Source: Nocardioides panacisoli
GTDB taxonomy: Bacteria > Actinomycetota > Actinomycetes > Propionibacteriales > Nocardioidaceae
NCBI RefSeq assembly: GCF_019448235.1
Contig: NZ_CP080409.1
Coordinates: 806,001-870,000, forward strand
DNA length: 64,000 nucleotides
Reading direction: 5' to 3'
Notes under the pieces: model-generated
Seen by the model: only the letters and a program-made list of their open reading frames with translations
What the model was told of the DNA's origin: nothing
The model's database searches: none
Part shown: piece after piece, positions 1-64,000 of the stretch
How positions within the stretch are numbered: position 1 is the first letter of the stretch
Layout of the letters: every line of letters begins with the position of its first letter
Made by a program: the position numbers and the translations under genes

Positions 1-798
1 CTCGACGTCGACCTCTACCGCGGCCAGCAGCCCGAGACCATCCGGCAACGGGTCTACGGCGGACAGGTCGCAGCGCAGGCGCTGATCGCCGCCACCCGCA
101 CGGTGGAGTCGGACTTCCACGTGCACTCGCTGCACTCCTACTTCCTGCTGCCCGGTGACTACCAGGTCCCGATCATCTACGACGTCGAGCGGATCCGTGA
201 CGGCAAGTCCTTCGCGACCCGTCGGGTGGTGGCGCGTCAGCACGGCCGGGCGATCTACTACCAGACCCTCAGCTTCCAGCGGGCCGAGGAGGGGTACGAC
301 CACCAGGACGCGATGCCCTCGGTCAAGCCGCCCGAGGAGGGCATGGACCTCGTCGAGCTGATGCAGGAGCGCGGCGCCGAGGAGGGTCTCGCCAAGGAGT
401 GGGAGGCGCTCGACGTCCGCTGGATGGGCAACAGCACCTACGGCCTGGAGCCCGACGAACGCCAGGTCTCCCAGACCCGGGTGTGGCTGCGCATCGACGG
501 CGAGCTCTCCGACGACCCGGTCGAGCACCTGGCGATGTTCACCTACGCCAGTGACGTCTCGCTGCTCGGCGCTGCGCTCGCCGCGCACGACGCGGACCCC
601 GCCAGGACCCAGATGGCCTCGCTGGACCACACCATCTGGTTCCACCGTCCCTTCCGCGCCGACGAGTGGTGGCTCTACGAGCAGTGGTCGCCCTCCGCCC
701 AGGGCGCGCGCGGCCTCTCGCTGGGCCACATCTACACCCAGGACGGCACCCTGGTCGCGACCTGTGCCCAGGAGGGACTGATCCGACCACGCGGCTGA
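1..798 (+). CDS. tesB: Acyl-CoA thioesterase II (TesB family), 5' end missing
   Basis: The open frame runs from the first base of the window to the stop at 796-798 and gives about 265 residues, so only the extreme N-terminus is outside. It should hydrolyse acyl-CoA to free acid and CoA in the cytoplasm. Visible family blocks are VYGGQVAAQAL near the start, the HSLHSYFLLPGD block, RDGKSFATRRVVARQ, and the second hotdog with SLDHTIWFHRPFRADEWWLY followed by ARGLSLGHIY near the C-terminus. TesB proteins are double-hotdog enzymes of about 285-290 residues, which matches a loss of roughly 20. It converges on the large secreted-protein gene with a gap of only two bases between the stop codons, so there is no room for a separate terminator. 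Confidence in the family is high; the in vivo substrate is unknown. Confidence 0.93.
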   Translation, partial: LDVDLYRGQQPETIRQRVYGGQVAAQALIAATRTVESDFHVHSLHSYFLLPGDYQVPIIYDVERIRDGKSFATRRVVARQHGRAIYYQTLSFQRAEEGYDHQDAMPSVKPPEEGMDLVELMQERGAEEGLAKEWEALDVRWMGNSTYGLEPDERQVSQTRVWLRIDGELSDDPVEHLAMFTYASDVSLLGAALAAHDADPARTQMASLDHTIWFHRPFRADEWWLYEQWSPSAQGARGLSLGHIYTQDGTLVATCAQEGLIRPRG

Positions 799-800
799 GG

Positions 801-3800
801 TCACTCCGCGGTGACCGTCACCTCCCGGGTGACCGTGGTGGCGGTGCCCCACCCGTCGGTGACGGTCAGGCTCACCGTGTAGAAGCCGGCCTCGGGGAAG
901 GTGTGGGACGGTGAGCTGGACGTGCTGCCGGGCGTGCCGTCGCCCCAGTCCCAGGACCGGCTGATCGCGTCACCGGTGTCGGGGTCGGCCGATCCCACCG
1001 AGGAGAAGTTGCATGACAGCGCCGCGCACGACGGCGGGTGGATGACCGCGGTCGGTGCCCGGTTGCCGGGCGGCTCGGTGATGGTGACCACCTGTTCCGC
1101 GGTGGCCGTGGCGCCCCACTCGTCGCGAGCAGTGAGCACGATGGTGAACTCGCCCGGCCCGGTGTAGGTGTGGCTGCGGACCGGCCCGTCGTCGCCCCGA
1201 CCATCGCCGAAGTCCCAGTCGTAGGCCAGCGTCGGGGTGTTCTCGTCGGTGGAACCACGAGCGTCCACGGCACAGACGTTCTCGGTGCAGTCCACCGTGA
1301 AGCTGGCGACGGGCGGGTCGTTCGGCGGGTGGGTCACCGTGACGTTGCGCTCGTGGACCTCGCTCACGAACCCGTGGTGGTCGATCGCGCGCACCCGGAC
1401 GACGTACGCCCCCGGCGGGATGACGGGCGTGGTGTAGGAGAAGTTCGAGCCGGGGGTCCCCGGGCTGGTCAGGAAGGCGCCGCGCCAGCTCTCCCGACTG
1501 CCGAACGACCCCGTCGAGCCCATGAACTCGCCAGCCTCGTTGACCACGGCGACCTCGACCTCGGCCATCGACCGGTCGTCCTCGGCCCGGCCGCTGACGA
1601 AGACCTTGCCGTCGACGAACTCGCTGTCCTCGAGCGGGTTGAGCAAGTTCTCGGTCAGCGTCGGGGCCCGGTCGCCGGGGTAGATCACGTAGCGGGCGCT
1701 CGCCCCGGAGGTGGACGGGTCCTGCTGCCCCGCCGTGTCGACGGCGTACGCCGTCACCCGCCAGTCGCCCTCGGTCGGCAGGTCGACCGGCAGGCTCCAC
1801 GTGGTGCTGGTCGCTCCCGGCGAGGCGAGCGTCGCCTCGAGGGTGGCGTACGCCGCGGAGAGGGTGCCGTCGGGTCGGAGGTAGCGCCGCGTGTCGCGCT
1901 CCTCGAGCTCGACACGCACCTGCTGCACGCCCTGGTCGTCGGTCGCGGAGCCGCTGAGTTCCAGGACGAGCTCCTGGCCGCCGGTGATCGTGCCGGTCAC
2001 GTCGAGGAGCCCGTTGGGTGGTTCGTCACCGGGCACCTGGGCGATCACCTGGATCTGCGCCCGGTCGCTGAAGGAGGTGGACAGGCCGGTGTGGTCCGAT
2101 GCGCTGACCGCGAAGTCGTAGACCCCGGGGGTCAGTGCTGTCGGGGTGGTCCAGCTCCAGTTGAGGTTGGGCTGGTCGAAGTTCGGGTCGGTGAGCTCGA
2201 AGCCGTACCAGTTGGTCGCGGTGCTCCATTGACCGTCGGTGCCGATCTGTTCGCCGGTGGTGCGGTTCCGCAGCGAGATCGCGACCCGGCTCAGTCCCTC
2301 GTCGTCGGTGGCCGTGCCGGTGAAGGTCAGTGGGCTCCCCGGCTCGACGGTGACCGGCTGGGCCGCGGTCGGGGGCACCATGACACCGGGGGCGGTGATC
2401 GACACGGTGGGCGGTTGGCCGTTCTCGGTCACGTTCCACCGGCGGTCGGAGGTGTCCAGCGACGTCTGGCCGGCGGTGTCGGTCGCCCGCACCTGGGCCC
2501 ACCACTCGTCCTCGTACGGCACGGTGATCTCGTGGGACCACGTGGTCTGCGGGGCACCGACGACGTGCGGCTCGACCCGGAAGGTGTGGTAGGCGCCGGA
2601 GACGGTGCCGTCGGCCTGGAGGTAGCGGTTCTGGCTGTCGCGCAGCGTGAAGCTGACCGCGTTGACCCCGACGTCGTCACTGGCCTCTCCCTCGACGGTG
2701 AACGTCAACGCGTTGACCGTGCCGCGGGGCTCGGTGATCCGTGCGTCGGGAGGGAGGTCGGAGAGCCCGAAGGTCTCGAAGCGCTTGGTGGCCGGACTGT
2801 TGTCCCGGGGACCACCGTCGGCCACGGCCGTCGCGCGGACCTCGAGCTCGCGGTTGCCCGCGATCGTGACCGGGAGGCGCCAGGTGCGCTCGCCGGTGCC
2901 GGGGTCGAGGGTGGCCTCGAACGTGTGGGGACCCGCCTGGAAGGACATCTCCTCGTTGAGGTACCGGCTTCCCTGGGTGACCTGCACCTCGACCCGCTCG
3001 ATCCCGGAGGCCGCGCTCGCGGTGCCGGTGATCTCGAACTCCTCCTCGGCGGCCTTGATGCGGCCCTCGATCGGGTCGGTGATCTCGGTGCGGGTGCCGT
3101 TCTGGGGCGGCAGGTCGTCGAAGTCGAAGAAGCCGATGCGGCCGACGTTGTAGCCACCCTTGGTGTTGCCGTCGCCGCCGATGAAGAGGCCCTGCGGCGT
3201 CGCCTCGATGTGCTTGTCGCCCTCGTAGGAGTTCGACGAGACGTACCACTCCAGCCCGTAGCCCTCCTCGGGGTCGAGGGCGGCGAGGTGGAACCGCTTC
3301 ACGACGGAGTCGCCCAGCCCGTATCCGGAGAGGCCCTGGCCGGTGCCGTAGCCCTGGTCGTCCAGTCCGGGCCAGGGGACCGGGGCGGTCGCCGACTCGG
3401 CCCACTGGAAGTGGCCGCCGATGTAGAGGCCGGCCTCGGTCCACTCCACCGAGTACACCGAGTCGAAGTGCCGTGCGATCCACACGGGTTGGGCGTCGGG
3501 ATCGTCGTCGAGGTCGAAGACGACCACGGTGTCGTTGATCGGCGGTCGGTCACCCCCGGACCCGCTGGTGACCACGATCCGGGAGTCGTCCGGCGACACG
3601 TCGCCGCCGTAGATGCGCTGGATGCCTCCGACGAACTGCAGGTTGTCCTCCCACAGCTTGGTGCGCCACGGGGTCAGCTTGTTCGTGCGGGTGTTGATGA
3701 TGCCGATGCCGTAGCGGTCCTTGCCGTTGATCTGGCGGCCGGTGTGGACCACGAGGAGGCGTCCCTCGTCGTGGGTCAGCATGAGGCGCTGGACGGCGAG

Positions 3801-6284
3801 GCCGCCGTTGGTGCCGATGCCGCCGGTGATGTCGTTGACGAAGTCCGAGCGCACCTCGCCGGTCTCGGCGTCCAGCGCGGCCAGGCCGCCCCGGGGCACG
3901 TTGTCCAGGGTCGTGAAGCGACCGCCGGCGTACACGGTGGTGTTGGTGACCGCGAGCTCGAAGACCTTGCCGTTGCCGTTGGCCTGCCAGTGCTCCAGCG
4001 GCGCGCCGGTCTCGGGGTCGATCCTCGCGATGGCCTTGCGGCTGAGGCCGTCGACGGTGCCGAAGTCGCCGCCGATGAAGAGCTTGCTGCCGTCCGGGGT
4101 GGCCTCGACCGCGTTGACGTGGCCGTTGGTGAAGGTCGGGCGGAAGTCGGTGTCGACCTCGCCGGTGTCCCACCGGTAGCGGACCAGCTCGGGCTGCTCG
4201 ATGACGGGGCCGTTGCCGGGCTGCTGGATCTCGGTGAACGAGCCGGCGACGTAGACCCAGTTGCCGACGACCTCGATGTCCCAGATCTCACCGTCGGTGA
4301 TCTCGGGCTGGTCGGTCCGCGGCGAGGTCGGGACGAGCTGCTCGTGTCCCGGCGGCGTGTTGGGGGCCGCCGAGGTCGCCGAGCCCTCGGCGGAGTCCTC
4401 GAGGTCACCGTCGCTGACGGTCAGTCGCACGGTGTGCTCGCCGGGAGCGGCGTAGGTGTGCTCGGGGTGGGGGGCGGTGCTGGTGTTGCCGTCGCCGAAG
4501 TCCCAGGCGTAGGTCAGGTCGTCACCGTCGACGTCGAAGGTGTCGGTGGTGTCGAACTCGCACGTCAGGCCCGCGCAGCCGGTCGCGAACGCCGCCACCG
4601 GTGCTCGATTGGTGCGCGTGGCGTCCTTGCCGGGGCGCACGGCCACGGAGAACAGCATCGACTGCGAGGCGACGGTGCTGGTGGTTGCCGTGCCGCCGGG
4701 GGCCGGTCCGGCCGGCTGGCCGGCGTCGGAGTCGCCGAGCACGGCACTGACCTTGCCGGGGCCCGTCGCCGCGTGCTGGGCCCGCTCGGTGACCCCCTCG
4801 GGGACGGTCCAGACGGTGTCCTCGGTGGAGGACTTCTCACTCCACAGGTGCACCAGCCACGACCCGGACTGCTCGACCTCGGTGTCGGGGACGGTGTGCT
4901 CGGTGCCGGCGCCGTTGTCGACCCCGTCGACGGCCGAGGCGGACACCTCGGACTCGCCGGTGCTGCGGTAGGCGGCGATGCTCATCGTGGACTTGGCGTA
5001 GTCGGTGCCGGGCACCGTCACGGTGCGGCCGCCGTCGGAGGGGATGGCACTGCGCGTCCAGGCGCGGCCCAGGATGCCGTTGCCGTCGCGGGACTGCAGC
5101 AGCTCCCATCCGGGCAGCTCGTCGCCGATCCCGGTCTCCGTCGAGTTCGCGACCAGGAACAGCACCAGCCGGTCGCCGGCCCGGACCGCGTCGGGGATGC
5201 GCACCGAGTGCGCGGTGCGGTTGTCGCCGCTCGCCCTGGCCGCGACGAAGGCGATCTCACCGGACGCGTCGGGGTCCCACGGGTCGGTGTCGTGGGTGGC
5301 GGTGTGCGTGTGCTCGCCGTCGCTGACGGTGAGCCGCACGGTGCGGGGACCGCCCTTGGCGTAGGTGTGCTCGGGGCGGGCATCGGTGCTGGTGTCGCCG
5401 TCGCCGAAGTCCCAGGCGTAGGTGAGGTCGTCGTCCTCGGGGTCGGAGGAGGCCGCGGCGTCGAAGGTGCAGGTCAGCAGCTCACACCTCGGTGTGAAGG
5501 CGGCCGTCGGTGCGGTGTTGCGCTGCCCCGGGCCGATGACGACGGTGAAGAGCGCCGACCGTGCCGCACGCGTGGTGCGCGCCGTACGCCGTGGGGTCGT
5601 GCCGGTCGCGATGGTGCCGCCGGAGTCGGCCCAGGCGGCGCTGACGCGGCCCTTGCCGGGCGCGGAGGCGATGCGGCGGCGGTCGACGGCGCCGGGCAGC
5701 CGCCAGCCGACGGCCTTCTTGGACCGCCCGGACCAGATGGACACCGCCCAGGAGTCCTCCCGCGCCACGCGGGCACGGGGGGAGTGGTGCTTCTTGCGCC
5801 ACTTGTTCGACCCGCCACTGGCGACGGCGCGGACCCGCGGGTCGGGCGCGGAGCTGCGGTAGGCGCCGACGGTCAGTACCGACTTCGCGCGGGCGCCGGT
5901 CCGGACCCGCACGCGCGACCCGGCGTCGGCGCGGGTCGCGACGCGCGTCCAGACCCGCGCGCGGACGCCCTTGCCGTTGCGGGTGCGGAGGACCTGCCAC
6001 CCCGGCACCGTGCGGATCGCAGTGCGCTTGTTGAGCACCAGGTGGAGCAGCAGTACGTCGCCGGCGTGGACCCGTCCGGGCACGTTCACCTTGTGGTTGG
6101 CCCGGTTGCCCTTGGTGGCCGCCGAGCCGACGAAGGAGACGTCGCCGGGCACGGCCCGTGCCGTCGGCGTCAGGGGCGGCGCCGCCAGGACGCCCAGCAC
6201 GAGTGGCAGGACCACCCCCAGCCAGCACAGCATTCGCCTGCTGCGAGATCCAACCGTCCCGGAACCGCTTGCCATCGTCGCCAT
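801..6284 (-). CDS. Giant secreted PKD-domain and beta-propeller protein
   Basis: Encodes about 1827 residues. The start at 6284 is preferred over an in-frame start at 6413 because it is preceded by a GAAGGGGG ribosome-binding sequence and begins a clear signal peptide (MATMAS..., basic RSRRM, hydrophobic LGVVLPLVLGVLAA, then ARA). Order of parts: a roughly 200-residue beta-rich module, a PKD domain near residue 290 (WDFGDG), a second copy of the same module, a PKD domain near 595, a beta-propeller-like stretch at about 670-1055 with repeated AGG/IGG-F blocks, several Ig-like repeats at about 1075-1650 each opening with a D-x-G/V-V motif, then two C-terminal PKD domains near 1695 and 1780. 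There is no LPxTG sorting signal or C-terminal membrane helix, so it is probably released or loosely surface-bound. No catalytic motif was recognised; an adhesive or carbohydrate-binding role is inference. Confidence 0.88.
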   Translation of the reverse strand: MATMASGSGTVGSRSRRMLCWLGVVLPLVLGVLAAPPLTPTARAVPGDVSFVGSAATKGNRANHKVNVPGRVHAGDVLLLHLVLNKRTAIRTVPGWQVLRTRNGKGVRARVWTRVATRADAGSRVRVRTGARAKSVLTVGAYRSSAPDPRVRAVASGGSNKWRKKHHSPRARVAREDSWAVSIWSGRSKKAVGWRLPGAVDRRRIASAPGKGRVSAAWADSGGTIATGTTPRRTARTTRAARSALFTVVIGPGQRNTAPTAAFTPRCELLTCTFDAAASSDPEDDDLTYAWDFGDGDTSTDARPEHTYAKGGPRTVRLTVSDGEHTHTATHDTDPWDPDASGEIAFVAARASGDNRTAHSVRIPDAVRAGDRLVLFLVANSTETGIGDELPGWELLQSRDGNGILGRAWTRSAIPSDGGRTVTVPGTDYAKSTMSIAAYRSTGESEVSASAVDGVDNGAGTEHTVPDTEVEQSGSWLVHLWSEKSSTEDTVWTVPEGVTERAQHAATGPGKVSAVLGDSDAGQPAGPAPGGTATTSTVASQSMLFSVAVRPGKDATRTNRAPVAAFATGCAGLTCEFDTTDTFDVDGDDLTYAWDFGDGNTSTAPHPEHTYAAPGEHTVRLTVSDGDLEDSAEGSATSAAPNTPPGHEQLVPTSPRTDQPEITDGEIWDIEVVGNWVYVAGSFTEIQQPGNGPVIEQPELVRYRWDTGEVDTDFRPTFTNGHVNAVEATPDGSKLFIGGDFGTVDGLSRKAIARIDPETGAPLEHWQANGNGKVFELAVTNTTVYAGGRFTTLDNVPRGGLAALDAETGEVRSDFVNDITGGIGTNGGLAVQRLMLTHDEGRLLVVHTGRQINGKDRYGIGIINTRTNKLTPWRTKLWEDNLQFVGGIQRIYGGDVSPDDSRIVVTSGSGGDRPPINDTVVVFDLDDDPDAQPVWIARHFDSVYSVEWTEAGLYIGGHFQWAESATAPVPWPGLDDQGYGTGQGLSGYGLGDSVVKRFHLAALDPEEGYGLEWYVSSNSYEGDKHIEATPQGLFIGGDGNTKGGYNVGRIGFFDFDDLPPQNGTRTEITDPIEGRIKAAEEEFEITGTASAASGIERVEVQVTQGSRYLNEEMSFQAGPHTFEATLDPGTGERTWRLPVTIAGNRELEVRATAVADGGPRDNSPATKRFETFGLSDLPPDARITEPRGTVNALTFTVEGEASDDVGVNAVSFTLRDSQNRYLQADGTVSGAYHTFRVEPHVVGAPQTTWSHEITVPYEDEWWAQVRATDTAGQTSLDTSDRRWNVTENGQPPTVSITAPGVMVPPTAAQPVTVEPGSPLTFTGTATDDEGLSRVAISLRNRTTGEQIGTDGQWSTATNWYGFELTDPNFDQPNLNWSWTTPTALTPGVYDFAVSASDHTGLSTSFSDRAQIQVIAQVPGDEPPNGLLDVTGTITGGQELVLELSGSATDDQGVQQVRVELEERDTRRYLRPDGTLSAAYATLEATLASPGATSTTWSLPVDLPTEGDWRVTAYAVDTAGQQDPSTSGASARYVIYPGDRAPTLTENLLNPLEDSEFVDGKVFVSGRAEDDRSMAEVEVAVVNEAGEFMGSTGSFGSRESWRGAFLTSPGTPGSNFSYTTPVIPPGAYVVRVRAIDHHGFVSEVHERNVTVTHPPNDPPVASFTVDCTENVCAVDARGSTDENTPTLAYDWDFGDGRGDDGPVRSHTYTGPGEFTIVLTARDEWGATATAEQVVTITEPPGNRAPTAVIHPPSCAALSCNFSSVGSADPDTGDAISRSWDWGDGTPGSTSSSPSHTFPEAGFYTVSLTVTDGWGTATTVTREVTVTAE

Positions 6285-6367
6285 CGCTGCCCCCTTCGAT
6301 GGCTCAGATCGTCCGCCCGGTGGGGATCGCGGTTCATGACCCAATTTGGTCAGGTTTGTCGCGGTGT

Positions 6368-6435
6368 CGAGTCGGCGCCAACTCGGCTCCCGAACGCGCC
6401 GACTCGGCGCCAACTCGGGAGTTGGCGCCGACTCG
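6368..6435. repeat. Hairpin-forming dispersed repeat, copy 1
   Basis: Three copies of a 17-base unit CGAGTCGGCGCCAACTC lie upstream of the secreted-protein gene: direct copies at 6368-6384 and 6401-6417 (one mismatch) and an inverted copy at 6419-6435. The second and third can pair into a long stem with almost no loop. The same unit with the same architecture recurs at 59588-59667. It lies between two genes that are both on the minus strand (the hydratase ends at 6463 and the secreted-protein gene starts at 6284), so it is downstream of the hydratase and could act as its terminator, or be a REP/MITE-like element. Confidence 0.7.
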
Positions 6436-6462
6436 ATGCGGCTGCGCGGGCGGGGCGCGCGG

Positions 6463-7344
6463 CTACAGGGACGTCGTACGCCCCAGCAGGTGGGGTGCCC
6501 CCGAGGAGGGCTTCACCAGGGTGAAGTCCCAGCCGTCGGCGCCCTGCTCGGCGCCGAAGGCGACCTTGCCGGGCAGCAGGATCGGCTTCTTGAAGGCGAC
6601 CTCGACCTTCACCGCCTCGGGCAGGCGGTTCTCCAGCGCCGCGATGCAGCGGGCCTTGCTCCACATGCCGTGCGCGATGTGGCGCGGGAAGCCCAGCGCC
6701 TTGGCGGTCAGCGGGTGGAGGTGGATCGGGTTGCGGTCACCGGACACCGCGCCGTAGCGGCGGCCGATGTTCTCCGGCACCGACCACGTCATCGAGGACG
6801 CCTCCACGGCGCGGAACTCGGTGCCGCGGTCGCCGTTCTCCTTGTCGCCCCCGCCCAGTCGCAGGTACGTCGAGACCGACTCCCACACCGTCTCCCCGTC
6901 GACCGTGGCGTCGACGACCATGTCGTAGGCACGGCCCTTGGTGGTGGCGCGCAGGTGCTGCGCACGCAGCGAGAGCGACACCGACTCACCGATCGCGACC
7001 GGCCGGTGCTGGGTGATGGAGTTCTCCAGGTGCACCGTGCCCATCGCCGGGAACGGGAACGCGGCGTCGGTCATCATCTCCATGTGCAGCGGGAAGGCGA
7101 GCATGTGGAGGTAGGGGACCGGGGCGACGTCCTTGGTCGGGAAGCCACACACCGCGGCGTACCGGTCGACGGCGGCACGCTCCACTGCCACGTCCTCGCG
7201 CCGCAGCACGAGGTCGGGCAGGTCGCTGGCGGTCTTCTTGACGCCGGGCAGCTGGTTGAGCACCGGGACGGTCGGCAGCGCGGCCTTCGCCAGACCGAGT
7301 ACGCCGCCACCGCCGCCCTCGATGACGCGGACGTTGTCGCTCAT
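6463..7344 (-). CDS. htdX: MaoC-type (R)-3-hydroxyacyl hydratase, HtdX-like
   Basis: A 293-residue double-hotdog protein. The C-terminal hotdog carries the hydratase signature YGAVSGDRNPIHLHP near residue 200, with the Asp and His used to add water across a trans-2-enoyl thioester, followed by GFPRHIAHGMW. The N-terminal hotdog lacks this motif, as usual in two-domain members. It starts two bases beyond the stop of the upstream FabG4-type reductase, so the two are co-transcribed. The order hydratase, FabG4 reductase, divergent FadA2 thiolase matches Mtb Rv0241c-Rv0242c-Rv0243 (from memory), where the hydratase is HtdX. Reduction and dehydration would run in fatty-acid or polyketide chain metabolism; direction cannot be told from sequence. 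Confidence 0.88.
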   Translation of the reverse strand: MSDNVRVIEGGGGGVLGLAKAALPTVPVLNQLPGVKKTASDLPDLVLRREDVAVERAAVDRYAAVCGFPTKDVAPVPYLHMLAFPLHMEMMTDAAFPFPAMGTVHLENSITQHRPVAIGESVSLSLRAQHLRATTKGRAYDMVVDATVDGETVWESVSTYLRLGGGDKENGDRGTEFRAVEASSMTWSVPENIGRRYGAVSGDRNPIHLHPLTAKALGFPRHIAHGMWSKARCIAALENRLPEAVKVEVAFKKPILLPGKVAFGAEQGADGWDFTLVKPSSGAPHLLGRTTSL

Positions 7345-7345
7345 C

Positions 7346-8692
7346 TCAGGCCCCCAGCATCATCTGGCCGCACACGCGGACGACGTTGCCGTTGACCGCG
7401 GAGGAGGCCGGGTTGGCATACCAGGCGATGGTCTCGGCGACGTCGACCGGGAGCCCGCCCTGCGACATGGCGTTGAGGCGCTGCCCGACCTCGCGGGTCG
7501 CGAACGGCACGGCGGCCGTCATCTGGGTGACGATGAAGCCCGGCGCGACGGCGTTGATGGTGATGCCGTCCTTGAGCTCGCCGGCGAAGGCGTCGACCAT
7601 GCCGATGACGCCGGCCTTGGAAGCGGCGTAGTTGGTCTGCCCGACGTTGCCCGCGATGCCGGCGATCGAGGCGACGCCGACGATGGAGCCGCCGGCGTTG
7701 ACGACCGACTGGTCCAGCAGCTCGCGGGTGATGAGCTCGGGCGCGGTGAGGTTGACGTCGATCACCGAGGCGAAGCGGTCGCCCTTGTCGCCTGCCGCCA
7801 TGTTGGCGAGCTTGCGGTCGCGGGTGATGCCGGCGTTGTGCACGACCGTGTCGACGCCACCGTGCTTCTCCTTCAGGTGGTGCGCGATGCGCTGCGGCGC
7901 GTCCTGGGCGGTGATGTCGAGGGTGAGCCAGTCGCCGTCGAGCTCGTCCATGAGCGCCTTGAGGTCGTGGGCGGCCTGGGGCACGTCGACGCCGACGACG
8001 GTCGCGCCGTCGCGGTGGAGCACACGGGCGATGGCCTCGCCGATGCCGCGGCTGGCGCCGGTCACGAGGGCGACCTTGCCCTCCAGTGGCTTGGTGTGGT
8101 CGGCGACCTCGGCGACCTTGGTCTTGCCGGTGGCACCGATGCGGACGACCTGGCCGGAGACGTAGGCCGACTTGGGGGAGAGGAGGAAGCCGAGCGTGCT
8201 CGTGACGCCGGCCTCCATGCCCTCGGCGACGTAGACCAGCTGGACGGTGCTGCCCTTGCCGATCTCCTTGCCCAGGCTGCGGGTGAAGCCCTCCAGGGCG
8301 CGCTGTGCGATGCGCTCGCTGCCGCTGGTCTGCTCGGGCGGCGTCCCGAGGACGACGATGCGGGCGCAGGGCTCAAGGCTGCGCAGGACCGGGGTGAAGA
8401 AGTCGCGGAGCGCGACGAGGTCGGCCGAGCTGGTCAGGCCGGTGGCGTCGAAGACGATGCCCTTGAACTGCTCGCCGTCTCCGGCGCTGCTGGTCGCGGC
8501 GATGTCGAGGGTGCCGAGCAGTCCCTGGAGGGACTCGGCCAGACGGCCGGTGCCGCCGACGAGGACGCTGCCCTCGACGAGGGGCGCGCCCTCGGTGTAG
8601 CGGTCGAGCTTGGTCGGGGCCGGGAGCCCGAGGTTCTTGACCAGCAGCTTGCCGACCGGGGACGAGGCGAACTCGCGGTACTTGTCACTCAT
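7346..8692 (-). CDS. fabG4: FabG4-type high-molecular-weight 3-oxoacyl thioester reductase
   Basis: The protein is 448 residues, much longer than classic FabG (about 245). Residues 1-200 form an extra Rossmann-like N-terminal domain without an intact nucleotide motif; the catalytic SDR domain follows, with LEGKVALVTGASRGIG near residue 205, the NAG motif (VVHNAGITRD) and the catalytic Tyr/Lys in NYAASKAG near 353. This two-domain layout is that of the NADH-preferring FabG4 (Mtb Rv0242c) and suggests CoA rather than ACP substrates. The start at 8692 is chosen because GGAGG stands about nine bases upstream; a longer frame to 8761 would run into the divergent promoter. It is followed by the HtdX-like gene with one base between, and is divergent from the thiolase at 8887. 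Confidence 0.9.
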   Translation of the reverse strand: MSDKYREFASSPVGKLLVKNLGLPAPTKLDRYTEGAPLVEGSVLVGGTGRLAESLQGLLGTLDIAATSSAGDGEQFKGIVFDATGLTSSADLVALRDFFTPVLRSLEPCARIVVLGTPPEQTSGSERIAQRALEGFTRSLGKEIGKGSTVQLVYVAEGMEAGVTSTLGFLLSPKSAYVSGQVVRIGATGKTKVAEVADHTKPLEGKVALVTGASRGIGEAIARVLHRDGATVVGVDVPQAAHDLKALMDELDGDWLTLDITAQDAPQRIAHHLKEKHGGVDTVVHNAGITRDRKLANMAAGDKGDRFASVIDVNLTAPELITRELLDQSVVNAGGSIVGVASIAGIAGNVGQTNYAASKAGVIGMVDAFAGELKDGITINAVAPGFIVTQMTAAVPFATREVGQRLNAMSQGGLPVDVAETIAWYANPASSAVNGNVVRVCGQMMLGA

Positions 8693-8795
8693 GGATGGAT
8701 GCCTCCGCTGAGGTGGGGCGCTTGCGGCGGGGCCGCGGCGCGGTCTTCGAGGTTTGTCCACGTGGTCCAGGTCCCCCTGGCACGCTCGTGAGACA

Positions 8796-8814
8796 TGTAA
8801 CTAGATGTGTAACT
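8796..8814. promoter_or_regulatory. Candidate TetR operator in the fabG4/fadA2 divergent promoter
   Basis: TGTAACT occurs twice in direct orientation, at 8796-8802 and 8808-8814, in the 194-base gap between the divergent reductase and thiolase genes. The same heptamer forms the left arm of a 17-base palindrome at 10247-10263 in front of the nearby TetR gene. Sharing of this word by the two promoters suggests that the TetR protein controls both, which is inference. Confidence 0.45.
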
Positions 8815-8886
8815 CGGTGTCCACATTTCGTGATCTGGCCTACAAAGGGTTCTCTCCCGCGCCGGTCGTGGGCGAGGATGTCAGGC

Positions 8887-10167
8887 ATGGCAGACAACGT
8901 ACGTCGGGCCGCTGTACTCGGCGGTAACCGCATCCCCTTCGCTCGATCCAACGGTGCCTACGCCACCGCCTCGAACCAGGACATGCTCACCGCTGCGCTC
9001 GACGGGCTGGTGAAGCGCCACGGCCTGACCGGTGAACGCGTCGGCGAGGTCGCCGGCGGTGCGGTGCTCAAGCACGCCCGCGACTTCAACCTCGTGCGCG
9101 AGTCGGTGCTGGGCAGCGGCCTGGCGCCCGAGACCGCGGCGGTCGACCTCCAGCAGGCGTGCGGCACCGGTCTGCAGGCGATCAACTACATCGCCAACAA
9201 GATCAAGCTCGGCCAGCTCGACTCCGGCATCGGCGGCGGCGTGGACACGACCTCCGACGCCCCCATCGCGATCTCGGAGAAGCTGCGCAAGAAGCTGATC
9301 GCGCTCAACAACGCGCGCACCAACAAGGACCGCCTCGCCGTGCTCGCCTCGCTGCGCCCCGGCGACATCGGCATCGCGATCCCGTCCAACGGCGAGCCCC
9401 GTACCAAGCTGTCCATGGGCGAGCACCAGGCGCTGACCGCCCTGGAGTGGCAGATCACCCGCGAGGCCCAGGACGCGCTCGCGGTGGCCTCGCACCAGAA
9501 CATGGCCGCGTCGTACGACGAGGGCTGGCAGGACGACCTGATCACGCCGTTCCGCGGGCTCGAGCGCGACAACAACCTGCGCGGCGACTCCTCGGTGGAG
9601 AAGCTCGCCAAGCTCAAGCCGGTCTTCGGCAAGGGCGAGGCCGCGACGATGACCGCGGCGAACTCCACCCCGCTCACCGACGGCGCCTCCGCGGTGCTGC
9701 TCGGCAGCGAGGAGTGGGCCGAGGAGCACGGCTTGAAGCCGCTGGCCTACTTCGTCGACTCCGAGGTCGCGGCGGTGGACTTCGTCAACGGCAAGGAGGG
9801 CCTGCTGATGGCGCCGGCGTACGCCGTGCCGCGGATGCTCGCCCGCAACGGCCTGTCGCTGGGCGACTTCGACTTCTACGAGATCCACGAGGCGTTCGCC
9901 TCGCAGGTTCTCTCGACGCTCGCCGCGTGGGAGAGCCCGGTGTTCTGCAAGGAGCGCCTGGGTCTCGACGGTCCGCTGGGCTCGATCGACCGCGAGAAGC
10001 TCAACGTCAAGGGCTCCTCGCTCGCGGCCGGTCACCCGTTCGCTGCGACCGGTGGCCGGATTGTGGCCAACACCGCCAAGCTGCTCGACGCCAACGGTGG
10101 TGGCCGTGCGCTGATCTCGGTCTGCGCGGCCGGTGGCCAGGGCGTCGTGGCGATCCTGGAGAAGTAG
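8887..10167 (+). CDS. fadA2: Acetyl-CoA acetyltransferase (thiolase), FadA2-like
   Basis: A 426-residue thiolase that cleaves or condenses 3-oxoacyl-CoA. The nucleophilic cysteine is Cys92 in LQQACGTGLQAI; the catalytic His lies in AAGHPFAATGGR and the second Cys in SVCAAGGQG close to the C-terminus. Start 8887 (MADNVRRAAV) has GGCGAGG 9-10 bases upstream; an ATG three codons earlier at 8878 is possible. Divergent from the FabG4/HtdX operon across 194 bases containing TGTAACT repeats. The gene neighbourhood equals the Mtb fadA2-fabG4-htdX set, which is linked to fatty-acid beta-oxidation/elongation rather than to the steroid genes further right. A strong GC hairpin follows the stop codon. Confidence 0.92.
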   Translation: MADNVRRAAVLGGNRIPFARSNGAYATASNQDMLTAALDGLVKRHGLTGERVGEVAGGAVLKHARDFNLVRESVLGSGLAPETAAVDLQQACGTGLQAINYIANKIKLGQLDSGIGGGVDTTSDAPIAISEKLRKKLIALNNARTNKDRLAVLASLRPGDIGIAIPSNGEPRTKLSMGEHQALTALEWQITREAQDALAVASHQNMAASYDEGWQDDLITPFRGLERDNNLRGDSSVEKLAKLKPVFGKGEAATMTAANSTPLTDGASAVLLGSEEWAEEHGLKPLAYFVDSEVAAVDFVNGKEGLLMAPAYAVPRMLARNGLSLGDFDFYEIHEAFASQVLSTLAAWESPVFCKERLGLDGPLGSIDREKLNVKGSSLAAGHPFAATGGRIVANTAKLLDANGGGRALISVCAAGGQGVVAILEK

Positions 10168-10183
10168 GTCGCACACCTGCTGA

Positions 10184-10221
10184 CCGCGGGCCCGTCCGGA
10201 GTGATCCGGGCGGGCCCGCGG
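10184..10221 (+). terminator. GC-rich terminator hairpin after the thiolase gene
   Basis: Arms CCGCGGGCCCG (10184-10194) and CGGGCCCGCGG (10211-10221) pair perfectly, and the inner TCCGGA/TCCGG extends the stem to about 17 pairs around a GTGA loop with one T-G pair. There is no T-tract, which is common for actinobacterial terminators. Confidence 0.75.
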
Positions 10222-10246
10222 CGTTCGTCGGGTGGGTCACAAGTGC

Positions 10247-10276
10247 TGTAACTCCGAGTTGCACGTCCCGTACACT
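10247..10276 (+). promoter_or_regulatory. tetR promoter with palindromic operator and leaderless -10 box
   Basis: TGTAACTCCGAGTTGCA (10247-10263) is a 7-3-7 palindrome with one mismatch. A -10 like TACACT stands at 10271-10276, six bases before the ATG at 10283, with no ribosome-binding sequence between, so the mRNA is probably leaderless. The palindrome covers the -35/spacer region, the expected place for autorepression. Confidence 0.55.
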
Positions 10277-10282
10277 GCGAGC

Positions 10283-10984
10283 ATGGCGAGTGCGACGGAA
10301 TCGAGCCCGGTCGACGGGCGGCGCAAGGCCGCGGCCGCCCGGCGCCGCGAGCGCAAGGCGCAGATCGTCGCGGCGACACGGGAGATCTTCGACGAGCGCG
10401 GGGTGCGCGACGTCCAGATCGAGCACATCGCCAAGGCCGTCGGCATCAACCGCGCGATCGTCTACCGCCACTTCTCCGGCAAGGAGGAGCTCTTCGCCGA
10501 GACTCTGGTGGGCTATCTCGGCGAGCTGCACGACGCCATGCAGGCCGCAGCGGACTCCACCGACGCGCCGCGTGAGCAGCTGGCCGCGATCGTCGGCGCG
10601 TTCGTGGACTACGGGTGTGCCCACCCGGCGTTCGTGGACTGCGCCCAGCAGCTGATGCTGCGCCCCGGCGACGAACTGCTCGACGAGATCGCCGAGGGTG
10701 CGCTCTACCGCTTGGGCGTGGGCATCACCTCGTGCCTCACGATCCTCTCCGACGTGCTGTCGCGCGGCGCCGAGGCGGGCGCCTTCGAGATCAACGACGA
10801 CGCCAGCGTGCTCGCCAACATGCTCTACGCCAGCGGCCTCGGGGCCCTCCAGCTCGCCCGGCTCGGGATCCTCGTCACCGAGAAGGCCCCCGGCGTGCCG
10901 GTGGTCGACCAGGTCTCGTCGGCACAGGTCCGTGACCACCTCGTCCGCTCCGCCCTGGCGCTGGTCCTGCCCCAACCCGCCTGA
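10283..10984 (+). CDS. TetR/AcrR-family transcriptional repressor
   Basis: A 233-residue regulator. The N-terminal helix-turn-helix is clear: RKAQIVAATREIFDERG, then IEHIAKAVGINRAIVYRHFSGKEELFAETL at about residues 40-70. The remaining C-terminal part is the helical ligand domain, rich in hydrophobic residues. Start 10283 (MASATESS) follows a -10 box at leaderless distance and lies after the operator-like palindrome; an in-frame start at 10232 would read through it. Position next to the fadA2/fabG4/htdX group and the shared TGTAACT word make those genes its likely targets. In Mtb a TetR gene (Rv0238) also lies beside this group (from memory). Ligand unknown; an acyl-CoA would be reasonable. 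Confidence 0.85.
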   Translation: MASATESSPVDGRRKAAAARRRERKAQIVAATREIFDERGVRDVQIEHIAKAVGINRAIVYRHFSGKEELFAETLVGYLGELHDAMQAAADSTDAPREQLAAIVGAFVDYGCAHPAFVDCAQQLMLRPGDELLDEIAEGALYRLGVGITSCLTILSDVLSRGAEAGAFEINDDASVLANMLYASGLGALQLARLGILVTEKAPGVPVVDQVSSAQVRDHLVRSALALVLPQPA

Positions 10985-11012
10985 ACCCTCGCCGAGCCCG
11001 CCGGTGGGCTTC

Positions 11013-11208
11013 CTTGGTGGTCGAGCCGGCGCCGTGAGGGACGCGGCCAACCTTGCTGGTCGAGCCGACGCCGTGAGGAACCCCGCCCCTTGCTGGTCGA
11101 GCCGACGCCACGAAGGACGCGGCCGCGTGCGGGTGGCCTCTCGGCACGGAGGCTGGTCTTGCTGGTCGAGCCGGCGCCGTGAGGGACGAGCGGCGTCGTG
11201 TCGAGGCC
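11013..11208. repeat. Cluster of four REP-like dispersed repeats
   Basis: This gene-free stretch between the TetR and HNH genes (10985-11291) is filled by four copies of an element beginning CTTGCTGGTCGAGCCG and continuing CGCCGTGAGG: 11013-11040, 11052-11079, 11089-11116 and 11158-11208. The last copy is longest and goes on through GGGACGAGCGGCGTCGTG to TCGAGGCC. The same long form, inverted, lies inside the next gene at 12045-12095. Arms TGGTCGAGCC and the distal TCGAGRCC can fold back partly. These look like the short interspersed elements common in Nocardioides genomes. Confidence 0.75.
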
Positions 11209-11291
11209 CCCTCGGACCGCTCCTCGCTAGTTGTCCACAGGGGCTTGGTTCATGCGGTCGCGATGTCGGTGCTCGGTGATCTACTGAACCC

Positions 11292-12644
11292 ATGTCCACG
11301 CAGCCGCAACCGCACCGTTCCACCGCGGAGCTGTTGGGCTCGGTGCGGGCCGAGGTGGCGCTACGGCGGGATTCCGAGGTCCGCGAGGCCCGCGACATCG
11401 TGGCCTGGGCCGGACTCAACACCGTCCAGGAGTCGGCGGATGCGGCGACGATCAGTGATGGGTACGTCGACAGCGGCGTGCCGATCGCCGGTGACGGTGC
11501 ACCGCTCGTCAGCGAGTTCGCGTTGATGGAGCTGTGCGCCGTCCTCGGACGGTCCACGATCGCGGGGCGGGACCATGTGGGGAAGGTCCTCGAGACCGCC
11601 TACCGGCTGCCCTCGATCTGGCAGGCCGTGCTCGCGGGACGCGTGCCGGTGTGGCGCGCGCTCAGGATCGCCGACAGCACCCGACTGCTCCCGGCAGACG
11701 CTGCCGCCCACGTGGACCGGCATCTCGCGCGGTTCGCGGCGACCTGCACCTTCGCCCAGGTCGATCGGCTGGTCGAGGAGGCACTGGCCCGGTTCGACCC
11801 CACCGCCGCCGAGCAGCGGCGGCGTGAGGCCGCCGACGGGCGCCGGTTCGACGTCCACACCCACGACGCCAGGATTGAGGGCACGGTCGGGGTCGAGGGG
11901 ATCCTCGACACCGCCGACGCGCTCGACCTGGACGCCGCGATCAGCGACCGCGCCCGAGAACTCGCCGACCTGGGCTGTGATGCCTCACGCGGCGTACGCC
12001 GCTCCATGGCCGCCGGCGACCTCGCTCGGGGCGATCAGTCCCTGGGTCTCGACACGCGATCGCTCGTCCCTCACGAGCGCGGCTCGACCACCAAGAACCG
12101 GACCACCACCACGACGAGCCGCCGCACGGTCGACCTGCACGTCCACCTCACCGACACCGCCCTCACCACTGACGGCGAGACCATCGGACGGTTGGGCAAC
12201 ACCCGCAGTCCCGTCACCGCCGGGCAGGTCCGCGACTGGTGCGGCACGCCGGGCGCCACCGTCATCGTCCGGCCCGTGATCGACCTGACGGGCCACGAGC
12301 CTGTTGAGGCCTACGAGATCCCCGACCGCCACCGACGCCAGGTCCACCTCCGTGATCCCCACTGCGCCTTCCCGCACTGCCAACGCCGCGCCACGCGTTG
12401 CGATCTCGACCACGCCACACCCCACGCCGCGGGTGGCTCCACGTGTCCCTGCAACCTGGTCCCGCTCTGTCGAAGTCATCATCGAGCGAAGACCCACTCG
12501 ACGTGGGGCTACACCGTCCTCGACCCCGGCCAGTACCTCTGGACCAGCCCCCACGGCCACCAGTACCTCGTCGACCACCACGGCACCCGCACCCTCGAGC
12601 ACGGTCTCGACAGGCTCGACCACCGGCAGACCCACCGACGATGA
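11292..12644 (+). CDS. DUF222/13E12-type HNH endonuclease family protein
   Basis: A 450-residue protein of the 13E12-repeat family. An alpha-helical DUF222 region covers about residues 10-340, and a C-terminal HNH domain at about 357-405 shows paired cysteines (HCAFPHC and STCPCNLVPLCRSHH) and the LDHATPHAAGG core. These proteins occur in many copies in actinobacterial genomes, may be mobile, and their function is not established; DNA nicking is inferred from the HNH fold. Two stretches of the coding sequence are copies of dispersed repeats: 12045-12095 in the middle and about 12603-12624 at the C-terminus, both read in frame. The starting ATG at 11292 follows a short untranslated region without a strong ribosome-binding site. 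Confidence 0.85.
   Translation: MSTQPQPHRSTAELLGSVRAEVALRRDSEVREARDIVAWAGLNTVQESADAATISDGYVDSGVPIAGDGAPLVSEFALMELCAVLGRSTIAGRDHVGKVLETAYRLPSIWQAVLAGRVPVWRALRIADSTRLLPADAAAHVDRHLARFAATCTFAQVDRLVEEALARFDPTAAEQRRREAADGRRFDVHTHDARIEGTVGVEGILDTADALDLDAAISDRARELADLGCDASRGVRRSMAAGDLARGDQSLGLDTRSLVPHERGSTTKNRTTTTTSRRTVDLHVHLTDTALTTDGETIGRLGNTRSPVTAGQVRDWCGTPGATVIVRPVIDLTGHEPVEAYEIPDRHRRQVHLRDPHCAFPHCQRRATRCDLDHATPHAAGGSTCPCNLVPLCRSHHRAKTHSTWGYTVLDPGQYLWTSPHGHQYLVDHHGTRTLEHGLDRLDHRQTHRR
12045..12095 (-). repeat. REP-like element inserted in frame inside the HNH gene
   Basis: These 51 bases are the reverse complement of the long copy at 11158-11208, sharing the CTTG-TGGTCGAGCCG end, the central GTGAGGGACGAGCG and the TCGAGRCC end. 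Being 17 codons long it keeps the reading frame and adds a low-complexity segment LDTRSLVPHERGSTTK to the protein between the DUF222 region and the HNH domain. Confidence 0.75.
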
Positions 12645-12696
12645 CCCCGCCACCACACCCCGCCCACGCGCGGGGCCATCGGCACGCCCGCAGCTC

Positions 12697-12966
12697 TCAG
12701 CGGGCGGCGTGGGTCCGCACGGTCTCGATGGTGTCGGCCTCGGCGGCGGTCTTGTCCTCGCGATAGCGGAGCACGCGGGCGAAGCGGAGGGCGAGGCCTC
12801 CGGGGTAGCGGGTGGAGCGCTGGAGTCCGTCGAAGGCGATCTCGACGACCTGCTCGGGACGCACCGGGACGACCCAGTCGGCCGCGGGGTCGTCGACGGT
12901 CGCGAGCTCGGTGAAGCGTTCGGTCTGCCAGGCGAGGATCTCGTCGGTCATGCCCTTGAAAGTCTT
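12697..12966 (-). pseudogene. Remnant of the DNA ligase 3' end
   Basis: On the minus strand this segment encodes [16 protein letters not shown]... and ends ETVRTHAAR before a stop at 12697-12699. From 12718 to 12966 it is nearly identical to 13521-13769 inside the intact ligase gene, at a constant offset of 803 bases and with only about six differences. It lacks everything upstream of the C-terminal 85 residues, so it is a non-functional fragment. Its last residues differ from those of the intact gene (EAVRDHADGPTRGH). It fills most of the stretch 12645-12988 that has no other gene. Confidence 0.85.
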
Positions 12967-13769
12967 CCGGGGACCGCAGTTACGGAAACTAGTCCTCCTT
13001 GGCAAGGCCGTCGATGAATGTCGCGAAGTCAGGTGCGAGTGGGGTGATCCGATAGCCGACCTCTTGGTCGACGTGCACAACACGTGGCTCGCCCTCGCTT
13101 CTGTAGTCGAGCGCGATCATGTCGTGTCCCGCAGACGGGCAGTCTGCGAAGTAGACCCCGATGTCTGGATACCCCCATTCACTAATCCAGAAGGTGCTCC
13201 CGAGTCCACCGCAAAGGCTGAAGGGTGCCGTGTGTCCGATAGCGGCGATCGAAGTGACGCCAACGTGATCCTCGGCCCACGTCGTCGGTGTGTCTGTCCG
13301 ATGGGCGTCTCGTGCCAAGTGGCCGCCATTGTGCTGTCGCGCAAGAGCGACGTACGCCTCAGGCAACCGGACGCCAAGTTCGGTCTCGATGGACTGGATG
13401 AGGCTCGCGGCTGGCGTCGACTCAAAGGCCATCTGGCCGCTACGGAACGTTCCGTTTGCTCCCTGCACGCGAGGAACCTACCCGTCAGTGCCCGCGAGTC
13501 GGTCCGTCGGCGTGATCGCGCACGGCCTCGATGGTGTCGGCCTCGGCGGCGCTCTTGTCGTCGCGGTAGCGGAGCACGCGGGCGAAGCGGAGGGCGAGGC
13601 CTCCGGGGTAGCGGGTGGAGCGCTGGAGTCCGTCGAAGGCGATCTCGACGACCTGCTCGGGACGCACCGGGACGACCCAGTCGGCCGCGGGGTCGTCGAC
13701 GGTCGCGAGCTCGGTGAAGCGTTCGGTCTGCCAGGCCAAGATCTCGTCGGTCATGCCCTTGAAAGTCTT
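12718..13769. repeat. 249-base direct repeat of ligase 3' coding sequence flanking SMI1
   Basis: Copy A is 12718-12966 and copy B is 13521-13769, aligned without gaps at offset 803. The pair brackets the SMI1/KNR4 gene and marks the footprint of an insertion or unequal recombination at the end of the ligase gene. Confidence 0.88.
12989..13432 (-). CDS. SMI1/KNR4-family protein (immunity-type), inserted gene
   Basis: About 147 residues from the ATG at 13432 (a GTG at 13468 would add 12). The SMI1/KNR4 pattern is visible: [23 protein letters not shown] at the N-terminus, then a WI-x-E-W and [16 protein letters not shown] block and ...DFATFIDGL at the end. In bacteria this superfamily is typical of immunity proteins of polymorphic toxin systems, but no toxin gene is next to it. 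It lies exactly between the two copies of the ligase 3' end, and its base composition is clearly less GC-rich than both neighbours, so it was acquired recently. A perfect 14-base palindrome ACGGAACGTTCCGT at 13442-13455 stands just upstream of the ATG and may be an operator. Neither start has a convincing ribosome-binding site. Confidence 0.72.
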
Positions 13770-15008
13770 GCCGAGCATGACGAAGCCACCGTCGGGATCG
13801 CGGGCGCCGAGGTGGATGTTCGACAGCCACCCGCGTCGGCGGCCGGATCCCCACTCGACGGCGAGCACGACCAGGTCGAGGGTGTGGACCGGCTTCACCT
13901 TGACCCAGGCGGCGCCGCGGCGGCCGGCGTCGTACGTCGCTCCGGCCGCCTTGACCACCACGCCCTCCTGCCCGGAGGCGAGCACGTCGTCGGCGAAGGC
14001 CTGCGCGTCGGCGGGATCCTCGCCACGCCAGCGGGTCACCCGCCACGGCTCGGGCACGAGGTCGTCGAGCTCGGCCCACCGCTCGTGGGCCGGCAGGTCG
14101 AGCAGGTCGCGGCCGTCGCGGTGCAGCAGGTCGAAGAAGTACGGCGTCACCGCACCGCCACTGCCGCTCGCTGTCCGCGACGCGGTCTCCTGGAAGGGCC
14201 GGGGCCCCCCGTCGTCGGCCAGCCACATCGCCTCGCCGTCGAGCACGAGCCGGTCCGCGGGCAGTGAGCGGACGATCTCGACCACCTCGGGCAGCCGCTC
14301 GGTGATGTCGTCGAGGCTGCGCGTCGCGATGCGCACGTCCTGACCGTCGCGGTGCACCTGGATCCGGATCCCGTCGAGTTTCGCGTCCACCGCGGCGTCG
14401 GCGCCCACCTTCTCCAGTGCCGCCGCGAGGTCGGGCGCGGACGAGGCGAGCATCGGCTGGATTGGGCGTCCCACGGTCAGTCCGATCCCGGCCAGCGCCT
14501 CCTCGCCCTCGAACGCCGCCTCGACGACGTACGCCGTCCCACCGGCCAGCATCGCCGCCCGCCGCACCTGCTTCACGGGCAGGTCGGCGGCAGCCGCGAC
14601 GGCCTCGGTCAGCATCGCCTCGAGCGCGCCCTGGCGGACCTCGCCGGTGATGATGCCGCGCAGCCACGCCTGTTCGTCCTCGGTGGCGCGTCCGAAGAGC
14701 TCCTCGGTGCGGGTACGCCGCATCCCGGCCGAGCCGGGGCCGGAGAGCCCGGCGACCTTCTCGAGCGTCGCGTCCACCTCGGCGACCGTCAGCGTCGCCT
14801 CGTCCGCGGGGGAGGGCAGGTCGCCCAGCGAGCGCCAGCCGACGCCGGTGCGCCGCTGCCGCAGCGAACCGCCCAGGTAGCGCGCGACGAGCGGACGCTC
14901 CCCGGCGGGCGCCTCGGCGAGCACGGCGGCCAGCAACCGCACCTTCTCCTTGCGCGACCGGGTCGCGGAGACGGCGCGTGAGGTGGCGACGACCTCCTGC
15001 AGCAGCAT
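13485..15008 (-). CDS. ligB: ATP-dependent DNA ligase, LigB-type
   Basis: A 507-residue ligase that joins nicked DNA using ATP. The adenylated lysine is Lys210 in the motif I sequence DAKLDGIR; further motifs are RLVLDGEAMW, the EGVVVK motif (GQEGVVVKAAG) and AWVKVKP. N-terminal residues 1-180 form the DNA-binding domain, the C-terminus is an OB fold. Mtb LigB has the same length and layout. The ATG at 15008 is 10 bases downstream of the stop of the TetR gene, so both belong to one transcript. The C-terminal 85 codons are duplicated 803 bases downstream behind the SMI1 gene, so the present C-terminus (DHADGPTRGH) may be of foreign origin. All motifs are intact and the enzyme should be active. 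Confidence 0.93.
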   Translation of the reverse strand: MLLQEVVATSRAVSATRSRKEKVRLLAAVLAEAPAGERPLVARYLGGSLRQRRTGVGWRSLGDLPSPADEATLTVAEVDATLEKVAGLSGPGSAGMRRTRTEELFGRATEDEQAWLRGIITGEVRQGALEAMLTEAVAAAADLPVKQVRRAAMLAGGTAYVVEAAFEGEEALAGIGLTVGRPIQPMLASSAPDLAAALEKVGADAAVDAKLDGIRIQVHRDGQDVRIATRSLDDITERLPEVVEIVRSLPADRLVLDGEAMWLADDGGPRPFQETASRTASGSGGAVTPYFFDLLHRDGRDLLDLPAHERWAELDDLVPEPWRVTRWRGEDPADAQAFADDVLASGQEGVVVKAAGATYDAGRRGAAWVKVKPVHTLDLVVLAVEWGSGRRRGWLSNIHLGARDPDGGFVMLGKTFKGMTDEILAWQTERFTELATVDDPAADWVVPVRPEQVVEIAFDGLQRSTRYPGGLALRFARVLRYRDDKSAAEADTIEAVRDHADGPTRGH

Positions 15009-15018
15009 CGGAGCCGTC

Positions 15019-15618
15019 TCAGTCGTGGGTCGCCTCGAGGACGGCCGCCGTGACGGCACCGCGCACGACCTTCTCGTAGACCTCGTCGAGCTGGTCGTCC
15101 AGCCCGCCGAAGTAGCCGGCCACCTCCAGGGAGACGAAGCCGTGCAGCGCCGCGAAGATCGCCATCGCGGTCGGCATCAGGCTCTCCTCGGGCAGCCCGG
15201 CCGAGCGCACCATCACCGAGAGCGCCTCGATCGGCCCCGCGGCGGCCTCGAAGAACGCGTCGCGATCGATCGCGGGCCGGGTGATCGCGGCGTAGCGCTG
15301 CGGCTTGTCGCGGGCGAAGGTGCGCAGCTCGTGGCTGAGCACCCGCAGCCCGTCCGCGCCCGAGTGGCCCATCGCGGCCCTGCTGACACGCTCGCCGAGC
15401 AGGCCCATCGCGCGGATCTGGATCAGTGCCCGCAGGTCCTCGAGGTTCGCGACGTGGTTGTAGAGGGAGGAGACGCGCGCGTCGAGCTCGGCGGCCAGGG
15501 AGGTCATCGTGAGCGCGTCGTAGCCGTCGCGGTCGACCAGCTCCTCGGCCGTGCGCAGCACCATCTCCTGGTCCAGGCGCGGCCGACGGGTGGAGGACGT
15601 GCTGGACACTGCGGTCAC
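15019..15618 (-). CDS. TetR-family regulator upstream of ligB
   Basis: About 199 residues from the GTG at 15618, chosen because GGGAG stands seven bases upstream; a second GTG at 15660 is possible but lacks such a site. The helix-turn-helix is LRTAEELVDRDGYDALTMTSLAAELDARVSSLYNHVANLEDL near residues 20-60. The C-terminal domain (ALHGFVSLEVAGYF) resembles the WHG/TetR_C_33 type. It precedes ligB by 10 bases in the same orientation and is divergent from the glycosylase gene at 15708. Target genes are not evident; autoregulation and control of the ligase transcript are likely. Confidence 0.82.
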   Translation of the reverse strand: MTAVSSTSSTRRPRLDQEMVLRTAEELVDRDGYDALTMTSLAAELDARVSSLYNHVANLEDLRALIQIRAMGLLGERVSRAAMGHSGADGLRVLSHELRTFARDKPQRYAAITRPAIDRDAFFEAAAGPIEALSVMVRSAGLPEESLMPTAMAIFAALHGFVSLEVAGYFGGLDDQLDEVYEKVVRGAVTAAVLEATHD

Positions 15619-15707
15619 GCGGGGCTCCCGATGCGAAGACGTTTCACGAACTGGTGACACAGTCTAGTCGCGCGCCGCCTCTCAGGCGGTGACCCTAGGC
15701 TCGACCC

Positions 15708-16661
15708 GTGCGTCGAGATCACCTGGAGCGGCTGTGGGTGCCGGACTGGCCGTGCCCCGTCCGGTCGATCCTGGGCCAGCAACGACGCGGCGGCGGCGAT
15801 CCCACGATGCGGCTCGGCGTCGGAGGTCGCCACTGGCGCGCCGCGCGTACGCCGGCCGGCCCGGTGACGCTCGCCGTCTCCGACCTCCGTCGCGACGGTT
15901 CGGTCGCGGCCGAGGCATGGGGGCCGGGTGCGGCGTGGGCGCTGGACCAACTGCCCGAGCTGTTGGGCGCCCACGACGACTGGAGCGACTTCGAGCCGCG
16001 CCACGACGTGCTCGCCCGTGCCCGCCGGCACCACGCCCACCTGCGGTTGGGACGCACCGGACTGCCGCTGGAGTCGTTGGTGCCGAGCATCATCGAGCAG
16101 AAGGTGACCGGTCAGGAGGCCTTCGCCGGCTTCCGCTCCCTGGTGCGACGCCACGGGGAGGCAGCGCCCGGGCCCGGGTCGGAGGTCGGCGTCGCGCTGC
16201 AGCCGGCGCCGGAGACGATCCGGGGCATCCCGTCCTGGGCGTGGCTGGCGATGCACATCGACCCGGCCCGTTCGCGCGCGGTGGTGCAGGCGGCGAGCCG
16301 CGCGTCCGCGGTGGACCGCTTGGCCCGACGTCCCCTGTCCGAGGTCGAGGACGCCCTGCGTTCGCTCCCGGGCGTCGGCGTCTGGACGGCCGCCGAGGTC
16401 CGCCAGTGCGCGTTCGGCGACCCCGACGCGGTCTCGTACGGCGACTACCACGTCGCCAAGGACGTGGGCTGGGCCCTGACCGGGCGCGCGTTCGACGACA
16501 CCGAGCTCGCGGACTACCTGGAGCCCTGGCGTCCCCATCGCGGACGGGTGCCGTTCCTGGTCGGTGCCGCTGGTCTCCACCGCCCGCGCCGCGGGCCGCG
16601 CATGGCACCGCGGACGCACCTGCCCGCGCGCTCCCACGGGTTGGGCCGACCGCGGGCGTAA
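15708..16661 (+). CDS. DNA-3-methyladenine glycosylase, AlkA/HhH-GPD type
   Basis: A 317-residue protein starting at GTG 15708. The helix-hairpin-helix and catalytic loop read LPGVGVWTAAEVRQCAFGDP, and the base-excision Asp is in VSYGDYHV a few residues later, the pattern of AlkA-type glycosylases that remove alkylated purines. Upstream, LVPSIIEQKVTGQEA is the conserved helix of the HhH-GPD fold. The N-terminal 100 residues replace the TBP-like domain of E. coli AlkA only loosely. It is divergent from the TetR/ligB operon, fitting a small DNA-repair neighbourhood. The C-terminus ends in a basic RRGPRMAPRTH tail. Confidence 0.85.
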   Translation: MRRDHLERLWVPDWPCPVRSILGQQRRGGGDPTMRLGVGGRHWRAARTPAGPVTLAVSDLRRDGSVAAEAWGPGAAWALDQLPELLGAHDDWSDFEPRHDVLARARRHHAHLRLGRTGLPLESLVPSIIEQKVTGQEAFAGFRSLVRRHGEAAPGPGSEVGVALQPAPETIRGIPSWAWLAMHIDPARSRAVVQAASRASAVDRLARRPLSEVEDALRSLPGVGVWTAAEVRQCAFGDPDAVSYGDYHVAKDVGWALTGRAFDDTELADYLEPWRPHRGRVPFLVGAAGLHRPRRGPRMAPRTHLPARSHGLGRPRA

Positions 16662-16670
16662 CCACCCCGA

Positions 16671-16687
16671 CGTGATAAGTGTTACAC
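16671..16687 (+). promoter_or_regulatory. Possible promoter/operator of the first mce operon
   Basis: In the 84-base gap before the operon the least GC-rich part is GTGATAAGTGTTACAC. It contains a GTGTTACAC palindrome (16679-16687) and a weak -10 like GATAAG. No KstR-type GAAC-NN-GTTC site is present. Support is weak. Confidence 0.25.
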
Positions 16688-16745
16688 CGAGCAACGGGCA
16701 CTTGGTGCCTTGGGCAGGGAGCTTGGAGCGACGAAGGGTGGGCGG

Positions 16746-17573
16746 ATGGCCACGGTGCTCGCCTCGGGGAGGTCCGTCGTCGACGACCTCGCGGGCCGCC
16801 TCCGGGAGGGAATCCGCACCAGCGGCAGCCTGGTGATCCTCGCTGCAGAGGCCAGCTACTTCGCCGCCACCGACATCGTGGCCCGGCGGTTCTCCTGGTC
16901 GGAGTTCCTGCTGCAGGCCTGGTTCATGACGCGGGTCTCGCTGCTGCCCACGATCCTGGTCGCCATCCCCTTCGGCGTCATCACCTCGGTCCAGATCGGC
17001 GGCGTCGCGAACCAGATCGGAGCGATCTCCTTCAGCGGCGCCGTCAACGGCATCGGCGTGCTCCGCCAGGGCGCCCCGCTGGTCACGTCGCTGATGATCG
17101 CCGGTGCCGTCGGGTCCGCGATCTGCTCCGACCTCGGTGCGCGGACGGTGCGCGAGGAGGTCGACGCGATGAAAGTGATGGGCATCAATCCGGTGCAACG
17201 CCTGGTGGCGCCGCGCGTGGTGGCGGCCCTGCTCGTCGCACTGCTGCTCACGGTGGTCGTCGCAATGGCCGCGATGACGACGGCGTTCGTGATGAACGTC
17301 GGCACCGGCAACGTCTCGGCCGGCACCTACCTGGAGTCCTTCGTCAGCTTCAGCCAGCCCACCGACCTGATCCTGGCCGAGCTCAAGGCGTTGATCTTCG
17401 GCTTCATCGCCACCGTCGTCGCCGCCCACAAGGGGCTGACGGCCCGCGGCGGGCCCAAGGGCGTCGCCGACGGCGTCAACCAGGCCGTCGTGCTCAGCGT
17501 GATCCTGCTCGCGGTGGTCAACGTCGCCCTCACGCAGGTCTACGTGATGCTCGTGCCCTCGGGGGTGGCCTGA
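16746..17573 (+). CDS. YrbE/MlaE-type permease A, mce locus 1
   Basis: A 275-residue integral membrane protein of the MlaE family, one half of the ABC-type permease pair on which Mce proteins sit. It shows the family core VREEVDAMKVMGINPVQRLVAPRVVA near residue 140 (the EEVDAM helix contacts the ATPase), an amphipathic N-terminus and about five hydrophobic segments. The start at 16746 has a purine-rich GAAGGGTGGGCGG upstream. It is the first gene of an operon of nine genes, most of which overlap by one to four bases. The cognate ATPase (MceG) is not in this window. Confidence 0.92.
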   Translation: MATVLASGRSVVDDLAGRLREGIRTSGSLVILAAEASYFAATDIVARRFSWSEFLLQAWFMTRVSLLPTILVAIPFGVITSVQIGGVANQIGAISFSGAVNGIGVLRQGAPLVTSLMIAGAVGSAICSDLGARTVREEVDAMKVMGINPVQRLVAPRVVAALLVALLLTVVVAMAAMTTAFVMNVGTGNVSAGTYLESFVSFSQPTDLILAELKALIFGFIATVVAAHKGLTARGGPKGVADGVNQAVVLSVILLAVVNVALTQVYVMLVPSGVA

Positions 17574-18436
17574 TGGCGACCGTGCAGCCACGCACCCGCG
17601 GTGTGGGGAGCCTGCTCCTCGCCCGCGTCACGGATCCGCTGATGGGCTCGCTGGCGCTGCTGGGCCACTTCGCCAGCTTCGCGGGCAAGGCGCTGCGCGA
17701 GGTGCCGACGACGGTCGTGCTCTACCCCCGTGAGGTGCTCCGCCAGCTCAAGGACATCGCCTGGGGCTCCGGCGCGCTGTTGGTGGGTGGCGGCACCGTC
17801 GGGGTCATGGTGCTGCTGTCCGTGGCGGCCGGCACCTCGCTGGGCATCGAGGGCTTCAACGGCCTCGAGATCGTGGGCCTTGCCCCACTGAGCGGGTTCA
17901 TCTCGGCCAGTGCCAACACCCGCGAGCTCGCCCCGCTCATCGCCGCGCTGGCGCTCGGCGCCCAGGTCGGCTGCCGCTTCACCGCACAGATCGGCTCGAT
18001 GAAAATCCACGAGGAGATCGACGCCATGGAGGTGATGGCGATCAGCTCCATGCGCTACGTCGTCACCACCCGGGTCGTCGCCTGCATGGTGGCGATCCTG
18101 CCGCTCTACCTCGTGGGACTGCTCGGCAGCTACGTCGCCTCCCAGTGGTCGGTGGTCTTCCTCTTCGGCCAGTCGCCGGGGCAGTACGACCACTACTTCT
18201 CCACCTTCATCCAGGGCCGCGACATCTTCTTCTCGGTCATCAAGATCCTCGTCTTCGCGCTGGTGATCGCGCTCCTGCACTGCTGGTACGGCATGAAGGT
18301 CGGCGGTGGCCCCCAAGCAGTGGGTGAGGCGACCGGCGCCGGCATCCGCGCCAGCATCGTGGTCGTCGTCGTGCTCGACATGGTCCTGACGCTGCTCTTC
18401 TGGGGCGGCGATCCCGGCTTCAGGTTGTCGGGGTGA
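17573..18436 (+). CDS. YrbE/MlaE-type permease B, mce locus 1
   Basis: A 287-residue MlaE-family permease, partner of the preceding gene with which it overlaps by one base (TGATG). The EEIDAMEVMAISSMRYVVTTR block near residue 150 is the ATPase-contact helix. Several long hydrophobic segments follow, ending in VVVVVLDMVLTLLFW. Together the two permeases would form the transmembrane channel for a hydrophobic cargo handed over by the Mce hexamer. Confidence 0.92.
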   Translation: MATVQPRTRGVGSLLLARVTDPLMGSLALLGHFASFAGKALREVPTTVVLYPREVLRQLKDIAWGSGALLVGGGTVGVMVLLSVAAGTSLGIEGFNGLEIVGLAPLSGFISASANTRELAPLIAALALGAQVGCRFTAQIGSMKIHEEIDAMEVMAISSMRYVVTTRVVACMVAILPLYLVGLLGSYVASQWSVVFLFGQSPGQYDHYFSTFIQGRDIFFSVIKILVFALVIALLHCWYGMKVGGGPQAVGEATGAGIRASIVVVVVLDMVLTLLFWGGDPGFRLSG

Positions 18437-18442
18437 GCTGCG

Positions 18443-19492
18443 ATGGCACGTGAGGTCTCCCAGGCGACGCTCGCTCGCCGCGGCCTGCTGGTGATCGTCG
18501 CGGTCGCGGTGCTGGCGGCGTTCGTCCAGTTGCGCAGCAACGGCACGTTCGGTACGTCACCGCACGTGGTCGCGCACGTCGCCGACGCCGGTGGGGCGCT
18601 CCAGGCAGGCTCGGACGTCAAGGTCGACGGGGTCATCGTCGGTCGCGTCCATGCCATCGAGTCCGCCGACGAGGGCGGGGTCGACATCGACATCGAGATG
18701 GGTGAGGACCACCTCGACCGGGTCCCGGGCAACGTGGTGGCCCGGGTGCTCCCGGCCACCGTGTTCGGCACGACCTTCGTCGACCTGGTCGTCCACGGTG
18801 AGCCGGCCGGTCGCCTCGAGGCCGGCGCCAGCATCGCGCCCGACCAGACCCAGGGCACGTTGGAGCTGCAACAGGCACTCGACGACATCGACCGCCTCGT
18901 CGAGGCCCTCGGACCCGCCGAGCTCGCCTCCGCGATCGGTTCCGCCGCGCAGGCACTGGACGGTCGCGGCGCGCAGCTGCGGGCCACCCTCGCCAGCGCC
19001 AACGACTACCTGGAACGGCTCAACCCCCGGATGCCGCAGGTCCGCGCGGACCTGGAGAAGCTCGCCGCCAACGCCGAGCTCGCCGACGAGATCGCTCCCG
19101 ACCTGCTCGACGCCGCCGAGGACACGCTGACCTTCCTCGACGTGCTGGTCAGCCAGGAGGCGCAGCTGACGACCCTGCTGACCGGGGCCCGCAGCCTGAC
19201 GGTGACCGGTCGGAAGTTCGTCGCGGCCAACCAGGACGACCTCGTCCGCTTCATCAACGACTCGGCCGTCCTCGTCGATGCGCTCTACGACAACCGCAAG
19301 GCCGGCATCACCGGCGCCATCACCGAGAACATCCGGCTGGGGCAGACCCTGCCCACGGTCATCGAGAAGGGCTACGTGCGCACCGAGGGACCGCTGCGGC
19401 TCAACTTCGCCGGTGACCTGGACTACTACGACGCCGGGGACCGGCCCTCCTACCGCGAGGCGACGTTCGCGGGCATGGGAGGTGGCTCGTGA
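18443..19492 (+). CDS. Mce family protein A, locus 1
   Basis: A 349-residue Mce protein with one N-terminal membrane segment (GLLVIVAVAVLAAFVQ) and the MlaD/Mce domain at about residues 35-120 (AGGALQAGSDVKVDGVIVGRVHAI). A long helical region follows that in known systems builds the central tube of a hexamer crossing the periplasm. The ATG at 18443 is six bases downstream of the permease stop. It overlaps the next gene by four bases (GTGA). Cargo of locus 1 is unknown. Confidence 0.9.
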   Translation: MAREVSQATLARRGLLVIVAVAVLAAFVQLRSNGTFGTSPHVVAHVADAGGALQAGSDVKVDGVIVGRVHAIESADEGGVDIDIEMGEDHLDRVPGNVVARVLPATVFGTTFVDLVVHGEPAGRLEAGASIAPDQTQGTLELQQALDDIDRLVEALGPAELASAIGSAAQALDGRGAQLRATLASANDYLERLNPRMPQVRADLEKLAANAELADEIAPDLLDAAEDTLTFLDVLVSQEAQLTTLLTGARSLTVTGRKFVAANQDDLVRFINDSAVLVDALYDNRKAGITGAITENIRLGQTLPTVIEKGYVRTEGPLRLNFAGDLDYYDAGDRPSYREATFAGMGGGS

Positions 19493-20499
19493 CCGGTCTG
19501 TGGTCCGTGGCGCTGAAGTTCACCGCCTTCGCCGTGGTCGCCGGCCTGCTGCTGGTGCTGCTGGTCAACACGATGGCCAATCCGGTCGGGGGAGACAGCA
19601 GGGAGTTCACCGCCGAGTTCGCCGACGTCAACGGCCTGCGTGCCGGCGACGACGTGAAGGCCGCCGGCGTCCGCGTCGGCCGCGTCACCGCGATCGAGGC
19701 CGACGCCGAGTTCGCCACCGTCACCCTCGAGGTCCGCGACGAGCAGCCCGTCTACGACAACACCACCCTGACGATGCGCTACCAGAACCTCGTCGGGCAG
19801 CGGTACGTCGCGATGGTGCAGACCCAGGACCCGGGTGCCGAGCTCGAGCCCGATGCCGGGATCCCGGCCGACCGGACCGACCCCGGGTTCGACCTGACCG
19901 AGCTGCTCAACGGGTTCCGGCCCCTGTTCGAGGTGCTCCAGCCCGAGGACGTCAACACGCTCGCGGGATCGCTGGTCAAGGTGCTCCAAGGGGAGGGCGG
20001 CACCGTCGAGCAGCTGCTCGCGCAGACCGCGGACCTCACCGACTTCGTCGCCGACCGCGACGAGGTGATCGGGGAGGTGCTGACCAACCTCACCCCGGTC
20101 CTGGAGAACCTCGCTGGCCAGGGCGACGAGATCACCACCACCGCCGTGGAGCTCCGCAAGCTGATGCGTGGCCTGGCGCGCGACCGCGAGTCGATCGGTG
20201 ACTCCATCGACGGGATCTCCCAGCTCGTCGGGTCGACCAGTGACCTGCTCACCGAGACCCGGGAGCCGCTGACCGGCACCTCGCGAGAGCTCAAGGAGGT
20301 CGCCGGCATGCTCCGCGACGCGGAGGGCGACCTCGAGCAGGCCATCCCCGCCTTCGCCGCGATCTTCCGCGGCCTGGGCAAGGCGACGTCGTACGAGAAC
20401 GCGCTGAACATCTACGTCTGCACCCTCACGCTCGACATCGGTGTCCCGCTCAACTTCGCCCCCGACGGCAGCGGCAACTCGGAGGTGTGCCGATCGTGA
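19489..20499 (+). CDS. Mce family protein B, locus 1
   Basis: A 336-residue protein with a membrane anchor at residues 5-25 (FTAFAVVAGLLLVLLVNTMA), the Mce domain at 35-115 (FADVNGLRAGDDVKAAGVRVGRVTAI, NLVGQRYVAM), and a long coiled-coil-like helical tail. Starts with GTG inside the GTGA overlap with the previous gene. MceB of locus 2 is similar in order of domains and ends likewise in a short Tyr-rich/Cys-containing tail (NIYVCTLTLDIG here). Confidence 0.9.
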   Translation: MTGLWSVALKFTAFAVVAGLLLVLLVNTMANPVGGDSREFTAEFADVNGLRAGDDVKAAGVRVGRVTAIEADAEFATVTLEVRDEQPVYDNTTLTMRYQNLVGQRYVAMVQTQDPGAELEPDAGIPADRTDPGFDLTELLNGFRPLFEVLQPEDVNTLAGSLVKVLQGEGGTVEQLLAQTADLTDFVADRDEVIGEVLTNLTPVLENLAGQGDEITTTAVELRKLMRGLARDRESIGDSIDGISQLVGSTSDLLTETREPLTGTSRELKEVAGMLRDAEGDLEQAIPAFAAIFRGLGKATSYENALNIYVCTLTLDIGVPLNFAPDGSGNSEVCRS

Positions 20500-21485
20500 C
20501 CAAGCCCCTCAACGAGCTCGATCCGTTCCGCACCGGCCTGGTGGCCATCGCCATCGGCCTCGCCCTGGCGCTGGGCATCGTGGGACTGAGCGTGGCGAAC
20601 TTCGGCACCGAGAGCTACACCACCGAGCTCGAGCACACCGCCGGTCTCCGGGTGGGCGAGGACGTCCAGGTCCACGGCGTCCCCAACGGCGAGGTCACCG
20701 CGATCGAGCTCCGGGAGGACCGCGTGCGGGTCACCTTCGCGTTGAGTTCCGACATCGACCTCGGATCCCGGACGACCGCCACGGTGAAGGTCGCCACGCT
20801 GCTGGGCACCCACTACCTGGAGGTGAAGCCGGAGGGCGGGGGAGAGCTGGTCGACGCCCACATCCCGCTGGAGCGCACCCAGGTGCCCTTCAACCTCCAG
20901 GACGTCCTCGAGACCGGCACGGGTGCGCTGGAGGACCTCGACGCGGACCTCCTGGCCGAGGCGCTCACCGAGGTGGCCGACACCCTCGGCGCCAGCTCGG
21001 AGGAGATCGGCCCCGCCCTGGAGGGCGTCGCCCGGCTCTCCGACGTGGTGAGCCGACGGTCGGACCAGGTCGGCGACCTGATGACCGCGGCCCGCTCGGT
21101 CACCGACCAGCTGGCCGACTCCCACGAGGACGTGGTCGGCCTCATGCGCCAGACCAACCTGGTCGTCTCCGAGGTGACGGCGCGCCGCGAGGCCATCAAC
21201 CGGCTGCTGACCGAGACCACCGAGCTGGCCACCGCGCTGGAGGCCATCGTCGACTCCACCCGGGGCGAGCTCCGACCGGCCCTCCGCGACCTCAACCACG
21301 CCATCGACTTCCTCAACGGCCAACGACGGCAGCTCCAGGAGGTCCTCGACGTGATGGGGCCCGCCATGCGCTACGTCGCCAACGCCACCGGCAACGGTCC
21401 CTGGGTGGACCTGTACAGCGAGGACGGTGCGCTGCTGGCCGACGACGTCCGCTGCAACCTGCGCCAGGTCTCGGGGTGCCGATGA
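20496..21485 (+). CDS. Mce family protein C, locus 1
   Basis: A 329-residue protein. The GTG at 20496 is chosen over 20487 because GGAGG at 20481-20485 is ten bases upstream and because it gives the GTGA overlap used throughout the operon. One membrane segment (GLVAIAIGLALALGIVGLSV) precedes the Mce domain (TAGLRVGEDVQVHGVPNGEVTAI, LLGTHYLEVKP) and a long helical part. Ends with NATGNGPWVDLY, a motif also seen near the end of MceC in locus 2 (GTGPWFDAY). Confidence 0.9.
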   Translation: MTKPLNELDPFRTGLVAIAIGLALALGIVGLSVANFGTESYTTELEHTAGLRVGEDVQVHGVPNGEVTAIELREDRVRVTFALSSDIDLGSRTTATVKVATLLGTHYLEVKPEGGGELVDAHIPLERTQVPFNLQDVLETGTGALEDLDADLLAEALTEVADTLGASSEEIGPALEGVARLSDVVSRRSDQVGDLMTAARSVTDQLADSHEDVVGLMRQTNLVVSEVTARREAINRLLTETTELATALEAIVDSTRGELRPALRDLNHAIDFLNGQRRQLQEVLDVMGPAMRYVANATGNGPWVDLYSEDGALLADDVRCNLRQVSGCR

Positions 21486-22522
21486 TGACCAGACTCTCCT
21501 CCACCCTCCGCTCGTGGCGACGCCCGGTTGCCGCGCTGCTGCTCGGCGCCCTCCTGGCGACCAGCGGCTGCAGCATCCTCGGAGGCGAGGACTCCATGGA
21601 GATCCACGCCTACCTCGAGGACTCCGCCGGCCTCTTCGAGGGCAACGACGTCGGCATCCTCGGCGTCACCGTGGGCAGCATCACCGACATCGAGCCCGCC
21701 GGGGAGCAGGTGCGGGTCACGATGGAGGTCGAGGGCGGACACGACATCCCCGAGGACGCGGGTGCCGTGGTCGTCGCCCGCTCGGTGGCGACCGACCGCT
21801 ACCTCGAGCTCACACCGGTGCACCGCGACGGACCGACGATGGCCGACGGCGCCGAGATCCCGCTCGAACGCACCCGCACCCCCGTCGACTTCGACGACGC
21901 GCTGGCCGCGCTGAACGACTTCGCCACCGGCATCGGCGGCAACAAGCAGACCACCCGGGCGGTCCAGCGCTTCATCGACGTCGGCACCAAGGCACTCCGT
22001 GGCAAGGGTGCGCTGCTCAACGACTCCGTCGAGTCCCTCGCCCGTGGCGTCAACGGGATCCACAGCCAGCGGGACGGCGTGGCGGCCTCGCTCCGGTCGC
22101 TGGACACCCTGCTCGCAGCCGTGGCGGAGGACGAGGACGTGGCCCGCGAGTTCGTCCAGCAGGTCACCCGCGCCAGCGACCTGCTCGCCGACGAGCGTGA
22201 CAACTTCAAGCGGGCCCTCCGGGCGCTGAACCGGGCCGTGACCGTCGTCGCCGAGTTCGCCGTCGCCAACCGTGACTCGATCGTGCGCACCCTGGACGGC
22301 TCCACCGAGCTGATGGAGACGGTGATCGAGAAGGAGGAGGAACTGACCGAGGTGCTCCGGGTCATGCCGCTGGGCCTGCAGAACCTGCAGCGCGCCGAGG
22401 AGGACGGGCGCGTCGACGTGGTCCTCCACCCGGCGAAGATCTTCCCCGGCGGCGACCTCCTCGAGCAACTGTGTGACATGCTGCCCGACCCCGTGTGCGG
22501 ACTGATCGGATCAGGCTCATGA
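21482..22522 (+). CDS. Mce family protein D with lipobox-like signal, locus 1
   Basis: A 346-residue Mce protein whose start overlaps the previous stop (ATGATGA; 21485 is an alternative ATG). The N-terminus VAALLLGALLATSGCS ends in Ser-Gly-Cys, which can serve as a lipoprotein signal peptidase site (Cys near residue 33); canonical MceD proteins keep an uncleaved anchor, and only MceE is usually the lipoprotein. The Mce domain follows (SAGLFEGNDVGILGVTVGSITDI, ATDRYLELTP), then a helical tail and a Cys-containing C-terminus (CDMLPDPVCGL). Overlaps the next gene by ATGA. Confidence 0.88.
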   Translation: MMTRLSSTLRSWRRPVAALLLGALLATSGCSILGGEDSMEIHAYLEDSAGLFEGNDVGILGVTVGSITDIEPAGEQVRVTMEVEGGHDIPEDAGAVVVARSVATDRYLELTPVHRDGPTMADGAEIPLERTRTPVDFDDALAALNDFATGIGGNKQTTRAVQRFIDVGTKALRGKGALLNDSVESLARGVNGIHSQRDGVAASLRSLDTLLAAVAEDEDVAREFVQQVTRASDLLADERDNFKRALRALNRAVTVVAEFAVANRDSIVRTLDGSTELMETVIEKEEELTEVLRVMPLGLQNLQRAEEDGRVDVVLHPAKIFPGGDLLEQLCDMLPDPVCGLIGSGS

Positions 22523-23688
22523 GCCGCGCGCGTCCCCAGCGGCCGTCCGTACGCCGCGCCGCCCTCCCGCTCCTGGCTGCCGCGCTGCTGGCGGTCACCG
22601 GGTGCGGCACCACGATGCGGGACGTTCCCGTCCCGGGCACCGGCGTCTCGGGCGAGACCATCGAGATCGTCGCGGAGTTCGACGACGCCCTGAACCTCGC
22701 CGACGGGGCGCCGGTCAAGGTCAACGGGGTCGACAGCGGCAAGGTCACCGAGATCTCGGTCGAGGACTTCACCGCCGAGGTGACGTTGACCGTGCGGACG
22801 GCGGCGCAGCTGCGTCAGGGTGCGAGTGCCCGACTGCGCTACACCACGCCGCTGGGCGAGATGTTCGTCGACGTCACCAACCCGGCCGACGGCGCGCTGC
22901 TCCGGGAGGAGGCCGTCCTGGGCGTGGCGGACACCGACACCGCGCCCACCGTCGAGAACGCCCTGTCCTCGGCCTCGCTGCTGATCAACGGCGGTGGACT
23001 GGAGCAGCTGCGCACGGTCACCGACGAGCTCAACACCGTGCTCGTCGGCAACGAGCAGGACATCAAGGACCTGCTGCGCAACGCCAACGCGTTCCTCGCC
23101 GAGGCCAACCGGACGACGGGAAGCATCGACCGGGTGCTCAGCTCCCTGAACTCGGTGTCGCGGACCCTCGCCGACCGGCAGGACGTGCTCAACCGGGTGA
23201 TCACCGACATCCGTCCGGCTGCTCGGGTGCTCCGCCGCGCCACCCCCGACTTCACCGCCCTGCTCGCGGAGGTGGAGCGCTTCTCCGACGTGGCCAACCA
23301 GACGGTGCAGGTGACGCGTGAGCGGTTGCTCTCCCTGCTCTCGGAGGTCCAGCCCGTGCTCGCCGAGCTGGCCTCCAACCGCAACCGGATGAACCAACAG
23401 TTGCAGCAGCTCACCCGTGCCGGAGGGTTGGTCGAGGAGCTGGTCTCCGGCGACTACGTCCCGATCGGCATGGACCTCGACCTCGCCGGCCTCCAGCTCC
23501 GCGGCGGTGTCGGCGGCGTGGTGGGCGGCCTGCTGGAGGTGCTCGGCCTCGAACAGCTCGCCGACGACCTGGGCATCCTGGACCAGCTCGACATCCTCGA
23601 CGGTGGCCTGAACCTGCTCGGCCGCCCGAGCGACGCCGGTGCGGGAGGAGGCGGGCTGCTCGGCCCGACCGGAAGTGGGAGGAGATGA
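22519..23688 (+). CDS. Mce family lipoprotein E, locus 1
   Basis: A 389-residue lipoprotein: signal LPLLAAALLAVTGCG gives a VTGC lipobox with the Cys near residue 29. The Mce domain (FDDALNLADGAPVKVNGVDSGKVTEI, TTPLGEMFVDV) comes next, then helices and a Gly/Leu-rich C-terminus (RGGVGGVVGGLLEVLGL), typical of MceE. Starts in the ATGA overlap at 22519. It would sit at the outer end of the Mce assembly. Confidence 0.9.
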   Translation: MSRARPQRPSVRRAALPLLAAALLAVTGCGTTMRDVPVPGTGVSGETIEIVAEFDDALNLADGAPVKVNGVDSGKVTEISVEDFTAEVTLTVRTAAQLRQGASARLRYTTPLGEMFVDVTNPADGALLREEAVLGVADTDTAPTVENALSSASLLINGGGLEQLRTVTDELNTVLVGNEQDIKDLLRNANAFLAEANRTTGSIDRVLSSLNSVSRTLADRQDVLNRVITDIRPAARVLRRATPDFTALLAEVERFSDVANQTVQVTRERLLSLLSEVQPVLAELASNRNRMNQQLQQLTRAGGLVEELVSGDYVPIGMDLDLAGLQLRGGVGGVVGGLLEVLGLEQLADDLGILDQLDILDGGLNLLGRPSDAGAGGGGLLGPTGSGRR

Positions 23689-23689
23689 C

Positions 23690-24787
23690 GTGATCTGGGT
23701 GAGGAAGGTCCTGGCGGACCGGCTGTGGCTCAGCGCCGCCGGCGTGGTGCTCGTGCTGGTCGTCGCGGTGACCTACATGTTCGCCGCGGTGCTCGATGCG
23801 CCGCTGACCGAGCGGCCCATCAACCTCGACGTGGAGCTGGCGCAGACCGGGGGCCTGTTCGAGGGCTCCGCGGTCACCTACCGCGGCATCAAGGTCGGCA
23901 AGGTGCAGCGCATCGTCCCGCGTGAGGACGGGGGTGCCCTCGCGACGCTCCGGGTGAGGGCCGGCACCGAGGTGCCGACGGATTCCGTGGCCAAGGTGCG
24001 CAGCCTCTCCCCGGTCGGGGAGCAGTACCTGGACTTCCAGCCCAACACCTCCGAGGGGCCGTTCTACGCCGACGGGGACACCGTCGCCGCCGAGTCCACC
24101 GACCTCCCCAAGAGCCTGCAGTCGACGGTCATCGCGGTCAACGACGTACTCCGCCAGATCGACGACGAGAAGCTGGGACTGCTCCTCGACGAGCTCAGCA
24201 CGGGGCTGTCCGGCACCGGTGACGACCTCGGGCGCATCGTCGGGCAGGTGGAGGAGATCCTGGCCACGCTGGACGAGGTGTGGCCGGAGACCGATCGAGT
24301 GATCACCAACGCCGACACGGTCCTCGACATCGCCACCGACAACGCCGACTCGCTGCGCCGGCTGGCCACCAACGCCAAGGACTTCGCGGCCTTCCTCGCC
24401 GACTATCGCGGTGAGTTCGCGGACGTGCTCGCCAACACGCCGGCGAACCTGGCCGACCTCGAGGGGGTCGTGACCGACGCCGGCGAGGTGCTGCCCGGGT
24501 TCCTCGAGACCGGTGCCTCCTTCAGCGCGATGTTCCGACCCTGGAACACCCACTTCCGTGCGCTGCTGCAGGAGTACCCGCGCGGTCTGGCCACGCTGAG
24601 CCGGATCCTGGGGGACGGCGCCCTGAGCCTCACCCTGATCACCGCCGACACGGCGCGTTGTGACTACGGCACGACGCGCACCGCCTCGGAGCGTCCGGAG
24701 ACCGGGTTCCAGCCCGGCGGGCAGTGCGCCGCGACGTTCGCACGCCTCCAGCGGGGGGCGGCCCACGCGCCGGGGGCGGACCGATGA
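23690..24787 (+). CDS. Mce family protein F, locus 1
   Basis: A 365-residue Mce protein beginning with GTG 23690, six bases after GGGAGGAG. N-terminal anchor LSAAGVVLVLVVAVTYMFAAV, Mce domain with TGGLFEGSAVTYRGIKVGKV and SPVGEQYLDFQP (the SPVGEQYLDF block is characteristic of MceF), then a long helical region and a C-terminus with two cysteines (ARCDYG, GQCAAT). Overlaps the following Mce-associated gene by ATGA. Confidence 0.9.
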   Translation: MIWVRKVLADRLWLSAAGVVLVLVVAVTYMFAAVLDAPLTERPINLDVELAQTGGLFEGSAVTYRGIKVGKVQRIVPREDGGALATLRVRAGTEVPTDSVAKVRSLSPVGEQYLDFQPNTSEGPFYADGDTVAAESTDLPKSLQSTVIAVNDVLRQIDDEKLGLLLDELSTGLSGTGDDLGRIVGQVEEILATLDEVWPETDRVITNADTVLDIATDNADSLRRLATNAKDFAAFLADYRGEFADVLANTPANLADLEGVVTDAGEVLPGFLETGASFSAMFRPWNTHFRALLQEYPRGLATLSRILGDGALSLTLITADTARCDYGTTRTASERPETGFQPGGQCAATFARLQRGAAHAPGADR

Positions 24788-25371
24788 GGGTCACCAGGGA
24801 GCAGGACACCGAACACACCGACCGCGGCGCGCGCAGCCGACCGGTCGTCGTACTCGCCGTCGCCCTCGTGGTGGCGGTCGTGGTCGCTGCGTGGGGCTGG
24901 TGGCAGCAGCACGAGGAGGCCGAGCGTGCCGAGGAGCTGCAACGCAGCATCAGTGCCGGCGTCTCGGCCGAGGACGCGGCGCGGGAGATGCTGGTGGAGA
25001 TGACCAGCTACAGCCACGAGTCGCTGGAGGAGGACTTCGCCTGGCTGGAGGACTTCATCACCCCCGAGCTGGCCGAGGCGTACCAGGACGAGGTCGCCTC
25101 GATCCGCGAGTTCGCCGCTGCCGGCGAGCTCGTGCTGACCGGGTCGGTCGCCGACCTCGCGCACCGCGTGCAGGACGAGAACCAGGTCGTGGTGCTGGCC
25201 TTCGTCGACCAGGACGTCCGCTCCGAGGCGACGGGCCGGGGCAGCGCCACCGAGTTGCGGATGCGGCTGGTGCTCACCCGGGAGGACGACGACGCCGCGT
25301 GGGTGCTGGAGAACTTCGAGAACCTCAGCGGCCAGAACCAGGCCGGCGGGGCCGCTGACACCACGCCCTGA
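24784..25371 (+). CDS. Mce-associated membrane protein, locus 1
   Basis: A 195-residue protein with a single membrane helix (VVVLAVALVVAVVVAAWGWW, about residues 20-40) and a periplasmic SnoaL/VirB8-like domain ending YxxxLVLTREDD-AWVLENFENL. Such Mas proteins are encoded at the ends of actinobacterial mce operons and are thought to stabilise the complex. It closes the operon; a 34-base gap and a separate gene follow. Confidence 0.85.
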   Translation: MRVTREQDTEHTDRGARSRPVVVLAVALVVAVVVAAWGWWQQHEEAERAEELQRSISAGVSAEDAAREMLVEMTSYSHESLEEDFAWLEDFITPELAEAYQDEVASIREFAAAGELVLTGSVADLAHRVQDENQVVVLAFVDQDVRSEATGRGSATELRMRLVLTREDDDAAWVLENFENLSGQNQAGGAADTTP

Positions 25372-25405
25372 GGGGCGACCGACGACCACGCACTAGATTG
25401 GGCGC

Positions 25406-26662
25406 ATGGCGCGGCAGCAATGGGCATCGGGGCTCTGGACGTTCCTACGGCGACTCCTGCTGACCGTCCTCGGTGTCCAGGTCGGCCTGGCGGTCGGCAT
25501 GTCGCTGGTCGACTCCTACCGCCGCCGCGGCAAGCGTCCCAAGCCGTTTCCGGTGCGCGAGCCGCGCACCATGGCGGTCGGCGACGGTGAGATCACCACC
25601 TACGGCTACGGCCAGGACCTCTACGACGACATGCTGTCCGCGATCGAGCGGGCGGAGCACCAGGTCCTGTTCGAGACCTACATCTGGAAGGGCGACCGCG
25701 TCGGGGAGCGGTTCAAGCGGGCGCTGGCCGACGCCGCGGACCGCGGGGTGGAGGTCTACTGCATCTACGACGGCTTCGCCAACCTGGTCGTCCCCCCGGT
25801 CTTCAAGCGGTTCCCCAGGGCGATGAAGGTGTTGCGGTTCCCCGTGTACGGCGCGGGCTGGCGCTTCTTCGACCTGCGTCGCTACGGCCGGGACCACCGC
25901 AAGCTGCTCATCGTGGACGACCACACCGGGTTCATCGGCGGCTACAACATCGGATCGGCGTACGAGACCGAGTGGCGCGACACCCACGTACGGATCACCG
26001 GACCCGCGGTGTGGGACCTCAAGCGCGCCTTCGCCGACTTCTGGAACCTCCACCGGCGGCGCCACCTGCGCTCCTCCGAGCAGCCGCTGCTGCTGGAGAC
26101 GGCCTCGGTGTGGGAGCCGAAGGTGCGGGTCCATCGCAACGTGCCGCGGCTGTGGATGTTCCCGATCCGCGCGATGTACCTCGAGGCCATCAACCGCGCC
26201 AGCACCAACATCTGGATGACCCAGGCCTACTTCCTGCCCGACCAGGACTTCGTCGACGCCCTCAAGGCCGCGGCGCTGCGCGGCGTCGACGTCCGCCTCC
26301 TGGTCCCGCGCAAGTCCAACCACATCGTCGCCGACTGGATCTCCCGGGGCTACTACGGCCAGCTGCTCGAGGCCGGCGTACGGATCCTGCGCTACCGCGA
26401 CGCGATGGTCCACGCCAAGACCGCGACGGTCGACGGCACCTGGACCACCGTCGGCACCGCCAACATCGACCGGCTCAGCCTGCAGGGCAACTACGAGATC
26501 AACATCGAGGTCATCGACCGCGCCCTGGCGACCGAGATGGGCGCGATCTTCGACGTCGACCAGTCCAACTGCTGGGAGCTCACGCCCGACGAGTGGGCCT
26601 CCCGCGACGTCCACCGTCGGTTCACCGAGTGGATCCTGCACCCGCTGCGGCCCCTGCTGTGA
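25406..26662 (+). CDS. Phospholipase D-like cardiolipin synthase family protein
   Basis: A 418-residue membrane-anchored protein with two PLD (HKD) motifs. The first is H164-R-K166 with Asp171 (RDHRKLLIVDD, followed by GGYNIG), the second VHAKTATVDG followed by GTANID near residue 335. Both are intact, so transphosphatidylation or phosphodiester hydrolysis is expected, most simply cardiolipin synthesis. A hydrophobic stretch at residues 14-33 anchors the N-terminus; there is one helix only, fewer than in E. coli ClsA. It stands alone between the mce operon and uvrB. Confidence 0.88.
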   Translation: MARQQWASGLWTFLRRLLLTVLGVQVGLAVGMSLVDSYRRRGKRPKPFPVREPRTMAVGDGEITTYGYGQDLYDDMLSAIERAEHQVLFETYIWKGDRVGERFKRALADAADRGVEVYCIYDGFANLVVPPVFKRFPRAMKVLRFPVYGAGWRFFDLRRYGRDHRKLLIVDDHTGFIGGYNIGSAYETEWRDTHVRITGPAVWDLKRAFADFWNLHRRRHLRSSEQPLLLETASVWEPKVRVHRNVPRLWMFPIRAMYLEAINRASTNIWMTQAYFLPDQDFVDALKAAALRGVDVRLLVPRKSNHIVADWISRGYYGQLLEAGVRILRYRDAMVHAKTATVDGTWTTVGTANIDRLSLQGNYEINIEVIDRALATEMGAIFDVDQSNCWELTPDEWASRDVHRRFTEWILHPLRPLL

Positions 26663-26715
26663 GGACGCTGCGCCTCTCCCGCAACCCTGTCGGTGGCCCC
26701 TCGTAGGCTCGGACC

Positions 26716-28863
<2,148 letters not shown>

Positions 28864-28985
28864 GCGGCCGCGCCGAGCGCTTCCTTCCCTGACCCACGAG
28901 CACCCGACCTCCCGCGACGGCGTGACCATCGCCACTCCTGGCTCGTTGTGCCGGGTGTCACGGTCTCGCGACGTGGCATGTTGGT

Positions 28986-29014
28986 TTGGCCAGAATGAGA
29001 ACACGTTCTAGTAT
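28986..29014 (+). promoter_or_regulatory. mce4 promoter with KstR operator
   Basis: GAGAACACGTTCTA at 28997-29010 fits the KstR consensus TnnAACnnGTTnnA in its palindromic core GAAC-AC-GTTC. A -35 like TTGGCC (28986-28991) and a -10 TAGTAT (29009-29014) are 17 bases apart and bracket the site, so bound repressor would block RNA polymerase. Transcription would begin near 29020, followed by GAGGGGAGG and the GTG at 29048. The rest of the gap 28864-28985 holds nothing recognisable. Confidence 0.85.
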
Positions 29015-29047
29015 GACGTGACTCACAGCCGAGGGGAGGTTCGCGAC

Positions 29048-29821
29048 GTGCCTGTCAGCGCCATGACCGTGGTCAAGGGGCCGGGTGAGCTCGCGCTGAT
29101 GACGGCCGAGGTCACCAAGCGGATCTTCACGCGTCCCTTCCAGGTGCGCGAGTTCCTCGAGCAGGCGTGGTTCGTCACCAGCGTCACCCTGCTGCCCACG
29201 ATCCTGGTCTCGATCCCCTTCGGCGCGGTGATCTCGCTGCAGGTCGGCAGCCTCACCGGCCAGCTCGGCGCCCAGTCCTTCGCCGGCGCGACGGCGGTGC
29301 TCGCCACGGTGCGCGAGGCAGCCCCGATCGCCGCGGCGATGATCATCGCCGGTGCGGCCGGCTCGGCGATCTGCTCCGACCTCGGTGCGCGCAAGATCCG
29401 CGAGGAGATCGATGCCATGGAGGTCCTGGGCATCGACCCACTGGAACGCCTGGTCGCACCGCGCGTCGTGGCCACCATGTTCGTCGCGGTGATGATCAAC
29501 GGCATCGTCATCGGCGCCGGTATCGGCGGTGGGTACTTCTTCTCCGTCATCGTCCAGGGCGGATCGGCCGGGGCGTTCCTGGCGAACTTCGCCACCCTCG
29601 CCTCCCTGCCCGACCTCTACATCGCGATGGTCAAGGCCCTCGTCTTCGGCTGGCTCGCGGCGATCGTGGGTGCCTACAAGGGGCTCAACGCCGGAGGAGG
29701 ACCCAGCGGCGTGGGGCGCGCGGTGAACGAGACCGTGATCGTGGCGTTCATGCTGCTGTTCCTGCTCAACGCGGTGATCACCGCGATCTACTTCCAGGTC
29801 GTCCCGCCGGTGGGTATCTGA
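29048..29821 (+). CDS. yrbE4A: YrbE4A-type permease of steroid importer
   Basis: A 257-residue MlaE-family permease. GTG 29048 is preferred to an upstream GTG at 29018 because GGGAGG stands eight bases before it and 29018 lies at the transcription start. The IREEIDAMEVLGIDPLERLVAPRVVA block near residue 120 is the ATPase contact. A KstR site in the promoter identifies the operon as the likely Mce4-type cholesterol/sterol uptake system, as in Mtb and Rhodococcus. It overlaps the next gene by one base. Confidence 0.93.
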   Translation: MPVSAMTVVKGPGELALMTAEVTKRIFTRPFQVREFLEQAWFVTSVTLLPTILVSIPFGAVISLQVGSLTGQLGAQSFAGATAVLATVREAAPIAAAMIIAGAAGSAICSDLGARKIREEIDAMEVLGIDPLERLVAPRVVATMFVAVMINGIVIGAGIGGGYFFSVIVQGGSAGAFLANFATLASLPDLYIAMVKALVFGWLAAIVGAYKGLNAGGGPSGVGRAVNETVIVAFMLLFLLNAVITAIYFQVVPPVGI

Positions 29822-30660
29822 TGTCGTTGGTCACCGAGCTGGCCGGCGGAGCGGTCAAGAGCAGTCGACGCAGCGTCGAGACCTACGGCGACCAGTTCCT
29901 GTTCTACGCCAAGGCGTTGCTGTGGGTCCCGCGCGCGATGAAGCGGTACCCGCGCGAGGTGTGGAACACCTTGGCCGACGTCGCGTTCGGCACCGGCGGA
30001 CTGAGCCTCATCGCCGGCTCGGCCGGCGTGATCGCGTTCATGTCCTTCTTCGCCGGCACCGAGGTGGGCATCCAGGGCTACGCCTCGTTGAGCCAGATCG
30101 GCGTGGCCAAGTTCAGTGCCTTCATCTCCGCCTACTTCAACACCCGCGAGGTGGCGCCGCTGGTCTCGGCCATCGCCCTCGCCGCGACGGTCGGCTGCGG
30201 CTACACCGCCCGTCTGGGCGCGATGCGGATCTCGGAGGAGATCGACGCGCTCGAGGTGATGGCCGTGCCCTCGTTGCCGTACCTGGTCACCACCCGGATG
30301 ATCGCGGCGTTCATCGCGGTGATCCCGCTCTACATCGTCGCGCTGTCGGCGTCCTACCTCTCGCCGCGACTGATCGTGACGATGATCTACGGCCAGTCGG
30401 CGGGCACCTACGACCACTACTTCCTGCAGTTCCTGCCGCCGGTGGACATGCTGTGGTCCTTCGTGAAGCTGTTGGTCCTGGCCGTCGCCGTGATCCTGAT
30501 CCACTGCTACTACGGCTACACCGCCTCCGGTGGACCCGCCGGTGTCGGCCGCGCGGTGGGGCAGGCGATCCGCTCCTCGATCGTGACGATCGTGGTCGCC
30601 AACTTCTTCATGAGCTTTGCCATCTGGGGTTCCACCACCACGGTGAGGATCACCGGCTGA
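29821..30660 (+). CDS. yrbE4B: YrbE4B-type permease of steroid importer
   Basis: A 279-residue partner permease starting in the TGATG overlap. Core ISEEIDALEVMAVPSLPYLVTTRMIAA near residue 138; hydrophobic segments at both ends, the last VTIVVANFFMSFAIW. Together with YrbE4A it would move sterols through the inner membrane using an ATPase encoded elsewhere. It overlaps mce4A by one base (TGATG at 30658-30662). Confidence 0.93.
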   Translation: MSLVTELAGGAVKSSRRSVETYGDQFLFYAKALLWVPRAMKRYPREVWNTLADVAFGTGGLSLIAGSAGVIAFMSFFAGTEVGIQGYASLSQIGVAKFSAFISAYFNTREVAPLVSAIALAATVGCGYTARLGAMRISEEIDALEVMAVPSLPYLVTTRMIAAFIAVIPLYIVALSASYLSPRLIVTMIYGQSAGTYDHYFLQFLPPVDMLWSFVKLLVLAVAVILIHCYYGYTASGGPAGVGRAVGQAIRSSIVTIVVANFFMSFAIWGSTTTVRITG

Positions 30661-31973
30661 TGCTCGTCAACATCCATCACGACTCGCCGCGCGAGCACAC
30701 GCGCCTCTTCGTCGCCGGCGTCGCCTTCCTGCTCTCCATCGCGCTGCTCATCTGGTTCTCCATCGCGCTGTACAACAAGGAGTTCACCGACGCGACCCGT
30801 GTCACGGTGCAGGCGGAGCGGGCGGGCCTCCAGCTGGCCAAGTTCGGCGACGTGCGCCTCAACGGTGCTCGCGTCGGCTACGTGGAGGCCGTGGGCCAGA
30901 ACGGCGAGAACGCCGAGATCACCGTGGCACTGGAGCCCGCGGCAGCCGAGGAGATCCCCGGCAACGTCGAGGTGGACATCCTCCCGACGACCCTGTTCGG
31001 CCAGAAGTTCATCGCCTTCGTCCGGCCGGACGTCCCGGCCGGACGGCTCGGTGACGGCGACGTGATCCCCCTGGAGCGGGTGGAGACCAACGTCGAGCTC
31101 AGCCGCATCCTCAACGACCTGTTCCCGCTGCTGCGCGCGGTGCGGCCGGCCGACCTCAACGCCACCCTCGGCGCGCTGGCCCAGGCGCTGGAGGGCCGTG
31201 GCGAGCAGATCGGCCAGACGATGGACCAGCTGGAGTCCTACCTGGGCGAGCTCAACGACCAGTTGCCGACCCTGCGCGAGGACCTCATCGCGCTGGCCGA
31301 CGTCGCCGACGCCTACGACCTCGCGGCGCCGGACCTGCTCGACGCCCTGGACAACGTCACCGTCACGGCCAAGACGGTCGTGGAGAAGCGCGACGACCTC
31401 GACACCTTCTTCTCCGACATCGCCGGGCTCTCGCGCACCAGCACGCGCGTGCTCGCCGACAACGAGCAGAACCTGATCCGCATGGGCGAGGTCACCGCAC
31501 CGGTCCTCCAGCTCCTGGCGGAGTACTCCCCGGAGTTCCCGTGCCTGATCCGCGGCGCGGCCAACTACGAGCCGATCCTGTCCAAGACCTTCGAGAACGA
31601 CTGGGTCAAGCAGTACATCGAGCTCTTCACCCCGCAGTACCGCGCGTGGGACGAGCGTGACCTCCCCACCTACGGCGAGGTCGGCCACGGGCCCTGGTGC
31701 GCCGGACTGCCGGGCTTCCAGGTCCCGGCCACCCCGCGACCGCTGGACCAGGGCACCAACCAGGACGAGATCTCGCCGTCGGCCATCCCGAACTTCGGAC
31801 TGTTCGACCCGATCGGCGACATCGAGAGCGGCACTGCGGGCACCAACGCCGATCAGCGCGTGCTCAACGCGATGCTCGCCGGCGCCAACGGCCACGAGGA
31901 GCCCGAGACCTACGGCGCACTCGGCTCCCTGCTCTACGGCCCCGTCGTGCGTGAGGGGAGGAGCGCGGAATGA
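30660..31973 (+). CDS. mce4A: Mce4A-type protein
   Basis: At 437 residues the longest Mce protein here apart from E. An anchor (LFVAGVAFLLSIALLIWFSIAL) is followed by the Mce domain (ERAGLQLAKFGDVRLNGARVGYV, ILPTTLFGQKFIAFV) and long helices, then an extended hydrophilic C-terminal domain of about 100 residues (FTPQYRAWDERDLPTYGEVG...). The C-terminal domain is typical of MceA proteins with a substrate-recognition role. GTLFGQKF matches the MceA subclass. Overlaps mce4B by ATGA at 31970. Confidence 0.92.
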   Translation: MLVNIHHDSPREHTRLFVAGVAFLLSIALLIWFSIALYNKEFTDATRVTVQAERAGLQLAKFGDVRLNGARVGYVEAVGQNGENAEITVALEPAAAEEIPGNVEVDILPTTLFGQKFIAFVRPDVPAGRLGDGDVIPLERVETNVELSRILNDLFPLLRAVRPADLNATLGALAQALEGRGEQIGQTMDQLESYLGELNDQLPTLREDLIALADVADAYDLAAPDLLDALDNVTVTAKTVVEKRDDLDTFFSDIAGLSRTSTRVLADNEQNLIRMGEVTAPVLQLLAEYSPEFPCLIRGAANYEPILSKTFENDWVKQYIELFTPQYRAWDERDLPTYGEVGHGPWCAGLPGFQVPATPRPLDQGTNQDEISPSAIPNFGLFDPIGDIESGTAGTNADQRVLNAMLAGANGHEEPETYGALGSLLYGPVVREGRSAE

Positions 31974-33100
31974 GCAGGAACACCGCCCTGGCGGCGGAGA
32001 TGAGCGACACCCGGCACCTGCGCAACCGCCGCAACGCGGTGACCATCGCGGCCGCCATCAAGCTCGGTGTGTTCACGGTCGTCTCGGTGCTGGTCACCGG
32101 ACTGCTGGCCGTGATCATGGGCAACATCGGCTTCGGCGAGCGCGGCGAGTACGAAGCCGTCTTCAGCAACGCCACCATGCTCGAGGAGGGCGACGACGTC
32201 CGTGTCGCCGGCGTCAACGTCGGCGAGGTCAGCGCGGTCGAGCACCACGAACGGTCCCGGGCGCTGGTGCGGTTCACCGTCGAGGCCGGCGTGGAGATGA
32301 CCACCGCCAGCCGAGCCGAGGTGCGCTTCCTCAACCTGGTCGGCGACCGTTACCTGGCCGTGCTCGAGGGCAACGGGGCGGAGTCCGCGGAGACCCTGGC
32401 CGACGGTGGTCGGCTCCCGATCTCCAACACCAAGCCGGCGCTGAACCTGACGGTGCTCTTCGACGGCTTCAAGCCGCTGTTCCAGGCGCTCACGCCCGAA
32501 CAGGTCAACGAGCTGAGCATGAACCTCGTCCAGGTGCTGCAGGGAGAGGGCGGCACGATCAGCAACCTGCTGCAGCACACCGCATCGCTCACCAACACCC
32601 TCGCCGACCGTGACCAGCTCATCGGCGAGGTCGTGGGCAACCTGACCGAGACGCTCGACACGGTCGACCAACGCCGCGAGCAGCTGAGCAGCCTGATCGT
32701 CGAGCTCAAGAACTGGATGCGCAGCCTGGCCAAGGACCGCGACACGATCGGGTCGTCGCTGGACAACATCTCCGACCTCTCCGTCGTGCTGGAGGACCTG
32801 ATCCGCGAGGGCCGCCCGCTGGTCAAGGAGGACATCGACGCCCTCTACGAGCTCTCGGAGCTGCTGACGCGCGACAAGAACAAGAAGGAGTTCGCCGGCC
32901 TGTTGGACCGACTGCCCGAGGTCATGAACGACCAGGCACGCACGGGCACCTACGGGTCCTGGTACCAGTACTACATCTGCGCGGCATCGGTGCGGATCAC
33001 GCTCCCGCTCATCGGCAACCAGCCGATCATCTCCGACCTGCAGGACTACATCGACGAGTTCTCCTTCCGGTCGACCGCGGAGAGGTGTGAGCGCCCGTGA
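31970..33100 (+). CDS. mce4B: Mce4B-type protein
   Basis: A 376-residue Mce protein. It has an unusually long cytoplasmic N-terminus (about 30 residues, MSRNTALAAEMSDTRHLRNR) before the anchor LGVFTVVSVLVTGLLAVIMG, then the Mce domain (FSNATMLEEGDDVRVAGVNVGEVSAV, NLVGDRYLAVLEG) and a helical tail ending ICAASVRITLPL. Subclass-B features are shared with locus 1 MceB. Overlaps the next gene by GTGA. Confidence 0.91.
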   Translation: MSRNTALAAEMSDTRHLRNRRNAVTIAAAIKLGVFTVVSVLVTGLLAVIMGNIGFGERGEYEAVFSNATMLEEGDDVRVAGVNVGEVSAVEHHERSRALVRFTVEAGVEMTTASRAEVRFLNLVGDRYLAVLEGNGAESAETLADGGRLPISNTKPALNLTVLFDGFKPLFQALTPEQVNELSMNLVQVLQGEGGTISNLLQHTASLTNTLADRDQLIGEVVGNLTETLDTVDQRREQLSSLIVELKNWMRSLAKDRDTIGSSLDNISDLSVVLEDLIREGRPLVKEDIDALYELSELLTRDKNKKEFAGLLDRLPEVMNDQARTGTYGSWYQYYICAASVRITLPLIGNQPIISDLQDYIDEFSFRSTAERCERP

Positions 33101-34077
33101 GCCGCTCCCGTGACGCGAAGGTGGTCCGCTACGGCGTCGTGGCCCTGGTGGTCATGGCGCTGGTCTCGGCGGCCACCTTCAACCTGTCGAAATTCCCCGG
33201 GTTCCGGGGGACCACGTACTACGCCGAGTTCAGCGACGCGAGCGGCTTGCGCAAGGGCAACGTCGTCCAGGTGGGTGGCATCCGGGTGGGCCGCGTCGAC
33301 GACATCCGGTTGGTCGGTTCCAAGGTGGAGGTGAAGTTCGAGATCGACGGTGACGTCGATTTCGGTCCCGACAGCCAGGCGTCGGTCGAGGTCTACAACC
33401 TGCTGGGCGAGAAGTTCATGGACCTGGCGCCGGACGAGGAGGGGCAGCTCGAGGCCGGCGGCACGATCCCGCTGGAGAACACCGAGGCGGCCTACGACAT
33501 CGTCGCCGCCTTCGGCGACCTCACCGAGACCACCGAGGCGATCGACACCGAGCAGCTGAGCAAGGCGCTCAACGTGGTCGGCGAGACGCTGAACGAGACC
33601 GCCCCCGAGATCGAGGCGGCCTTCGACGGGATCTCCCGGCTCTCCCGCAGCGTCGCGTCCCGCGATGAGGAGATCCAGCAGCTCTTCCGGTCCTCGCAGC
33701 GGGTCAGCAAGGTGCTCGAGGCCCGCAGCGACGACATCGTGAAGCTGATGGAGCATGCCGACCTGGTCTTCAAGGAGCTGCGCAAGCGCCGGCAGTCCGT
33801 CCACGACCTGCTCGTCAACGCGCGGTCCTTGGGCGCGGAGCTTCGCGGGCTGGTCAAGGACAACGAGAAGCAGATCGGTCCCGCCCTCGCCGAGGTCGAC
33901 GACCTGACGTCCTTCCTGGTCACCAAGAAGCAGCAGCTCAAGGACGTGCTGGCCGAGCTCGGTCCCTACGTCTCGATCCTGTCCCACATCCTCGGCACCG
34001 GGCCGTGGTTCGACGCCTATGCAGCCAACCTGCTGGCCATCCCGACCGGTGAGTTCGTCCCAGGGTTCCCGGAGTGA
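33097..34077 (+). CDS. mce4C: Mce4C-type protein
   Basis: A 326-residue Mce protein from GTG 33097 in the GTGA overlap. Anchor YGVVALVVMALVSAATFNL, Mce domain (FSDASGLRKGNVVQVGGIRVGRVDDI, NLLGEKFMDLAP), a helical region with clear heptad character, and the subclass-C tail ILGTGPWFDAYAANL near the C-terminus. Confidence 0.91.
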   Translation: MSRSRDAKVVRYGVVALVVMALVSAATFNLSKFPGFRGTTYYAEFSDASGLRKGNVVQVGGIRVGRVDDIRLVGSKVEVKFEIDGDVDFGPDSQASVEVYNLLGEKFMDLAPDEEGQLEAGGTIPLENTEAAYDIVAAFGDLTETTEAIDTEQLSKALNVVGETLNETAPEIEAAFDGISRLSRSVASRDEEIQQLFRSSQRVSKVLEARSDDIVKLMEHADLVFKELRKRRQSVHDLLVNARSLGAELRGLVKDNEKQIGPALAEVDDLTSFLVTKKQQLKDVLAELGPYVSILSHILGTGPWFDAYAANLLAIPTGEFVPGFPE

Positions 34078-35315
34078 TGGCCATGGTGATGACCGTGATT
34101 CGACGCATCGACCGACGCCTGCTCGTCGGGCTGGTCGTCCTGCTGCTCGTGGCCGCCGCGGTCAACGTGTTCCGGTCGCCTGCGGAGACCAAGACGGTCA
34201 CGGCACACTTCCCACGCGCGGTGAGCGTGTACGACGGCACCGACGTCCGCATCCTCGGCGTCACCGTCGGTGAGGTGACCGCCGTCATCCCCGAGGGCAA
34301 CTCGGTGCGGGTCGACATGGAGTACGACGCCTCCTACGACGTCCCCGCCGACGCCAAGGCCGCGGTCGTCACGCCCACGCTGGTCGCGGACCGCTTCGTC
34401 CAGCTGACCCCGGTCTACACCGAGGGCGCCGTCATGGCCGACGGCGCCGACATCCCGTTGCCCGACAGCGGGGTACCGGTCGAGCTGGACCGGATCTACC
34501 AGAGCCTGCAGACCCTCACCCGCGCCCTGGGGCCGAACGGCGTCAACGCCGACGGCGCGCTCAACAACGTGCTCAAGGCCGGCCAGAAGGCCCTCAAGGG
34601 CCAAGGGACACGCGGCAACACGATGATCCGCGAGCTCTCGGCCGCGGCCGAGACCTTCGGTGAGGGTGCCGGGCCGCTGTTCGAGACCGTCACGCAGCTC
34701 GCCGAGTTCACCGAGGTGCTCGCCGACAACGACGAGCTGGTCCGCGCGTTCAGCGAGGACCTCACCGGCGTCACGGACCTGCTCGCGGACGAGAGCGACG
34801 AGCTCGATGCCGCGGTCAAGGAGCTGGCGCGCGCCGTGGGCAGCGTCGAGCGGTTCGTGGGCGACAATCGCGAGGCCCTGGTCAAGGACGTCGAGCAGCT
34901 CACCGACGTGATGCACACCATCGCCTCGGAGGAGGACAACCTGCGCACCGCCGTCGAGATCGCACCGGTCGCGCTGGGCAACCTCCATGCGAGCTTCGAC
35001 CACCTCAGCGGCTCGCAGAACTCCCGCATCGGCATCGGCGGCAACATCTGGTCCGTCGACGGGTTCCTCTGCGGCCTGGTGCAGCAGGCCCCCGGCATGC
35101 CGCGGGCGCTGAAGGACACCACCTGCCAGCTGTTCAAGCAGCTGCTGGAGCCCATCGCCAAGCAGCTCGGGTGGCTGCCGCCGGAGTACGCGTCGTACCT
35201 CCCGCAGCAGACCGGTGCGGACCAGGACGCGCCACGGGTGCCGGACAACCAGTCGGTCTACTACGACACCGGCGAGGACACCGACATGGGCTCGCTGCTC
35301 GGAGGTGGCGAATGA
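34074..35315 (+). CDS. mce4D: Mce4D-type protein
   Basis: A 413-residue Mce protein with GTG 34074 in the GTGA overlap (ATG 34077 is an alternative). Its N-terminus RRLLVGLVVLLLVAAAVNVF has no cysteine, so unlike locus 1 MceD this one keeps a normal membrane anchor. Mce domain: AVSVYDGTDVRILGVTVGEVTAV, VADRFVQLTP. The last 80 residues form a hydrophilic tail with YLPQQTGADQD. Ends in the ATGA overlap with mce4E. Confidence 0.91.
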   Translation: MMAMVMTVIRRIDRRLLVGLVVLLLVAAAVNVFRSPAETKTVTAHFPRAVSVYDGTDVRILGVTVGEVTAVIPEGNSVRVDMEYDASYDVPADAKAAVVTPTLVADRFVQLTPVYTEGAVMADGADIPLPDSGVPVELDRIYQSLQTLTRALGPNGVNADGALNNVLKAGQKALKGQGTRGNTMIRELSAAAETFGEGAGPLFETVTQLAEFTEVLADNDELVRAFSEDLTGVTDLLADESDELDAAVKELARAVGSVERFVGDNREALVKDVEQLTDVMHTIASEEDNLRTAVEIAPVALGNLHASFDHLSGSQNSRIGIGGNIWSVDGFLCGLVQQAPGMPRALKDTTCQLFKQLLEPIAKQLGWLPPEYASYLPQQTGADQDAPRVPDNQSVYYDTGEDTDMGSLLGGGE

Positions 35316-36646
35316 TTGCGCGACGGATGCGGGCCGCGGTCGCGATCGTGGCCGGGGCACTCCTGCTCACCGCCTGCGACTTCGACGGCGCCTACGACCT
35401 GCCGCTGCCCGGGCACCCGGTGGACACCGACAAGACCTTCGAGGTGACCGCCGACTTCGACGACGTCCTCAACGTCGTGCCGCGCTCGCCGGTGATGGTC
35501 GACGACGTCACTGTCGGTGAGGTGACCGAGGTCGACCGGATCGGCTGGAACGCACGGGTCACCATGATCATCCGCGAGGACATCGAGCTGCCCGACAACG
35601 CCGTTGCCGACATCCGGCAGGTCTCGCTGCTGGGGGAGAAGTACGTCGCGCTGGAGGCGCCCACGCGCCAGGTCTCGACCAACCTGCTCGGGTCCGGCGA
35701 CCACATCCCGCTCGCCGCCACGGGCCGCAACCCCGAGGTCGAGGAGGTGCTGGGCGCCCTCGCCTCCCTGCTGAGCGGTGGTGGCGTCGCCCAGCTGGGG
35801 ACCATCACCAGGGAGGCCAACGCAGTGATGTCGGGCCGCGAGGACCGGCTGCGGTCCCTGCTGTCCTCGCTGGAGGGCGTCGTCGGCACCGTGGACGAGC
35901 AGAAGGGCGACATCATCCGCGCGATGGAGTCCATGAACAACCTGACCCGGACACTCAATGCCGAGAAGGACGTGATCGGTGACGCGCTGGACGCGACCGG
36001 ACCGGCGGTGGAGGTGCTCGCCGACCAGCACGAGGAGCTCATCGACATGCTGGGGGCGCTGAACGAGCTCGGTCGGGTCGGCACCCGGGTGATCGAGGCG
36101 AGCAAGGAGGACGTGCTCTCCATCCTCGAGGACCTCGAGCCCGTGCTGCGCAAGCTGCGCGAGGCGGACGAGCAACTCGTCCCCGGCCTGAACCTGCTGG
36201 TGAGCTTCCCGTTCCCCGAGTCGGCCAACGACATCATCCAGGGCGACTACGCCGACACCATCGCCAAGGTGCAGGTCGACTTCGAGAACCTCTTCAAGAC
36301 CCTCGGCCTGCCCGACATCCAGCTGCCGGCCCTCGACGAGGTGCTCGACCAGGTCGGCCTGTGCCTCTCCAGCGGCTCCCTGGGCAGCACGGCCTGCGCC
36401 GGTGTGGTGCAGGACCTCGACCTGCTCAAGGACCTGAAGTCGGAGTGCCAGAAGAAGCGCAACGGGCAGAAGCCGTTGTGCAACGTCGTGCTCGCGGTGC
36501 CGAACCTGGAGGACCTCCTCGGCGGCATCGTCGGTGGCGGGGGCAACGGCGGCGGGCTGCTCGGCTTCCTCGGCAGCTCCGTCGAGGACTCCCAGGAGCC
36601 GCCCGCGACGTCGCGGGAGTCCCTGCTCGGGGCGGTGGCGTCATGA
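35312..36646 (+). CDS. mce4E: Mce4E-type lipoprotein
   Basis: A 444-residue lipoprotein; signal AVAIVAGALLLTAC gives a strong LLTAC lipobox with Cys near residue 19. Mce domain FDDVLNVVPRSPVMVDDVTVGEVTEV and SLLGEKYVALEAP, then helices and a disulfide-capable C-terminal region with four cysteines, ending in a Gly-rich stretch (GGIVGGGGNGGGLLGFLG). Overlaps mce4F by ATGA. Confidence 0.92.
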   Translation: MIARRMRAAVAIVAGALLLTACDFDGAYDLPLPGHPVDTDKTFEVTADFDDVLNVVPRSPVMVDDVTVGEVTEVDRIGWNARVTMIIREDIELPDNAVADIRQVSLLGEKYVALEAPTRQVSTNLLGSGDHIPLAATGRNPEVEEVLGALASLLSGGGVAQLGTITREANAVMSGREDRLRSLLSSLEGVVGTVDEQKGDIIRAMESMNNLTRTLNAEKDVIGDALDATGPAVEVLADQHEELIDMLGALNELGRVGTRVIEASKEDVLSILEDLEPVLRKLREADEQLVPGLNLLVSFPFPESANDIIQGDYADTIAKVQVDFENLFKTLGLPDIQLPALDEVLDQVGLCLSSGSLGSTACAGVVQDLDLLKDLKSECQKKRNGQKPLCNVVLAVPNLEDLLGGIVGGGGNGGGLLGFLGSSVEDSQEPPATSRESLLGAVAS

Positions 36647-37917
36647 CGCGCGGGGTGAAGGTCCGGCTGGTCGCCTTCGTCGTGCTCAGTGCGCTGGGGA
36701 TCCTCTACGTCACGGCGAGCTACCTCGGCGTCGTCGACAAGGTCACCGGCCGCGAGATCCTGGTCAGCGCCAGCCTTCCCGGATCCGGCGGACTCTTCGA
36801 GGGCAGCGAGGTCACCTACCGTGGCGTCAAGATCGGCAAGGTGACCCAGATGTCGCCGACCGAGGACGGCGTCGACGTCGACATGGTCCTCGAGCCCGGC
36901 ACGGAGCTGCCGGTCGACTCGGCCGTGCGCGTGCACAACCTCTCGGCGGTCGGGGAGCAGTACCTCGACTTCCAGCCCTCCGCCGACGAGGCGCCGTACG
37001 CCGAGGACGGGACGCGTTTCGAGGGCGACGAGGACACGTTGCCGGTCGACGAGGCGGACCTGCTGGTCGACCTCGACGCCTTCGTGAACTCGGTGGACAA
37101 GCAGAGCCTGCGCGACGTGGTCAAGGAGCTCGGCCTGCTCTTCGACGACACCGGAGCGGACCTGCAGCGGCTGCTGGACAACGGGAGCGCGTTCATCGAC
37201 GAGGCGTCCGCCCACACCGACGAGACCGTCTCACTGCTGGAGAACGGGCTCACCGTGCTGCGCACCCAGCAGGACCAGCAGGAGAACATCCGCAAGTTCG
37301 CCGCCGACCTCAGCACCGTCACGCGGACCCTGCGGGACAACGACCGTCAGCTGCGCACGATCCTGTCGGCCACGCCCGGGGCGGCCCGCGAGTTCGAGAC
37401 CTTGCTGGAGCAGCTCGAGCCGACGATCCCGGTGCTGCTGGGCGACCTGATCACGGTCGACCAAGTGCTGCTCGCCGAGATCGACGGCATCGAGCAGCTC
37501 CTCGTCAGCTATCCGGCGCTGCTCAGCGCTGGTCCGACCGGGAGCACGTCCGACGGATTCGGCCACATCAACCTGCAGTTCGACTACAGCGTGCCGCCCT
37601 GCACCGAGGGCTACCTGCCGCTCGAGCAGTGGCGTGAGCCCAGCGAGACCAACGACGTGCCGCGCTTCAACGCCGAGTGCACCTCACCGCCGCCGTACCA
37701 GATGCGGGGCCCGAAGCGCGTCCCGGCCGAACAGCGACGCGGCAACGTGTCGCCCGAACGTGACTACAGTGTTCCCTACGACCCGGCCACCGGCCAGGTG
37801 CCGGGCCTGACGGACGGGGAGGGCAATCCGGTGCGCGTGGAGCAGCCGGAGAACCTCTCGGTGCTCGGAGGAGACGCATGGAAATGGCTGTTGGTGGGCC
37901 CGGTGGCGCGCAAGTGA
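36643..37917 (+). CDS. mce4F: Mce4F-type protein
   Basis: A 424-residue Mce protein. Anchor VRLVAFVVLSALGILYVTASYLG; Mce domain SGGLFEGSEVTYRGVKIGKV with the MceF mark SAVGEQYLDFQP; long helices; then an extended C-terminal tail rich in Pro and charged residues (PPCTEGYLPLEQW..., CTSPPPYQMRG). The final 40 bases overlap the start of the following Mce-associated gene. Confidence 0.92.
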   Translation: MTRGVKVRLVAFVVLSALGILYVTASYLGVVDKVTGREILVSASLPGSGGLFEGSEVTYRGVKIGKVTQMSPTEDGVDVDMVLEPGTELPVDSAVRVHNLSAVGEQYLDFQPSADEAPYAEDGTRFEGDEDTLPVDEADLLVDLDAFVNSVDKQSLRDVVKELGLLFDDTGADLQRLLDNGSAFIDEASAHTDETVSLLENGLTVLRTQQDQQENIRKFAADLSTVTRTLRDNDRQLRTILSATPGAAREFETLLEQLEPTIPVLLGDLITVDQVLLAEIDGIEQLLVSYPALLSAGPTGSTSDGFGHINLQFDYSVPPCTEGYLPLEQWREPSETNDVPRFNAECTSPPPYQMRGPKRVPAEQRRGNVSPERDYSVPYDPATGQVPGLTDGEGNPVRVEQPENLSVLGGDAWKWLLVGPVARK

Positions 37918-38510
37918 CGCAAGCGCGAGCCCGGCGACGCCTCAACCTCGGCCTCGCGCTCACCGCGGTGGTGTGCGCTGTCGTCGTCGGGGCGGCAGCA
38001 TTCTGGACCACACCGTGGGAGGGGTCCGAGACGTCCGGCTCCGGCGGTGACCTCTCCGGCCGCGCCGGGGTCTCCGTCGGCCCCGGCACCATCAGTGCGG
38101 TGCGGACCTCGGAGGAGGAGGTCCAGGAGCGGACTGCGGCGCAGCTCGAGGCCGCCACCAAGATGGTCACTGCCTTCAACAACCTCAACCACGAGGACGT
38201 CGACGCCACCCTCGACGCGGTGCGCTCGATGTCCACCGGTGACTTCCTCGAGCAGTTCAACGCCGGTGCCAAGGGACTCCAGAAGGGGCTGCGACAGGCC
38301 GAGTCGACGCTGCGCTCGGAGGTGGTGTGGGCCGGTCTGGTCGCCGGGGACGAGGACTCGGCGACGGTCATCCTCGCCGTCGAGGGCGTGGTCGCGAATC
38401 GCGCCACCGAGTTCGAGCAGCAGGCCCGGCAGTACCGCATCCAGGTCGAGCTGCTCCTCGAGGACGGCCGGTGGCTGACCAACGACCTCCAGTACGTCTC
38501 GATGGTGTGA
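37878..38510 (+). CDS. Mce-associated membrane protein 1, locus 2
   Basis: A 210-residue protein with one membrane helix (LALTAVVCAVVVGAAAFW, about residues 25-43) and a periplasmic domain with AFNNLNHEDVDATLDAV and a C-terminal beta-strand VELLLEDGRWLTNDLQYV. ATG 37878 has GGAGGAG four bases upstream but lies inside mce4F; a GTG at 37914 forming a GTGA overlap is the alternative start. Conserved at this place behind mce4F in actinobacteria and thought to support Mce complex stability. Confidence 0.86.
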   Translation: MEMAVGGPGGAQVTQARARRRLNLGLALTAVVCAVVVGAAAFWTTPWEGSETSGSGGDLSGRAGVSVGPGTISAVRTSEEEVQERTAAQLEAATKMVTAFNNLNHEDVDATLDAVRSMSTGDFLEQFNAGAKGLQKGLRQAESTLRSEVVWAGLVAGDEDSATVILAVEGVVANRATEFEQQARQYRIQVELLLEDGRWLTNDLQYVSMV

Positions 38511-38520
38511 GGAGCGAGCC

Positions 38521-39438
38521 ATGACCCAGCCCCCACGCCGCCGACCCGCCAGTTCCCGCACCACGGGTGCGCGCCCCCGCAAGATCGCCGGGCGACCGAC
38601 GAGCCCCGCTGGCCCTGCCCAGGACGACGGACCGGTCAGCGAGGCCGGGACCGACAGTGCCGAGGAGCAGTCCCAGCAGTCGGGCCCCGGTGACCCCGCG
38701 CCGGCCTGGCTGGTGGCGGTCGAGGGCACCGAGACCGATGGCGGCGAACCTGCCGAGCGTGATGCGGACGGCTCCGGTGAGGACCCGCTCGCCAGCGAGC
38801 GGCTGACGGTGACGCTGCTCGGTGCCCTCGCCCTCGTGTTGGTCGCCGGGTTCGCACTGTCGGGACTGCTGATCTACCAACAGGTCTCGGGACCCGACGA
38901 AGGGGCCGCGGCGGAGGTGCCCGACGGCCAGATCGTGGTGCCGGACGGCCGCCCGGTCGTCGCCAACGAGCTGGCATGGCAGGAGGGCGTCGACGCGGCG
39001 GCCCAGGCCGCCAAGGAGATCGTCGCGGTCAACTACCAGGACTACGACACCGAGGTCGACGCCGCGGCGAAGCTGATGACCGACGAGTTCGCCACCACCT
39101 ACCGGGAGACCGCCACCGACGTCCGTGACCAGGTCGTCGAGCGCAAGACGGTGGTCCAGGCCAACATCGCCGCCCAGGGCGTGGTGCGGGCGAACGAGAC
39201 CGAGCTCCAGGCCCTGATCTTCCTCAACCAGTTCGTGCAGCGCGAGGACGAGGACGGCCCGACGAACGTCATCACGCCGTACAAGGTGCTGGTGACCATG
39301 GTGCACACCGACGCGGGGTGGTTCGTCGACAGCCTCGACACCGACGACCGGGCGCCGGCCACCGACGAGCAGCCACCGGCCACCGAGCCGGTGCCCTCGC
39401 CCTCCGGGGAGACCTCGCCCGGGACCGACGAGGAGTAG
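38521..39438 (+). CDS. Mce-associated membrane protein 2, locus 2
   Basis: A 305-residue protein: a long acidic, Pro/Ser-rich cytoplasmic N-terminus (about 90 residues), one membrane helix LTVTLLGALALVLVAGFALSGLLIY, a periplasmic domain resembling the previous gene product (AAKEIVAVNYQDYDTEVDAA, ITPYKVLVTMVHTDAGWFV) and a Thr/Pro-rich acidic tail. It ends the mce4 operon; the KstR-controlled ferredoxin-reductase gene begins 53 bases later with its own promoter. Confidence 0.86.
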   Translation: MTQPPRRRPASSRTTGARPRKIAGRPTSPAGPAQDDGPVSEAGTDSAEEQSQQSGPGDPAPAWLVAVEGTETDGGEPAERDADGSGEDPLASERLTVTLLGALALVLVAGFALSGLLIYQQVSGPDEGAAAEVPDGQIVVPDGRPVVANELAWQEGVDAAAQAAKEIVAVNYQDYDTEVDAAAKLMTDEFATTYRETATDVRDQVVERKTVVQANIAAQGVVRANETELQALIFLNQFVQREDEDGPTNVITPYKVLVTMVHTDAGWFVDSLDTDDRAPATDEQPPATEPVPSPSGETSPGTDEE

Positions 39439-39469
39439 TCCACTGAATGGCGGGTGACCCGATGGCAAC

Positions 39470-39485
39470 TAGAACACGTTACAGT
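39470..39485 (+). promoter_or_regulatory. KstR operator/-10 box of the ferredoxin-reductase operon
   Basis: TAGAACACGTTACA (39470-39483) matches TnnAACnnGTTnnA. The -10 TACAGT (39480-39485) overlaps its right half and ends six bases before the GTG at 39492, so the transcript is probably leaderless. The stretch AGAACACGTTACAGTTCT is repeated exactly in the promoter at 54807-54824. Confidence 0.85.
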
Positions 39486-39491
39486 TCTCGT

Positions 39492-40454
39492 GTGGAGTGC
39501 GATCTCGTCGTCGTGGGGGCCGGGCCGACCGGCCTCTACGCCACCTACTACGCCGGCTTCCGTGGGCTCCGGGTCGCGGTGGTCGACTCCCTGCCCGAGC
39601 TCGGCGGTCAGGTGACGGCGATGTATCCCGAGAAGGACATCCTCGACGTCGCCGGGTTCCCGCGGGTGCTGGGCCGCGACCTCGTCGCCGGACTGGTGGC
39701 CCAGGCCAAGAGTGCCGGCCCCACCTACCTGCTGGACCGCACCGCCACCGAGCTCGCCGTCGACGACGACGGCCTCACCCTCGAGCTGGACGACGGCACT
39801 GCGATCCGCGCCGGCGCGATGATCATCACCGCAGGCATCGGTCGGTTCAGCCCACGGCCGCTGGCGGCCGGCGACGGCTGGCTCGGCAGGGGCCTGGAGT
39901 TCTTCGTCCCGAGTTTCGACCCCTACATCGGCAAGGACGTCGTCGTGGTCGGCGGGGGCGACAGCGCGTTCGACTGGGCCCAGCACCTGGAGCCGATCGC
40001 CCGGTCCGTCACCCTGGTCCACCGCCGCGACCGGTTCCGCGCCCACCAGCGCACCGTCGACCAGGTCCAGGCGTCCTCGGTGGAGATCCTCACCAACGCC
40101 CAGGTCGCCCGGATCGGCGGCGCCGACGTCGTCACCGAGGTCGACATCGAGGTCGACGGCGAGACCGTCACTCGACCGGCACAGGCCGTCATCGCGGCGC
40201 TGGGCTTCCTCGCCGACCTCGGTCCACTGCAGGAGTGGGGGATCGAGGCCAACAAGCGCCACCTCGTGGTCGACTCGGCGATGCGGACGAACCTGCCGCG
40301 CGTGTTCGCAGCCGGCGACATCACCGACTACCCGGGCAAGGTCCGCCTGATCGCGGTCGGCTTCGGAGAGGCTGCGACCGCGGTCAACAACGCCGCCGTG
40401 GTCATCGACCCCGATGCCCACGTCTTTCCCGGACACTCCTCGGAGGGCAACTGA
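39492..40454 (+). CDS. Thioredoxin-reductase-like ferredoxin-NADP(+) reductase
   Basis: About 320 residues. The GTG at 39492 is chosen because longer in-frame starts (39447, 39462) would put the KstR site and -10 box inside the coding region. FAD-binding VECDLVVVGAGPTGLYATYYAGFRG at the N-terminus, NADP-binding VVVVGGGDSAFDWAQ in the middle and the C-terminal FAD motif RVFAAGDITDYPGKVRLIAVGFGEAA. There is no CxxC redox pair, which separates it from thioredoxin reductase and fits the TRLF ferredoxin/flavodoxin reductases. The ferredoxin gene two positions downstream is the obvious partner; final acceptors could be steroid cytochromes P450 (CYP125/CYP142 type) encoded elsewhere. Confidence 0.88.
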   Translation: MECDLVVVGAGPTGLYATYYAGFRGLRVAVVDSLPELGGQVTAMYPEKDILDVAGFPRVLGRDLVAGLVAQAKSAGPTYLLDRTATELAVDDDGLTLELDDGTAIRAGAMIITAGIGRFSPRPLAAGDGWLGRGLEFFVPSFDPYIGKDVVVVGGGDSAFDWAQHLEPIARSVTLVHRRDRFRAHQRTVDQVQASSVEILTNAQVARIGGADVVTEVDIEVDGETVTRPAQAVIAALGFLADLGPLQEWGIEANKRHLVVDSAMRTNLPRVFAAGDITDYPGKVRLIAVGFGEAATAVNNAAVVIDPDAHVFPGHSSEGN

Positions 40455-40456
40455 CC

Positions 40457-40924
40457 ATGGCGAGCAACCGCGACGCAGTGAAGCTCAGCGACGACGAGAT
40501 CGCTGCGATGCTCGACGACAACCTGAAGGTGCAGGTGGCCAGCAACGGCCACGACGGCGTACCGCACCTGACGACGCTGTTCTACATCGTCGACGAGGGC
40601 CGCATCGCGTTCTGGACCTACGGCCGCAGCCAGAAGGTCCGCAACCTCGAGCGCGACCCGCGGGTCAGCGCGCTGGTCGAGGACGGCGTCGACTACTTCG
40701 AGCTGCGCGGCATCTCCATCACCGGTCGCGCGGAGATCGTGCGGGACCCGGACCGGATCCGCGACATCGGCGCCCGTGTCGCGACGCGGATGGTCGGCGC
40801 CGAGTCCTTCGAGGCACTCGGCGAGCTCGGCAGGGAGACCGTTGAGAAGCAGGCAACCAAACGCGTGGCCGTCGTGATCCACCCCGATCGCGTCGCCACC
40901 TGGGACCACCGCAAGCTCGTCTGA
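40457..40924 (+). CDS. PPOX-class (pyridoxamine phosphate oxidase fold) flavin/F420 protein
   Basis: A 155-residue split beta-barrel protein: LDDNLKVQVASNGHDGVPHLTTLFYIVDEGRIAFWTYGRSQKVRNLERDP is the characteristic FMN/F420-binding half, followed by GRAEIVRDPDRI. Starts two bases after the reductase stop, so it is co-transcribed with the ferredoxin reductase and ferredoxin. Whether it binds F420 or FMN cannot be decided by eye. In this operon a role in reducing a steroid intermediate is possible but only inferred. Confidence 0.82.
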   Translation: MASNRDAVKLSDDEIAAMLDDNLKVQVASNGHDGVPHLTTLFYIVDEGRIAFWTYGRSQKVRNLERDPRVSALVEDGVDYFELRGISITGRAEIVRDPDRIRDIGARVATRMVGAESFEALGELGRETVEKQATKRVAVVIHPDRVATWDHRKLV

Positions 40925-40934
40925 GGAGGACGAC

Positions 40935-41138
40935 ATGAGGATCAAGGTCGACTTCGACCTGTGCGAGTCGAACGGACTGTGCGAGGCGATGGCGCCCGAC
41001 GTCTTCGAGCTCGACGACGACGACTTCCTGCAGCTGCACACCGAGCAGACCACCGCGGACAACATCGATGCGGTCAACCAGGCGGTCGCCGCCTGCCCGC
41101 GCGCCGCGATCAGCCTGGTGGAGGACGACGAGTCGTGA
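40935..41138 (+). CDS. fdxD: Single-cluster ferredoxin, FdxD-like
   Basis: A 67-residue ferredoxin with cysteines at 10, 16 and 54: CESNGLC and ACPRAAI. The middle position of the usual CxxCxxC is Asn13, so the cluster is [3Fe-4S] or a [4Fe-4S] with an unusual ligand, as in the P450-linked ferredoxins of actinobacteria. Preceded by GAGGACGAC. It overlaps the following SDR gene by GTGA. In Mtb, fdxD (Rv3503c) also lies next to the mce4 operon and a steroid SDR (Rv3502c), supporting the assignment. Confidence 0.88.
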   Translation: MRIKVDFDLCESNGLCEAMAPDVFELDDDDFLQLHTEQTTADNIDAVNQAVAACPRAAISLVEDDES

Positions 41139-42034
41139 GCGAGACCACGCTGGACGGCCGGGTCGCCGTCGTCACCGGAGCAGGAGCGGGCCTGGGACGT
41201 GCCGAGGCCCTGGCGCTCGCCGAGGCCGGCGCCAAGGTCGTCCTCAACGACCTCCCCGGCGCTGCCGACGACGCTGCCGAGGAGATCCGTGGCCGGGGTG
41301 GCGAGGTCGCCGTGGTCGCCGGAGACGTGAGTGAGTCCAGCACGGCCACCGCGTTGATGGAGGCTGCCGTCGACGGCTTCGGCGGCCTCGACGTCGTCGT
41401 CAACAACGCCGGCATGACCCGCGACCGGATGCTGTTCAACATGTCCGACGAGGAGTTCGACGCGGTCATCGCGGTCCACCTCCGCGGCCACTTCCTGCTC
41501 TCGCGCAACGCGGCGTCGTACTGGCGGCAACGCGCCAAGGAGAACGACGGGCAGGTCTACGGCAGCGTGGTCAACACCGCTTCCGAGGCGTTCCTGGGGG
41601 GATCCCCGGGCCAGCCGAACTACGCCGCCGCCAAGGGTGGCATTGCCGCGCTGACCCTCTCGACCGCCCGGGGCCTGTCGCGCATCGGGGTGCGTGCCAA
41701 CGCGATCTGCCCCCGTGCACGCACCGCGATGACGGCCCAGGTCTTCGGTGAGGACACCTCCGGACGCACGGTCGACCCGTACTCACCCGAGCACGTCGCG
41801 CCGCTGGTCGCCTACCTCGCCTCACCCGCGGCCGAGCGCGTCACCGGTCAGGTGTTCGTCGTCTACGGCGGCATGGTCGCCGTCGTCGCCGCGCCGGTGG
41901 TCGAGCAGCGCTTCGACGCCTCGGCAGAGGTCTGGACCGCCGACGATCTCGACAAGCAGCTCGGCGGGTTCTTCGCCGATCGCGATCCCCACGTCGGCTT
42001 CGCTGCCGACTCGATCATGCAACTGACCGTCTGA
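41135..42034 (+). CDS. SDR dehydrogenase, Hsd4A/Rv3502c-like
   Basis: A 299-residue short-chain dehydrogenase, longer than the usual 250. NAD-binding VTGAGAGLGRAEALALAEAG, the NNAG motif (VVNNAGMTRDRM), catalytic Ser in NTASEAF and Tyr/Lys in NYAAAKGG. The C-terminal 50 residues (VEQRFDASAEVWTADDLDKQLGGFFAD) match the extension found in multifunctional-enzyme-type 17-beta-hydroxysteroid/hydroxyacyl-CoA dehydrogenases. Translationally coupled to the ferredoxin. Likely reaction: oxidation of the 3-hydroxyacyl-CoA of the steroid side chain and/or of a 17-hydroxysteroid. The gene order mce4-fdxD-SDR agrees with Mtb. Confidence 0.86.
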   Translation: MSETTLDGRVAVVTGAGAGLGRAEALALAEAGAKVVLNDLPGAADDAAEEIRGRGGEVAVVAGDVSESSTATALMEAAVDGFGGLDVVVNNAGMTRDRMLFNMSDEEFDAVIAVHLRGHFLLSRNAASYWRQRAKENDGQVYGSVVNTASEAFLGGSPGQPNYAAAKGGIAALTLSTARGLSRIGVRANAICPRARTAMTAQVFGEDTSGRTVDPYSPEHVAPLVAYLASPAAERVTGQVFVVYGGMVAVVAAPVVEQRFDASAEVWTADDLDKQLGGFFADRDPHVGFAADSIMQLTV

Positions 42035-42060
42035 GCGCGGTCCCGAACAGGAGAACCACC

Positions 42061-42816
42061 ATGGGTCGACTTGACCACAAGGTCGCCATCGTCACCGGCG
42101 GAGCCCAGGGTCAGGGTGCGGGCATCGTCCGCGCCTTCGTCGCGGAGGGCGCCCGCGTCGCCATCGCCGACATCGCCAAGGACGAGGGTCAGGCCTTGGC
42201 CGACGAGCTCGGAGACGCGGCGCGATTCGTGCACCACGACGTCAGTGACCCCGCCTCCTGGACGGCATTGGTCGAGGACACCGCGGAGCGGCTCGGGCCG
42301 GTCACGGTGCTGGCCAACAACGCCGGGATCCTGCGCTTCGGTGACCTCGCGGACGCCTCGCTGGCCGACACCGAGCTGATGTGGCGGGTCAACCAGCTCG
42401 GCACCTTCCTCGGGATGCAGGCCGTGCGGCAGTCGATGGTCGACGCCGGTGGTGGGTCGATCATCAACGCCTCCTCGGTCGAAGGACTCGCCGGGATGGC
42501 CTCCTGCACGGGATACGCCGCGACGAAGTGGGCCATCCGTGGCATGACGAAGTGCGCCGCGATGGAGCTCGGACCCCGCGGCATCCGAGTGAACTCGGTG
42601 CACCCCGGCATGATCGACACCCCGATGACGCGCGTGCACGGGGGCGACGTCGCGATGGAGTACGGCGCCTCGAAGGTCGCCCTCGGACGCGTGGGGTACC
42701 CCGAGGACATCGCGCCGCTCTACGTCTACCTCGCCTCCGACGAGTCCGGCTACGTCAACGGGGCCGAGATCGCCATCGACGGCGGCGTGACGGCAACCCA
42801 CGCGTTCGGCGGCTGA
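42061..42816 (+). CDS. SDR dehydrogenase, FabG3/3-alpha,20-beta-hydroxysteroid type (copy 1)
   Basis: A 251-residue SDR: VTGGAQGQGAGIVRAFVAEGARV (TGGxxGxG), LANNAGI, catalytic Ser in INASSVEGL and Tyr/Lys in GYAATKWAIRG, ending in the GG-VTATHAFGG tail. The VEGLAG-x-x-GYAATKWAIRGMTKCAAMELGP block is that of 3-alpha,20-beta-hydroxysteroid dehydrogenases and Mtb FabG3. RBS AGGAGAACC precedes the ATG. Same operon as the ferredoxin set. Confidence 0.84.
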   Translation: MGRLDHKVAIVTGGAQGQGAGIVRAFVAEGARVAIADIAKDEGQALADELGDAARFVHHDVSDPASWTALVEDTAERLGPVTVLANNAGILRFGDLADASLADTELMWRVNQLGTFLGMQAVRQSMVDAGGGSIINASSVEGLAGMASCTGYAATKWAIRGMTKCAAMELGPRGIRVNSVHPGMIDTPMTRVHGGDVAMEYGASKVALGRVGYPEDIAPLYVYLASDESGYVNGAEIAIDGGVTATHAFGG

Positions 42817-42862
42817 TCGTGCCGGCCCGCCGCGGTGCCGTGGGACCTCCCGGAGGTCGGCC

Positions 42863-43615
42863 GTGGGGCGCGTGACCGGGAAGGTCGCGCTGATCAGTGG
42901 CGGCGCGCGGGGTATCGGCGCCGCCAGTGCCCGGATGCTGGTGGCCGAGGGTGCGCGGGTGGTGATCGGTGACCTCCTCGACGGGGAGGGAGCCGAGCTG
43001 GCGGCGGAGCTGTCTGCCGGGTCGGGCCGGGACGCCGCCCGCTACGTGCACCTGGACGTGACGCGGGCCGAGGACTGGCGTGCGGCGGTCGACGCGACCG
43101 TGGCGGCGTTCGGCAGGCTCGACGTGCTGTTCAACAACGCCGGCATCGTCGACGGGGCGCCGATCAACCGCTACCCGGAGGCGCAGTGGCAGCAGGTCCT
43201 CGACGTCAACCTGACCGGGCCGTTCCTGGGCATCCGTGCCGCGACCGACGCCCTCGTGGCGGCCGGAGGTGGGTCGATCATCAACACCTCCTCGATCGAG
43301 GGCCTGCGGGGCAGCCCGTGGACCCACGGCTACGTCGCCTCGAAGTGGGGGCTGCGCGGACTGACCAAGTCCGTCGCCATGGAACTGGCCGAGCACGGCA
43401 TTCGCGTCAACTCACTGCACCCGGGGTTGATCCGGACCGCGATCACCGACGGCATCCCCGACGACCTGATCCCGATTCCCCTGGGGCGGCCGGGCCGGCC
43501 GGAGGACGTGGCGAGCTTCGTGGTCTTCCTGGCCAGCGAGGAGTCCTCCTACGCCACGGGCTCGGAGTTCGTGATCGACGGCGGCACTGTCACCCAGGTC
43601 CCGCACCGGACGTGA
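42863..43615 (+). CDS. SDR dehydrogenase, FabG3/hydroxysteroid type (copy 2)
   Basis: A 250-residue SDR starting with GTG 42863. Motifs GGARGIGAA, FNNAGIVDG, SIINTSSIEGL and GYVASKWGLRGLTKSVAMEL; about half its core residues repeat those of the preceding gene, so the two are related duplicates with different substrate loops. GGAGG stands five to ten bases before the start. It is the last gene of the operon that begins at 39492 and converges on kstR. Confidence 0.84.
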   Translation: MGRVTGKVALISGGARGIGAASARMLVAEGARVVIGDLLDGEGAELAAELSAGSGRDAARYVHLDVTRAEDWRAAVDATVAAFGRLDVLFNNAGIVDGAPINRYPEAQWQQVLDVNLTGPFLGIRAATDALVAAGGGSIINTSSIEGLRGSPWTHGYVASKWGLRGLTKSVAMELAEHGIRVNSLHPGLIRTAITDGIPDDLIPIPLGRPGRPEDVASFVVFLASEESSYATGSEFVIDGGTVTQVPHRT

Positions 43616-43630
43616 GCGGTGGCGGGGGAC

Positions 43631-44239
43631 TCAGCGCAGGACGAGCCGGACCGCGGTGTCCATGTGGGCTGCGGTCTCGTTGGCGGTGGAGCGTCCGGTG
43701 ACCCAGCCCACGAGGGCGGAGAGCCACACGTCGCCGATGACGCGAGCGATCGCGATGTCCTCGTCGGTGATGTCCTCATCGGTCGGGACGCCGCCGTGCA
43801 TCGCATGGGTCACGATGGCGGTCATCGACATGCCCACGCCGTGGATCTCGTTGGCCACCGAGGCGTCGGCGAACATGAAGGCGCGCGTGAGCGCCTCGGT
43901 GAGCTGCGGGTCGCCCTGCATGCCGCGCGTGAGCCGCTTGAGCACGTGGATGACCCGATCGGCTGCGGTGTCACCGGGGATCGCCTTGGCGTTGAGGCGG
44001 TCGACGGCGGACTCGAACTCCCGCTGGAGTGCGGAGACGAGCAGGTGGATCTTGGAGGGGAAGTAGCGGTAGAGCGTCCCCAGGGCGACATCGGCCTGGT
44101 CGGCGACGGCGCGCATCTGCACGGCGTCGAACCCGCCCTCGCTCGCCAGCGCGTACGTCGCGTCGAGGATCCGCTTGCGGCGCTCCTGCTGTGCGCTCGA
44201 ACCCGAGTCCTCGCCGGATGCCGGCTTGGTGATGGTCAT
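43631..44239 (-). CDS. kstR: KstR, TetR-type repressor of steroid catabolism
   Basis: A 202-residue TetR repressor. The helix-turn-helix part QERRKRILDATYALASEGG and AVQMRAVADQADVALGTLYRYFPSKIHLLVSAL closely follows Mtb/Rhodococcus KstR, as do TEALTRAFMFADASVANE and ARVIGDVWLSALVGWVT in the ligand domain, which binds 3-oxo-steroid CoA thioesters in known KstR. ATG 44239 has GGGAGAAG six bases upstream. A KstR operator at 44339-44352 lies 100 bases upstream, so it is autoregulated and shares the site with the divergent glycosyltransferase operon. It stands in the centre of its probable regulon: sites lie on both sides within 15 kb. Confidence 0.93.
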   Translation of the reverse strand: MTITKPASGEDSGSSAQQERRKRILDATYALASEGGFDAVQMRAVADQADVALGTLYRYFPSKIHLLVSALQREFESAVDRLNAKAIPGDTAADRVIHVLKRLTRGMQGDPQLTEALTRAFMFADASVANEIHGVGMSMTAIVTHAMHGGVPTDEDITDEDIAIARVIGDVWLSALVGWVTGRSTANETAAHMDTAVRLVLR

Positions 44240-44312
44240 GCTTCTCCCGTCCCGTCCCCACTGTGGTGCACCGGTCGGGACCCGCGGGGTTCGGCAGGTG
44301 GCCCGACACGGT

Positions 44313-44352
44313 TAGGCTACTAGCACGTAGCCTAGAATAGGAACACGTTCTA
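44313..44352. promoter_or_regulatory. kstR/glycosyltransferase intergenic: KstR site plus second inverted repeat
   Basis: AGGAACACGTTCTA at 44339-44352 is a KstR operator with the GAAC-AC-GTTC core. Directly beside it is a perfect inverted repeat TAGGCTAC-N6-GTAGCCTA (44313-44334), unlike the KstR motif. A -10 like TAGAAT (44333-44338) lies between them for the rightward operon. Two operators suggest control by KstR and one other regulator. Confidence 0.75.
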
Positions 44353-44457
44353 CCCTTGAACGATCAGGTTGCCAGTTCGTTTGTTCGTCCCTCCTCCGTC
44401 CCGGAGCGCGGGCGCTACGACTCGAGGGGCACGGAGCCAGCGCCGGGAGGAGAAGCG

Positions 44458-45726
44458 ATGCGGATCGCAATGCTGTCCTATCGCAGCAAGCCGCACGTCG
44501 GGGGGCAGGGGGTCTACCTGCGTCACCTGAGTCGCGAGTTGGTCCGCCTGGGCCACGAGGTCGAGGTGTTCTCGGGTCAGCCCTATCCGGACCTGGACGA
44601 GGGCGTGAGGCTGACCAAGGTGCCCAGCCTCGACCTCTACCGGGAGACCGACCCGTTCCGCGTACCCAAGCTGCGCGAGTTCCGCGACCTCACTGACGTG
44701 CAGGAGTTCGCCATCATGTGTGCCGCGGGCTTCCCCGAGCCCCGGACGTTCAGCCGCCGCATCGCGAAGGTGATGGCCGAGCGGCGCGACGACTTCGACG
44801 TCGTCCACGACAACCAGGTGCTGGGCCACGGCATGCTCGACATCTCCGACCCGGAGAAGGTCGACCTCCCGATGATCACCACGATCCACCACCCGATCAC
44901 CTTCGACCGCCGCATCGACCTCAGCCAGACACGCAACCCGTGGCGCAAGGTGACCCTGCGTCGCTGGTACGGGTTCCTGCGGATGCAGGCGCACGTCGCC
45001 CGTCGGGTCCGGTGGATCCTCACCCCGAGCGAGGCGTCCAAGCGCGACATCGCCCGCGACTTCGGCGTCGACCCGGCCCGGATGCAGGTCATCCTGCTGG
45101 GCGTCAACGACAACTTCGTGCCGCCGACCAAGCCGCGGGTCCCGGGCCGAATCATGGCGATGGCCAGTGCCGATGCCCCGATGAAGGGGATCGCCACGCT
45201 CCTCGAGGCGTTCGCCAAGCTCCGCACCGAGCGCGACGTCGAACTCGTCCTGGTCACCCGCCCCGCGCCCGGTGGGCGCACCGAGAAGCTGATCGACGAG
45301 CTCGGCATCGCCCAGTCGGTGCGCTTCGCCAGCGGATTGAGCGACGACGAGCTCGTCGCGCTGATGGGCTCCGCCGAGGTGGCCTGCGTGCCGAGCCTCT
45401 ACGAGGGCTTCTCGCTCCCCACGGCCGAGCTGATGGCGTGCGGCACCCCACTGGTGGTGAGCCGGGCGGGCGCGATCCCCGAGGTCGTCGGTCCCGACGG
45501 CGAGTGCGCCGACCAGGTCCCGCCCGGCGACGTCGGCGAGCTGTACGCCGCACTGACGCGGATGCTCGACGATCCTGAGCGCCGGGAGCGGATGGGCGTC
45601 GCCGGTCGTCGGCGGGTCGAGGAGATGTTCAGCTGGCGGGCGGTCGCGCAGAAGGTCGCGGCGGCGTACGAGCAGGTCATCGCGGACCACCGGTCCGCGG
45701 GTGCGGCCACCGAGGAGGAGCGCTGA
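44458..45726 (+). CDS. GT4-family glycosyltransferase
   Basis: A 422-residue GT-B fold glycosyltransferase of family 4. N-terminal glycine-rich loop MLSYRSKPHVGGQGVYLRHLSREL, and the C-terminal nucleotide-sugar site EGFSLPTAE (E-x7-E) followed by CGTPLVVSRAGAIPEV. The ATG at 44458 follows GGGAGGAGAAG. No signal peptide or membrane helix, so it acts in the cytoplasm. It heads an operon with a methyltransferase and a prenyltransferase-like protein and shares the KstR-site promoter with kstR. Mtb Rv0225 (next to methyltransferase Rv0224c and the Rv0220-Rv0222 lipid genes) seems to be the counterpart. Acceptor unknown. Confidence 0.87.
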   Translation: MRIAMLSYRSKPHVGGQGVYLRHLSRELVRLGHEVEVFSGQPYPDLDEGVRLTKVPSLDLYRETDPFRVPKLREFRDLTDVQEFAIMCAAGFPEPRTFSRRIAKVMAERRDDFDVVHDNQVLGHGMLDISDPEKVDLPMITTIHHPITFDRRIDLSQTRNPWRKVTLRRWYGFLRMQAHVARRVRWILTPSEASKRDIARDFGVDPARMQVILLGVNDNFVPPTKPRVPGRIMAMASADAPMKGIATLLEAFAKLRTERDVELVLVTRPAPGGRTEKLIDELGIAQSVRFASGLSDDELVALMGSAEVACVPSLYEGFSLPTAELMACGTPLVVSRAGAIPEVVGPDGECADQVPPGDVGELYAALTRMLDDPERRERMGVAGRRRVEEMFSWRAVAQKVAAAYEQVIADHRSAGAATEEER

Positions 45727-45727
45727 G

Positions 45728-46474
45728 ATGCTGACCGTCGACTTCGACCGGCTCGGGTTGCGTCCCGGCGACCGTGTGCTCGACATGGGTGCCGGGGCGG
45801 GACGCCACAGCTTCGAGATGTACCGCCGCGGCGCCGACGTCGTCGCCTTCGACCAGGACGGCGACGAGCTCGCCGGCGTCCTGGAGCTCTTCGGTGCCAT
45901 GAAGGAGGCCGGCGAGGTACCCGCGGGGGCCAGCGCCGACATCAAGCAGGGCGACGCCCTCGCGCTGCCCTTCGCCGACGGTGAGTTCGACCGCATCGTC
46001 GCTGCCGAGGTCCTCGAGCACATCCCCAACGACGTCGCGGCGATCGAGGAGCTCATCCGGGTGCTGCGCCCCGGCGGTTCCCTCGCCGTCTCGGTGCCGC
46101 GCTGGCTTCCGGAGGTCGTCAACTGGCGCCTCTCCGCGGACTACCACAACGCGACCGGCGGCCACATCCGGATCTACACCGACCACGAGCTCATCGACAA
46201 GGTGACCAAGGGCGGCCGGGCCAACGACGGCACGCCGGGCACCGCGATGGTCTTCGACGGCAAGGACCACACCCACGGCCTGCACGCGCCGTACTGGTGG
46301 ATCAAGTGCGCCGTGGGCGTGGAGAACGACGGACACCCGCTGGCGAAGGCCTACCACCAGCTCCTGGTGTGGGAGATCATGAAGAACCCGCTGCCGCTGC
46401 GGCTGGCCGGCCGGGTGCTCGACCCCCTCATCGGCAAGAGCATGGTGCTCTACTTCCACAAGGCGGCTGCGTGA
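45728..46474 (+). CDS. Class I SAM-dependent methyltransferase of the GT cassette
   Basis: A 248-residue methyltransferase (Methyltransf_11 type). SAM motif I VLDMGAGAGRHSFEM, acidic motif FDQD, motif II FDRIVAAEVLEHIPND, motif III LRPGGSLAVSVPRW. ATG 45728 is just after the GT stop, with GAGGAG upstream. The C-terminal half (YHNATGGHIRIYTDHEL, HAPYWWIKCAVG, KSMVLYFHKA) is long and hydrophobic, as for lipid or polyprenyl substrates. GTGA overlap with the next gene. Confidence 0.86.
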   Translation: MLTVDFDRLGLRPGDRVLDMGAGAGRHSFEMYRRGADVVAFDQDGDELAGVLELFGAMKEAGEVPAGASADIKQGDALALPFADGEFDRIVAAEVLEHIPNDVAAIEELIRVLRPGGSLAVSVPRWLPEVVNWRLSADYHNATGGHIRIYTDHELIDKVTKGGRANDGTPGTAMVFDGKDHTHGLHAPYWWIKCAVGVENDGHPLAKAYHQLLVWEIMKNPLPLRLAGRVLDPLIGKSMVLYFHKAAA

Positions 46475-47619
46475 CGGCCCGTCGGTCCGAGGTGCCGCTG
46501 GCGCGGTTGCCCTACGTCGACGGGGTGCTGACCGCCGGTCAGGTGGCCGACACGGCGGCCTCGATCGCGGCGATGCAGGAGCCCCGCGGCGCCGTGCCCT
46601 GGACGACCGGCGAGCACGTCGACATCTGGAACCACGTCGAGGCCGCCATGGCGATGCTGGTCGGTGGTCAGGTCGAGGCCGCGGAACGGGCCTATGACTG
46701 GATCCCGACGATGCAGCGCAGTGACGGCTCCTTCCCGATGCAGATCGTCGACGGCGAGGTCACCGACGAGCGCGGTGAGGTCAACATGTCGGCCTACTTC
46801 GCCGTCGGCCTGTGGCATCACTGGCTGCTGCGCCGCGACATCCGCTTCATCGAGCGGCACTGGCCCGGTGTGCGCGCCGCCCTGGACTGGGTGATCTCCC
46901 TCCAGCAGCCCTTCGGCGGCATCTGGTGGACCCCGATCGACGAGTTCTGCCTGCTCACCGGCAACGCCAGCGTGCACCACTCGCTGCGTGCCGGGGTGGC
47001 CCTGGCCGACCTGATGGACGACCCGCAGCCGGAGTGGGAGCTGGCCGGCGGCCGGCTCGGCCATGCGGTACGCCGCCACCCGGACCTGTTCGCGGACAAG
47101 TCCAGCTACTCGATGGACTGGTACTACCCGGTGCTCGGTGGCGCGGTGCGCGGGCAGGCGGCGTACGACCTGCTCGCGATGCGGTGGGACGACTTCGTGG
47201 TGCCCGGCCTGGGCATCCACTGCGTCGACACCAACCCGTGGGTGACTGGCGCAGAGACGTGTGAGCTGGCGATGGCGCTCGACCTGATCGGCGACCAGCG
47301 CCGTGCGCTCCAGCTCTTCACCGACATGCAGCACCTGCGTGAGGGCGACGGTCGCTACTGGACCGGGTGGGTCTACGCCGACCCCCGGCGCCCGGCCCCG
47401 CCGGACGAGCCGGTCGACGTCCACTGGCCGGTCGAGCACACCACCTACACCGCGGCCGCGGTGGTGCTGGCCGCCGACGCGCTGGGGGAGACGTTCGGCC
47501 ACAGCACGCCCGGTTCGGCGATCATGCGGGGCACCTCGCTCGCGGCACCCTTCGACGAGATCGGCCTGGAGTGCGGCTGCTCCGACGAGTACGCCAACTC
47601 CTCGCGCCAGCGCCCCTGA
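46471..47619 (+). CDS. Prenyltransferase/terpene-cyclase-like alpha-toroid protein
   Basis: A 382-residue protein from GTG 46471. Repeated tryptophan/aspartate-rich helices (VDIWNHVEAAMAMLVGG, AYDWIPTMQRSDGSFPMQ, HHWLLRRDIRFIERHWPGV, SYSMDWYYPVLGG) fit an alpha/alpha toroid of the prenyltransferase/squalene-cyclase fold; the family is often annotated 'prenyltransferase'. The DxDD motif of terpene cyclases is absent, so a catalytic role is open; glycosidase-like toroids are an alternative. Ends five bases from the convergent methyltransferase gene. Always read with the GT and methyltransferase as one cassette. Confidence 0.75.
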   Translation: MTARRSEVPLARLPYVDGVLTAGQVADTAASIAAMQEPRGAVPWTTGEHVDIWNHVEAAMAMLVGGQVEAAERAYDWIPTMQRSDGSFPMQIVDGEVTDERGEVNMSAYFAVGLWHHWLLRRDIRFIERHWPGVRAALDWVISLQQPFGGIWWTPIDEFCLLTGNASVHHSLRAGVALADLMDDPQPEWELAGGRLGHAVRRHPDLFADKSSYSMDWYYPVLGGAVRGQAAYDLLAMRWDDFVVPGLGIHCVDTNPWVTGAETCELAMALDLIGDQRRALQLFTDMQHLREGDGRYWTGWVYADPRRPAPPDEPVDVHWPVEHTTYTAAAVVLAADALGETFGHSTPGSAIMRGTSLAAPFDEIGLECGCSDEYANSSRQRP

Positions 47620-47623
47620 CGGC

Positions 47624-48262
47624 TCAGGTGCGCCGCAGGACGCGCAGCGAACCGACGGCGTCGACCTCGACGAAACGGCCGGACGCGAGGGCGGGCAGGT
47701 AGATCTGCTCGTATGGCGGCCGGCCACCGTGTGCGGGGTCGGGGAAGACGTCGTGGACGGCGAGGAGGCCGCCGCGCATCACGTGCGGGGTCCACGCCTC
47801 GTAGTCGGTGCGCGCCGGTTCCTCGCCGTGGCCGCCGTCGATGAAGAGCAGGGACAGCGGCGTGGTCCAGTGGCGAGCGACCGTCGCGGAGCGTCCCAGG
47901 ACGGCGACCACGTGGTCCTCCAGGTCGGCGTCGGCGATCGTGCTGCGGAACGTGGGGAGGGTGTCCATCAGCCCCGTGGTCGGGTCGACGAGGGTGGTGT
48001 CGTGGTGCTCCCAGCCGGCCTGGTTCTCCTCCGAGCCGCGGTGGTGGTCGACGGTGAAGACGACCGCTCGCTCGTCCACCTCCCGGGCCGCGGCGCCCAG
48101 CCAGATCGCGGACTTGCCGCAGTAGGTGCCGACCTCCAGTGCGGGTCCGTGGGGGAGGCGTTCGCGTGCGATGCGGTGGAGGGCCGCGCCCTCGTCCTCG
48201 GGCATGAAGCCCTTCGCGGCGCGGGCGTGGGCGAGCAGGTCCTCGGGCATCGTGTCGGACAC
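47624..48262 (-). CDS. Class I SAM methyltransferase (TylF/Methyltransf_24-like)
   Basis: A 212-residue protein. ALEVGTYCGKSAIWLGAAA is SAM motif I, VFTVDHHRGSEEN the acidic end of strand 2, LSLLFIDGGHGEEPARTDYEAW the metal-/substrate-binding motif of macrocin-O-methyltransferase-like enzymes. GTG 48262 is probably leaderless: a -10 TAGACT ends six bases upstream and the KstR site follows at 48281-48294, shared with the divergent FadE34-like gene. Converges on the prenyltransferase-like gene, completing a four-gene cassette read from two KstR-controlled promoters. Confidence 0.82.
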   Translation of the reverse strand: MSDTMPEDLLAHARAAKGFMPEDEGAALHRIARERLPHGPALEVGTYCGKSAIWLGAAAREVDERAVVFTVDHHRGSEENQAGWEHHDTTLVDPTTGLMDTLPTFRSTIADADLEDHVVAVLGRSATVARHWTTPLSLLFIDGGHGEEPARTDYEAWTPHVMRGGLLAVHDVFPDPAHGGRPPYEQIYLPALASGRFVEVDAVGSLRVLRRT

Positions 48263-48280
48263 GGCACCAGTCTAGTAAAG

Positions 48281-48294
48281 TGGAACGTGTTCTA
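48281..48294. promoter_or_regulatory. KstR operator between methyltransferase and FadE34-like gene
   Basis: TGGAACGTGTTCTA, core GAAC-GT-GTTC. On the minus strand a -10 TAGACT (48269-48274) follows at six bases from the GTG of the methyltransferase; on the plus strand the acyl-CoA dehydrogenase start is 65 bases away with a GAGGAG ribosome site. Confidence 0.85.
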
Positions 48295-48358
48295 GTCGAG
48301 CCCTCCGGTGGTGGCGCCGCGAGGCTGCCCGCGACGGGGCCCGAGACCGAGGAGACGC

Positions 48359-50353
48359 ATGTCGATCGCACTGAGCGAGGAGCAGGTCGAGCTGGCGGCG
48401 AGCCTGCGGAAGTGGGCCGCCGGTCTCGGTGGCGTCGAGGCGGCGCGGTCCGCGGAGGGCAAGGCCGACGCCGACTTCGGCGACGCCTGGGCGGCCGTGG
48501 TCGACATGGGTGTGGCCGCCATCGCCGTGCCCGAGGACGCCGGTGGCGGGGGCGGCAGCCTGCTCGACCAGGCGGTCGCGCTCGAGGCGTGCGCCCACGA
48601 GCTCCTGCCCTCCGGTCTGCTCGGCGCGGCCATCGGGTCCGCGCTGACCGGCCGACCGGGCCGCTACGGCGTCCAGGTCCACCCCGGTGGCGCGCTCTGG
48701 GACGGCGGCGCCGCCACCGACCACATCCTGCTCGCGGGCGCCGCGGCCGGCACGGCGACGCTCGGGCTGGACCTCACCGCACGCCACGCCACGACCACCG
48801 GCGGGGGCGAGGATGACCCGCAGCGGCGGCGTACGGCGATCACGCTGGCGGCCGCCGAGGCGTCCGGTGTGGCGCGCTGGTGCCTGGAGACCGCGGTCGC
48901 CCACGCCAAGGTCCGTGAGCAGTTCGGCCGGCCCATCGGCAGCTTCCAGGCCGTGAAGCACCTGTGTGCGCAGATGCTCGAGACCGCCGAGGCCGTCACC
49001 GCTGCCGCCTGGGACGCGGCCTCCGCCGCCGACCGCGACGACGCCGAGCAGTGGGGGTTCGCGGTCGACGTCGCGCAGGCCACCTGCTTCGAGGGCGCCG
49101 TAGGGGTGGCGCAGGACTGCATCCAGGTGCTGGGTGGCATCGGCTTCACCTTCGAGCACGACGCCCACCTCTACCTCCGACGGGCGATGTCGCTGCGAGC
49201 GCTCGTCGGCGACGCCGACCTCGCGGCCGAGCGCCTCACGGCTGCCGCCGCTGCCGGCGTACGCCGCCGCGTGGCCCTCGACCTCGACGGCCGCGACGAC
49301 GCGGTCCGGGGCGACGTGCGCGCCACCGTCGAGCGGATCGCCGGCCTTGCGGAGGAGCAGCGGCGGGCGGCACTGGTCGCCACGGGCTACCTGACCCCCC
49401 ACTGGCCGCGACCCGCGGGACTCGCCGCCGACCCGGTGACCCAGGTGGTCATCGACCAGGAGCTCGACCGTGCCGGCGTGCAGCGGCCCGACCTGGTCAT
49501 CGCCGGTTGGGCCTTGCCCACGATCCTGGAGCATGGCACCGATGCCCAGCGCGAGCGGTTCGTCGAGCCGTCACTCCACGGTGACCTGGTGTGGTGCCAG
49601 CTCTTCTCCGAGCCCGGGTCGGGCTCGGACCTGGCGTCGCTGCGCACGCGCGCGGAGCGGGTCGACGGCGGCTGGCGGCTGACCGGCCAGAAGGTGTGGA
49701 CGTCGATGGCCGAGCGGGCCGACTGGGCGATCTGCCTGGCGCGGACCGATCCCGACGCCCCGGCCCACCGCGGCATCACCTACTTCGTCGTGGACATGCG
49801 CACCGCCGGCATCGAGGTGCGGCCACTGCGGGAGATCACCGGCGAGGCGCTGTTCAACGAGGTCTTCCTCGACGGCGTGTTCGTGCCCGACGACTGCGTC
49901 GTCGCCGAGCCCGGGGACGGGTGGCGACTGGCGCGCACCACCCTGGCGAACGAGCGGGTGGCGATGGCCACTGCCCGACTGGACAAGAGCGTGGAGCGGG
50001 CGGTCGAGCTCGCGAGCGGCGACCTCGGTGCCACCGAACGGGTCCGGGTGGGCCGTGCCGTCGCGCTGGCGACCGTGTGCGGCCTGCTCGGGGTGCGGAC
50101 GACACTCCGCGCCCTGGACGGGCGCGGCCCCGGTGCCGAGTCCAGCGTGGCCAAGCTGCTGGGCGTCCGCAGCCGGCAGGACGCCTCGGACCTCGTGGTG
50201 GACCTCCAGCGCGACCGGGTCGCGCTCGGCGACCCCGACGTGCAGGCCGACGTCTGGGAGGCGCTCAACACCCGCTGCCTCTCGATCGCCGGTGGCACCA
50301 CGCAGATCCTGCGCAACGTGGCCGGCGAGCGGATCCTCGGCCTGCCGCGGTAG
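48359..50353 (+). CDS. fadE34: Two-domain acyl-CoA dehydrogenase, FadE34 (ChsE3)-like
   Basis: A 664-residue flavoenzyme with two ACAD halves in one chain. N-half: FGDAWAAVVDMGVAAIAVPEDAGGGGG, then HAKVREQFGRPIGSFQAVKHLCAQM and LGGIGFTFEHDAHLYLRR near residue 265; C-half begins near 320 and has FSEPGSGSDLASLRTRAE, WRLTGQKVWTSMAERADW and ends TQILRNVAGERILGLPR. FadE34 of Mtb (Rv3573c) is a fused ACAD of similar size that oxidises a C5 steroid side-chain CoA thioester and is next to kstR; here four genes separate them. ATG 48359 follows GAGGAG. KstR site upstream. Confidence 0.87.
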   Translation: MSIALSEEQVELAASLRKWAAGLGGVEAARSAEGKADADFGDAWAAVVDMGVAAIAVPEDAGGGGGSLLDQAVALEACAHELLPSGLLGAAIGSALTGRPGRYGVQVHPGGALWDGGAATDHILLAGAAAGTATLGLDLTARHATTTGGGEDDPQRRRTAITLAAAEASGVARWCLETAVAHAKVREQFGRPIGSFQAVKHLCAQMLETAEAVTAAAWDAASAADRDDAEQWGFAVDVAQATCFEGAVGVAQDCIQVLGGIGFTFEHDAHLYLRRAMSLRALVGDADLAAERLTAAAAAGVRRRVALDLDGRDDAVRGDVRATVERIAGLAEEQRRAALVATGYLTPHWPRPAGLAADPVTQVVIDQELDRAGVQRPDLVIAGWALPTILEHGTDAQRERFVEPSLHGDLVWCQLFSEPGSGSDLASLRTRAERVDGGWRLTGQKVWTSMAERADWAICLARTDPDAPAHRGITYFVVDMRTAGIEVRPLREITGEALFNEVFLDGVFVPDDCVVAEPGDGWRLARTTLANERVAMATARLDKSVERAVELASGDLGATERVRVGRAVALATVCGLLGVRTTLRALDGRGPGAESSVAKLLGVRSRQDASDLVVDLQRDRVALGDPDVQADVWEALNTRCLSIAGGTTQILRNVAGERILGLPR

Positions 50354-50367
50354 CCGGTCGCGCGGAC

Positions 50368-51153
50368 TCAGGCGCCGGGCACGTCGCCGAAGTCCGGCTC
50401 GCGGCCCTCCGCGAACGCACGCAGGGCCTCGGCGTTGGCAGGGCCACCCATCAGCTCGGCGAACCAGGCGTTCTCCCGGTCCCGCGCCTCGGCGATCGCA
50501 GCACGCTGCGGCGCGGTGATCGCCTCCTTGACCGCGACGAGACTGGAGACGGGGCGCCGCGCGAGCGTGGCCGCCTGCTCGTGCGCGGCGGCGAGCAGGT
50601 CATCGGGGGCGCACAGCTGCCGGACGAGGCCGACCGCAAGGGCGTCCTCGGCGGAGATCCATTCGGCGGAGAGCAGGATCCAGCTCGCCGCCTGGCGACC
50701 GAGCAGCTGCGGGAACAGCAGGCTCGACGCCGCCTCCGGTGCGACACCGAGGCTGGTGAAGGGGCACTTGAACCGCGCCGTTGTCGAGGCGAGGGCGAGG
50801 TCGGCGAAGCCGAGGATCGTGCAGCCGATGCCGAGCCCGAGGCCGTTCACGGCGATCACGAGCGGCTTGGGGAACTCCACCAAAGCGTCAACCAGGCCGA
50901 GGAAGCCGTGCTCGCCGGGCACGAAGTCGGGGTTCGTGGTCCGCTCGGCCATCTCGGCCAGGTCGGTGCCCGCCGAGAACGCCCGCCCCGTCCCGGTGAG
51001 GAGTACGACGGCCACCTCCGGGTCGCCGGCTGCCGCGCGCAGGCACTCGGTCGTCTCGTCGTACATCGCCTCGTTGAAGGCGTTGAGTGCCTCGGGGCGG
51101 TCGAGGGTGAGCGTGCGCACCCGGTCGCGATCGGCGACCTGCACCAGGGTCAT
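50368..51153 (-). CDS. Enoyl-CoA hydratase/isomerase family protein
   Basis: A 261-residue crotonase. Oxyanion-hole loops AFSAGTDLAEM and GLGLGIGCTILGFADLALAS, and the catalytic Glu in LGVAPEAASSLLFPQLLG; the second Glu position of classic hydratases (usually E in DLIWAEE-type loop) is not obvious, so isomerase activity is possible. Its ATG overlaps the stop of the upstream hydrolase (ATGA at 51150-51153), so they are translated together from a KstR-controlled promoter. Mtb Rv0222 (EchA1) sits in the same neighbourhood as LipC and a WS/DGAT. Confidence 0.87.
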   Translation of the reverse strand: MTLVQVADRDRVRTLTLDRPEALNAFNEAMYDETTECLRAAAGDPEVAVVLLTGTGRAFSAGTDLAEMAERTTNPDFVPGEHGFLGLVDALVEFPKPLVIAVNGLGLGIGCTILGFADLALASTTARFKCPFTSLGVAPEAASSLLFPQLLGRQAASWILLSAEWISAEDALAVGLVRQLCAPDDLLAAAHEQAATLARRPVSSLVAVKEAITAPQRAAIAEARDRENAWFAELMGGPANAEALRAFAEGREPDFGDVPGA

Positions 51154-52406
51154 CGCGCCTGCTCCGCGCGCGCCACGGCCTGGGAGGTGCGGTGGTGCCA
51201 GGTGAGGTAGCGGTCGACCGCCCGCAACAGGTGAGTCGAGCGGATCGAGGGGAAGATGTCGAAGGCGTGCTGGGCGCCACCGAACTCGGCGTAGGTCACC
51301 GACTTCTGCGACACCGCGCGCAGGCGCTCCGCGAACGCGCGTGCCTGGCCGACGGGGACCAGCGTGTCGTGGGCGCCGTGGATGACGAAGAAGTCCGGTG
51401 CGTCCGGGGTGATCCGCAGCAGGGGAGAGGCCGCCTCGAAGGCCTCCGGCTCCGTGGCGGGGTCCCGTTGCAGGATCCGGCGGGCCAGGAAGGTGTCGCG
51501 CAGGAGTTCGGCGCTGCGCAGGCCCGTCGCGCCCGCGAAGTCATAGACGCCGTAGTGCGGGACGGCGACCTGGACGGTCGTGTCGGCGTCCTCGAAGCCG
51601 GGCTGCCAGACCGGGTCGTTCGGGGTCAGCGCCGCCAGCGAGCTCAGGTGCCCACCGGCCGACCCGCCGGTGATCGCGACGTAGGTGGGGTCGCCGCCGT
51701 AGTCGGCGATGTTGTCCTTCACCCACGCCAGCGCCCGCTTGACGTCGATGATCTGTGCCGGCCACGGGTGTCGTGGCGCGAGGCGGTAGTTGATCGTGAC
51801 GCAGACCCAGCCCTTGGCGGCCATGCGCGCCAGCAGGGGCAGCGCCTGCTGCTCCTTGTTGCCGATCGTCCAGCCGCCGCCGTGCACCTGCAGCAACACC
51901 GGCGCGCCGGCCGCGGGTGCGGGGGTCGCGGTGTAGACGTCGAGGCGGTGGCGGGTGGGGTGCTCGCCGTAGGGGACGTCCCGGTGGACCTGGACGCCCA
52001 GGCTCCGTCGCCGGCGCTCGAAGCTGAACGGCGAGGCGATCGTGGCCAGCGGCAGTCGCAGGTCCTCGTCCGCGGGAGGGTCGAGCAGCGTCTCGTGGTC
52101 GGGACCCAGCCCGCTCGACAGCGCGGTGGAGACCTCCTGGCGCGAGCGGGTGCTGCGTGCCACCAGGTAGGCCAGCCCGGCGATGTTGGCACCGGCCACG
52201 AGCATGCCGGCCGGCGTGGCCCGGCGGCGCAGCACCTGGCTCGCCGCGTCGGCGGTGGCGGCCCCGAGCAGGTGGGGAGCGAGCTCGTCGGTGAGCCAGC
52301 CGGCGAAGAACGCCGGGATCCCGGTGCGGAAGCCCGGGAGGGGGCGGATCGCGTTGGCGGTCAACGCCGCGAAGGCGGCCTGGCGGAGCGCGAAGCGTGG
52401 TCTCAC
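51150..52406 (-). CDS. Alpha/beta hydrolase of HSL type, LipC-like esterase
   Basis: A 418-residue esterase. Oxyanion HGGGW at residues 175-179, nucleophile Ser249 in TGGSAGGHLS, the acid Asp in FVIHGAHDTLVPV and the His in GGAQHAFDIF. An N-terminal 130-residue helical, partly hydrophobic extension (AFAALTANAIRPLPGFRTGI, ANIAGLAYLVA) is typical of LipC-like members. GTG 52406 is chosen because a -10 like TAGTGT precedes it by seven bases (leaderless) and longer frames cross the KstR operator. Divergent from the WS/DGAT gene with the operator between; the trio LipC, WS/DGAT, EchA resembles Mtb Rv0220-Rv0222. Confidence 0.87.
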   Translation of the reverse strand: MRPRFALRQAAFAALTANAIRPLPGFRTGIPAFFAGWLTDELAPHLLGAATADAASQVLRRRATPAGMLVAGANIAGLAYLVARSTRSRQEVSTALSSGLGPDHETLLDPPADEDLRLPLATIASPFSFERRRRSLGVQVHRDVPYGEHPTRHRLDVYTATPAPAAGAPVLLQVHGGGWTIGNKEQQALPLLARMAAKGWVCVTINYRLAPRHPWPAQIIDVKRALAWVKDNIADYGGDPTYVAITGGSAGGHLSSLAALTPNDPVWQPGFEDADTTVQVAVPHYGVYDFAGATGLRSAELLRDTFLARRILQRDPATEPEAFEAASPLLRITPDAPDFFVIHGAHDTLVPVGQARAFAERLRAVSQKSVTYAEFGGAQHAFDIFPSIRSTHLLRAVDRYLTWHHRTSQAVARAEQAR

Positions 52407-52438
52407 GGTCAGGACACTACTGAGTGCGTGCGCGATAA

Positions 52439-52456
52439 TGAAACACGTTCTAGTAT
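52439..52456. promoter_or_regulatory. KstR operator between hydrolase and WS/DGAT genes
   Basis: TGAAACACGTTCTA (52439-52452) fits TnnAACnnGTTnnA. The rightward -10 TAGTAT (52451-52456) overlaps its end; the string AACACGTTCTAGTAT is identical to that of the mce4 promoter. To the left the hydrolase start is 33 bases away. Confidence 0.82.
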
Positions 52457-52493
52457 TTGCGGCTGCGAGCCACCACTGGCACGAGGGGATGAC

Positions 52494-53897
52494 ATGGATC
52501 GACTGTCCGGACTGGATGCGAGCTTCTTGTACCTGGAGACCCCGGAGCAGCTGATGCACGTGTGTGGCGTGCTCGTGCTGGACCCGGCCACGATGACGGC
52601 GTCGTACTCCTTCGCCGACTTCCAGGACCACATCGCTGCCGCGATCGCCGACGTCCCGGCCTTCACCCGCAAGGTGCGTCGCGTCCCGCTCGGGCTGGAT
52701 CACCCGGTCTGGGTGCGCGACACCCGGTTCGACGTCGAGCGCCACGTGCACCGGCTCGCGCTCCCCACGCCGGGCGGGTACGACGAGCTGATGTCGTTGT
52801 GCGGCCACCTCGCGGCCCTGCCGCTGGACCGGTCCCGTCCGCTGTGGGAGATGTGGGTCATCGAGGGCTACCGCACCCCCGAGGACGAGGAGCGCGTCGT
52901 GGTGTTCGCCAAGATGCACCACGCCACGGTCGACGGTGTCTCCGGCCAGAACCTGCTGTCCCACCTGTGTGCCCTCGAGCCCGACGCGGCCCCGGTCGCC
53001 GCGGAGACGGCGGGTCGTCACCCCCGCGACCCCGGCCGGCGCGAGCTGCTCGGCCGCGCGGTCGTCGGCACGTTGGCCCGGCCCGCCACCGTGGTCAAGG
53101 TGGTCCGGCCCTCGGTCGGCCTGGTCGCGAAGAGCATCTCGCGCGCACGCCGCGGCACGGCGATGGCCGCACCCTTCTCCGCGCCGCGCACCTCCTTCAA
53201 CGGCACCATCACCGGCCACCGTGCGGTCGGCCTGCTCGACGTGCCGCTGGAGACCGTGCGCGCGGTCAAGGCCGCCACCGGCACCACGGTCAACGACGTG
53301 GTGCTGACCCTGGCCGGCGGCGCGCTGCGGCGCTACCTGGACGAACGCGGCGAACTGCCGCACGCCTCGCTGCTGGCCACCGTCCCGGTGAGTGTCCGTG
53401 ACACCTCCCGACGCGCGGAGGGCGCCAACAAGGTCTCCGCGCTGTTCTGCAAGCTCGGCACCGACATCGCCGACCCGGTGGAGCGGCTGGGCATGCTCGC
53501 CGAGCGCAACCGCCACGCCAAGGACCACCACAACGCCGTCGACGCCGACTCGTTGCAGGACTGGGCCGAGTTCGCCGCGCCCCGGACCTTCGGCCTCGCC
53601 GTACGGGCCTACGCCAACCTCCGGCTGGCCGAGAAGCACCCGGTCGTGCACAACCTGGTGATCTCCAACGTCCCCGGGCCGCCGGTGCCTCTCTACTTCA
53701 TGGGCGGCCGGATCGAGGGCATGTTCCCGCTCGGCCCGGTCTTCCACGGGGCCGGGCTCAACCTGACGGTGCTGTCCAATGCGGGCACGCTGCACATCGG
53801 CGCGATCGCCTGTCGCGAGTCGATGCCCGACCCCGACGCCCTCGTCGCGGGCTTCGCCGAGGAGCTGGCGCTGCTCGCGGACGCGGTCGGGTCCTGA
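52494..53897 (+). CDS. Wax ester synthase/diacylglycerol acyltransferase
   Basis: A 467-residue WS/DGAT that transfers acyl groups from CoA to diacylglycerol or fatty alcohol. The catalytic HHxxxDG motif is HHATVDG at residues 142-148; DRSRPLWEMW precedes it, and NDVVLTLAGGALRRYL and SNVPGPPVPLYFMGG are later family blocks. ATG 52494 with GAGGGG five bases upstream. KstR operator in its promoter would couple storage lipid synthesis to steroid growth; Mtb Rv0221 is the positional counterpart. Confidence 0.92.
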   Translation: MDRLSGLDASFLYLETPEQLMHVCGVLVLDPATMTASYSFADFQDHIAAAIADVPAFTRKVRRVPLGLDHPVWVRDTRFDVERHVHRLALPTPGGYDELMSLCGHLAALPLDRSRPLWEMWVIEGYRTPEDEERVVVFAKMHHATVDGVSGQNLLSHLCALEPDAAPVAAETAGRHPRDPGRRELLGRAVVGTLARPATVVKVVRPSVGLVAKSISRARRGTAMAAPFSAPRTSFNGTITGHRAVGLLDVPLETVRAVKAATGTTVNDVVLTLAGGALRRYLDERGELPHASLLATVPVSVRDTSRRAEGANKVSALFCKLGTDIADPVERLGMLAERNRHAKDHHNAVDADSLQDWAEFAAPRTFGLAVRAYANLRLAEKHPVVHNLVISNVPGPPVPLYFMGGRIEGMFPLGPVFHGAGLNLTVLSNAGTLHIGAIACRESMPDPDALVAGFAEELALLADAVGS

Positions 53898-54743
53898 TCA
53901 GGCCGCGGCCCGCTCCCGCGCCAGCTCGGTCGCCTCGCGGAACGCGGTCCGGACGTAGCCCGGCACCGCCATGCCCCGCCGATGGGCCCAGAGCAGCTCG
54001 GTCTCGGTGCGCACCACCTGCGCCGCGAAGTCGTCGTCGGTGGGGATGCCCAGCGCGTCCATCACCTCACCGAAATCCGCGTGCTGGCTGCGGTCGTTCA
54101 CCCCGACCGGGCCGAAGGAGAGGGTGCGCAGGCGGCGTACGAGCCAGCGCTGCCAGGGGGCCAGCTCGGCCCACAGGCCGCGGGCCGAGAGCTGGTAGAA
54201 GACGAAGTGGCCCGGCTCCTGGCGCTTGATCGGACCGACGACGGTGTGGGCGATCGCTGCCTCGCCGATCTCGAGCAGGCCCTTGTGCAGCAGGTTGTAG
54301 GCCAGGACCGCGGACCGCTCGGTGGCCATGCCGGTGAGGTAGTAGAGCATCCGGCACACGTCCTGGAAGGAGTCCGCATGGGCGAGTACGCCGAGCACGC
54401 GCAGCTTGGCGCTGACGGTGTCGGTGTCGGTGACGGCGGGGGCGCGGCCGATGTGCTCCTGCAGCCGGTCGAGGATCAGTCCGTGCTGGAGCTCCTGGGG
54501 CTGCCAGACGTCGGCGTAGAAGTAGCGGTCGACCTCCGGTGGGTCCGGGAGCATCGTGGTCAGCTCGAGCACGTTGCGGTCCACCTCGAGCTCGACGCGG
54601 GCCATGTAGTCCAGGACGTGCCCGAAGCGGTGGTCGAGTGCCGCGGCGTCCCGGACGGTGAAGTCCACCGCGTCCAGTCGGAGCGGAGGATGCTCGACGG
54701 CGAGGCGGTCGACGTGGTCCCGCAGTCGGGTCGCGCTGTGCAC
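53898..54743 (-). CDS. Ferritin-like diiron protein, acyl-desaturase-like
   Basis: A 281-residue all-helical protein. Ligand pattern of acyl-ACP-desaturase-type diiron enzymes is visible: a Glu in YMARVELEVDRN, E-x-x-H in QPQELQHGLI, a Glu in LLEIGEAAIAH, and a second E-x-x-H in RQEPGHFVFY. No membrane helix or signal. Homologues are sometimes mislabelled as LepA in databases. It ends one base from the WS/DGAT stop (convergent) and starts 85 bases from the divergent steroid operon at 54828, with the operator at 54806-54819 in that gap. Substrate and product are unknown; desaturation or hydroxylation of an acyl chain is the reasonable guess. Confidence 0.75.
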   Translation of the reverse strand: MHSATRLRDHVDRLAVEHPPLRLDAVDFTVRDAAALDHRFGHVLDYMARVELEVDRNVLELTTMLPDPPEVDRYFYADVWQPQELQHGLILDRLQEHIGRAPAVTDTDTVSAKLRVLGVLAHADSFQDVCRMLYYLTGMATERSAVLAYNLLHKGLLEIGEAAIAHTVVGPIKRQEPGHFVFYQLSARGLWAELAPWQRWLVRRLRTLSFGPVGVNDRSQHADFGEVMDALGIPTDDDFAAQVVRTETELLWAHRRGMAVPGYVRTAFREATELARERAAA

Positions 54744-54805
54744 GCTTGCAGCCTAGAGGAGTCGGCCCCGCCGACCGCGACGGCGGACCGGGGTGCGCGG
54801 AGAAG

Positions 54806-54821
54806 TAGAACACGTTACAGT
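54806..54821 (+). promoter_or_regulatory. KstR operator/-10 box of the side-chain operon
   Basis: TAGAACACGTTACA (54806-54819) with -10 TACAGT (54816-54821), six bases before the GTG at 54828. Architecture and sequence equal those at 39470-39492, and no ribosome-binding sequence fits in between. Confidence 0.85.
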
Positions 54822-54827
54822 TCTGGC

Positions 54828-57026
54828 GTGGAGACAGAGTCGATCCAAGCCGTCCGTGCGGTCGTCGGCGAGGTGCTGGACCGGGCCGAGGACGGAGCGA
54901 GCCCCTGGTCGGAGTGGGTCTCGTCCGGGCTCACCGGGTTGCCGGTCCCCACCGAGCACGGTGGCGACGGACTCGGCCTGGCCGAGATCGCGGTGCTGTT
55001 GCGGGAGGCCGGCCGCCGCGGCGTGCGGACCCCCGCCTGGGAGACGCTGTGCTGCGGAGCCCTGACCCTCGCCGGGTGGGGCACGGAGACCCAGCGCAAG
55101 GAGTTGCTGCCCGGCGTCACCGCCGGTGAGGTGCTCCTGGCTCCCGCCTGGCGGGAAGTCGGGCAGCGCTCGACCCCGGTGACGGTCCTCGAGGAGGGGC
55201 GCGTGACCGGACGCAAGATCGGGGTGACCGGCGCCGCGGAGGCGAGCCGCCTCCTGGTGACCGCCCGCGACGCCACGACCGGCGAACCCGTCGTCGCACT
55301 CGTCGATCCCGCCGCCGGCGGCGTCACCCTGCTCGACGCCAGCGCCTCCTCCGCCGGAGCACAGCACACCCTCGTCCTGGGCGACGCGCCCGCCGACGTC
55401 CTCGAGCCCGGCGCCGCCACCGCGTTGGTCGACCTCGCTCGCGCCGGACTCGCGGTCACCGCAGCGGGAGTGCTAGCCGGCGCCGCGCAACTGACGGCCG
55501 ACTACATCAAGAACCGCCGGCAGTTCGGCCGCTCCCTCGCCGAGTTCCAAGCCGTCGCCATGCAGATCGCCGACGTCTACATCACCTCCCGCGCCCTCGA
55601 CCTCGCCGCGGACAACGCGGTCGCCCGCGTGGCCGCCGGCCTCCCTGCCGGGGACGACCTCGCCGTCGCCGGCTACTGGGTGAGCCGGGAGGCGCCGTAC
55701 GCCTTCCGCACCTGCCACCACCTCCACGGCGGTATGGGCGTGGACATCACCTATCCCCTGGTGGGCCTCAGCACCTGGGGCACCGACCTCGCGCACGCGC
55801 TCGACACCACCGCGGCCGACGTGCCGATCGAGGCTGCGGAGTCGAAGAACCTCGAGCTCACCGAGGAGCAGCGCGCACTGAAACAGCAGCTGCGTGACTA
55901 CTTCGCCTCAGTGGCCACCCACGGCGAGCCCGGCGATCCCGGCCCCGAGCCCGGCACCTGGGACCGCCACGGCCCCTCCTACACCCGCCTGATCAGGCAG
56001 CTGGGCGAGGACGGCTGGATGGGCGTCGGCTGGCCGACGGAGTACGGCGGCCACGGCCTGGGCGAGGTGGAGCAGACGATCTTCGCCAACGAGGCGCAGT
56101 ACGCCGACGTCCACCTGCCCGCGGTCACGCTGCAGACCGTCGGTCCCACCCTGATCCGCTACGGCACGCAGAAGCAGAAGGACCTGTTCCTGCAGCGCAT
56201 CCTCGCCGGTGACGTCCACTTCGCCATCGGCTACTCCGAGCCCGACGCCGGCACCGACCTCGCATCGCTGCGCACCACCGCGCGCCTGGTCGAGGACGAC
56301 GGCGAGCCCCACTACCTGGTCAACGGGCAGAAGCTGTGGACCACCGGTGGCCACCATGCGGACTACCTGTGGCTCGCCGTGCGCACCGACCCCGACGCGC
56401 CCAAGCACCGGGGCATCTCGATCCTGATCGTCGACACCTCCGACCCGGGCTACAGCCACACCCCGATCATCACCGCGGACGGCTCCCACCACGTCAACGC
56501 GACGTACTTCAACGACGTCCGGGTGCCGGCGGACATGCTCGTCGGCGAGGAGAACCAGGGCTGGAAGCTGATCACGACCCAGCTCAACCACGAGCGGGTC
56601 ATGCTCGGGCCGGCGGGCCGCATCGAGGGCCTGCGCGACCGTGTCGTGCGGTGGGCCGACGCCGCCGGCGTCCGTGCCGAGCCCGACGTCGCGGCGACGC
56701 TGGGGGAGTGCACCGCGGTCTTCCGCGTCAACGAGCTGCTCAACCACAACGTGGCCCGCGCCGGCGAGTCCGGCGAGGTCAGCGTGGCCGACGCCTCGGC
56801 GTCGAAGGTCTTCGCCGCCGACCGGGTGCAGTACCTCCTCGCCGACCTGATCGCCGCGGTGCACCGCCACGGGGACCCGTCCGACCCCGGAACGAGGGAG
56901 CTGCTCGACTACCTCGACGCCCAGGCCAAGCGGAACCTCGTCCTCACCTTCGGTGGCGGCGTGCAGGAGGTGCAGCGGGAGTTGATCGCGATGTTCGGAC
57001 TCGGGTTGCCCCGGGTCCCCCGATGA
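54828..57026 (+). CDS. Fused FadE28-FadE29-like acyl-CoA dehydrogenase (ChsE1-ChsE2)
   Basis: A 732-residue protein with two ACAD units. The N-half (about 1-340) resembles FadE28: EHGGDGLGLAEIAVLL, YIKNRRQFGRSLAEFQAVAMQIADVYI, HLHGGMGVDITYPL. After the linker PIEAAESKNLELTEEQR the C-half (about 350-732) resembles FadE29: WPTEYGGHGLGEVEQ, YSEPDAGTDLASLRTTA, YLVNGQKLWTTGGHHADYLW, ending GGGVQEVQRELIAMFGLGLPR. In Mtb two separate genes (Rv3544c, Rv3543c) form a heterotetramer that dehydrogenates the 3-carbon side chain of 3-oxo-4-pregnene-20-carboxyl-CoA. The added length (about 726) agrees with a simple fusion. GTG 54828 is chosen on the leaderless promoter. First gene of a five-gene operon. 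Confidence 0.88.
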   Translation: METESIQAVRAVVGEVLDRAEDGASPWSEWVSSGLTGLPVPTEHGGDGLGLAEIAVLLREAGRRGVRTPAWETLCCGALTLAGWGTETQRKELLPGVTAGEVLLAPAWREVGQRSTPVTVLEEGRVTGRKIGVTGAAEASRLLVTARDATTGEPVVALVDPAAGGVTLLDASASSAGAQHTLVLGDAPADVLEPGAATALVDLARAGLAVTAAGVLAGAAQLTADYIKNRRQFGRSLAEFQAVAMQIADVYITSRALDLAADNAVARVAAGLPAGDDLAVAGYWVSREAPYAFRTCHHLHGGMGVDITYPLVGLSTWGTDLAHALDTTAADVPIEAAESKNLELTEEQRALKQQLRDYFASVATHGEPGDPGPEPGTWDRHGPSYTRLIRQLGEDGWMGVGWPTEYGGHGLGEVEQTIFANEAQYADVHLPAVTLQTVGPTLIRYGTQKQKDLFLQRILAGDVHFAIGYSEPDAGTDLASLRTTARLVEDDGEPHYLVNGQKLWTTGGHHADYLWLAVRTDPDAPKHRGISILIVDTSDPGYSHTPIITADGSHHVNATYFNDVRVPADMLVGEENQGWKLITTQLNHERVMLGPAGRIEGLRDRVVRWADAAGVRAEPDVAATLGECTAVFRVNELLNHNVARAGESGEVSVADASASKVFAADRVQYLLADLIAAVHRHGDPSDPGTRELLDYLDAQAKRNLVLTFGGGVQEVQRELIAMFGLGLPRVPR

Positions 57027-57037
57027 GGAGGTCCACG

Positions 57038-57607
57038 GTGGTCGATCCCGACCGGTCCCCGGTCGACCCGGCGGTCCACGAGAAGGTCATGGCCGAGGCC
57101 GAGCGGATCCGTGCGCTCGGGGAGGCCTCGGAGCGCTTCGCGCGCGACCCGGTCAACCAGCCCACCATCAACAACTGGCTCGACGCGATGGGCGTGGACA
57201 ACCCCCGCTTCCGCGAGGGTGAGGCGCCCCCCTCGATGGCGCAGGTCTGGACCATGCCGGGGCTCGTCGGCAGGCCACCCGCCACCGACCCGCTCCACGG
57301 CATGATGACCGTGCTCACCGACCTCGGCTTCACCGCCGTGCTGGGCACCAACTGCGAACAGCACTACGAGCGCTACCTCCGCGTCGGGGAGCAGCTGCGG
57401 GTCACCAGCGCCCTGGAGTCGGTGGCCGGCCCCAAGACCACCGGCATGGGCGTGGGGTACTTCGTCACCTCCCGCAACACCTGGTACGTCGAGCACGACG
57501 ACGGCTCCAGCGAGCAGGTCGCCACCATGCTCTTCCGGGTGCTGAAGTTCATCCCGAAGGCCGCGAGCGCCAGCGAGCGTGGCGAGACCGGTGGGAGCGG
57601 CCGATGA
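57038..57607 (+). CDS. ChsH2 MaoC-domain half (steroid enoyl-CoA hydratase subunit)
   Basis: About 189 residues from GTG 57038, which has GAGGAGG six bases upstream; an ATG at 57023 overlapping the previous stop is the alternative. It is a MaoC-like N-terminal-type hotdog: INNWLDAMGVDNPRF, SMAQVWTMPGL, GTNCEQHYERYLRVGEQLRVTSALES. It equals the N-terminal half of Mtb Rv3542c (ChsH2), which pairs with ChsH1 to hydrate the C22-ene-CoA formed by the preceding dehydrogenase. The DUF35 half that is fused in Mtb is here the next gene. Confidence 0.85.
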   Translation: MVDPDRSPVDPAVHEKVMAEAERIRALGEASERFARDPVNQPTINNWLDAMGVDNPRFREGEAPPSMAQVWTMPGLVGRPPATDPLHGMMTVLTDLGFTAVLGTNCEQHYERYLRVGEQLRVTSALESVAGPKTTGMGVGYFVTSRNTWYVEHDDGSSEQVATMLFRVLKFIPKAASASERGETGGSGR

Positions 57608-58017
57608 GTGTCGTCCGCCCGGTCACCAACCGCGACAACGCCTACTTCTTCGAGGGCACCTCACGCGGGGAGCTGCGGATCCAGCGCTGCAACGCCTGCG
57701 GCGTACTCCGCCACCCGCCCGGGCCCGCCTGCCCCGACTGCGGGGCCCTCGACCGGGGCCACGTCGTCGCCGCGGGGGAGGGAACCGTGTTCTCCCACGT
57801 GGTCCACCACGCGCCACAGGTGCCGGGCAAGGAGCTGCCGCTGGTGATCGCCCTGATCGACCTCGACGAGGGCGTGCGCATGGTCGGCGAGGTCACCGGG
57901 GTCCCGCCCGAGGGTCCGGACGCGCTGCAGATCGGCGACCGGCTCGCCGTGGAGTGGAACGTGATCGACGAGGAGCTGACGCTGCCGATCTGGCGGCGCG
58001 TGGAGGAGCAGGGATGA
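57604..58017 (+). CDS. DUF35 OB-fold/zinc-ribbon protein, ChsH2 C-terminal half
   Basis: A 137-residue DUF35 protein with a zinc ribbon CNACG...CPDCG at about residues 31-48, then an OB-fold (GTVFSHVVHHAPQVPGKELPLVIALIDLDEGVRMVGEV). Starts in an ATGA overlap with the MaoC gene. In known systems this domain binds Ltp2 and activates its retro-aldol cleavage of the 17-hydroxy-propionyl-CoA side chain. A separate polypeptide here could bind Ltp2 without the hydratase. Confidence 0.86.
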   Translation: MSVVRPVTNRDNAYFFEGTSRGELRIQRCNACGVLRHPPGPACPDCGALDRGHVVAAGEGTVFSHVVHHAPQVPGKELPLVIALIDLDEGVRMVGEVTGVPPEGPDALQIGDRLAVEWNVIDEELTLPIWRRVEEQG

Positions 58018-58418
58018 CGGTCACCGTGGGCACCCGACTGCCCGGGTTCGAGCTGCCGATGTCACCGACGACCATCGTGTCGACCGCCATCGCCACGCGG
58101 GACTTCCAGGACGTCCACCACGACCGGGACGTCGCGCAGGGCGCCGGGTCGCAGGACATCTTCATGAACATCTTGACCTCCAACGCGATGTGCGAGCGCT
58201 TCGTGACCCAGTGGGCCGGCCCGCAGGTGCAGATCCGTTCGATCGCGATCCGGCTGGGCGCGCCGGCGTACCCCTACGACACGTTGCGGTTCTCCGGGGA
58301 GGTCACCGACGTGACCGACGGCCTCGCGACCATCGCGGTGACCGGCGAGGTCTCGCTCGGCTCGCACGTCACCGGCACCGTCACCGTCGATGCCGACTCC
58401 GTCGGGGCCGGCGCATGA
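58014..58418 (+). CDS. chsH1: ChsH1-like MaoC hydratase
   Basis: A 134-residue single hotdog with the catalytic Asp/His in TRDFQDVHHDRDVAQ and the SQDIFMNILTSNAMCERF block, as in ChsH1 (Mtb Rv3541c), the catalytic subunit of the steroid enoyl-CoA hydratase. Coupled by ATGA overlap to both neighbours. Adds water to the unsaturated side chain to give the 17-hydroxy acyl-CoA for Ltp2. Confidence 0.88.
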   Translation: MTVTVGTRLPGFELPMSPTTIVSTAIATRDFQDVHHDRDVAQGAGSQDIFMNILTSNAMCERFVTQWAGPQVQIRSIAIRLGAPAYPYDTLRFSGEVTDVTDGLATIAVTGEVSLGSHVTGTVTVDADSVGAGA

Positions 58419-59584
58419 GCCGCACCCTCAGCGGCGCCGCGGCGATCGTCGGCATCGGCGCGACGGAGTTCTCCAAGGAGTCGGGACGCTCCGAGCTGCA
58501 GCTCTCGGTGGAGGCCACGCAGGCGGCGCTCGCCGACTGCGGGCTCACGCCGGCCGACGTGGACGGACTGACCACGTTCACGATGGACAACTCCGCCGAG
58601 ATCGCCCTGGCCCGCGAGCTGGGCATGGGGGAGCTGCGCTTCTTCAGCCGCATCAACTACGGCGGCGGCGCTGCCTGCGCGACCGTCCAGCAGGCCGCGA
58701 TGGCCGTCGCCACCGGGGTGGCCGACGTCGTGGTGGCCTACCGCGGCTTCAACGAGCGGTCCGGCCAGCGCTTCGGCCAGGTGCAGAACTGGGCAGCGGC
58801 CCAGGTCAACACCAACGGCCTCGACAACGCCTGGACCTACCCGCTCGGGCTCTCGACCCCCGCGGCCACGGTGGCGATGCAGGCGCGCCGCTACCTGCAC
58901 GAGTACGGCGCGACCTCGGAGGACTTCGGCCGCGTGGCCGTGGCCGACCGCCGGCACGCCGCCACCAACCCCCAGGCGTTCTTCCACGAGCGCCCGATCA
59001 CCCTCGCCGACCACCAGGCCTCCCGGATGATCGCGGACCCGCTCCACCTCCTCGACTGCTGCCAGGAGTCCGACGGTGCCGTGGCACTCGTGGTCACCTC
59101 CGCCGAGCGCGCGAAGGACCTGCCGCACCCGCCGGCGTACGTCGTCGCCGCGGCGCAGGGCAGCGGCCGGGACCAGTTCGTGATGACCTCCTACTACCGC
59201 GACGACATCGGGATCCCCGAGATCGGCGTCGTCGGGCGGGAGCTCTGGCGGCAGTCCGGCCTCGGTCCCGAGGACATCGCGACGGCAGTGCTGTACGACC
59301 ACTTCACGCCGTACGTGCTGATGCAGCTGGAGGAGCTCGGCTTCTGCGGCCGTGGCGAGGCGAAGGACTTCATCGCCGACGGTGCCATCGAGATCGGTGG
59401 CCGCCTGCCGGTCAACACCCACGGCGGACAACTGGGCGAGGCCTACATCCACGGCATGAACGGCATCGCCGAGGGCGTGCGCCAGGTCCGCGGCACCTCG
59501 GTCAACCAGGTCCGGGACGCCGACCACGTGCTCGTCACCGCCGGCACCGGCGTCCCCACCAGCGGGCTGGTGCTCGGCCGCTGA
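58415..59584 (+). CDS. ltp2: Ltp2-type steroid side-chain retro-aldolase (SCPx-like thiolase fold)
   Basis: A 389-residue thiolase-fold protein. FSRINYGGGAACATVQQAAMAVATGVADVV is the SCPx/Ltp core in which the usual nucleophilic Cys environment is modified; YDHFTPYVLMQLEELGFC and VNTHGGQLGEAYIHGMNGIAEGVRQVRG are the diagnostic Ltp2 blocks. Ltp2 (Mtb Rv3540c) cleaves the last three side-chain carbons as propionyl-CoA and leaves androstenedione. Last gene of the KstR-controlled operon, ATGA-coupled to ChsH1; a hairpin repeat follows. Confidence 0.92.
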   Translation: MSRTLSGAAAIVGIGATEFSKESGRSELQLSVEATQAALADCGLTPADVDGLTTFTMDNSAEIALARELGMGELRFFSRINYGGGAACATVQQAAMAVATGVADVVVAYRGFNERSGQRFGQVQNWAAAQVNTNGLDNAWTYPLGLSTPAATVAMQARRYLHEYGATSEDFGRVAVADRRHAATNPQAFFHERPITLADHQASRMIADPLHLLDCCQESDGAVALVVTSAERAKDLPHPPAYVVAAAQGSGRDQFVMTSYYRDDIGIPEIGVVGRELWRQSGLGPEDIATAVLYDHFTPYVLMQLEELGFCGRGEAKDFIADGAIEIGGRLPVNTHGGQLGEAYIHGMNGIAEGVRQVRGTSVNQVRDADHVLVTAGTGVPTSGLVLGR

Positions 59585-59587
59585 GGT

Positions 59588-59667
59588 CGAGTCGGCGCCA
59601 ACTCGGCTCCGGAACGGCCCGAGTCGGCGTGAACTCGGCTCCTAGGGCCGAGTTCACGCCGACTCGG
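59588..59667. repeat. Hairpin-forming dispersed repeat, copy 2, behind ltp2
   Basis: Begins with CGAGTCGGCGCCAACTCGG (59588-59606), identical to the repeat at 6368. It continues with a perfect 20-base inverted repeat, CCGAGTCGGCGTGAACTCGG at 59619-59638 and its complement at 59648-59667, around a nine-base loop. Lying directly after ltp2 it can act as terminator of the side-chain operon. Confidence 0.75.
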
Positions 59668-59697
59668 CGCCACGAGCGGCACTGCCAGACTGGGGCC

Positions 59698-60141
59698 ATG
59701 GCGGACGTCACGGTGGTGGAGCTCCACGTCGCGAAGGCGACGCGGCTGCCGATGCGGTCGGTCCCGTCGGTGGTGGCCGAGGCCGGCAAGGGCATCGTCG
59801 GCGACCGCTACCACGGCACCCGCCACCGCCACGTGACCGTGCAGAGCCGGACCTCGCTGGACGAGGCCGCCGACATCCTCGGTCGCGAGGTGCCGAGCGA
59901 CCTCACCCGCCGCAACGTGACGGTGAGCCACGGGGAGGTACCACGAGAGCCGGGCGCGCGGCTGCGCATCGGCGGCGCCCTGCTCGAGGTCGTGCGGGTC
60001 GCCGCCCCCTGCAAGCTGCTCGACGACACGATCGGCACCGGGGCCCAGGACGCGCTGCGACGCCGGGCCGGGACGATCTTCCGAGTGGTGGAAAGCGGCA
60101 CCATCATCCGTGGTGACGCGGTGGCTACGCTCGAGGCGTGA
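59698..60141 (+). CDS. MOSC-domain protein
   Basis: A 147-residue MOSC domain (molybdenum cofactor sulfurase C-terminal type): GIVGDRYHGTRHRHVTVQSRTSLDEAADILGREVP, DLTRRNVTVSH, and the conserved Cys in VAAPCKLLDD. Such single-domain proteins are predicted to carry sulfur or handle molybdopterin; no partner is nearby except the DinB gene that begins in its GTGA stop overlap. Confidence 0.85.
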   Translation: MADVTVVELHVAKATRLPMRSVPSVVAEAGKGIVGDRYHGTRHRHVTVQSRTSLDEAADILGREVPSDLTRRNVTVSHGEVPREPGARLRIGGALLEVVRVAAPCKLLDDTIGTGAQDALRRRAGTIFRVVESGTIIRGDAVATLEA

Positions 60142-60641
60142 GCAGCCAGCGTCCCGACACCCTCGCCGCGGAGCGCAAGACCCTGGTCGACCTGTTGGCC
60201 GACAACCGAGCGGAGATCCTCGGCCTCCTCGACGGACTGAGTGAGGAGCAGGTACGCCGTCGGCTGGTGCCGTCGCTGACGACACTCCTCGGCCTGGTCA
60301 AGCACGCCGCCTTCGCCGAACGCGTGTGGTTCCACGCCACGCTGACCGGTACGCCGCGCGCGGACCTCGGCATCCCGACCGACGTCGACGCGAGCTTCCG
60401 CCTCGACGAGCAGGACACCATCGCCTCGGTCAGCGAGGAGTTCCGGGAGGCGACGGCCGCCTCGGACCGGATCGCTCTCGACCACGACCTCGACGACACG
60501 GGCCCGCACCCGCGGCTCGGCGAGGTCAGCCTGCGCTGGATGTATGTCCACATGATCGAGGAGCTGGCCCGCCACGCCGGACACGGCGACATCCTCCGCG
60601 AACAACTGCTCGGCGCAGCGGAAACCACCGGCGCGGGGTGA
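60138..60641 (+). CDS. DinB/DUF664-family protein
   Basis: A 167-residue four-helix protein of the DinB/mycothiol-transferase superfamily. Metal-ligand histidines are seen in LLGLVKHAAFAERVWFH and MYVHMIEELARHAGHGDILRE. Members with this DUF664 pattern are thiol transferases using mycothiol or of unknown activity. Starts with GTG overlapping the MOSC stop, so the pair is co-translated. Confidence 0.84.
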   Translation: MSSQRPDTLAAERKTLVDLLADNRAEILGLLDGLSEEQVRRRLVPSLTTLLGLVKHAAFAERVWFHATLTGTPRADLGIPTDVDASFRLDEQDTIASVSEEFREATAASDRIALDHDLDDTGPHPRLGEVSLRWMYVHMIEELARHAGHGDILREQLLGAAETTGAG

Positions 60642-60650
60642 CGCGGAGCG

Positions 60651-61403
60651 TCAGTGCAGCTTCTCGGCGAAGAAGCCGAGCACGCGGTCGACGCCCTCCT
60701 GCTGGCGGTCGATCGTGACCGTCCCGTGCTTCATGCCGGGGAAGTCGACGCGGAGGAACGCCTCGCCGAGCTCGCGCTCGAGGGTGTCGAAGCGGCGGCC
60801 CGTCATCGGGTCCTTCGCGAACTGCAGGCCCAGCACCTGGCACCCGCCCGCAGCTCGCTCCTTGACCCGGTCGAGGTCGGCCGGGGAGAGTCCTAGGTCG
60901 CGGCTGCGTCCGGGGGTGACGGCGAAGGGCACCGACGGCTGGCACAGCACGGGCGCCACGGTCGTGTCCTCGACCATCATCGCGAGCGCGAAGCCGCCGG
61001 TGAAACACATGCCGAGCGCGCCGACCCCGGGGCCGCCCAGTTCGTCGTGCAGGTCGCGAGCGAGGCTCCGCAGCCACCCGGCCACGGGCGAGGTGGTGCC
61101 GGTCGCGAGCTTGGTGAACTCCCGGCGTACGCAGACCTGCCGGAAGGCAGTGGCGAGACTCGCCGGACTGAGACCCTTGCCGGGGGTGCCGAAGAGGTGG
61201 GGGAGCACCACGGTGAAGCCGGCCGCCACGACCTCCTCGGCGAAGGCGACGACCTGGGGCGTGAGCCCGGGGATCTCGTGGATCACGATCACCCCCGGGC
61301 CCGTGCCCTTGCGGTAGGTCGGGAAGGTCAGTGACTTCCCGTCCAGTGCGGCGCCGGTGTGCTCGCCGGTGCTCCACGTGGCGAGCACGTCCGGGCCGCC
61401 CAT
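60651..61403 (-). CDS. Dienelactone hydrolase family protein
   Basis: A 250-residue alpha/beta hydrolase. The nucleophile elbow is GALGMCFTGGFAL with Cys in place of Ser, as in dienelactone hydrolases; VIVIHEIPGLTPQV is the N-terminal oxyanion strand and the His is in FPGMKHGTVTIDR. It starts one base after the OsmC stop and belongs to the same transcript. Substrate unknown. Confidence 0.87.
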   Translation of the reverse strand: MGGPDVLATWSTGEHTGAALDGKSLTFPTYRKGTGPGVIVIHEIPGLTPQVVAFAEEVVAAGFTVVLPHLFGTPGKGLSPASLATAFRQVCVRREFTKLATGTTSPVAGWLRSLARDLHDELGGPGVGALGMCFTGGFALAMMVEDTTVAPVLCQPSVPFAVTPGRSRDLGLSPADLDRVKERAAGGCQVLGLQFAKDPMTGRRFDTLERELGEAFLRVDFPGMKHGTVTIDRQQEGVDRVLGFFAEKLH

Positions 61404-61404
61404 G

Positions 61405-61845
61405 TCAGCCCTCGAGCGCGGCGTCGAGGGTGATGTCGACGGCGGAGAGCGCCTTGCTGATCGGGCACCCGGCCTTGGCCGCCTGGGCGGCCTTGTCGAA
61501 GCCGTCGGCGTCCAGGCCGTCGACCTCGCCGCGCACCGTCAGCTTGATCCCGGTGAGCTGGAAGCCGCCCGCCGGGTCCTCGCCGAGCGACACGTCAGCG
61601 GTCACGTCGAGGGCCTGCGGGGTGCCGCCGGCCTGGGCGATCTCGTTGGACAGCGCCATCGCGAAGCAGGAGGAGTGGGCCGCAGCCACCATCTCCTCGG
61701 GGCTGGTGGTGCCCCCGGCCTCGTCGGCGGAGCGCTTGGGGAAGGAGACGTCGTAGGTGCCGACGCCGGAGGAGGTCATCTCGACCTGGCCGGAACCGTC
61801 CTGGAGTCCGCCGTTCCATGCAGTGCGAGCGGTGCGGGTGGGCAT
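61405..61845 (-). CDS. OsmC-type peroxidase
   Basis: A 146-residue OsmC/Ohr-family thiol peroxidase with the two catalytic cysteines, Cys60 in AAAHSSCFAMAL and Cys127 in KAGCPISKAL. ATG 61845 is preferred to an in-frame start at 61884 because GAAAGGA lies eight bases upstream and family members begin near this residue. Detoxifies organic hydroperoxides using reduced thiols. First gene of a two-gene operon with the hydrolase. Confidence 0.92.
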   Translation of the reverse strand: MPTRTARTAWNGGLQDGSGQVEMTSSGVGTYDVSFPKRSADEAGGTTSPEEMVAAAHSSCFAMALSNEIAQAGGTPQALDVTADVSLGEDPAGGFQLTGIKLTVRGEVDGLDADGFDKAAQAAKAGCPISKALSAVDITLDAALEG

Positions 61846-61889
61846 CGCCGGTCCTTTCTCTCGATGGGGGACAACGCCTCCCACGCTAC

Positions 61890-62768
61890 TCAGGCGGTCG
61901 TGAGGACGCAGTCGGCCAGCACGGGGGAGCCGTCGCGCTCACCCCCACGGACCACGGCGGTTGCCACGATGCGGTCGTCCTCGTGCCAGCCGCAGACCTC
62001 GATGGTGTCGCCCAGGAGGACCACGCCCGCGAACCGTGCGGTGAATCCCGCGACCCGCCCGGCGTCGCCGTCGAGGAGGCCGTCGGTGAGCTCGCGCAGC
62101 ACGATGCCCCAGGAGCACAGGCCGTGCAGGATGGGTTCGGGGAAGCCGGCCGCCTCGGCGAAGGCCGGACTGGCGTGCAGCGGGTTCCGGTCGCCGCACA
62201 GCCGGTAGAGCAGCGCCTGCTGCGGCGCGACGCGGTACGACGTGCGCAGGTCCGGTCCCCGGTCGGGCACCTCGGTCGGCTCCGAGGTGCCGCGATCGCC
62301 GCCGAAACCGCCCTCGCCGCGGACGAAGATGGACGAGCGGACCCGCCAGAGCTCCTCGCCGCCGTCGGCGCGGGCGACGCCTTCCTGCCAGATCACGGCC
62401 GCCTTGCCCTTGTCCCACACGTCGGTGATCGAGGTGTGCAGGGTGGCGGCGCCCTCGGTCGGGAGCGGGCCGGTCACCTCGATGGTCTGGGAGCCGTGGA
62501 CCACCTGCGCGAGGTCGATGTCGCACCCCGGCAGGTCCAGTGGCGGCGGGTCGGTCTCGTGGAAGGAGGGCGCGACCACCCCGAAGGAGGGGAGGACCTG
62601 GAGGGCCTCGTCGTCGAGCGTGTAGCGCAGTGCACCGGGGTCGAGATGGTCGCCGTCGCGAGATCCCGCCCCGATCGCCAGGTGGTAGAGCAGCACGTCG
62701 CTGGCGTCCCAGCGGAAGGTCGTCGTGCCGAGGTCGGCGCCGATCGCGACGGCGGGGTCGATGGGCAT
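61890..62768 (-). CDS. Double-hotdog MaoC hydratase, ChsH3-like
   Basis: A 292-residue hydratase-2-type protein. The C-terminal hotdog has YRLCGDRNPLHASPAFAEAAGFPEPILHGLCSWG with the catalytic Asp and His near residue 205. The N-terminal hotdog is non-catalytic. The ATG follows the KstD stop directly (TGA-ATG), so they are co-translated. In Mtb the kstD neighbour Rv3538 encodes the ChsH3 hydratase for the C24 side chain, which this resembles in size and place. No KstR site is seen because the promoter is outside the window. Confidence 0.86.
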   Translation of the reverse strand: MPIDPAVAIGADLGTTTFRWDASDVLLYHLAIGAGSRDGDHLDPGALRYTLDDEALQVLPSFGVVAPSFHETDPPPLDLPGCDIDLAQVVHGSQTIEVTGPLPTEGAATLHTSITDVWDKGKAAVIWQEGVARADGGEELWRVRSSIFVRGEGGFGGDRGTSEPTEVPDRGPDLRTSYRVAPQQALLYRLCGDRNPLHASPAFAEAAGFPEPILHGLCSWGIVLRELTDGLLDGDAGRVAGFTARFAGVVLLGDTIEVCGWHEDDRIVATAVVRGGERDGSPVLADCVLTTA

Positions 62769-64000
62769 TCAGTCGTCCTTCGTGGCGTGGGCGTGGATGT
62801 CGGCGGCCGCCAGGTGGCCGAAGGTGATGGCGGGCCCGATGGTGGCGCCCGGACCGGCGTAGGTCCGCCCCATCACCGCCGCGGACGCGTTGCCGGCGGC
62901 GTACAGCCCGGCGATGGCCGAGCCGTCCGGGCGGAGCACCCGTGCGCGTTCGTCGGTGAGCAGGCCGCCCTTGGTTCCCAGGTCGCCGGGCACGATCTTG
63001 ACCGCGTAGAAGGGCGCCTGGTCGATGGCGTGCAGCGAGGGGTTCGGTGTCACCGTCGGGTCGGAGTAGTACTGGTCGTAGGCGGACTCGCCGCGGTGGA
63101 AGTCCTCGTCGACGCCGGTGCCGGCGAACCCGTTGAACCGCTCGACAGTGACCGCCAACGCCTCGGCCGGTACCTCGATCTCGGCGGCGAGCCCCTCGAG
63201 CGTGTCGGCCTTCCGCACGACGCCGTGCTTGAGCCACCGCCCCGGGAACGGCTGGCGCGGACCGAGGCCCGCGAAGAGGTAGCGGTTGCGGTAGCGCTGG
63301 TCGATGATCATCCAGGCCGGCACGTGGGACACGCCGGTGGCCTCGCCCCGGTAGATCTCGTGGGTTGCCTCGACGTAGGGGAGCGCCTCGTTCATGAAGC
63401 GCTGTCCGGCGGCGTTGACGATGATCGACCCCGGCAGGTTGCGCTCGGAGAGGCAGAACCACGGCCCGTTCGGCAGCGGAATCGTCGGTCCCCACCACGC
63501 GTCGTCCATCAGCGCGGTGTCGGCGCCGGCCGCGATGCCGGCGAGGATGCCGCCACCGGTGTTGAACTCAGACCCCGTCGTCCAGTCCACCGAGGTCGGC
63601 TGCGGCTGGTACTTCTCGCGCAGCTCCAGGTTGCGCTCGAAGCCACCGGACCCGAGGATCACGCCGCGTCGGGCCCGTACGACGCGCTCGCCCTCGTCCC
63701 CGGCGCCGCGCACCCGGACCCCCACGACCCGGTCGTCCTCGAGCACGAGCCCGGTCAGCTCGGTCTCGTAGTGGACCGGGACGCCGGCGTCGATGAGTCC
63801 CTGGCGCAGGCCGATCGCGATGGCGTTGCCCATCGCGTACATGCGCTTGCGCCCCAGCATCGCGACGAGCCGGCGCAGCATCACCTTCGCCATGGTGATC
63901 GGCCCGCGCAGGGTGCGCATGCCGAGGCTGATCTTCCGGAAGTCGGTCTGGGTGACGATCATGTTGGCCGGCGCCTTGGTGTACTGCGGGTGGAGCCGCT
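62769..64000 (-). CDS. kstD: 3-Ketosteroid delta-1-dehydrogenase (KstD), C-terminal part
   Basis: About 410 residues of a flavoprotein that runs off the right edge (N-terminus beyond 64000). It introduces the C1-C2 double bond in the steroid A ring. FAD/active-site block near the C-terminus: GLYAAGNASAAVMGRTYAGPGATIGPA, with the Tyr-x3-Gly pair (YAGPG) corresponding to the catalytic Tyr487/Gly491 of R. erythropolis KstD1; a second candidate Tyr is in DQRYRNRYLFAG. GSGGFERNLELREKY matches the substrate domain. KstD2/KstD3-like and delta-4(5-alpha) enzymes are similar, but the neighbour ChsH3-like gene favours KstD. Confidence 0.88.
   Translation of the reverse strand, partial: RLHPQYTKAPANMIVTQTDFRKISLGMRTLRGPITMAKVMLRRLVAMLGRKRMYAMGNAIAIGLRQGLIDAGVPVHYETELTGLVLEDDRVVGVRVRGAGDEGERVVRARRGVILGSGGFERNLELREKYQPQPTSVDWTTGSEFNTGGGILAGIAAGADTALMDDAWWGPTIPLPNGPWFCLSERNLPGSIIVNAAGQRFMNEALPYVEATHEIYRGEATGVSHVPAWMIIDQRYRNRYLFAGLGPRQPFPGRWLKHGVVRKADTLEGLAAEIEVPAEALAVTVERFNGFAGTGVDEDFHRGESAYDQYYSDPTVTPNPSLHAIDQAPFYAVKIVPGDLGTKGGLLTDERARVLRPDGSAIAGLYAAGNASAAVMGRTYAGPGATIGPAITFGHLAAADIHAHATKDD

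Follow-up and report, generated by a model that had tools for sequence, protein, structure and literature searches.

The 3-O-methylmannose polysaccharide (MMP) of mycobacteria is described as an intracellular product, and a cluster of four genes for it is known from nontuberculous mycobacteria such as M. hassiacum (MHAS_04402-04405; Maranha et al. 2023, PMC9883506). According to the same paper, the M. tuberculosis complex lacks the cluster, and an MMP-negative mutant, which grows more slowly at 15 °C, gives a clue to the physiological cue of MMP; S. griseus is listed there as a producer of acetylated MMP. Its main text does not use the words "cholesterol", "kstr", or "operon". A related arrangement can be recognized in cluster B of N. 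simplex VKM Ac-2033D (PMC7807495, PMC7593942), where kstR (KR76_12270) and fadE34 (KR76_12295) have four locus tags between them (KR76_12275-12290) if the tags are numbered by fives. These four tags are absent from the main texts of both papers, and no mention of them was found in the other literature searched. The main texts report the induction of cluster B as totals for the whole cluster, with 16 genes up-regulated on cholesterol, 19 on lithocholate, and 12 on phytosterol. The cassette is not named in the available passages of a paper on Saccharopolyspora hirsuta (PMC9782250). The locus of Pimelobacter simplex 3E (L055) has the same gene order as the one described here.

The window analyzed here is a 64,000-nucleotide stretch of the Nocardioides panacisoli genome. 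It contains homologs of the four M. hassiacum genes in the same order and on the same strands (Table 1). Unlike the cluster of M. hassiacum and other mycobacteria, that of the window adjoins kstR and fadE34 and is accompanied by KstR-type sites, and its MmpH carries the substitutions D50N, F102M, and W315Y, while D47 and E262 are kept. Sequence comparisons identify the cassette as the MMP cluster and suggest that in Nocardioides it is probably held under KstR repression, from which an acyl-CoA ligand would release it together with sterol catabolism. KstR control of the MMP cassette looks new; a literature search found no paper joining "methylmannose" with "KstR".

Table 1 Features of the kstR–fadE34 region and a further KstR-type site in the window
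Feature	Position	Strand	Remarks
KstR-type site GAGAACACGTTCTA (context)	28997..29010	.	directly before a gene presumed from its sequence to be of the yrbE4A/mce type
kstR (TetR family)	43631..44239	-	divergent from manT; NF033703, E 6.7e-81
KstR-type operator AGGAACACGTTCTA	44339..44352	.	kstR-manT gap; 2 mismatches to TAGAACNNGTTCTA; ~105 bp 5' of the start codon of manT
manT, GDP-mannose:MMP alpha-(1->4)-mannosyltransferase homolog (GT4)	44458..45726	+	PDB 7qsg, residues 1-409, E 2.7e-155
pmeT3, putative MMP 3-O-methyltransferase (class I SAM methyltransferase)	45728..46474	+	Methyltransf_11 (Pfam)
mmpH, MMP endo-alpha-(1->4)-mannosidase homolog ("toroid")	46471..47619	+	PDB 7qsj, residues 11-371, E 7.8e-115
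meT1, MMP 1-O-methyltransferase homolog (Methyltransf_24, TylF-like)	47624..48262	-	PDB 6g7d/6g80/6h40, E 4.6e-72
KstR-type operator TGGAACGTGTTCTA	48281..48294	.	meT1-fadE34 gap; 1 mismatch to TAGAACNNGTTCTA
fadE34-like fused acyl-CoA dehydrogenase	48359..50353	+	two stretches of Pfam Acyl-CoA_dh domains

Identity of the cassette

The layout given in a preliminary description of the locus, with kstR, four genes, a fadE34-like gene, and a KstR-type palindrome at each end, is confirmed. The name of the fadE34-like gene is based on this layout and on the map of N. simplex, where KR76_12295 lies beside kstR. The start of mmpH overlaps the end of pmeT3 by four bases. Three of the four cassette proteins have solved structural relatives. 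The second-best PDB chain for ManT has an E value of only 1.2e-23, and the equivalents of M. hassiacum G15, H142, K240, L291, D293, E313, and E321 are all present in an alignment read by hand. The product of pmeT3 is 53–61% identical to that of the gene at the same position in named loci outside Nocardioides, with one partial match at 49%. All 25 named Mycobacterium loci share the gene order and strands of the window, including the placement of meT1 on the opposite strand. Judged by these homologies, the cassette is the published MMP cluster, and its enzymes are already known; the proposal that it is a candidate for an undescribed system is not supported. The view that the four genes have no known step in sterol degradation is supported.

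The cassette is not a trait of steroid users only, because mmpH is present in 210 of 215 genus genomes and KstR (E ≤1e-45) in only 134. The preliminary description had taken a cassette that is common and unlinked to steroid genes or KstR sites as evidence against its proposal. The cassette is indeed common, but its tie to KstR is supported by the comparison of genomes.

The KstR of the window scores 270.3 bits against NF033703, below the curated cut-off of 280, and the next family scores 51 bits. The cut-off is passed in six of the 215 genus genomes. In a midpoint-rooted tree, one fork with 100/100 support holds 41 rows, among them all rows above the cut-off and 12 Nocardioides rows, with the KstR of the window inside; it also includes four of the seven rows labeled as paralogs.

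Operators and their association with kstR

At one mismatch or fewer, the operator pattern occurs at 19 places in the whole genome and the reversed pattern at two; therefore, the right-hand site is above chance. At two mismatches or fewer, the window contains six places, versus two for the reversed pattern, and the left-hand site is weak when taken alone. Motif counts at two mismatches were rejected as sole evidence, since the 1.55 Mb of named loci contain 109 matches versus 34 of the reversed pattern. Where kstR and the cassette are linked in the genus, the exact AAC-NN-GTT core is found upstream of manT in all 30 loci, and a site with up to two mismatches lies in the meT1-fadE34 gap in 26 of the 30. 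These sites alone prove nothing for the cassette, because the left-hand one also belongs to the kstR promoter and the right-hand one to the promoter of fadE34. The right-hand operator probably serves mainly the fadE34-like gene.

More informative are the KstR-bearing genus loci in which the cassette is not beside kstR. A site with up to two mismatches is found upstream of manT in all 15, ten of them being perfect; the exact core is present in 11 and broken in four. By contrast, none of the 30 genus genomes that have the cassette and lack kstR carries a site upstream of manT. Control motifs, one reversed and two rearranged, gave no sites in any genus class. The operator at the promoter thus varies together with kstR, with few independent pairs available for the unlinked loci. 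On a tree of 75 cassettes, 12 independent pairs differ in kstR, and the presence of a site at either end (up to two mismatches) is concordant with it in 10.6 pairs on average and opposed in none; the comparison of unlinked with kstR-negative loci on the same tree provides only three independent pairs (p 0.25). A looser site rule, which adds the core AACACGTT with up to four mismatches in a clause set after the data had been seen, makes 75 of 75 cassettes congruent. The contig fragment G622, classed by script as unlinked, is outside the 15; G031 (truncated contig), G619 (fragmented assembly), and the row of L159 (wrong reading frame) were left out.

The gene across the unlinked site is divergent and DUF1707-like in G001, and the gene before manT is co-directional in G630, which has a perfect site, and in G572 and G544, both with a broken core. 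Therefore, the site most simply serves manT in these genomes. The perfect site of G027 may instead have a yrbE4A-like gene as its client, and the site of G496 lies inside the end of another open reading frame. The unlinked cassette of N. turkmenicus (L079) has a perfect site as well.

In 13 genomes with KstR and no match to the steroid marker HsaA above its cut-off, kstR and manT are divergent neighbors, the gap between them holds a palindrome (11 found by script, two by eye), the locus stretch contains no fadE34 match, and genome-wide counts of KstR-type sites are at background.

Other actinobacteria

The clusters of the Streptomyces type resemble that of the window in that manT, pmeT3, and mmpH lie in a row next to a divergent KstR-like TetR gene with a palindrome before manT, as read in six loci. 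A KstR relative is located beside the cassette in 11 of 11 such genomes, and TAGAACAAGTTTCA occurs exactly once in each, between the KstR relative and mmpH by coordinates; manT itself was read in the six loci. However, the regulator lies outside the KstR fork, there is no fadE34 match in the stretch, each genome has a single exact operator, and meT1 is several kilobases away or missing from the stretch.

Among named loci, a site at manT with up to two mismatches is present in three of four Rhodococcus loci, and none of the three stretches contains a kstR match. In Rhodococcus L103 the site is present and the best KstR match in the assembly reaches only 110 bits; L083 has KstR and lacks the site. 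Three of seven Pseudonocardiales-type loci have such a site and six have the core. No site at manT was found in Mycobacterium (0/25), Nocardia (0/9 evaluable), Williamsia (0/2), or Actinoplanes (0/1), and KstR is above the cut-off in all checked genomes of these site-less groups (4/4, 5/5, 1/1, and 1/1, respectively). The Mycobacterium and Nocardia counts rule out KstR control of the cassette in all KstR-bearing actinobacteria.

Alternative explanations

The preliminary description had suggested a small biosynthetic pathway for an undescribed glycolipid or polyprenyl compound, with a prenyltransferase-like toroid. The general part of this idea is supported, namely a small biosynthetic set that lies among KstR-type sites and serves a methylated carbohydrate with presumed lipid-binding ability; a polyprenyl compound or a surface glycolipid is not supported, the set being the published MMP cluster with its intracellular product. 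The toroid has no Pfam match up to E 0.1, which speaks for the idea, but its NCBIfam matches are only weak ones of the glycosidase type, far below cut-offs, and it matches a solved and assayed glycosidase (7qsj); membership in the prenyltransferase/squalene-cyclase family was rejected on these grounds. Two further cluster members have close solved counterparts, and these matches already contradict the proposed pathway, which is hardly tenable. A polysaccharide that is related to MMP and differs from it in methylation pattern, hexose, or linkage is a more serious candidate, because MmpH is changed at its sugar-binding subsite while ManT is unchanged. All 68 MmpH rows of the genus carry D50N and an altered W315 (Y in 62, F in six), and 67 carry F102M (one I); thus the polymer may differ in the genus. 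In the other 74 rows, D50 is kept in 71 and W315 in 72, and D50A in M. hassiacum MmpH caused a drastic loss of activity (PMC9883506). However, D47, W49, N101, M215, Y219, E262, and E265 are invariant in all 142 rows, ManT of the window retains the residues that the structure paper singles out, and D50N may merely tune activity. We consider a variant polymer possible, with the balance against it.

It could also be that the cassette is a bystander, expressed regardless of operators that serve only kstR autoregulation on the left and only fadE34 on the right. The layout permits such a reading, an ambiguity that Shtratnikova et al. name for outward-facing operons in a passage of their paper (PMC7807495), and mycobacterial cassettes do without the site. 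A bystander would nevertheless not be expected to have a site at manT in every unlinked cassette, some with a co-directional upstream gene, to keep kstR beside manT in the 13 genomes without HsaA above the cut-off, or to have the three Rhodococcus sites with no kstR match nearby. We regard this explanation as improbable. Another observation that counts against KstR control comes from a part of the same paper: of the N. simplex operons for which KstR or KstR2 sites are predicted, only about one-third showed induction (PMC7807495).

Proposed mechanism and implications

The preferred explanation, MMP synthesis under KstR, combines the homology, gene order, operator conservation with kstR, and operator absence where kstR is absent that were computed here with enzyme reactions taken from the mycobacterial papers; we infer the steroid induction, the nature of the KstR ligand, which polymer the genus makes, and its role as an acyl-CoA carrier. 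MmpH would cut mature MMP into short primers, and ManT would extend these by alpha-(1->4)-mannose, with GDP-mannose as the donor. Methylation at O-3 would fall to the putative MeT3 and capping at O-1 to MeT1. The main operon manT-pmeT3-mmpH of Nocardioides would be repressed by KstR at the operator in the manT promoter, which the divergent kstR shares in many genomes. Binding of CoA thioesters of steroid side chains, or of other acyl-CoA in genomes without steroid genes, would release MMP synthesis together with sterol uptake and breakdown, and MMP may then hold long-chain or steroid acyl-CoA inside the cell, as a carrier or a buffer.

It has been proposed that MMP sequesters acyl-CoA, and a tie to the cholesterol repressor would supply a cue that can be tested and a possible function for the polymer. 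It would also suggest that KstR-family proteins lacking steroid targets respond to a different ligand, which bears on the origin of KstR specificity. We tentatively put forward, as rather unlikely, that KstR-type repressors originally regulate the MMP cassette, which is their sole target in the Streptomyces type and in Nocardioides free of steroid-ring breakdown. The cholesterol regulon would then have been built onto or around this module, with MMP as a soluble carrier of bulky intermediates (steroid-CoA and fatty acyl-CoA) while the cells grow on sterols. The structure paper left the catalytic acid of MmpH as a question (PMC9883506); the natural D50N substitution, together with the invariance of D47, points to D47.

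Layout of the locus

The four genes lie between kstR and a FadE34-type gene in the order and on the strands given in the preliminary description, and each flanking gap contains the KstR-type palindrome that had been proposed there.

Cassette genes, flanking genes and operators (window coordinates)
Feature	Position	Strand	Location	Source
kstR	43631-44239	minus	left flank of cassette	
KstR-type palindrome AGGAACACGTTCTA	44339		kstR-manT gap	motif search
manT	44458-45726	plus		
pmeT3	45728-46474	plus		
mmpH	46471-47619	plus		
meT1	47624-48262	minus		
KstR-type palindrome TGGAACGTGTTCTA	48281		meT1-fadE34 gap	motif search
fused acyl-CoA dehydrogenase, FadE34 type	48359-50353	plus	right flank of cassette	

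The motif TAGAACNNGTTCTA, which we take to be the KstR consensus, occurs with at most one mismatch at 19 places in the whole genome, against two for the reversed pattern. Another KstR-type site (28997-29010) is immediately 5' of a yrbE4A/mce-type gene in the window.

Identity of the four enzymes

The cassette is almost certainly the 3-O-methylmannose polysaccharide (MMP) cluster. Residues 11-371 of the toroid protein encoded by mmpH match the solved MMP hydrolase MmpH (PDB 7qsj, E 7.8e-115), the sole PDB sequence matched at E up to 1. The GT4 product of manT matches 7qsg at E 2.7e-155, with a runner-up chain at 1.2e-23. The depositors labelled 7qsg 'D-inositol 3-phosphate glycosyltransferase'; we take it to be ManT because of the score and because the residue numbering in the ManT paper fits that chain. 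The TylF-like product of meT1 matches 6g7d, 6g80 and 6h40 (E 4.6e-72), presumably MeT1 of M. hassiacum. For the remaining methyltransferase the PDB offers only distant relatives (best E 1.1e-11); it is assigned as putative MeT3 because of gene order and 53-61% identity in named non-Nocardioides loci (one partial match, 49%). According to the MmpH structure paper, MmpH cleaves MMP, ManT extends the fragments, MeT1 caps and pMeT3 is putative; a role in holding fatty acyl-CoA is proposed for the polymer, and the M. tuberculosis complex is described there as lacking the cluster (PMC9883506). The PDB matches thus place in a known cluster what had been put forward as an undescribed system: the enzymes are known, and the regulation is unusual.

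Altered active site of MmpH

The positions that the structure paper names were scored in 142 MmpH rows, 68 from Nocardioides and 74 from elsewhere, with some genomes counted twice because the named and unnamed sets overlap. All 68 Nocardioides rows have asparagine at D50; F102 is methionine in 67 and isoleucine in one, W315 is tyrosine in 62 and phenylalanine in six, and T163 is alanine in 30. Outside the genus, D50 is kept in 71 rows and W315 in 72. The three exceptions at D50, all asparagine, are distant relatives from the phylum, of which G439 and G431 combine D50N with W315Y and G364 has D50N alone. D47 and E262 are invariant in all rows. The structure paper leaves the catalytic acid undecided between D47 and D50 (PMC9883506). 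Because asparagine cannot serve as the acid, the alignment indicates that D47 is the likelier candidate.

KstR site upstream of manT in Nocardioides

The comparison covered 77 loci, namely the window, 36 relatives and 40 loci picked by class (12 unlinked, 21 KstR-negative and 7 linked), which makes the set a non-random sample. In 30 linked loci, kstR is divergent from manT; in 16 unlinked loci, of which one contig fragment was dropped, KstR is encoded elsewhere in the genome; 31 loci, 30 of them evaluable, are KstR-negative. An upstream site with at most two mismatches precedes manT in 15/15 unlinked, 10/30 linked and 0/30 KstR-negative loci. The core AAC-NN-GTT is exact in all 30 linked loci and in 11 of the unlinked ones, ten of which have a perfect site; the other four have one core mismatch. 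The KstR-negative locus G006 has a bare core with three mismatches. At the meT1 end, the site is present in 26/30 linked loci versus 0/30 KstR-negative loci. Reversed and rearranged control motifs gave no match at up to two mismatches in any class.

A tree of 75 cassettes has 13 changes each for kstR and the site, which agree in 75/75 under a loose rule (core, up to four mismatches) set after the data had been seen. If a site at either end is counted and the strict rule applied, kstR and site differ in the same direction in an average of 10.6 of 12 independent pairs, the site does not differ in 1.4 and no pair runs opposite (p 0.001 to 0.004). Because the left site is also the promoter of kstR itself, the test was repeated with unlinked and KstR-negative rows only; the split is 15/15 versus 0/30, although with only three independent pairs (p 0.25). 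It is quite probable that manT is under KstR control in the genus. That MMP would act as a carrier during steroid growth is a tentative idea, somewhat less probable than its opposite.

Neighbourhoods were inspected at six unlinked loci, with gene names that are presumptive. A co-directional reductase gene precedes manT at G630, G572 and G544, and a divergent DUF1707-like gene at G001. At G496 the site lies inside the end of a transporter ORF. At G027 a yrbE4A-like gene lies next to the cassette; the gap between them holds the perfect site, which may serve the yrbE4A-like operon. The gene type found directly 5' of manT at G630, G572 and G544, presumably ferredoxin-NADP-reductase-like, also occurs in the window at 39447-40454, where its 5' end bears the KstR-like palindrome TAGAACACGTTACA (39470).

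Spread of the cassette and retention of KstR without HsaA

The gene mmpH occurs in 210/215 Nocardioides genomes, in 1/21 other genomes of the order (a weak match) and in 66/396 genomes sampled from the phylum. KstR (E at most 1e-45) is encoded in 134/215 Nocardioides genomes and the steroid marker HsaA, above cut-off, in 120/215. Therefore, the cassette belongs to the core gene content of the genus and does not depend on steroid breakdown. Of the co-occurrence with kstR and steroid genes expected earlier, what holds is that the manT site follows KstR within the genus. The curated cut-off of the KstR model NF033703 (280 bits) is passed by 6/215 Nocardioides genomes and misses most KstR-like proteins of the genus, 134 genomes having matches at E up to 1e-45.

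By hand count, 17/134 KstR-bearing genomes lack HsaA above cut-off; a weaker match is present in three, G028, G572 and G630. Sixteen were examined for HsaA and neighbourhood only, so other steroid genes could remain in them. In 13/16, kstR is still divergent from manT, the gap retains a palindrome near manT, and no fadE34 match lies within the stretch around the cassette. Eleven of these palindromes were found by script (exact core, two to four mismatches), and those of G524 and G570 were seen by eye as GAAAC-NN-GTTTC. The other three (G572, G630 and G631) are unlinked and have the manT site, with the core broken in two of them. Per genome, WRGAACNNGTTCYW is found 0-7 times in these 16 and 0-6 times in six genomes lacking KstR; eight genomes with both KstR and HsaA, among them that of the window (16), have 7-28 copies, so that the first and last ranges meet at 7; the reversed pattern gives 0-8. 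HsaA changes at least seven times among KstR-bearing rows of an 85-row tree.

Published data and other actinobacteria

In two papers on Nocardioides simplex, kstR is KR76_12270 and fadE34 is KR76_12295 (PMC7807495, PMC7593942). Because the tags listed there rise by fives, four tags fall between them, and the gene order of Pimelobacter simplex 3E is that of the window. The literature searched, which excluded subscription papers, yielded no mention of these four tags and no joint mention of methylmannose with Nocardioides or with KstR; among its best-ranked matches, none joined methylmannose to a steroid term.

The manT site was scored in 49 named non-Nocardioides loci. With up to two mismatches, it is present in 3/4 Rhodococcus and 3/7 Pseudonocardiales-type loci (6/7 by core), and in 0/25 Mycobacterium, 0/9 evaluable Nocardia, 0/2 Williamsia and 0/1 Actinoplanes loci. 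KstR is above cut-off in the checked genomes of these site-less genera (4/4, 5/5, 1/1 and 1/1, respectively), and thus is not accompanied by the site everywhere. Rhodococcus L083 has KstR and no manT site; the assembly of Rhodococcus sp. JCM 9791 (L103) yielded no strong KstR, yet there is a KstR-like site at its manT. Actinopolyspora L094 has neither. Like Nocardioides, Halopolyspora (1/1) and Saccharopolyspora (3/3) have kstR beside manT. In a Prauserella locus (L112), the cassette is away from kstR in a steroid-linked placement, adjoining what we take to be a KstD-like flavoprotein gene that has a palindrome of its own, TGAAACATGTTTCA, noted on visual inspection.

The Streptomyces-type set comprises 11 mmpH-bearing genomes of one genus in the phylum sample (family f6, genus g11); manT was read in six of them. 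A KstR-like regulator (188-204 bits) is encoded beside the cassette in 11/11, and TAGAACAAGTTTCA occurs exactly once per genome in 11/11, by coordinates between the regulator and mmpH; one of the genomes has an additional place with one mismatch, and a different one has a single match to the reversed pattern. These regulators fall outside the 41-row KstR fork, closer to it than three weak paralogues, on a tree that warns of long branches meeting; with the paralogues taken as root, they are the sister group of the fork. The loci with this arrangement in the Streptomyces-type genomes are L182-L187 and L225-L235. At L183, presumably aldehyde-dehydrogenase-like and ferredoxin-like ORFs lie on the far side of the KstR relative.
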